The notes beneath the pieces were generated by a model. That model searched no databases and was not told where the DNA came from. It saw nothing but the letters and a program-made list of their open reading frames with translations. From a virus, in IMG/VR virus record IMGVR_UViG_3300032285_002034, positions 1 to 21,114 of that record: a stretch of DNA of 21,114 bases; one strand, 5' to 3'. Both the position numbers and the translations under genes were made by a program. Positions within the stretch are counted from its first letter, which is position 1; the number at the start of each line of letters is the position of its first letter. Positions 1-21,114 of the stretch are shown here, one piece after another.

Positions 1-95
1 CACAAAAAGATCAATGGGATCAAGTGTTCCGTGAATTTGATGATCTCGAAACTATTGTGGACATCAGCGGTCATGCAAACCGCCGTGAAGATTAA
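1..95 (+). CDS. C-terminal end of an unidentified protein (5' truncated)
   Basis: An open frame enters from the left edge, begins at base 3 of the window, and ends with TAA at 93-95. It encodes about 30 residues, starting QKDQWDQVFREF and ending HANRRED. The visible tail is hydrophilic and acidic with no recognisable motif. The stop overlaps the next start in a TAATG arrangement, which is the spacing used throughout this window and supports this frame as a real gene. The function cannot be assigned from this fragment. Confidence 0.6.
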   Translation, partial: QKDQWDQVFREFDDLETIVDISGHANRRED

Positions 96-382
96 TGAAT
101 GAAATATTCGCAGGAACATATAACTGGATTCGAGAGGATTGGGAAAGTCATCGAGTACGGTTTTGTCTTGAGGTCCTTGCTTGGGCTATTAGTATTGGCT
201 GTTCTATCACTATGGCCACAACCGTGCCTACTCCTCCCCTTATTGTCTTGTACCCAATTTGGATTACAGGTTGTGCTATCTATGCTTGGTGCGCTTATAG
301 TCGGCGTTCCTTTGGCATGCTGGCTAATTACATTCTGCTTACAACGATCGACACAATCGGACTCTTCCGAATGATGTTTTAA
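95..382 (+). CDS. Small membrane protein, about three transmembrane helices
   Basis: This 95-residue protein has a short charged N-terminus (about residues 1-22) and then three hydrophobic stretches at about 23-45, 47-68 and 74-93, so it is probably an integral inner-membrane protein. I recognise no enzyme motif. The start overlaps the preceding stop (TAATG), suggesting translational coupling. Another frame over the same DNA (99-374) is also open and hydrophobic. I prefer this frame because of the coupled start and because the helices are separated by short polar loops with Arg/Lys after helix 2, as in real membrane proteins. A role in the host envelope during infection is possible but is not shown by the sequence. 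Confidence 0.65.
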   Translation: MNEIFAGTYNWIREDWESHRVRFCLEVLAWAISIGCSITMATTVPTPPLIVLYPIWITGCAIYAWCAYSRRSFGMLANYILLTTIDTIGLFRMMF

Positions 383-386
383 GCAC

Positions 387-394
387 GATAAATA
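387..394 (+). promoter_or_regulatory. Possible T4-type late promoter (GATAAATA)
   Basis: GATAAATA differs at one base from the T4 late consensus TATAAATA and lies in the gap before the DNA polymerase gene. The region is AT-rich, so the match could be chance. A late promoter for a replication gene would be unusual. This is only a candidate. Confidence 0.2.
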
Positions 395-411
395 TTATTG
401 AACACGGTCCT

Positions 412-461
412 GCGAGCCATAAGTCGCTAAGAATAAGGTTGCCGGCCATAAGCGGTAGGAG
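412..461 (+). promoter_or_regulatory. Two-hairpin leader with identical 8-base loops before the polymerase gene
   Basis: Hairpin 1 has a 4-bp stem (412-415 GCGA with 424-427 TCGC) and loop GCCATAAG at 416-423. Hairpin 2 has a stem of about 5 bp (440-444 with 453-457, including one G.U pair) and the same loop GCCATAAG at 445-452. The 3' arm of hairpin 2 touches the Shine-Dalgarno AGGAG (457-461), six bases before the ATG. In T4 and RB69 the DNA polymerase represses its own translation by binding a hairpin with an 8-base loop next to its ribosome binding site. The position, loop size and exact loop duplication fit an autogenous operator of that kind. The loop sequence differs from that of T4. 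The function is inferred. Confidence 0.6.
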
Positions 462-467
462 AAAATT

Positions 468-3137
468 ATGAGTTACGTAGATGCCATATGGGATCGCGAC
501 AACGATATTGTCAAAGTCGTTGAACGAGATCCAAAGCAAGGAAGGGTATTCCAAAACTACCCAGCAAGATATTTGTTTTATTACCCTGATCCAAAGGGCA
601 AATATAAATCAATCCACGGTGAAGGCTTATCGCGAATCACCTGTAAGAACAATAAAGAATTCCAAAAAGAACTACGCATTCACAGCAATCAGAGATTGTT
701 TGAAAGCGACATCAAGCCAGTGTTCCGTTGTCTCGAAGATAACTACCTAGGCAAAGATGCTCCAAAACTAAATGTAGCGTTTTTCGATATTGAGGTGGAC
801 TTTGATCCAGAACGTGGTTATGCATCGCCGGAAGATGCGTTCATGCCAATCACTGCAATTGCTGTTCACCTACAATGGATGGATACACTAGTATGTCTTG
901 CAGTACCTCCAAAGAAAGTTAGTATGGAAGATGCCAAGGAAATGGTCAAAGATTTTCCTAACACTATCTTATTTGAAACAGAAGCAGAAATGTTAGAAAC
1001 ATTCCTGACATTGATCGAAGATGCTGATGTACTAAGTGGTTGGAACAGTGAAGGATTCGATATTCCCTATACTGTCAACCGTGTCATCAAAGCACTGAGC
1101 AAAGACGATACTCGTAAATTTTGTCTATGGGATCAGTTTCCTAAGAAACGTGAATATGAAAAATACGGGAAGCAGGCTGTTACATATGACCTCATTGGTC
1201 GTGTACACGTTGACAGTCTAGAACTATATCGCAAGTATACCTATGAAGAACGCCATAGTTATCGCCTAGATGCGATTGCTGAATACGAATTAGGTGAAAC
1301 TAAAACACAGTATGAAGGTACACTTGATCAACTGTACAATAATGACTTCCGTAAGTTTATCGAATATAACAGACAAGACTGTGCGCTTCTAGATAAGTTA
1401 GACAAGAAATTAAAATTTATCGACCTGGCTAATACTGTTGCTCATGAAAATACAGTGCTGATTCAAACTACAATGGGTGCTGTGGCTGTTACTGAACAGG
1501 CTATTATTAATGAAGCACACCATAGAGGCATGATTGTGCCTACTCGTAAAAATAGAGATGACTTAACTGACACACAGGCCGCAGGTGCTTATGTTGCCTA
1601 TCCTAAGAAAGGCTTACATGACTGGATTGGATCAATGGATATTAACAGTCTGTATCCGTCAGCTATTCGTGCGCTCAACATGGGTCCAGAAACTATTATT
1701 GGGCAGTTGCGTCCACAATATACCAAAGAAGAGATTGAAGCAAAGATTGCCAAAGGCAACAGCTTTGCGGCCGCTTGGGAAGGAAAGTTTGGTACCAATG
1801 AATATGAATTTGTCATGAACAAAGACAAAGTCAATGACATTATTGTTGATTGGGAAACTGGCTCAACTGATGTACTAAGCGGTGCTCAAATCTATGACAT
1901 GATCTTTGAAAGCAACCAACCCTGGATGCTCAGTGCCAATGGTACAATATTTACATATGAATACGAAGGCATTATTCCTGGTTTACTAAAACGTTGGTAC
2001 AGTGAACGTAAGGACATGCAGAAGAAACTTAAAGAGGCAATTGCCGCGGAGAATAAAATTGAAGAAGAGTACTGGGATAAAAGACAACTTGTTAAAAAGA
2101 TTAACCTCAACAGCCTCTATGGTGCTATTCTTAATGCTGGTTGCCGTTTTTTCGACAATCGTATTGGTCAGTCAACCACACTTACTGGGCGATGCATTGC
2201 TCGTCACATGGCCGGTAAAATAAACGAAGTTATTACTGGAGAATATAACCATGTGGGCAAATCTATTATATACGGTGACACTGACAGTGCTTATTTTAGT
2301 GCTTTTAGTACTCTCCGAAAAGAAATAGAAAAGAAAGAAATCCCTTGGGACAAAGATTCGGTAGTTCAACTTTACGATACTATTGCAGAAGAAGTAAACT
2401 CTACATTCCCTCAATATATGTTAGATGCATTCCATGTACCTAAAAGCAGAGGTGAAGTTATTAAGGCAGGTCGAGAAATTGTAGCCAGCAAGGGCCTGTT
2501 CATTACCAAGAAGCGTTATGCTGTACTGTACTATGACAAAGAAGGCAAGCGTAGTGACATCGACGGCAAGCCAGGAAAGATCAAGGCCATGGGCCTGGAT
2601 TTGAAGCGTTCAGATACTCCAGAATTTATGCAGAAGTTTTTGGAAGAAGTGTTAACTAAGGTGCTTAATGGTAGCGAAGAAGAAGAAATTCTCGACATGA
2701 TCAGTGTATTCCGAACTGAGTTTAAGAATAGACCAGGATGGGAGAAGGGCAGTCCAAAACGTGCCAATAACATCACTGAGTACGAGGCCAAAGAAAAGAA
2801 ACAAGGCAAGGCCAATATGCCCGGACATGTTCGTGCTAGTATTAACTGGAATACCTTAAAACGTATGAACAGTGACAAGTACAGTCAACAGATCGTCGAC
2901 GGTATGAAAGTGATCGTTTGTAAAATGAAGGATAATCCGTTAGGATACACTTCAGTAGCATACCCGGTAGACGAAATGCGTTTACCAAAGTGGTTTCAAG
3001 AACTACCGTTTGACCACGGTGAAATGGAAGCAACTATTATTAACAATAAGTTAGAAAACCTTATTGGAGTGTTGGAATGGGACCTAGAGTCAACAACACA
3101 AAATAATACTTTCGGCAGTTTGTTTAGTTTTGAGTAA
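468..3137 (+). CDS. 43: Family B DNA polymerase, T4 gp43 type
   Basis: This is the replicative DNA polymerase with 3'-5' proofreading. Its 889 residues are close to the 898 of T4 gp43. The exonuclease motifs are visible: Exo I DIE at 107-109, Exo II NSEGFDIPY at 193-201 and Exo III YNRQD at 300-304. The polymerase motifs follow in order: motif A DINSLYPS at 391-398, motif B KKINLNSLYG at 543-552 and motif C YGDTDS at 602-607. KKRYAVLYYD lies further on. All metal-binding acidic residues look intact. The C-terminus ends NTFGSLFSFE, in the position of the clamp-binding tail of T4 polymerase. The ATG follows AGGAG at 6 bases. The next gene is the sliding clamp, so the two holoenzyme components are adjacent. 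The upstream hairpin pair suggests translational control. Confidence 0.97.
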   Translation: MSYVDAIWDRDNDIVKVVERDPKQGRVFQNYPARYLFYYPDPKGKYKSIHGEGLSRITCKNNKEFQKELRIHSNQRLFESDIKPVFRCLEDNYLGKDAPKLNVAFFDIEVDFDPERGYASPEDAFMPITAIAVHLQWMDTLVCLAVPPKKVSMEDAKEMVKDFPNTILFETEAEMLETFLTLIEDADVLSGWNSEGFDIPYTVNRVIKALSKDDTRKFCLWDQFPKKREYEKYGKQAVTYDLIGRVHVDSLELYRKYTYEERHSYRLDAIAEYELGETKTQYEGTLDQLYNNDFRKFIEYNRQDCALLDKLDKKLKFIDLANTVAHENTVLIQTTMGAVAVTEQAIINEAHHRGMIVPTRKNRDDLTDTQAAGAYVAYPKKGLHDWIGSMDINSLYPSAIRALNMGPETIIGQLRPQYTKEEIEAKIAKGNSFAAAWEGKFGTNEYEFVMNKDKVNDIIVDWETGSTDVLSGAQIYDMIFESNQPWMLSANGTIFTYEYEGIIPGLLKRWYSERKDMQKKLKEAIAAENKIEEEYWDKRQLVKKINLNSLYGAILNAGCRFFDNRIGQSTTLTGRCIARHMAGKINEVITGEYNHVGKSIIYGDTDSAYFSAFSTLRKEIEKKEIPWDKDSVVQLYDTIAEEVNSTFPQYMLDAFHVPKSRGEVIKAGREIVASKGLFITKKRYAVLYYDKEGKRSDIDGKPGKIKAMGLDLKRSDTPEFMQKFLEEVLTKVLNGSEEEEILDMISVFRTEFKNRPGWEKGSPKRANNITEYEAKEKKQGKANMPGHVRASINWNTLKRMNSDKYSQQIVDGMKVIVCKMKDNPLGYTSVAYPVDEMRLPKWFQELPFDHGEMEATIINNKLENLIGVLEWDLESTTQNNTFGSLFSFE

Positions 3138-3144
3138 AATTAAC

Positions 3145-3173
3145 TTGACACTAACCAATTTTCTAAATATACT
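3145..3173 (+). promoter_or_regulatory. Sigma70-like promoter before the clamp gene
   Basis: TTGACA (3145-3150) and TATACT (3168-3173) are separated by exactly 17 bases. The -35 box is a perfect consensus match and the -10 box matches 5 of 6 positions. It lies in the 54-base gap between polymerase and clamp, and AAAAGGA at about 3178-3184 provides the ribosome binding site before the ATG at 3192. It would let host RNA polymerase transcribe the clamp independently of the polymerase gene, which suits the greater need for clamp protein. Confidence 0.75.
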
Positions 3174-3191
3174 TATAAAAAGGACTTTAAC

Positions 3192-3926
3192 ATGCAAGAC
3201 TTACTAAAAGACATCGTATCTCATACTCACAATCTCGGCTTTCTAAATATTGTCAAGATCACAGGAGACGAGACAAAAACAGCAATCGACTCTATGGCAG
3301 ATGACCGTAGTGTTATTATGCAGGCAGAAACCAGCGGACCATACCCAGATATGATCGGTGTGTTTGGTATGCCGCAACTTAATAAATTAAAATTCCATTT
3401 GGACTGCCCAGAATATAAAGAAGGTGCGTCAATTGAAATAGTAAAAGCAGAACGCAACGGGGATGAAATCCCAGTGGGTTTACATTTTGAAAATGCTACA
3501 GGTGATTTTAAAAACGACTATCGTTTTATGAACACTGAGATTATTAATGAAAAACTCAAAACAGTTAAATTCCGCGGAGTTAAGTGGGATGTAGAAGTTG
3601 CGCCAACTGTACAGGCTATTCAACGTTTTAATTTCCAAGCAACCGCTAACAATGAACACACAACATTTTTAGCTAAAACTGAAAATGGTAATTTAAAATT
3701 CATTTTTGGTGACCAAAGTACACACGGCGGTGAATTTGTTTTTGCACAAGGTGTAGGCGGAAACCTAAATAAAGCATGGACTTGGCCTGTAGCCAGTGTT
3801 TTAAGTATCCTTAAAATTGCAGATGCCAACAATGCTAAGATTGGTTTTAGTAATGAAGGTGCTATGCAGATTGTTTTAGATAGCGGTATTGCTACCTACA
3901 AATACATTATTCCAGCACAGGCATGA
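3192..3926 (+). CDS. 45: Sliding clamp, T4 gp45 type
   Basis: This is the DNA polymerase processivity clamp. At 244 residues it is slightly longer than T4 gp45 (228). The sequence fits marine T4-like clamps: an N-terminal ITGDETKTAIDSM segment at about 23-35, a central beta-rich portion, and the C-terminal GIATYKYIIPAQA ending that is characteristic of the family. It would form a ring on DNA and tether the polymerase. In T4 the clamp also binds late transcription factors. It follows gene 43 directly, unlike T4, where 45 precedes 44, 62, regA and 43. The ATG has an AGGA ribosome site and its own sigma70-like promoter. The stop overlaps the next start (ATGA). Confidence 0.88.
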   Translation: MQDLLKDIVSHTHNLGFLNIVKITGDETKTAIDSMADDRSVIMQAETSGPYPDMIGVFGMPQLNKLKFHLDCPEYKEGASIEIVKAERNGDEIPVGLHFENATGDFKNDYRFMNTEIINEKLKTVKFRGVKWDVEVAPTVQAIQRFNFQATANNEHTTFLAKTENGNLKFIFGDQSTHGGEFVFAQGVGGNLNKAWTWPVASVLSILKIADANNAKIGFSNEGAMQIVLDSGIATYKYIIPAQA

Positions 3927-4297
3927 TAAACGGTATCCATGCTTCTGGACGTTACATGAGTGTGCTTGGCGGCTCCGCCAGTAACTATATTAACAACTAT
4001 AGCGGAAGCCAGGGTGTTGGGAACTTGCGTTTTAACACCACTAATCAGACTATGGAAGTATACGATGGAAATTATTGGGTTACATTAAACATGCCAAATG
4101 CCACTGTAGGACTCAATGGGGTTGCTGAAGAAGCAATTGATTGGGTTCGGCGGCAAATGGAGGAAGAAAAGGAAATGGCAGAATTAGCAAAAGAGCATCC
4201 TGCTATAGACTTAGCATTAAAAAACCTAAATAAAGCCAAAGAGCAATTAAAAATAACAGTACACCTATCGAGAGAACATGAAGAAACCACCAGTTAA
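3923..4297 (+). CDS. Small fibre-like protein with charged helical C-terminus, function unknown
   Basis: The 124-residue protein has two parts. Residues 1-55 are Gly/Asn/Ser-rich and end in NLRFNTTNQTMEVYDGNYWV, the style of repeat found in phage tail-fibre and virion surface proteins. Residues 65-120 are highly charged and probably helical or coiled-coil (EEAIDWVRRQMEEEKEM, then LNKAKEQLK). The start overlaps the clamp stop (ATGA) and the end overlaps the next gene by 20 bases. A structural-type module between clamp and DNA-modification genes is unexpected. A virion role or an adapter role are both possible, and I cannot choose. Confidence 0.75.
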   Translation: MINGIHASGRYMSVLGGSASNYINNYSGSQGVGNLRFNTTNQTMEVYDGNYWVTLNMPNATVGLNGVAEEAIDWVRRQMEEEKEMAELAKEHPAIDLALKNLNKAKEQLKITVHLSREHEETTS

Positions 4298-5819
4298 TCT
4301 AAGCCCGTTACAGAAAGACTACGCTGTCTATTTGCCAGCTATTAGTAGTTTTTATAGCACCTATGTTGCTAAACAGCGACTAGAAGAATTTGTACCTAAT
4401 GATCGTATTCCAGCAGGGTTTGATCGTGGCATTGAAGGTATGAACTTCTTAAATCCAGAACAAGGATATTTCACCTATAAGTATGCTCTGTATTCAGCAG
4501 GACATGCACAATTAGATCTTAATAAAAGTCTTACACAAGAGTCGATGATTCAACAGCGTGATCGTGGTCAAACAATGATCTTAGGCGACTCAGGTGGTTA
4601 CCAAATTGGTAAAGGTGTTCTTAAATTTGATTGGTTAAACTTTGAAGGTGCAGAAGCTAACAAGACTCGTCAAAAGATTTTAGAGTGGTTAGAATTAACT
4701 GCTGATTGGTCAATGATGTTAGACGTGCCTACCTGGGCCTGTGACCATATCCATAGTCCAAAGACTGGATTAAAAACATTTGAAGATTGTCTAGATAAGA
4801 CAAGATTTAACAACGACTATTTCCTACAAAATCGTCTAGGCCAAACTAAATGGCTCAATGTGTTACAAGGCGGCGATTGGGATACTGCTGAAAAGTGGTA
4901 CCAAGGTGTAAAAGAATTTAGTGACCCTAATGGCAAGTATGCTGGCAAGGAAGCAGAAGGCTGGGCCATGGGTGGCGCTAATATGTGTAAGATGGACATT
5001 ACTCTTAAACGTCTAATGACCTTACGTGAAGATAATTTGATCAAAGGCAAGAACTGGATGCACTTTTTGGGTACTGCTCAATTAGACTGGTCATGCTACT
5101 TAACATCAATACAACGTCAAATCAGGAAACACATCAATGAAGACTTTACCCTATCTTTTGACTGCGCCTCACCGTTTATCGCAACAGCGCACGGACTTGT
5201 CTACACCAACGCACAACACACCAACAAAAGGTGGAGCGTTATTATGGACAAGGCGCCAGATAACAAAGCACTATCAAAATCAGACATCCCATTCCCATTC
5301 GAAAGTGAATTCGGAAGCAGATTAACAATGGGCGATATCTGTTGGTATGCTCCGGGTATGTTGAATAAAATTAAGAAAGAAGGTAAGACTTCGTGGGATA
5401 GTTTTGCCTACGCACTGATGATGGGCCATAATGTAGAATGTCATATTAAAGCAGTTCAACGTGCTCAACAACTAATGGATATTGAAGTTGCCAAATACAA
5501 GCCAGATTGGCGCATGTGGGGACTTGAAGGTAAAAAAGAAGTAGAGTTCAGCGATTGGGTTCCTCGCAAGATCCTTTACTTTGATCGTTTTGTAGGTGAG
5601 TTGTTTGAAACCAAAACTAAAGATGAAGCATTTGCTATGATTGAACAGGCAATGCCATTCTTGAAGTCGTTAGAAGGTGCTCGCTTACAAGGTGGTCCTG
5701 CCCAAAATACATTTAACAGTTTGTTTGAAGTCGAAGCCGTTAAGAGTGCAGATGAGATTGATCTAGCCAATCCAGACGATGACGACCTCAGAGCTCTTGA
5801 AGAAGAGATTGCCCAATAA
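4278..5819 (+). CDS. dpdA: TGT-like DNA base-exchange enzyme (DpdA family), 7-deazaguanine insertion into DNA
   Basis: The 513-residue protein has the motif order of tRNA-guanine transglycosylases: GDSGGYQ at 103-109, LDVPTW at 149-154, LQGG at 196-199, MGGAN at 231-235, HFLGTA at 262-267 and SFDC at 293-296. By analogy with TGT, Asp104 would be the general acid/base and Asp295 the nucleophile. The TGT zinc motif CxCxxC was not seen, which argues against an ordinary tRNA enzyme. Phage DpdA proteins replace guanine in DNA with a 7-deazaguanine, usually as protection from restriction. The folE, queE and QueD-like genes in this window support that role. Residues 477-486 (NTFNSLFEVE) resemble the DNA polymerase C-terminus and are followed by a very acidic tail of about 25 residues. 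The substrate base is unknown. Confidence 0.82.
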   Translation: MKKPPVNLSPLQKDYAVYLPAISSFYSTYVAKQRLEEFVPNDRIPAGFDRGIEGMNFLNPEQGYFTYKYALYSAGHAQLDLNKSLTQESMIQQRDRGQTMILGDSGGYQIGKGVLKFDWLNFEGAEANKTRQKILEWLELTADWSMMLDVPTWACDHIHSPKTGLKTFEDCLDKTRFNNDYFLQNRLGQTKWLNVLQGGDWDTAEKWYQGVKEFSDPNGKYAGKEAEGWAMGGANMCKMDITLKRLMTLREDNLIKGKNWMHFLGTAQLDWSCYLTSIQRQIRKHINEDFTLSFDCASPFIATAHGLVYTNAQHTNKRWSVIMDKAPDNKALSKSDIPFPFESEFGSRLTMGDICWYAPGMLNKIKKEGKTSWDSFAYALMMGHNVECHIKAVQRAQQLMDIEVAKYKPDWRMWGLEGKKEVEFSDWVPRKILYFDRFVGELFETKTKDEAFAMIEQAMPFLKSLEGARLQGGPAQNTFNSLFEVEAVKSADEIDLANPDDDDLRALEEEIAQ

Positions 5820-5992
5820 TGAAAACATCAAAATTTCGTTTATGGGTTCAAGAAATTTGGTATGAAAATTCTGAAGAACACTTGACTTTTAAGGAAAATC
5901 CCTATACAATAAAAGAGTACTGGGAACGGTACAAATATTGGCTTAAACGAGAATTTAAACATCAACAATCAAAGAGCAATAATGAAGCGTGA
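5819..5992 (+). CDS. Small basic-aromatic protein, 57 aa, unknown
   Basis: A short ORF begins MKTSKFRLWVQEIWYEN and ends SKSNNEA. It starts inside the dpdA stop (TAATG) and overlaps the next gene by 11 bases, filling what would otherwise be a 162-base hole. It is rich in Trp, Tyr, Lys and Glu and probably helical (YWERYKYWLKREFKHQ). There is no known domain. The coupled overlaps at both ends are the main support that it is translated. It may be a small partner of its neighbours, but nothing in the sequence shows this. Confidence 0.7.
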   Translation: MKTSKFRLWVQEIWYENSEEHLTFKENPYTIKEYWERYKYWLKREFKHQQSKSNNEA

Positions 5993-6509
5993 TTATACTA
6001 CTGGCGTAACAGAAGATATAATGTTTTTTACAGGAGTAGAAATTGAACATACTCCTGCTTACGGAATGAAAACATTATTTGTTGTAGGTGTACAACACGA
6101 CCAAAATATTATTAACATTGCTAAAGATACTGAGTGTACTCATATATACTTTGGTGCTAATCAGAGCTTTCCTAAATTAGATACTAATGATGCCGAAAGT
6201 TGGCGTCCATGGGAAGAAATGATTGAGTCCTGCCTGAGTGAAGATTTTTGGTGTACACTTGATTTTGATGTGAGTGTTGTTGAAGGAGTACTCGAAAGTG
6301 CTCTAGTAGAAAATAGAAAGTTTATTCCGCAGATTTCGGTTAAACTGCCCTATTTACAACAGCTAGGATATAATGCTACACTTAAAATAGATGACAAAGA
6401 TTTTAAGGCAACAAATCACGGAGTGTGGTGCCATAACCTCCATGACCTACTTAGTAGAGATAAGTTTACTAGTTGGGATCAATATGGCAAAGACGAAATT
6501 ATTAAATGA
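5982..6509 (+). CDS. Conserved-looking phage protein, 175 aa, unknown
   Basis: I cannot assign a function. The protein looks soluble and ordered, with alternating beta-type segments (TLFVVGV, HIYFGANQSF, FIPQISVKLPYL) and several Cys/His residues, including GVWCHNLHDL near the C-terminus. No signal peptide or membrane segment is visible. It lies between dpdA with its small neighbour and the QueD-like gene, overlapping both sides (5982-5992 and ATGA at 6506). This placement suggests a role in the same DNA-modification pathway. It does not resemble QueC: no SGGLDS-type PP-loop motif is present. Confidence 0.8.
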   Translation: MKRDYTTGVTEDIMFFTGVEIEHTPAYGMKTLFVVGVQHDQNIINIAKDTECTHIYFGANQSFPKLDTNDAESWRPWEEMIESCLSEDFWCTLDFDVSVVEGVLESALVENRKFIPQISVKLPYLQQLGYNATLKIDDKDFKATNHGVWCHNLHDLLSRDKFTSWDQYGKDEIIK

Positions 6510-6901
6510 TTATTAGACAAGATATTAGACCTAACAAAATGATCTGGGTAACTTTCCGCAAAGAAGGCATTCATTGTTATCCAGCGGCACTAACAGATCC
6601 TGCGTTAGCAACAGGAGATGAATATGATGTATCGTTTTTGGGTCACCCTCATCGCCACATCTTTCATTTCAGGGTGTGGATCGGTGTGCAACATAATGAC
6701 AGGGACATCGAGTTCATCCAGTTCAAACGATGGCTCGAGTCGCTGTATAATGGTCAAGGTTCCGTTTTAAGCCTTGACTACAAGAGTTGTGAGATGATGT
6801 CAGATGACTTATATAACATCATCGCACTAAAGTATCCTAGCCGTGAGGTGTGGATTGAGGTCTCCGAAGACGGAGAAAATGGTTCTTTTATCAAATATTA
6901 A
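6506..6901 (+). CDS. Divergent QueD-like (6-pyruvoyl-tetrahydropterin synthase family) T-fold protein
   Basis: The 131-residue protein aligns by pattern with E. coli QueD. FRKEGIHCYP (18-26) matches the first zinc-His strand, HRHIFHFRV (49-57) matches the HGH zinc motif with His49 and His51, EFIQFKRWL (69-77) matches the DFxxLK helix, and SDDLYNII (99-106) matches the TSExL helix. VWIEVSEDGENG (115-126) matches the last strand with its pterin-anchoring Glu, here probably Glu121. Differences matter: the catalytic Cys four residues before HGH is Leu45 here, and the catalytic Asp-His pair is Asp91-Tyr92. Cys24 sits next to His23 instead. QueD converts dihydroneopterin triphosphate to carboxytetrahydropterin, which QueE uses. 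With folE, queE and dpdA nearby, this is the best candidate for that step, but its chemistry may have changed. Confidence 0.58.
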   Translation: MIIRQDIRPNKMIWVTFRKEGIHCYPAALTDPALATGDEYDVSFLGHPHRHIFHFRVWIGVQHNDRDIEFIQFKRWLESLYNGQGSVLSLDYKSCEMMSDDLYNIIALKYPSREVWIEVSEDGENGSFIKY

Positions 6902-6915
6902 TAAGGAAATATACT

Positions 6916-7137
6916 ATGGCACTTCCTGCCTATATTACTAAAACTCTTCGCCTCAAGCCTGAGGTTTCTAAAATCTTTGATGATTTGGACGCATGGTTAG
7001 ACTATTGCCGTTTTAATCTTATCCACTATGACCCAAAGGATCTATACAGATCCCAGGCATATAAGTCCTTTCAACGGGAACAAGAGTATTTTGAACGTAA
7101 GGCTCGAAGAGAATATCGAGCACGTCAAGGACATTAA
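6916..7137 (+). CDS. Small basic protein, 73 aa, unknown
   Basis: The protein is hydrophilic, with a C-terminal half dense in Arg, Lys, Glu and aromatic residues (FERKARREYRARQGH), probably a charged helix. There is no known domain. The start follows a 14-base gap containing AAGGA, a good ribosome binding site. The stop overlaps the glycosyltransferase start (TAATG), so translation of the two is probably coupled. Nucleic-acid binding is possible from the basic C-terminus but not demonstrated. Confidence 0.75.
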   Translation: MALPAYITKTLRLKPEVSKIFDDLDAWLDYCRFNLIHYDPKDLYRSQAYKSFQREQEYFERKARREYRARQGH

Positions 7138-8237
7138 TGTCTAATATATTTCTAATTGATTTAGAAAGTGTTGAAACAAGGTACACGGGTCAATGGAAGA
7201 CTCATGTACCTGCTCTCTTACGAAAGGCAGGTCACAATGTTCAAATTATCTCTGGCCCTACGGATATTCCTAGTGCTACCACTCCAGGCGCTTTTCTCAA
7301 TTTTGGCGGGACTAATATATATAAAGCTAGTCAAGTTGAGCAGATGGGCCGTTTATTTTGCGACGGAGCCGTTCATCCCGGCGATCACTTTTTGTTTACT
7401 GATGCTTGGCATCCTGGTATCGTCAACTTAAAGTACATGAGTGAGTTGCTGGGCATTCCAGTAACCACTCACGGATTATGGCATGCCGGCAGTTATGACC
7501 CTCAAGACTTTCTCGGACGCTTAGTTGGCAATAAGCCTTGGGTTAGACATGCTGAGAAGAGTTTCTTCCATGCATTTGATCACAACTACTTTGCTACAGA
7601 ATTTCATATTGACTTGTTTTACCGTAATCTTTTAAACGATTACCCCACGGAAAATCCGTGGTTTGAAGAAACACTCAACGAAATTCGCAATGGCGAATAT
7701 CCAAACATTGTACGCACAGGTTGGCCCATGGAGTATATGGAAGATACTTTGCTTTCATACAAAGGTATGAAAAAACGTAATCTTATCTTATTCCCACATC
7801 GCATCGCTCCAGAAAAACAAGTTGACATTTTTAGAGATCTTAAAACACACTTACCTCAATACGAATTTGTTGTATGCCAAGATCATCAATTAACTAAAAA
7901 TGAATATCATAATTTACTAGGAGAAGCTAAACTAGTGTTTAGTGCCAATCTGCAAGAAACGCTAGGAATTAGCTGTTACGAAGGTGCCATAGTAGATGCT
8001 ATTCCTATGGTTCCGGATCGATTGAGTTATACAGAAATGTATTACGATACATTTAAGTATCCAAGCAAATGGACTGAAAGTTGGGATTCCTATAACGTGT
8101 ACAGACCCGACCTGTGTCGTGCTATTATGAGTCATATGGATTATTACCATACAAGGTTGCCGCAATTAAAAAATCAAACGGCAGACCTAACCAAGCACTT
8201 CTTTAGTGCTACAGAATTATTAAAGAGGGTTAAATGA
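7137..8237 (+). CDS. GT-B fold glycosyltransferase, GT4-like
   Basis: The 366-residue protein looks like a GT-B glycosyltransferase. The C-terminal donor domain is clear: LILFPHRIAPEKQVDIF at about 216-232 corresponds to the RxxxEKG segment, and NLQETLGISCYEGAIV at about 271-286 contains an E-x7-E motif (Glu274 and Glu282) that binds the nucleotide sugar in family GT4. The N-terminal acceptor domain is less typical. The acceptor is unknown. It is followed immediately by a UDP-sugar dehydrogenase-like gene (ATGA overlap), so the pair may make and use a sugar nucleotide. Candidate acceptors are host surface glycans, virion proteins or modified DNA bases; nothing in the sequence decides. Confidence 0.75.
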   Translation: MSNIFLIDLESVETRYTGQWKTHVPALLRKAGHNVQIISGPTDIPSATTPGAFLNFGGTNIYKASQVEQMGRLFCDGAVHPGDHFLFTDAWHPGIVNLKYMSELLGIPVTTHGLWHAGSYDPQDFLGRLVGNKPWVRHAEKSFFHAFDHNYFATEFHIDLFYRNLLNDYPTENPWFEETLNEIRNGEYPNIVRTGWPMEYMEDTLLSYKGMKKRNLILFPHRIAPEKQVDIFRDLKTHLPQYEFVVCQDHQLTKNEYHNLLGEAKLVFSANLQETLGISCYEGAIVDAIPMVPDRLSYTEMYYDTFKYPSKWTESWDSYNVYRPDLCRAIMSHMDYYHTRLPQLKNQTADLTKHFFSATELLKRVK

Positions 8238-9031
8238 TTGAACCAAAAATTGGTATTGTAGGAATTGGGTTTGTTGGCGGGGCCATACAATATGCTATGC
8301 AGGATTGGTGTAATCTAATTTGTGTAGACACAGATCCTACTAGAAGCACACATCAATTTAAAGATCTAAAAGACTGCGAAGCTATCTTTATATGCGTTCC
8401 TAGTCCCCAAGGTGATGATGGACGTTGCGACACTAGTATTTTAGAAAGTGTATTAGAATGTCTACAAGATTTTACTGGTGTTATTATTAGTAAATGTACT
8501 GCTAGTCCAGAAGTTTACACACAACTAAACGACAAATATCCTAATCTAGTACACGCCCCTGAATTTCTAGTTGCGGCTACTGCTACTCATGATTATATTA
8601 ATGGAACATTTGCATTTGTCGGAGGGCGAATACAGGCATATCGCAATCAAGCCGAAGAAGTTATTAAATTAGGTCAGCGTAATTTGGAAGTAATACATCA
8701 TTGTACTATTGCTGAAGCCGCTATGGCCAAATATACCATTAATACATTCCTTGCTACTAAAGTTGTTTGGATGAACGAGCTATATCAACTCTGCACCAAA
8801 ATGGGCATTGACTATAAACAAGTGATGGCTATGGCGTCAACTGATTGTCGAATAGGTAGTAGTCATTTAAAAGTTCCTGGTCCAGATCAATCATTTGGGT
8901 TTGGCGGAGCATGTTTTCCTAAAGATACAGCCGCTCTGCTCAAAATTGCAGAGGATCACGCTATACAACTGAATGTATTGGATGCCGCAGTAAAGAAAAA
9001 TACTTTGCTTAGGTTGACTGATTCTAAATAA
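8234..9031 (+). CDS. UDP-glucose/GDP-mannose dehydrogenase family protein, short form
   Basis: The protein has an N-terminal Rossmann NAD site, GIVGIGFVGGA (7-17), and CVPSP at 54-58, and its catalytic segment GFGGACFPKD (222-231) keeps the nucleophile Cys227. KYTINTFLATKV (166-177) corresponds to the family's central dimerisation helix. Known enzymes oxidise UDP-glucose or GDP-mannose to the uronate with two NAD. At 265 residues it is far shorter than the usual 400 or so: it stops just after the catalytic Cys segment and lacks the C-terminal UDP-binding domain. It may therefore have an altered substrate or need a partner. It is coupled to the glycosyltransferase by an ATGA overlap. The 3' end contains the -35 box of the folE promoter. 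Confidence 0.85.
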   Translation: MIEPKIGIVGIGFVGGAIQYAMQDWCNLICVDTDPTRSTHQFKDLKDCEAIFICVPSPQGDDGRCDTSILESVLECLQDFTGVIISKCTASPEVYTQLNDKYPNLVHAPEFLVAATATHDYINGTFAFVGGRIQAYRNQAEEVIKLGQRNLEVIHHCTIAEAAMAKYTINTFLATKVVWMNELYQLCTKMGIDYKQVMAMASTDCRIGSSHLKVPGPDQSFGFGGACFPKDTAALLKIAEDHAIQLNVLDAAVKKNTLLRLTDSK

Positions 9032-9042
9032 TATTGTAAAAT
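9014..9042 (+). promoter_or_regulatory. Sigma70-like promoter before folE
   Basis: TTGACT (9014-9019) and TAAAAT (9037-9042) are separated by 17 bases, and each box matches 5 of 6 consensus positions. The -35 box lies inside the end of the dehydrogenase gene and the -10 box in the 55-base gap before folE. A small hairpin (GGCA 9052-9055 with TGCC 9062-9065) would sit near the 5' end of the transcript. The promoter would allow folE and following genes to be made by host RNA polymerase. Confidence 0.55.
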
Positions 9043-9086
9043 AAAACATACGGCAATCCTCTGCCTTAACATCGGAGTAATATAAA

Positions 9087-9869
9087 TTGACAGATAGTAA
9101 AAAATTAGTAGAAGAAGCACCGTACCATCCTGGATACGAAGATGCCGCAATGAAAATGAGCGACAAAGGCTACGAAGAAGGATATCTTCATGGCGCTATT
9201 CGTGCTAGAATGAAACGTGAAGGCAAACGGTTTTGGGCTGGCGATAATATTAGCGAGTACGTTAAAGACGACTTCGACAAAGAATGGCTTATTAATGAAG
9301 CAACCAAAGCATTTGAAGGTGTACTAGATGCACTTTTAATCGATCGTGAGAACGATCCTAATAGTAAAGGTACTGCTCGCCGACTGGCCAAGATGTACTT
9401 TAATGAAATAATGGCAGGAAGATATGAACCAGCACCAGACGCAACAGCATTTCCAAACGACACGCAGGACCGCTACGAAGGTATGTTGGTTGTACGTAGT
9501 GAGTTGCGTAGTATGTGCAGTCATCATCACCAACCTGTTTCTGGTGTTGCTTATATTGGTATTATTGCGGCACAGAAACTTATTGGACTCAGCAAATACA
9601 CACGTATTGCCCAGTGGTGTGCAAGACGAGGTACTCTCCAGGAGGAACTTTGTAATGACATTGCCCGCGAAATTAGCCGAGCTACTGACTCAGAAAACGT
9701 AGCAGTCTACATTCAAGCAGTTCACGGATGTTGCGAGAATCGCGGCATTATGGCACATAGCTCATTAACTCAAACTACTGTACTCAAAGGTTCTTTTAAT
9801 ACAGATCCTGCTACTAAGAAAGAGTTTTTCGATAACATTAAACTGCAACAAGAGTTTGCACCACGATGA
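9087..9869 (+). CDS. folE: GTP cyclohydrolase I (FolE), TTG start
   Basis: FolE converts GTP to dihydroneopterin triphosphate, the first step toward folate and 7-deazaguanines. The 260-residue protein has family motifs: GTARRLAKM at 95-103, SMCSHHHQP at 142-150, KLIGLSKYTRIAQ at 164-176, RRGTLQEEL at 180-188 and HGCCENRG at 213-220. By analogy with E. coli the zinc ligands are Cys144, His147 and Cys215. An N-terminal extension makes it about 40 residues longer than E. coli FolE (222). The frame is closed by TAA at 9078, so the only early start is TTG at 9087, preceded by CGGAG at 9 bases. The next ATG is residue 22. Given dpdA and queE nearby, it probably feeds DNA modification rather than folate synthesis. 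Confidence 0.92.
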   Translation: MTDSKKLVEEAPYHPGYEDAAMKMSDKGYEEGYLHGAIRARMKREGKRFWAGDNISEYVKDDFDKEWLINEATKAFEGVLDALLIDRENDPNSKGTARRLAKMYFNEIMAGRYEPAPDATAFPNDTQDRYEGMLVVRSELRSMCSHHHQPVSGVAYIGIIAAQKLIGLSKYTRIAQWCARRGTLQEELCNDIAREISRATDSENVAVYIQAVHGCCENRGIMAHSSLTQTTVLKGSFNTDPATKKEFFDNIKLQQEFAPR

Positions 9870-10567
9870 AAAAATTATCGTTTATTACAGATGCTGAAAA
9901 TATTGGTGCCATTCCGCACCCTCAGCCTGCTAGTGAATGTATGCCTACCTGGTATAAGGCTATGTCATCTAAAATGGATGAACATAAACCTAGTCATATT
10001 AATAATCCCACAATGAAAGTATGCCCTGGAATTCATGACATACTAAAATTAGGATATATGATCCCAGCATGGTGTGATTTTTATGTCGATCTAACCGATC
10101 CAGACAAAGGAGTTGGATTCGAATCTTCCAACGGAGATGATTTTTTAGATATATTTCCGTTGTCTGCCAGCAGAGGGTTTACATTTCCCGAAGGTCATGC
10201 GCCAATGTTTTTAAAATTTAGATCGCCATGGCGTATCCAATCAGAAGATAATTTATCTGTATTAGTAACAGAACCTAAATACCAGTTTAATAATTTGTAC
10301 AAAGTGTACGATGGTTCAATGGATGTAGGACCATTTATTGCAGATGTAAATTTTATTATAAGTGCAAAACAAGGATCCTATATTGAGTTTAAAAGAGGAG
10401 AACCTCTTTTACAGTTAATTCCGTTTGAAACTAATAATTTTAAATCGGATGTTAAACCTGTAGATGACTCTATATACGCAATCTGGAAACAACAGATGCG
10501 CTCGATGAAAAGTTACGCATTCGGCGGATTTTTTAAAACATTTCATAAAACAAAAACTTTTGAATAA
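9866..10567 (+). CDS. Conserved-looking phage protein, 233 aa, unknown
   Basis: No function can be assigned. Features include MPTWYKAM near residue 26, KVCPGIHDILKLGYMIPAWCDFYV at about 51-74, and a C-terminal part with FKRGEPLLQLIPFE. The pattern of short beta-strands with Pro, Trp and His suggests a compact, possibly double-stranded beta-helix fold, and I have a weak memory of similar uncharacterised proteins in aquatic phages and bacteria. There is no signal peptide or membrane helix. The start overlaps the folE stop (ATGA), so co-translation with folE is likely. A link to pterin or deazaguanine metabolism is only positional. Confidence 0.75.
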   Translation: MKKLSFITDAENIGAIPHPQPASECMPTWYKAMSSKMDEHKPSHINNPTMKVCPGIHDILKLGYMIPAWCDFYVDLTDPDKGVGFESSNGDDFLDIFPLSASRGFTFPEGHAPMFLKFRSPWRIQSEDNLSVLVTEPKYQFNNLYKVYDGSMDVGPFIADVNFIISAKQGSYIEFKRGEPLLQLIPFETNNFKSDVKPVDDSIYAIWKQQMRSMKSYAFGGFFKTFHKTKTFE

Positions 10568-10576
10568 GGAATAACT

Positions 10577-11629
10577 ATGGCAACTAAAGAAGAAAAAGAG
10601 AAACTGATCGAAGTTCTCAAATTTACACCACGCACATACAAAATTAGCATGTGGGGTTACGGTGGCGAAAAGGTTATGGGTACTGTAGATCGTAAGATTT
10701 ATGATTACTTCAAAGCTCGCAGACTTGACCTAATGGATTATTGCTGGGATAGTGACTATTCTGAAGAAAATAACATTCCTGAAGATATGGAACCATTTCC
10801 ACCAGGTAGTTGGTACGAGTGTGATGACATGGGACATGCTCATGGTGTAAATCGAGGTGCTGGTACACTTCAAATTGAAGATGAGAATGGCGATGTTATT
10901 TACGAGCGTAGCCTAGAAAGCATCACAGGCGGCGAAGAAGACGAACCCGAATGGGGTGGTGGTGAAGAAGTGTGGATTGATGAAAAACCAGCCGGTACTG
11001 TAGTCTTTATAGGTTGCAGTAACGAAAAGGGTACTTTCTTTGAAGCTGAGCTACCTCTTACCGCTCCATTCGATATTACTAAATTAACTTTAGGTTACGA
11101 TGAAATTGATGGTGAAGAACTTATTAATTCCGTAACCTATGACGGTGAACAAATTGACAATTGGGGTGGTGACACTTCTGGCAAGAGTTCTGAATTTGGG
11201 TTTTATATTGCTCACTCAAACAAAGAAACAGGTAAGTGGGAAAAGTATTCAAATATGGATGACATTGAATATGAAATGACACCTTGGTTTCCAAAGAAAG
11301 TTAAACCAGCCCGTGTTGGCGTTTATATGATCAAAGTACCAGGCAAGAGTGCGTACACACATCAGGCTAAATGGACTGGCGAACGTTGGGTCAGCGCATG
11401 GACCGAAGAAGAAGATTATAACACTGTCGATGAACTCAAGATCAAAGAATGGCAAGGACTTGCTAGCGACCCAGACGATGGTACTGATTTCGGATTACAT
11501 TTAGATACTGTTGCAGGTGCTCTTACTACTGCATTTAACGAAGAAAACTTTGATGAAAGTATTGCAGAGTTAGAAAAGATTGTGGCAGAACTCGGCGATC
11601 AAGTTAATGGTACAAAGGAGAAAAAATAA
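10577..11629 (+). CDS. Large acidic protein, 350 aa, unknown
   Basis: The protein is strongly acidic and rich in Gly, Trp and Tyr, with patches such as GGEEDEPEWGGGEEVW at about 117-132. The N-terminal third (KISMWGYGGEKVMGTVDRKIYDYF) looks like a folded domain. The C-terminal 50 residues are probably helical (FDESIAELEKIVAEL). There is no known motif. The ATG follows AAGGA with normal spacing, and the end runs into the next gene as TAATG with AAAGGAG just before, so the two acidic genes form a pair. A DNA-mimic or scaffold role is imaginable from the charge, but there is no direct evidence. Confidence 0.8.
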   Translation: MATKEEKEKLIEVLKFTPRTYKISMWGYGGEKVMGTVDRKIYDYFKARRLDLMDYCWDSDYSEENNIPEDMEPFPPGSWYECDDMGHAHGVNRGAGTLQIEDENGDVIYERSLESITGGEEDEPEWGGGEEVWIDEKPAGTVVFIGCSNEKGTFFEAELPLTAPFDITKLTLGYDEIDGEELINSVTYDGEQIDNWGGDTSGKSSEFGFYIAHSNKETGKWEKYSNMDDIEYEMTPWFPKKVKPARVGVYMIKVPGKSAYTHQAKWTGERWVSAWTEEEDYNTVDELKIKEWQGLASDPDDGTDFGLHLDTVAGALTTAFNEENFDESIAELEKIVAELGDQVNGTKEKK

Positions 11630-12129
11630 TGGCTATCTGGACTGTTAAAACTCATTATAAGAAAAATGTACAAGAAGTTGAATTCTGGACTCAACGTGAA
11701 GGAACAGGTAAAATTACTGTTACCAACGGATTCCGTTGGGGGGAATGGACTGTAGAAACATCAGATGACAATCCTCCGGAGTTTGAATTTACAGAAGTGC
11801 CGGGCGGCGATGGCAAGAAGGATAGCATCAATATGCTAGACTGTGAAATCAACAATATTGAAAGTGTTGAATTAGTTAGTATGGATGATGGCGGTTGCTG
11901 GTACGATGTAGAATTCGACGGCCTTACAGAAGAAGAGGAAGAAGAGCTTCAAGAGTTCATCGACGAGAATAGTATCTATGATCTAGAAGATGAAGGTGAA
12001 TGGTACCAAGACGAAACCGAATGGTGGATTTGGGGTCCTATTGAAATTCAAGATGAATCAGGTAATACTGTACGCATTATCTGTGCAGATGCCGATGGTA
12101 ATGTTATTGATTTCAAGGAAGAAGAATGA
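11629..12129 (+). CDS. Very acidic protein, 166 aa, unknown
   Basis: By my hand count about 47 of 166 residues are Asp or Glu and only about 10 are Lys or Arg, giving a net charge near -37. A run of six Glu lies at about residues 101-106. The N-terminal 50 residues look beta-rich (KITVTNGFRWGEWTVET). Trp and Tyr are unusually frequent near the acidic tail. No domain is recognised. The gene has a strong AAAGGAG site that overlaps the end of the preceding acidic gene. Possible roles are a DNA mimic that blocks a host DNA-binding or restriction protein, or a partner of the preceding protein. Both are speculation. Confidence 0.8.
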   Translation: MAIWTVKTHYKKNVQEVEFWTQREGTGKITVTNGFRWGEWTVETSDDNPPEFEFTEVPGGDGKKDSINMLDCEINNIESVELVSMDDGGCWYDVEFDGLTEEEEEELQEFIDENSIYDLEDEGEWYQDETEWWIWGPIEIQDESGNTVRIICADADGNVIDFKEEE

Positions 12130-12590
12130 GCCGATTTTTAAATTGGTTAGAACGCTGTGGTCGCAAGATCATTATTATGGATCGTGTTAATAACCAACCA
12201 TACTTAGAACGTTATTATTTGTTCCTTAAAGATAGGAAGAAGTTTCCGTTCAACGTATTTCTACACAAATTTTTAAAAGGCGATCCAGACGATGTACATG
12301 ATCATCCATGGCCATATGTTACACTAATTCTCAAAGGTGGCTATTACGAATGGGTTCCAACTTTTAATCCATATACAGGAGATAAAGTTGGTGAGACTCG
12401 CTACTGGCGTGGGCCGGGACACTTCCGTATTTGTAAGCCAACCAGCTACCATCGCATTGAATTGGCAGAAGGAGTAACGGCATGGACGTTGTTTATGCCT
12501 GGTCCACAAACTCGAGAGTGGGGATTCTTTGTCAATAACAAATGGGTTAACAACAAACAATATCTAGCTGAAAGGGCTAAAAATGGATAA
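12126..12590 (+). CDS. Cupin (RmlC-like) protein
   Basis: The 154-residue protein has a cupin-type metal motif: VHDHPWPYVTLILKGGYYE at about 57-75 gives His58, His60 and probably Glu75, and YHRIE at 108-112 gives His109. This order (HxH, then E, then H) is the usual metal-binding set of cupins. The fold serves dioxygenases, isomerases and sensors, so the reaction cannot be assigned. The surrounding HxHPW and GGYYEW residues suggest a small polar ligand. The start overlaps the acidic gene's stop (ATGA). An oxidative modification of a sugar, amino acid or base would fit the neighbourhood but is not shown. Confidence 0.68.
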   Translation: MSRFLNWLERCGRKIIIMDRVNNQPYLERYYLFLKDRKKFPFNVFLHKFLKGDPDDVHDHPWPYVTLILKGGYYEWVPTFNPYTGDKVGETRYWRGPGHFRICKPTSYHRIELAEGVTAWTLFMPGPQTREWGFFVNNKWVNNKQYLAERAKNG

Positions 12591-12771
12591 TGATGCAGTA
12601 GCAAAACGTATGTCTGAATTAATGGAGCCGATAGAACGACAAATTATGATGTGTGATGATCGGCATGATCTTTTAATGATGGCCAGTGCTATGATGGTTA
12701 CTGTTAAAGATATATTCGATAATGAGCTAGGTGAAGAAGGCCGCAAACATATGTTTAAGGAATATGCATGA
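12583..12771 (+). CDS. Small helical acidic protein, 62 aa, unknown
   Basis: The protein is Met-rich and probably all-helical (MSELMEPIERQIMMCDDRHDLLMMASAMM). No motif is known. It overlaps the cupin gene by 8 bases and its stop overlaps the next start (ATGA), so it is embedded in the translation-coupled run. Nothing indicates its function. Confidence 0.75.
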   Translation: MDNDAVAKRMSELMEPIERQIMMCDDRHDLLMMASAMMVTVKDIFDNELGEEGRKHMFKEYA

Positions 12772-13265
12772 ATAAAAATGTAATTAAATTTCCTGAATAT
12801 AAATTTTTGTTAAGTAAGATCTGTCGTGATCTTACATTTAGTCAGTGGAAACCTGATTATGTAGTTGGTATTACTAGAGGCGGATTGTTACCCGCTGTAA
12901 TGATCAGCCATTGGCTCAATGTTCCTATGAACAGTTTAGATGTTAGCCTACGTGATGGCGGCGATTGTGTTAGTAATTTAGGCATGGCATCTGATGCGTA
13001 TGCAGGTAAAAATATTCTTATTGTTGACGATATTAACGACACAGGGTCTACTATAAATTGGATCATAAAGGACTGGATGAACAGTGCGTTACCAGAAGAT
13101 CCCAAATGGAACACGGTCTGGAACAACAATGTAAGATTTGCAGTGGTGGTAGATAATCTTTCCAGTAAGAGTAGTGTTAGCATGGATTACAGTGGTATGG
13201 AAGTTAATAAAGCAGAAGACGATGTGTGGATTGAATTTCCCTATGAAGAATGGTGGTCAAAATGA
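12768..13265 (+). CDS. Purine-type phosphoribosyltransferase
   Basis: The 165-residue protein is a type I phosphoribosyltransferase. The PRPP-binding motif ILIVDDINDTGST is at 83-95, and VVGITRGGLLPAVMISHWL at 32-50 matches the early pyrophosphate-loop strand of xanthine-guanine phosphoribosyltransferases. These enzymes transfer ribose-5-phosphate from PRPP to a free purine base. In this setting it could salvage guanine released by the DpdA base exchange, an attractive but untested link. Ordinary nucleotide salvage for DNA synthesis is the simple alternative. Overlaps on both sides are ATGA. Confidence 0.85.
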   Translation: MNKNVIKFPEYKFLLSKICRDLTFSQWKPDYVVGITRGGLLPAVMISHWLNVPMNSLDVSLRDGGDCVSNLGMASDAYAGKNILIVDDINDTGSTINWIIKDWMNSALPEDPKWNTVWNNNVRFAVVVDNLSSKSSVSMDYSGMEVNKAEDDVWIEFPYEEWWSK

Positions 13266-13816
13266 CCTCGTTAATGATCAATAAGGATGCGTTTAGTAGC
13301 GGGCAAATAAGCAGTAAAATTTGGCTATGTGAAGAATTAGAACGCACGAATTGGTCTAGTAATCTAACTTATATATACGGCGGTTGGTACGGTGTATTAG
13401 GGTTTTTATTGTTAAGCAGAGGAAACTTTCAGGTAGACAAGATTAGAAGTTTAGATATAGACCCTAGTTGCCAGCCTGTTGCCGATATGCTTAACGAAAA
13501 CTGGGTGTGGCAGGAATGGAGATTCAAAGCATTTACACAAGATTGTAACCTCTACGAAGGACAGTTCGGCGATTTGATCATCAACACCAGCACAGAGCAT
13601 TTTGAAAGCCACGAATGGTTTGATCGAATACCTAAAGGTACTAGGGTAGTGTTACAGGGTAATAACATGCCACATGACGATCATTATGTCACAACTAATT
13701 CTATAGAGGAATTTAAAAAGGCATATCCATTAACAGAATATGTTTTTGAAGGTAGTAAGGACTTTGTATATCCAAACTGGAAATTTACAAGATTTTTAAT
13801 TATAGGTATAAAATAA
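13262..13816 (+). CDS. Class I SAM methyltransferase-like protein
   Basis: The start chosen is the ATG that overlaps the preceding stop (ATGA at 13262), giving 184 residues. A more upstream ATG at 13250 would add four residues inside the phosphoribosyltransferase. The region YIYGGWYGVLGFLLLSRG (about 37-54) followed by SLDIDPSC (about 63-70) fits the glycine-rich loop and acidic strand of Rossmann methyltransferases. DLIINTSTEHF at about 105-115 would be motif IV, with no NPPY-type DNA amino-methyltransferase signature. The substrate is unknown. It could modify a small molecule, RNA or protein. Confidence 0.62.
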   Translation: MTSLMINKDAFSSGQISSKIWLCEELERTNWSSNLTYIYGGWYGVLGFLLLSRGNFQVDKIRSLDIDPSCQPVADMLNENWVWQEWRFKAFTQDCNLYEGQFGDLIINTSTEHFESHEWFDRIPKGTRVVLQGNNMPHDDHYVTTNSIEEFKKAYPLTEYVFEGSKDFVYPNWKFTRFLIIGIK

Positions 13817-13817
13817 A

Positions 13818-14099
13818 ATGACAGATCAAGAAAAAGAAGTAATGGATATTCTCCAAGAAGAATGTGCCGAAGTAATACAAGCGGTAAGTAAAATTAGTCG
13901 CTTTGGCATAGATAATTATAAGCCAGGTAAATCAAAAACTAATAGAGAGCACTTGGAAGAAGAATTAGGCGACTTGTATGCTATGATTGAAATTCTTCAA
14001 GAGATGGATATTATATCTTGGACAAACATTGAAAAAGCATCAAAAGCCAAAATTGATAAACTTAAGAAATGGTCAACAATATATGAACAAACTACCTAA
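13818..14099 (+). CDS. MazG-like nucleotide pyrophosphohydrolase
   Basis: The 93-residue protein is close to a single MazG-type unit, which is all-helical and metal-dependent. The metal-binding motif is visible: Glu15-x2-Glu18 in EECAEVIQ and Glu49-x2-Asp52 in EEELGDLY. It would hydrolyse NTPs or dNTPs to monophosphates, or in some phages lower (p)ppGpp. MazG proteins are common in T4-like aquatic phages. The start lies one base after the preceding stop, and the end overlaps the next small gene by 17 bases. Confidence 0.82.
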   Translation: MTDQEKEVMDILQEECAEVIQAVSKISRFGIDNYKPGKSKTNREHLEEELGDLYAMIEILQEMDIISWTNIEKASKAKIDKLKKWSTIYEQTT

Positions 14100-14271
14100 A
14101 CAAGGAAGCAAATGGCGTGGCAATGACAGAGATGTATTCCACGTAATACAGACTGTAGAATTAGAAGGGCATACCTGGGTCCACTATATTAAAGAAAATG
14201 CAAAGAATCCTCAAGAATATAGCTGTTATCTAGAAAGTTTCTTGCAGAGATTTAATGAGATACTAGAATGA
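14083..14271 (+). CDS. Small protein, 62 aa, unknown
   Basis: I place the start at ATG 14083 (MNKLPKQGSKWRGND) rather than an earlier ATG at 13987 that would lie deep inside the MazG-like gene. The chosen start overlaps the MazG-like gene by 17 bases, like other junctions here. The protein has a short basic N-terminus and a segment HVIQTVELEGHTWVHYIKE that could form a small beta-barrel, with a conserved-looking YSCYLESFLQRF end. No function is known. The stop overlaps the HIT gene (ATGA). Confidence 0.7.
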   Translation: MNKLPKQGSKWRGNDRDVFHVIQTVELEGHTWVHYIKENAKNPQEYSCYLESFLQRFNEILE

Positions 14272-14666
14272 ATAAAATATTCAACGGTATTCCGGACGAC
14301 ATTGAGGACAGCGAGGCTCCGTGGACAGAACTAGTTGCCGAAGATTACCATGTAAAAGTATTCAAGGACAAATATCCTTGTACACAGGGCCATTTATTGT
14401 ATGTGCCTAAATATAACACCTTAGGAGTTTTAAGTGATGCGTTTGAAGATGCTGTTAGATACGGTAAAGGCATGGTGGAAGCCGGAGAATGGGACGGTTT
14501 CAATGTGGGACTTAACTATGGCCCAAGTGCAGGTCAAACTGTTAACTGGCCTCATATCCACCTTATTCCCCGTAGAAAAGGCGACGTCGAAGATCCTGTC
14601 GGGGGCGTCAGAAATACGATCCCGGGCAAAGGGAACTATAAGTCGTCGAACTATCGAGCAGATTAA
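14268..14666 (+). CDS. HIT-family protein (nucleotide hydrolase/transferase)
   Basis: HIT proteins hydrolyse or transfer nucleotides from substrates such as AMP-lysine, ApnA or GDP-sugars. The 132-residue protein carries the family core GHLLYVPK at 41-48 and GQTVNWPHIHLIPRRKGD at 89-106. The normal HxHxH has its first His replaced by Trp94, but the central nucleophile (His96) and the last His (98) are kept. The C-terminus GGVRNTIPGKGNY (about 112-124) is typical of the family. It is therefore probably active. Its overlapping start (ATGA) is normal; its end is not, because the next frame lacks a start codon. Confidence 0.82.
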   Translation: MNKIFNGIPDDIEDSEAPWTELVAEDYHVKVFKDKYPCTQGHLLYVPKYNTLGVLSDAFEDAVRYGKGMVEAGEWDGFNVGLNYGPSAGQTVNWPHIHLIPRRKGDVEDPVGGVRNTIPGKGNYKSSNYRAD

Positions 14667-15156
14667 GCCCGTTGAATTTAAATTCAAAGGCCGTGGTCTA
14701 GTACAAGTTACTGGCCAAAATACAGCATTAGGGTATAGCGCACACTGGACTAACAGTGGACTGTATAATACTGCTATTGGATACCAAGCAGGTTATAATA
14801 CTATTGGAACGGGATTGGGTATTAGTAATATAGGCACTAAGAACAGCATTCAATTTAACAACACCTCCAATGACCCAGTACTGATTATTACACAAGACGG
14901 TGATGTAGAATGGCATGGTAAACCTTCAGAAGCCGCAGAGGCATTGAAGCGCACTTTCCAATTTGCTATAGAAGATAAAAAAGGTATTACCAAAGCCGCT
15001 AGACGTAGATATTATTTTAGGGCAATAGATAATCTGGCTAAAAAATCTCGCACAATGTCGGCAGAACAATTTGTTGACTTTGTACAGAAACAAGCGTATA
15101 CTAGAGAAAGAAGAGTCATTATAGACTCATTGAAAGGCGAAAATGTCAACAGCTAA
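14662..15156 (+). CDS. Fibre-repeat/helical protein with no normal start codon
   Basis: This frame encodes a Gly/Asn repeat region (NTALGYSAHW, YNTAIGYQAGYNTIG, ISNIGTKN) typical of phage fibre and trimeric adhesin heads. Then come a segment ITQDGDVEWHGKPSEAAEAL and a basic helical end (KAARRRYYFRAIDNLAKK). No ATG, GTG or TTG lies in frame between codons deep inside the HIT gene and the first repeats. The codon overlapping the HIT stop is ATT (14662-14664). It may start at ATT, be reached by a +1 frameshift from the HIT gene, or have lost its start. The left boundary given is therefore provisional. The frame itself extends upstream to 14434, but there it is a shadow of the HIT gene. The end overlaps the next gene by 14 bases. 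Confidence 0.6.
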   Translation: MKPVEFKFKGRGLVQVTGQNTALGYSAHWTNSGLYNTAIGYQAGYNTIGTGLGISNIGTKNSIQFNNTSNDPVLIITQDGDVEWHGKPSEAAEALKRTFQFAIEDKKGITKAARRRYYFRAIDNLAKKSRTMSAEQFVDFVQKQAYTRERRVIIDSLKGENVNS

Positions 15157-15367
15157 AGATATTGCAGATAAGCTATTTGAAAAAATGAAAGCTATGCAGA
15201 AATTTGAAGTCACACAACCTGTAGAACCAAATTGGTTACCAAGGGGTGTTATTCCGTTCGATATACGGGTTAAAGATGGTATTGCTACATTTGAAGTATA
15301 TGCCATGTCATTAGACGAAGCAGTTAGATTAGTAGAAACATATGTGAAAGATAGAGACGATGAGTAA
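15143..15367 (+). CDS. Small protein, 74 aa, unknown
   Basis: The protein has an amphipathic N-terminal helix (KDIADKLFEKMKAMQKF) followed by a probable beta hairpin (IPFDIRVKDGIATFEVYA) and another helix (LDEAVRLVETYVKD). No family is recognised. It overlaps the preceding ORF by 14 bases and the queE start by ATGA. It may be co-translated with queE, but nothing shows a functional tie. Confidence 0.72.
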   Translation: MSTAKDIADKLFEKMKAMQKFEVTQPVEPNWLPRGVIPFDIRVKDGIATFEVYAMSLDEAVRLVETYVKDRDDE

Positions 15368-16217
15368 AATTAAATTAGCTGAATTATTTTACAGCATACA
15401 AGGCGAAGGTCGCTATATGGGCGTTCCTTCTGTTTTCTTGCGTACATTTGGATGTAATTTTAAATGTCAAGGCTTTGGTATGCCTCGCGGAGAATTAAGC
15501 GAAGAAGCAAACGAAATTGCCGAAGTTGCTCATATGTTTAATAAGTATGAAGATTTACCACTAGTAAGCACAGGTTGTGACAGCTATGCTAGTTGGGATC
15601 CTCGTTTTAAAGAACTTAGTCCACTGGTTGAAACTGACGGTATTGTAGAACGCATTATGGAAATGCTACCGCACGGTGAGTGGCGTGATGAGCATTTGGT
15701 TATTACAGGTGGTGAGCCATTGCTAGGCTGGCAGAAGCAATATCCAGATTTGTTGTCGCATCCTAAGATGCAGTCATTAAAAGAAATTACATTTGAAACT
15801 AATGGTTCAATGCGTTTAACAAAAGACTTTAGACAATATTTGTTAAATTGGTCATTAGGACGCAAAGATAGAGGGCGTAATGCATTAACATTCAGTGTTA
15901 GCGCAAAACTACCTTGTTCAGGCGAGCCATGGGCCGATGCTATTAAACCAGAAGTAGTATGTGCCTATGAAGAAGTAGGTTATACATATTTGAAGTTTGT
16001 TGTAGCAACAGAAGAGGACCTTGTAGATGCAGATCGAGCAGTTGAAGAATATCGTGCGGCAGGGTTTAAAGGTCCTGTGTATGTTATGCCTGTTGGTGGT
16101 GTTGAGCGGGTGTACACTCTTAATAATCGATCAGTGGCAGAGATGGCAATGCGAAAAGGATGGCGGTACAGTGATCGACTACAAGTGCCACTGTTCAAGA
16201 ACGAATGGGGAACCTGA
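15360..16217 (+). CDS. queE: 7-carboxy-7-deazaguanine synthase (QueE), radical SAM
   Basis: QueE converts carboxytetrahydropterin to 7-carboxy-7-deazaguanine using SAM and a 4Fe-4S cluster. The N-terminus LAELFYSIQGEG (6-17) and RTFGCNFKC (28-36) are typical, as are TGGEPLL at 116-122 and FETNGS, and the later FSVSAKLPCSGE region. In ordinary radical SAM enzymes the third Cys follows two residues after the second; here Cys32 and Cys36 are followed only at Cys73 (GCDSYASW, matching the usual CDTxYxW). About 34 residues are inserted in the cluster loop. The enzyme is 285 residues, longer than many QueE proteins. It would supply the base for DpdA. Overlap with the previous gene is ATGA. Confidence 0.92.
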   Translation: MSKIKLAELFYSIQGEGRYMGVPSVFLRTFGCNFKCQGFGMPRGELSEEANEIAEVAHMFNKYEDLPLVSTGCDSYASWDPRFKELSPLVETDGIVERIMEMLPHGEWRDEHLVITGGEPLLGWQKQYPDLLSHPKMQSLKEITFETNGSMRLTKDFRQYLLNWSLGRKDRGRNALTFSVSAKLPCSGEPWADAIKPEVVCAYEEVGYTYLKFVVATEEDLVDADRAVEEYRAAGFKGPVYVMPVGGVERVYTLNNRSVAEMAMRKGWRYSDRLQVPLFKNEWGT

Positions 16218-16257
16218 TGCCTGGGTTTTATGCAAAGAAGAAAATGGGACTAAGTAG
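16027..16257 (+). CDS. Possible lipoprotein gene embedded out of frame in queE
   Basis: A frame different from queE encodes 76 residues. The N-terminus MQIEQLKNIVRQGLK carries two Lys and one Arg, then comes a hydrophobic core VLCMLCLLVVL and a lipobox LSGC, so the mature protein would begin at Cys29. Four more Cys follow in the mature part (CEKDGG, KCHC, VLC). The ATG is preceded by GAGGA at 8 bases. The frame continues 40 bases beyond the queE stop and ends with TAG one base before the next likely ATG (16259). These are the features of a real secreted lipoprotein. However, it is fully overlapped by queE for 83% of its length, and the pattern might be chance. It lacks a visible spanin partner. 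Confidence 0.35.
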   Translation: MQIEQLKNIVRQGLKVLCMLCLLVVLSGCTLLIIDQWQRWQCEKDGGTVIDYKCHCSRTNGEPDAWVLCKEENGTK

Positions 16258-16258
16258 A

Positions 16259-16495
16259 ATGAGTGACGAACCACAATGTTCACCTCCGTCAGAAGATTGG
16301 GGATTAGGTAGAGCCAAAGGCTGGCATTTAAAACTATGCTGGCTTCCAAAAAAATGCTTTTTGAGTGGCAAGCCGCTATGGGGTAAAAAAGCGTACTACG
16401 CTCAAAATTGGCTGACTGGTCCTGGTGATCCTATTCCGGTAGACTATTGGCTAGATAAATTTGAATTTACAAAATGGCAATTGACAAGGACATAA
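16259..16495 (+). CDS. Small protein, 78 aa, unknown (CFLSGKxLWGKKAY type)
   Basis: The frame is open from upstream. An ATG at 16217 overlaps the queE stop and would add 14 residues, and an ATG at 16259 begins MSDEPQCSPPSEDWGLG. I prefer 16259 because it follows the end of the embedded ORF by one base, but 16217 is possible. The core LCWLPKKCFLSGKPLWGKKAYYAQ is Trp-, Lys- and Cys-rich, followed by PVDYWLDKFEFTKWQL. I have seen this style in aquatic T4-like phages without a function. There is no signal peptide or membrane helix. Confidence 0.7.
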   Translation: MSDEPQCSPPSEDWGLGRAKGWHLKLCWLPKKCFLSGKPLWGKKAYYAQNWLTGPGDPIPVDYWLDKFEFTKWQLTRT

Positions 16496-16496
16496 T

Positions 16497-16871
16497 ATGC
16501 TTAAAAAAATAAAAGATTGGGCAGGCTCGTTTGGTGCAAAAAAAGAAGCTGAAAAATACACCAAAGAAATCAAACCCACTACCAAAGAAGAAGCTACAGC
16601 AAAAAAAGAACCATGGGTTGGTGTGTTAGATACACACGTTAATCCAGAAAATGTTAGAAATGGATTTTTTGAGCTTGACTGGAATGAGTATTTTATAGTA
16701 CAATTAAAGCAAGCAGGATATGTAGGGGATACTGAAGAATCAATTGTTGATCAATGGTTCCAAGATCTATGCCGCAATATTGGCGAGGAAACAGGGGTTA
16801 ATATGGATCGACGAGGCGCCGGGTATATTAATGTTAGCAGTCTAGGCAACGGAAAAGCAGAGATCAGTTAA
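16497..16871 (+). CDS. Unknown protein, 124 aa, lysine-rich N-terminus
   Basis: Residues 1-40 are lysine- and glutamate-rich and probably disordered (KKEAEKYTKEIKPTTKEEA). A folded part follows: EPWVGVLDTHVNPENVRNGFFELDWNEYF, then a helical portion with DQWFQDLCRNIGEE. No domain is recognised. The start follows AAGGA with short spacing, and the end overlaps the FkbM gene (TAATG). Confidence 0.78.
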   Translation: MLKKIKDWAGSFGAKKEAEKYTKEIKPTTKEEATAKKEPWVGVLDTHVNPENVRNGFFELDWNEYFIVQLKQAGYVGDTEESIVDQWFQDLCRNIGEETGVNMDRRGAGYINVSSLGNGKAEIS

Positions 16872-17527
16872 TGAGTTTATTAAATTTTGTACAACGAATG
16901 AGCCAGGCTGGGATAGCCATCAATACTGTCTATGACATAGGTGCATGGAACGGTAACTGGAGCCGAGAACTCAAACGAGTATTGCCGGCTAGTGATTTTA
17001 TATTGTTTGAAGCAAATCCTGCGTATGCAGAAGTTTTAGCAAATACAGGATTTACTGCATTTAATACTGTATTGAGTAATCCAGGTCGAGAATATGTAGA
17101 ATTTTTTAACGGAACCAATACCGGTGACAGCTACTACAAAGAAACTACCGCACACTACGATAATCAAGGCAGTATACGGTTGCCATGTACTACATTAGAT
17201 AATTTGGTAAAAGAACATAACTTACCTATTCCAAATTTTATTAAAATAGATACCCAAGGCTCTGAATTGGATATCTTATCTGGTGCAAGTTTTCTAGATC
17301 AAGTCGATATGATCTATACAGAATGCCCAATTGTATGTTATAATGAAGGTGCACCAAATATACAAGACTACTTAGATTTTTTTAAACAACGTAATTTTGT
17401 ACCCATTGATGTTTTTGAAATTCACAGAGGTGAAGAAACACTAATCCAATTAGATATTATGTTTATGAAATTTGAAACTAAACAACGATTCCTTGGCCCT
17501 AACAACTTAATTAGACCTTTCGCATAA
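16871..17527 (+). CDS. FkbM-family methyltransferase
   Basis: The 218-residue protein has the class I SAM site VYDIGAWNGNWS (20-31), an acidic strand end FEANP (46-50) and the FkbM-type motif KIDTQGSELDIL (125-136). FkbM proteins O-methylate hydroxyl groups on sugars or other small substrates. The phage substrate is unknown; a sugar made by the glycosyltransferase and dehydrogenase pair would be a reasonable candidate, but this is inference. The stop overlaps the nuclease start (TAATG). Confidence 0.85.
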   Translation: MSLLNFVQRMSQAGIAINTVYDIGAWNGNWSRELKRVLPASDFILFEANPAYAEVLANTGFTAFNTVLSNPGREYVEFFNGTNTGDSYYKETTAHYDNQGSIRLPCTTLDNLVKEHNLPIPNFIKIDTQGSELDILSGASFLDQVDMIYTECPIVCYNEGAPNIQDYLDFFKQRNFVPIDVFEIHRGEETLIQLDIMFMKFETKQRFLGPNNLIRPFA

Positions 17528-18525
17528 TGACATATATTTTAGTAGACACAGCAAACACATTTTTCCGTGCTCGTCATGTTGTAAGAGGTGACGCTAGTGA
17601 AAAAGTTGGAATGAGTTTACAGATCATTCTTAATTCTGTTCGCAAGGCATGGAGAGACTTTAACGGTGCCCATGTTATATTCTGTCTTGAAGGTCGTTCT
17701 TGGCGTAAGGATCATTACGAGCCGTATAAGCGTAATCGCAGTGATGCTCGTGCCGCACATACTGCCAAAGAGGCAGAAGAAGAAAAAGTCTTTTGGGAAA
17801 CGTTTGATCAATTTAAAGATTTCATCATTGAAAAGACTAATTGTACAGTATTACATCACCCTCAGCTTGAAGCAGATGATTTGATTGCTGGCTTTATTCA
17901 AGCACATCCAAATGACAATCATGTTATTATTAGCACAGACGGAGATTTTGCACAACTTATTGCTCCAAATGTTCGGCAGTACAACGGTGTAATGGGTGTA
18001 ACAACTACACACGAGGGATACTTCGATGAAAAAGGTAAACCTGTCATTGATAAGAAAACTAAACAAGTCAAAGCGGCTCCGGATCCATCCTGGTTGCTAT
18101 TTGAGAAGTGTATGCGTGGAGACACAAGCGACAACATCTTTAGTGCTTATCCGGGAGTACGTGAGAAAGGCACAAAGAATAAAATTGGTCTCCGTGAAGA
18201 CTTTGCTGACAGAGGAACCAAGGGGTACAATTGGAACAACATGATGTTGCAACGTTGGACCGACCACGAAGGTATAGAACATCGTGTATTAGATGACTAT
18301 ACTCGTAATGTTAAACTGTGTGATCTAACTGCGCAACCAGACGAAATTAAAACAATTATAAAAGAAACAATCGATACTGCCGTTGGTGCAAATAAAAATA
18401 TTTCGCAAGTGGGTATCCGATTGTTAAAACTCTGTGCCGAATACGATCTTCAAAAGGTCAGTGAGCAGGTGCAAAGTTATGCAGAACCACTAAATGCGAG
18501 GTATTTAAATGAGTGCAACAACTAA
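17527..18525 (+). CDS. rnh: 5'-3' exonuclease / RNase H (T4 Rnh, flap-nuclease family)
   Basis: It removes RNA primers and 5' flaps at the replication fork. The 332-residue protein (T4 RNase H is 305) has the metal residues of the family: Asp7 in LVDTAN, the EGRSWRKDHYEPYKRNR arch region (55-71), Glu115-Asp117-Asp118 in LEADDLI, Asp138 and Asp140 in STDGDF, and Asp199 with Asp202 in RGDTSDNIFSAYPGVR (the DNA-binding helix-hairpin-helix entry). Together with polymerase and clamp it supports the T4-type replication assignment. The last 17 bases overlap the next gene. Confidence 0.9.
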   Translation: MTYILVDTANTFFRARHVVRGDASEKVGMSLQIILNSVRKAWRDFNGAHVIFCLEGRSWRKDHYEPYKRNRSDARAAHTAKEAEEEKVFWETFDQFKDFIIEKTNCTVLHHPQLEADDLIAGFIQAHPNDNHVIISTDGDFAQLIAPNVRQYNGVMGVTTTHEGYFDEKGKPVIDKKTKQVKAAPDPSWLLFEKCMRGDTSDNIFSAYPGVREKGTKNKIGLREDFADRGTKGYNWNNMMLQRWTDHEGIEHRVLDDYTRNVKLCDLTAQPDEIKTIIKETIDTAVGANKNISQVGIRLLKLCAEYDLQKVSEQVQSYAEPLNARYLNECNN

Positions 18526-18994
18526 GGTATTAGTTCCAAACAAATCTTGGATAGTAGAAAATAACGGCAGTAGACTAGGTACTTTGAACAAAGAAAAGAA
18601 AGGTTATAGTTTTTTTTGTAAAGGTAACAAGATTGAAATCCGAGATCTAGGAGAAGTTAAGAACTACTTTGGTATTGACCAGCTAGAAGAAAGATCTAAG
18701 CAGACTAGCAAACTACAGGCAAAGTCATCAGTGGATAATGCAATTTATGATTATCCTTGTTCAAGTAGGCCGCACAATCCGGTATACAATATTATAAAAC
18801 GTTTACCAATATATGCCAAAAGCTCAAAGAGCAAAAGTCTTTACTGTGCCGGTTACTATGTTATTCAATTCCGCAAAGGCTGGGTTAAGAGTTTCTGTCC
18901 AAAGCTAATTACATTAGAGCGATATCCATACCAAGGTCCGTTCAAAACAGAAGCAGAAATGCGAGCTGTACTTAATACTGTGAGCAAGCAATGA
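18509..18994 (+). CDS. Unknown protein, 161 aa, basic
   Basis: The N-terminal half (ENNGSRLGTLNKEKKGYSFFCKGNKIEI) looks like a small beta-rich unit. The C-terminal half has HNPVYNIIKRLPIYAKS and LYCAGYYVIQFRKGWVKSFCPKLITLERYPY, a compact basic aromatic domain with several Cys. No family function is known to me. It follows the 5' nuclease with a 17-base overlap, and nucleic-acid binding is possible from its charge. Confidence 0.78.
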   Translation: MSATTKVLVPNKSWIVENNGSRLGTLNKEKKGYSFFCKGNKIEIRDLGEVKNYFGIDQLEERSKQTSKLQAKSSVDNAIYDYPCSSRPHNPVYNIIKRLPIYAKSSKSKSLYCAGYYVIQFRKGWVKSFCPKLITLERYPYQGPFKTEAEMRAVLNTVSKQ

Positions 18995-19215
18995 AACCAT
19001 TGAATACATTACCCATTGAAGATTACCTAAATAAGGCTCGAATCGCAGTCAAAAGTAATCAAAAACAGTTAGTTTTAGACCTAAAAGATGCACAAGCACT
19101 GGCAGATAGTTTAGCCATTGTTATGACACGCCTAAGTGGAGAATTAGACAAAGTTATTAGTCAAGCACAGACTCCAGAGAGTTTACAGGTCAATATGGAC
19201 GGCGGCGCATTTTAG
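18991..19215 (+). CDS. Small helical protein, 74 aa, unknown
   Basis: The protein is mostly helical (LNKARIAVKSNQKQLVLDLKDAQALADSLAIVMTRLSGELDKVI) with heptad-like Leu spacing, so it may form a coiled coil. No domain is recognised. The start overlaps the preceding stop (ATGA). A 44-base gap with a hairpin follows it. Confidence 0.72.
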   Translation: MKPLNTLPIEDYLNKARIAVKSNQKQLVLDLKDAQALADSLAIVMTRLSGELDKVISQAQTPESLQVNMDGGAF

Positions 19216-19223
19216 TTTTTTAG

Positions 19224-19231
19224 CATAAATA
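19224..19231 (+). promoter_or_regulatory. Possible T4-type late promoter (CATAAATA)
   Basis: CATAAATA is one base from the late consensus TATAAATA and lies in the gap just before a small gene. Spacing fits a transcript starting a few bases downstream, in or beside the hairpin. The AT-rich background makes chance plausible. Confidence 0.3.
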
Positions 19232-19259
19232 TATGCGTATATATTTGGAGATACGCATA
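19232..19259 (+). promoter_or_regulatory. Hairpin with ribosome binding site in its loop
   Basis: A perfect 9-bp inverted repeat (TATGCGTAT at 19232-19240 with ATACGCATA at 19251-19259) closes a 10-base loop, ATATTTGGAG, holding the Shine-Dalgarno GGAG (19247-19250). The 3' arm ends at the base before the start codon. In RNA this would expose or limit the ribosome binding site and bring it next to the ATG. It may be a translational control element, and is not followed by a T-run, so it is not a typical terminator. Confidence 0.65.
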
Positions 19260-19547
19260 ATGAGTCGCCCTAAGCCAAAAGTATTATTAGAAATTACCAG
19301 CAAAAAGAACTACAAAACAGAACAGGTTTTAGAGGCAGAGGCCATTTGGGCAGTTTTCTACAAAGAGCAACCTGTTAATTTAAAAACCACTAGTATGGTT
19401 GCCCAACAACTAGGTCCAAAATACAAAAAAGTAAGTTTTTCAAACAGCGGCCATGCCTTTAATCTTGCCGAAAAACTAAACAAGATGTTCAATTGCCAAG
19501 ATTTTTCAGTTTATAAACTTACCACAGGCGAGCGTATTACACAATGA
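19260..19547 (+). CDS. Small basic protein, 95 aa, unknown
   Basis: I choose the ATG at 19260 (MSRPKPKVLLEITSKKNYK) rather than an upstream in-frame ATG at 19233 inside the hairpin. The GGAG in the hairpin loop is nine bases before this ATG. The protein is Lys-rich, with a beta-type beginning and a middle KKVSFSNSGHAFNLAEKLNKMF that looks like a helix. No family function is recognised. The stop overlaps the next start (ATGA). Confidence 0.75.
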   Translation: MSRPKPKVLLEITSKKNYKTEQVLEAEAIWAVFYKEQPVNLKTTSMVAQQLGPKYKKVSFSNSGHAFNLAEKLNKMFNCQDFSVYKLTTGERITQ

Positions 19548-19942
19548 TCGATAAATTGCAGTTGACCAAACAATTATTAGGTCAATTGGAAATGCCCACA
19601 GATCTAAAAACCGTTAATAAACATTATAAAATATGGTGGAGGAATCCTAGGCCAGGCCACGCCAATAGTATGCGATTAAGTGACGCTGGATATTTGGTAT
19701 TATCCGAAAGGCTTGAACTAACCAAATACGAAATCGAAATGCCGAACGATACAGAATGGACTAGCCAATTGATTTTAAGATTGGATAATTTTTTAGAAAG
19801 TCCTTACTATATCCAAAAAAAGACTATTACTGTTTTTAGAGAAAAAACTGCGATCGAATTAATTTTATACGGCGGTGATGTCCAAAAATATGGATGGGCC
19901 AAAGCCGAATCGCATAAAAACAACACCAAAAAAACCACTTGA
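19544..19942 (+). CDS. Unknown protein, 132 aa
   Basis: The protein has the string HYKIWWRNPRPGHANSMRLSDAGYLVLSE at about 26-54, followed by LELTKYEIEMP and SPYYIQKKTITVFREKTAIELILYGGDVQKYG. It is soluble and mixed alpha/beta, with a basic C-terminal tail (ESHKNNTKKTT). I recognise it only as the style of small conserved aquatic T4-like phage proteins. Its stop codon lies within the -35 box of the next promoter. Confidence 0.78.
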   Translation: MIDKLQLTKQLLGQLEMPTDLKTVNKHYKIWWRNPRPGHANSMRLSDAGYLVLSERLELTKYEIEMPNDTEWTSQLILRLDNFLESPYYIQKKTITVFREKTAIELILYGGDVQKYGWAKAESHKNNTKKTT

Positions 19943-19967
19943 CATTTTCGCCTACTGAGCTTATACT
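19939..19967 (+). promoter_or_regulatory. Sigma70-like promoter before the AAA+ ATPase gene
   Basis: TTGACA (19939-19944) and TATACT (19962-19967) are 17 bases apart, giving 6 of 6 and 5 of 6 consensus matches. The -10 box and spacing are identical to the clamp promoter. The following leader of about 40 bases holds a weak hairpin (AGACAGT 19972-19978 with ACTGTTT 19990-19996) and an AAAGG site before the ATG at 20015. Confidence 0.75.
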
Positions 19968-20014
19968 ATATAGACAGTAACAAATTTCCACTGTTTTATT
20001 TAGAAAGGTTAGTT

Positions 20015-21097
20015 ATGTCCGAAAAAGTGAGCGCCAATCGTACAGTTAGTCCAAACGAAGCCAAGCGTAGCCTACGCAAGTGTATCAAAATCAAACGCCC
20101 TGTGTTCATGTGGGGTGCTCCTGGTATTGGTAAATCAGATATCGTCAAACAGATCGGCGATGAACAAGAGCGAGAAGTTATTGACGTTCGTTTGAGCCTG
20201 TGGGAACCCACAGACATCAAAGGTATTCCCTATTACAATGCCGATGCTGGTACAATGACTTGGGCACCTCCAGCAGAATTGCCTACAGATCCAAATTCCA
20301 CTGCTATCTTGTTCTTAGATGAACTTAACTCTGCGGCTCCTGCTACACAGGCGGCGGCTTATCAACTTATTCTAAATCGTCGAGTAGGTACTTATCGTTT
20401 GCCAGATGGTGTTAGCATTGTTGCCGCAGGTAACCGTGAAACTGACAAAGGCGTTACATATCGTATGCCTAGCCCATTGGCTAATCGTTTCTTGCATTTG
20501 GAATTGCGTACAGACTTTGATGACTGGCTCCAGTGGGCTACCAATAACAAATTGCACGAGCAGGTTGTAGGTTATTTGGGTTTTGCCAAACAAGACTTGT
20601 ACGACTTTGATCCAAAAGGTTCAAGCCGTGCGTTTGCTACTCCACGCTCTTGGTCCTTTGTTAGCGATATCTTGAACGATGACGACCTGGACGAAAATAC
20701 CGTTACCGATTTGGTAGCAGGTGCAGTCGGAGAAGGTCTTGCTGTTAAGTTTATGGCACACCGCAAGGTTGCTAAACAGATGCCTAAGCCAGAAGATATT
20801 TTGGCAGGTAAAGTAGAAAAGTGTTCTATCAAAGAAATCTCTGCGATGTACTCTTTGACTATTAGCCTGTGCTACGAACTCCAAACTGCGGACCAAAAGA
20901 AAGTCAAAGGTTGGGATGCAATGGCAGACAACTTCTTTAAGTTTATGATTGATAATTTCCCAACCGAATTGGTTGTTATGGGTGCCAAAGTTGCTCTTAC
21001 CACTTACAACTTACCATTCGATGCAATTAAATTGAAACTTTTTGACAAGTTCCATGACAAGTTCGGCAAGTACATTATCCAAGAAATGGAAGGTTAA
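20015..21097 (+). CDS. MoxR-like AAA+ ATPase
   Basis: The 360-residue protein has Walker A GAPGIGKS (34-41), Walker B ILFLDE (98-103), sensor 1 AAGN (137-140) and an arginine in ANRF (156-159). This is the pattern of MoxR-type AAA+ ATPases, which act as chaperones and usually pair with a von Willebrand A-domain protein encoded beside them. The next gene is outside the window; AGGAG at the very end (21110-21114) is probably its ribosome binding site. The C-terminal part (about 165-360) is mostly helical. The gene has its own strong host-type promoter, so it is likely expressed early. Its client in the phage is unknown. Confidence 0.85.
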   Translation: MSEKVSANRTVSPNEAKRSLRKCIKIKRPVFMWGAPGIGKSDIVKQIGDEQEREVIDVRLSLWEPTDIKGIPYYNADAGTMTWAPPAELPTDPNSTAILFLDELNSAAPATQAAAYQLILNRRVGTYRLPDGVSIVAAGNRETDKGVTYRMPSPLANRFLHLELRTDFDDWLQWATNNKLHEQVVGYLGFAKQDLYDFDPKGSSRAFATPRSWSFVSDILNDDDLDENTVTDLVAGAVGEGLAVKFMAHRKVAKQMPKPEDILAGKVEKCSIKEISAMYSLTISLCYELQTADQKKVKGWDAMADNFFKFMIDNFPTELVVMGAKVALTTYNLPFDAIKLKLFDKFHDKFGKYIIQEMEG

Positions 21098-21114
21098 AAA
21101 AGGGCTCTTAGGAG
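21098..21114 (+). promoter_or_regulatory. Probable ribosome binding site of the next gene
   Basis: The window ends with AGGAG at 21110-21114, after the ATPase stop. This is a strong Shine-Dalgarno sequence, so the next + strand gene probably starts about 5-10 bases beyond the right edge. Confidence 0.45.

What the first reader, a model, noticed from the sequence alone, without database searches (positions are those of the whole stretch)
412..461. Tandem hairpins with identical GCCATAAG 8-base loops before the polymerase gene
Two hairpins 29 bases apart share an exact 8-base loop while their stem sequences differ, the mark of selection on loop plus structure. The second abuts the Shine-Dalgarno. 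T4 gp43 autogenously represses translation through a single hairpin with an 8-base loop at the same place. This would be a two-site version with a different loop sequence.
Basis: partly seen in the sequence, partly recalled or inferred. Interest (0 to 1): 0.82.

Follow-up and report, generated by a model that had tools for sequence, protein, structure and literature searches.

The report
Tandem pseudoknots before phage DNA polymerase
The start of this phage's DNA-polymerase message carries two small knotted RNA folds, kept through hundreds of related viruses although their letters change, which most likely let the polymerase switch off its own production; this is a new, pseudoknot-based version of a control known from phage T4.

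Summary
Both hairpins with GCCATAAG loops are present before a family-B DNA polymerase. Single-sequence folding gives no support, but comparison does. All 74 distinct leaders in the core alignment carry both units, with compensatory changes at all ten hairpin pairs. The 'loop' is not a loop: a GGU before each hairpin pairs with the loop's GCC, so each unit is an H-type pseudoknot. In 276 of 277 SD-proximal units found without requiring this pairing, the two strands match (GGU:GCC, AGU:GCU, GGC:GCC, AGC:GCU, GGU:ACC, GGG:CCC). Loop-to-loop spacing is 28-31 nt, and the second unit abuts or overlaps the Shine-Dalgarno. A scan of viral contigs for the motif, not guided by polymerase, gave 120/120 matches 30-49 nt before a polymerase start. 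The models find it once per record (up to 327 kb). It is absent from T4, eight cultured jumbo phages and Rfam. More distant lineages keep the proximal pseudoknot but carry a different, also covarying, one upstream. Best explanation: a translational operator, probably bound by the polymerase itself, as in T4 gene 43 but with another RNA fold and two sites. Structure shown; polymerase as binder inferred.

The parts
406..408 (+). Pseudoknot 1, stem S1 5' strand (GGU)
   Evidence: pairs with 416-418; S1 96.4% paired in 74 leaders, G-C to A-U in L033 and L073, U.G to C-G or U-A in others
409..411 (+). Pseudoknot 1, loop L1 (CCU), variable in relatives
   Evidence: fixed 7-nt S1-to-S1' distance in most unit-1 copies
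412..415 (+). Pseudoknot 1, stem S2 5' strand (GCGA)
   Evidence: pairs with 424-427; five of five modelled pairs covary
416..418 (+).
   Evidence: complementarity with 406-408 kept across relatives
419..423 (+). Pseudoknot 1, loop L3 (AUAAG)
   Evidence: A at positions 1, 3 and 4 in all 81 tandem leaders (the extraction pattern required these bases, but the free alignment A2 shows the same)
424..427 (+). Pseudoknot 1, S2 3' strand (UCGC)
437..439 (+). Pseudoknot 2, S1 5' strand (GGU)
   Evidence: complementarity with 445-447, found without requiring it
440..440 (+). Pseudoknot 2, loop L1 (U), 1-3 nt in relatives
441..444 (+). Pseudoknot 2, S2 5' strand (GCCG)
   Evidence: five of five modelled pairs covary
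445..447 (+). Pseudoknot 2, S1 3' strand (GCC)
   Evidence: GCC with GGU/GGC, GCU with AGU/AGC, ACC with GGU, CCC with GGG
448..452 (+). Pseudoknot 2, loop L3 (AUAAG)
   Evidence: N-N-A-A-R in relatives
453..456 (+). Pseudoknot 2, S2 3' strand (CGGU), abutting the Shine-Dalgarno
457..461 (+). Shine-Dalgarno AGGAG of the polymerase gene
   Evidence: sequence, 6 nt before ATG
400..469 (+). Whole element as matched by the tandem covariance model R1
   Evidence: 62.4 bits, E 1.2e-13; only match in the window
468..3137 (+). Family-B DNA polymerase, 889 aa (PHROG 262), the only gene found with this leader

Best explanation
The polymerase mRNA leader is a translational operator made of two small H-type pseudoknots in tandem. 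Each has a 3-bp stem S1 (GGU:GCC), a 1-3 nt loop L1, a 4-6 bp stem S2 directly next to S1, and a 5-nt A-rich loop L3 (consensus A-Y-A-A-R). The downstream pseudoknot touches or overlaps the Shine-Dalgarno, so the folded or protein-bound form blocks 30S binding. The most likely binder is the polymerase itself: when it exceeds the available primer-template, free polymerase binds the leader and stops its own synthesis, as T4 gp43 does with its hairpin operator. The upstream pseudoknot, at a nearly fixed 29-nt spacing, would be a second site for a second polymerase or for cooperative binding. Shown here: the structure (by covariation), its conservation, its restriction to polymerase leaders and its position on the ribosome-binding site. 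Inferred: repression, the polymerase as ligand, and cooperativity.
For: Both stems of each unit covary. S2: all ten pairs have both-side changes, 94-95% paired, 0/500 shuffles reach the paired fraction. S1: complementary in the SD-proximal units extracted without that requirement; 37 copies have GCU instead of GCC and all have AGU or AGC. On polymerase trees the G-C/A-U change occurred twice in unit 2 and twice in unit 1. Pairing is within a unit: L033 and L073 have AGU:GCU in unit 1 and GGU:GCC in unit 2. Specificity: 120/120 motif matches in viral contigs, not selected by polymerase, lie 30-49 nt before a polymerase start; the tandem model has one significant match per record in 15 clade records of 56-327 kb, and single units are significant only at that place. 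The Shine-Dalgarno abuts or overlaps S2 in most leaders. [quoted passage not shown] T4 hairpin AGCCU-AAUAACUC-GGGCU seen).
Against: No binding or repression data exist. The RNA fold differs from the T4/RB69 operator, and some T4-related gp43 proteins do not autoregulate (PMC3014915). The polymerase is only distantly related to T4's. The element is absent in many lineages, so it is not essential. Any trans-factor with one target, a small molecule, or an mRNA-stability role would give the same uniqueness.
Confidence: 0.66

Rival explanations
1. A translational operator bound by another phage or host protein (for example a RegA-like repressor, the clamp loader, an SSB or a ribosomal protein) that has the polymerase mRNA as its main structured target.
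For: Nothing here identifies the ligand. T4 gp32 and ribosomal protein S15 bind pseudoknot operators on their own mRNAs (PMC3014915, PMC535899).
Against: The element is found only before the polymerase gene; RegA sites are described as unstructured and spread over many genes (PMC3014915); gp32 and S15 act on their own genes.
Confidence: 0.14
2. An intrinsic mRNA element: the pseudoknots protect the 5' end or set a constant translation rate without any ligand.
For: In the window's lineage a TAAATA sequence lies a near-constant 11 nt before the first GGU, so a transcript could start just before pseudoknot 1.
Against: Unpaired loop positions (A-A of L3) hold while stems drift, which suggests recognition; folding energy is not above shuffles; the element sits on the ribosome-binding site of one gene only.
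Confidence: 0.12
3. A small-molecule riboswitch (for example sensing a nucleotide or a 7-deazaguanine precursor) controlling polymerase translation.
For: Small A-rich H-type pseudoknots occur in riboswitches such as preQ1-I (own knowledge); the window holds a GTP cyclohydrolase I gene.
Against: About 22 nt per unit with very few invariant positions leaves little room for a pocket; no Rfam family matches; a metabolite sensor restricted to a replicative polymerase would be odd.
Confidence: 0.05
4. A DNA-level element (replication origin or priming site) rather than RNA.
For: It lies next to a replication gene.
Against: G.U pairs are common and accepted (U.G in 58 of 74 S1 third pairs, G-U in 22 of 74 at one S2 pair), and placement is tied to the Shine-Dalgarno and start codon.
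Confidence: 0.02

Closest known systems
T4/RB69 gene 43 (DNA polymerase) translational operator
   Same: Same gene, same place (leader touching the ribosome-binding site), stem of about 4-6 bp with 8 nt between its strands, sequence-conserved unpaired bases.
   Different: T4's is one hairpin with loop AAUAACUC and no evidence for a pseudoknot; here there are two pseudoknots with GCC-A-Y-A-A-R, at 28-31 nt spacing, on a polymerase only distantly related to gp43.
T4/T2/RB69 gene 32 (SSB) leader pseudoknot
   Same: H-type pseudoknot in a phage replication-gene leader used for autogenous translational control.
   Different: The gene 32 pseudoknot is single, lies about 67 nt upstream and nucleates cooperative binding along an A+U-rich stretch; here units are tandem, very small and directly at the Shine-Dalgarno of the polymerase gene.
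E. coli rpsO (S15) pseudoknot operator
   Same: Pseudoknot in a translational operator used in feedback repression.
   Different: Different gene and ligand; no sequence relation was seen, and the architecture was not compared in detail.

Membership tests
T4-type gene 43 autogenous operator | Located in the leader of a phage family-B DNA polymerase, at or near the Shine-Dalgarno | tested here: met
T4-type gene 43 autogenous operator | Single hairpin with the UAAC/UAAA-type loop, no pseudoknot | tested here: not met
   two pseudoknots; loop GCC-A-Y-A-A-R; T4 leader read; R2 finds nothing in T4
T4-type gene 43 autogenous operator | Bound by the encoded polymerase, repressing translation | not testable with these tools
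   needs binding and reporter assays
H-type RNA pseudoknot | Two crossing helices, each supported by compensatory changes | tested here: met
   two mutually exclusive folds are not formally excluded
Known Rfam family | Match above gathering score | tested here: not met
   none in the window or in seven divergent relatives
T4 gene 32-type pseudoknot operator | Leader of the SSB gene, with UUAAA-type repeats downstream of the pseudoknot | tested here: not met
   polymerase gene; no such repeats between unit 2 and ATG

The most novel reading that the evidence does not exclude
The leader is a two-site cooperative sensor: two polymerases (or the two polymerases of one replisome) bind the tandem pseudoknots at a nearly fixed 29-nt distance, giving a sharp threshold, and the upstream site has been replaced by a structurally different pseudoknot in other lineages without loss of function.
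Probability: 0.25. Interest if true: 0.82.

Novelty: new variant of a known kind. Interest (0 to 1): 0.7.

Why it matters
It is an RNA family supported by strong covariation, absent from Rfam, before the replicative polymerase of a broad uncultured phage group. A 2010 review stated that the gene 32 pseudoknot may be the only viral pseudoknot used for autoregulation of translation and that the gene 43 operator is a hairpin (PMC3014915). If the polymerase binds these pseudoknots, phage polymerases have evolved autogenous control on unrelated RNA folds, and the many natural variants make the recognition rules directly testable.

Tried and rejected
Single-sequence folding was uninformative. The long-range fold of this window that sequesters the Shine-Dalgarno through UCCU near 408-411 is not conserved, because that stretch is the variable L1 in relatives. 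Cross-unit (kissing) pairing was rejected by L033 and L073. A T4-type late promoter was considered: TAAATA sits at a near-constant 11 nt before GGU1, but TATAAATA is not enriched genome-wide over its reversed control, so it is left open. A scan of bacterial and archaeal genomes for the polymerase found nothing, so no host is suggested. A unit-wise MAFFT alignment staggered the GGU strands and was not used for counting. ViennaRNA in the box had no pseudoknot prediction. The 2002 T4/RB69 operator paper and a paper looked up for candidate structured RNAs were not held, so absence from earlier motif catalogues was checked only through Rfam.

Full report
OBSERVATION. The window (a 21-kb viral record) has an 85-nt gap between a 95-aa ORF ending at 382 and an 889-aa ORF at 468-3137. 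That ORF is a family-B DNA polymerase (Pfam DNA_pol_B and exo1, PHROG 262). On this sequence alone they are not significant: two or more copies of GCCATAAG arise in 15 of 100 shuffles, and the fold is no better than shuffles.

RELATIVES. A search with the polymerase returned 80 viral contigs at 81-90% identity. Their leaders all carry both units with widely different stems, for example unit 1 GCGA/TCGC, ATCA/TGAT, GTCA/TGAC, GCGG/CCGC. On 74 distinct leaders (A2) all five unit-1 S2 pairs and all five unit-2 S2 pairs have changes on both sides; 94-95% of cells pair, no shuffle of 500 reaches this, and slid controls drop to 14-50%.

PSEUDOKNOT. Every unit has a GGU a few bases before the hairpin, complementary to the GCC that opens the loop. 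In A2 the S1 pairs are G-C 68, A-U 2; G-C 74; U.G 58, C-G 9, U-A 3; the few unpaired cells are rows in which the GGU lies one base closer. Further scans brought the set to 414 polymerase leaders, not all distinct. Taking the SD-proximal hairpin without requiring S1 pairing (a C in the loop's second place and A-A near its end were required) found it in 277 leaders. In 235 the loop strand is GCC and GGU or GGC lies upstream; in 37 it is GCU and AGU or AGC lies upstream; three have ACC with GGU, and one has CCC with GGG. The remaining row, L092, was read one base out of register by the script; in register it is GGU:GCC. On polymerase trees the G-C to A-U exchange happened twice in unit 2 and twice in unit 1 (L033, L073); in unit 1 GGU:ACC arose three times and GGC:GCC about nine times. 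L033 and L073 also show that the pairing is within a unit, because their unit 2 keeps GGU:GCC. S1 and S2 cross, so each unit is an H-type pseudoknot (S1 3 bp, L1 1-3 nt, S2 4-6 bp, no L2, L3 5 nt) or, less likely, two alternative folds. The unpaired L3 is A-Y-A-A-R in unit 1 and N-N-A-A-R in unit 2.

LAYOUT. The distance from loop 1 to loop 2 is 28-31 nt, 29 in 52 of 81 distinct tandem leaders. The Shine-Dalgarno starts at or within a few bases of the end of S2, and overlaps it in 91 of 277 leaders, mostly the group in which S2 reads into CGGAG.

SPECIFICITY. A covariance model of the tandem element (R1) has one strong match in each of 15 clade records of 56-327 kb (E 1e-12 to 1e-19), at the polymerase leader, with nothing else below E 0.3 in those records. 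A single-unit model (R2) is significant only at the same places. R2 finds nothing significant in T4 or in eight cultured jumbo phages with related polymerases, whose leaders lack the element. Rfam has no match.

OTHER LINEAGES. In more distant polymerase groups the SD-proximal pseudoknot persists, but the upstream unit is another hairpin, GAGUCG-stem-(A)CN..-stem-CAUG. The base before GAGUCG covaries with the loop base after C (C:G 21, A:U 17, U:A 4, G:C 2 and U:G 1 of 50 distinct; shuffled mean 21.8, none of 2000 reaching 45). On the tree, 10 independent pairs differing in this base gave about 8 concordant and 0 discordant (sign test p about 0.008). So that unit too is probably a pseudoknot, with a shorter S1. 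Another group (around L187) has only the proximal unit. Overall the element is patchy (about 25 changes on the tree for its absence). Among representative leaders scored as lacking it, 18 of 69 have a near-consensus sigma-70 promoter in the last 70 nt (10-12 of 12), against none of 107 with it. The tree is a FastTree with long branches, and some leaders scored 'absent' are simply misread (for example L010, L054, L067), so these counts are approximate.

MECHANISM. Position on the ribosome-binding site, single-gene specificity, compensatory stems and steady unpaired adenines fit a protein-bound translational operator. T4 gp43 represses its own mRNA through an 8-nt-loop hairpin (PMC3014915; sequence), and gp32 through a pseudoknot (PMC535899). 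The simplest reading is autogenous control by the polymerase through pseudoknots. The step from 'operator' to 'bound by polymerase' is inference by analogy.

VERDICT. A real RNA family that is not in Rfam; it works like the T4 gene 43 operator but is not a member of it by fold.

Noticed in passing
L207, L220, L224, L245, L333, L371-L447 leaders, about 40-70 nt before the polymerase start: In other lineages the upstream unit is a different hairpin with a GAGUCG 5' flank whose preceding base covaries with a loop base, probably a second kind of pseudoknot.
   Followed up: partly
L455, L457, L459, L486, L495-L528 leaders: Polymerase leaders without the pseudoknots often have a near-perfect TTGACA/TATAAT promoter within 70 nt of the start codon, as if one control had replaced the other.
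   Followed up: partly
window 387-394: GATAAATA lies 11 nt before the first GGU; TAAATA recurs at 10-12 nt in most relatives, resembling a T4 late promoter, but TATAAATA is not enriched in these genomes.
   Followed up: partly
window 3192-3926: The ORF after the polymerase (PHROG 12062, unknown function) sits about where phage Phosso has its annotated sliding clamp.
   Followed up: no
window 9087-9869 and 15360-16217: GTP cyclohydrolase I and a weak radical-SAM match (below Pfam's cut-off), as in 7-deazaguanine synthesis; DNA modification is possible.
   Followed up: no
window 357-370: Terminator-like hairpin followed by a T-rich stretch at the end of the upstream ORF, close to the chance level.
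   Followed up: no
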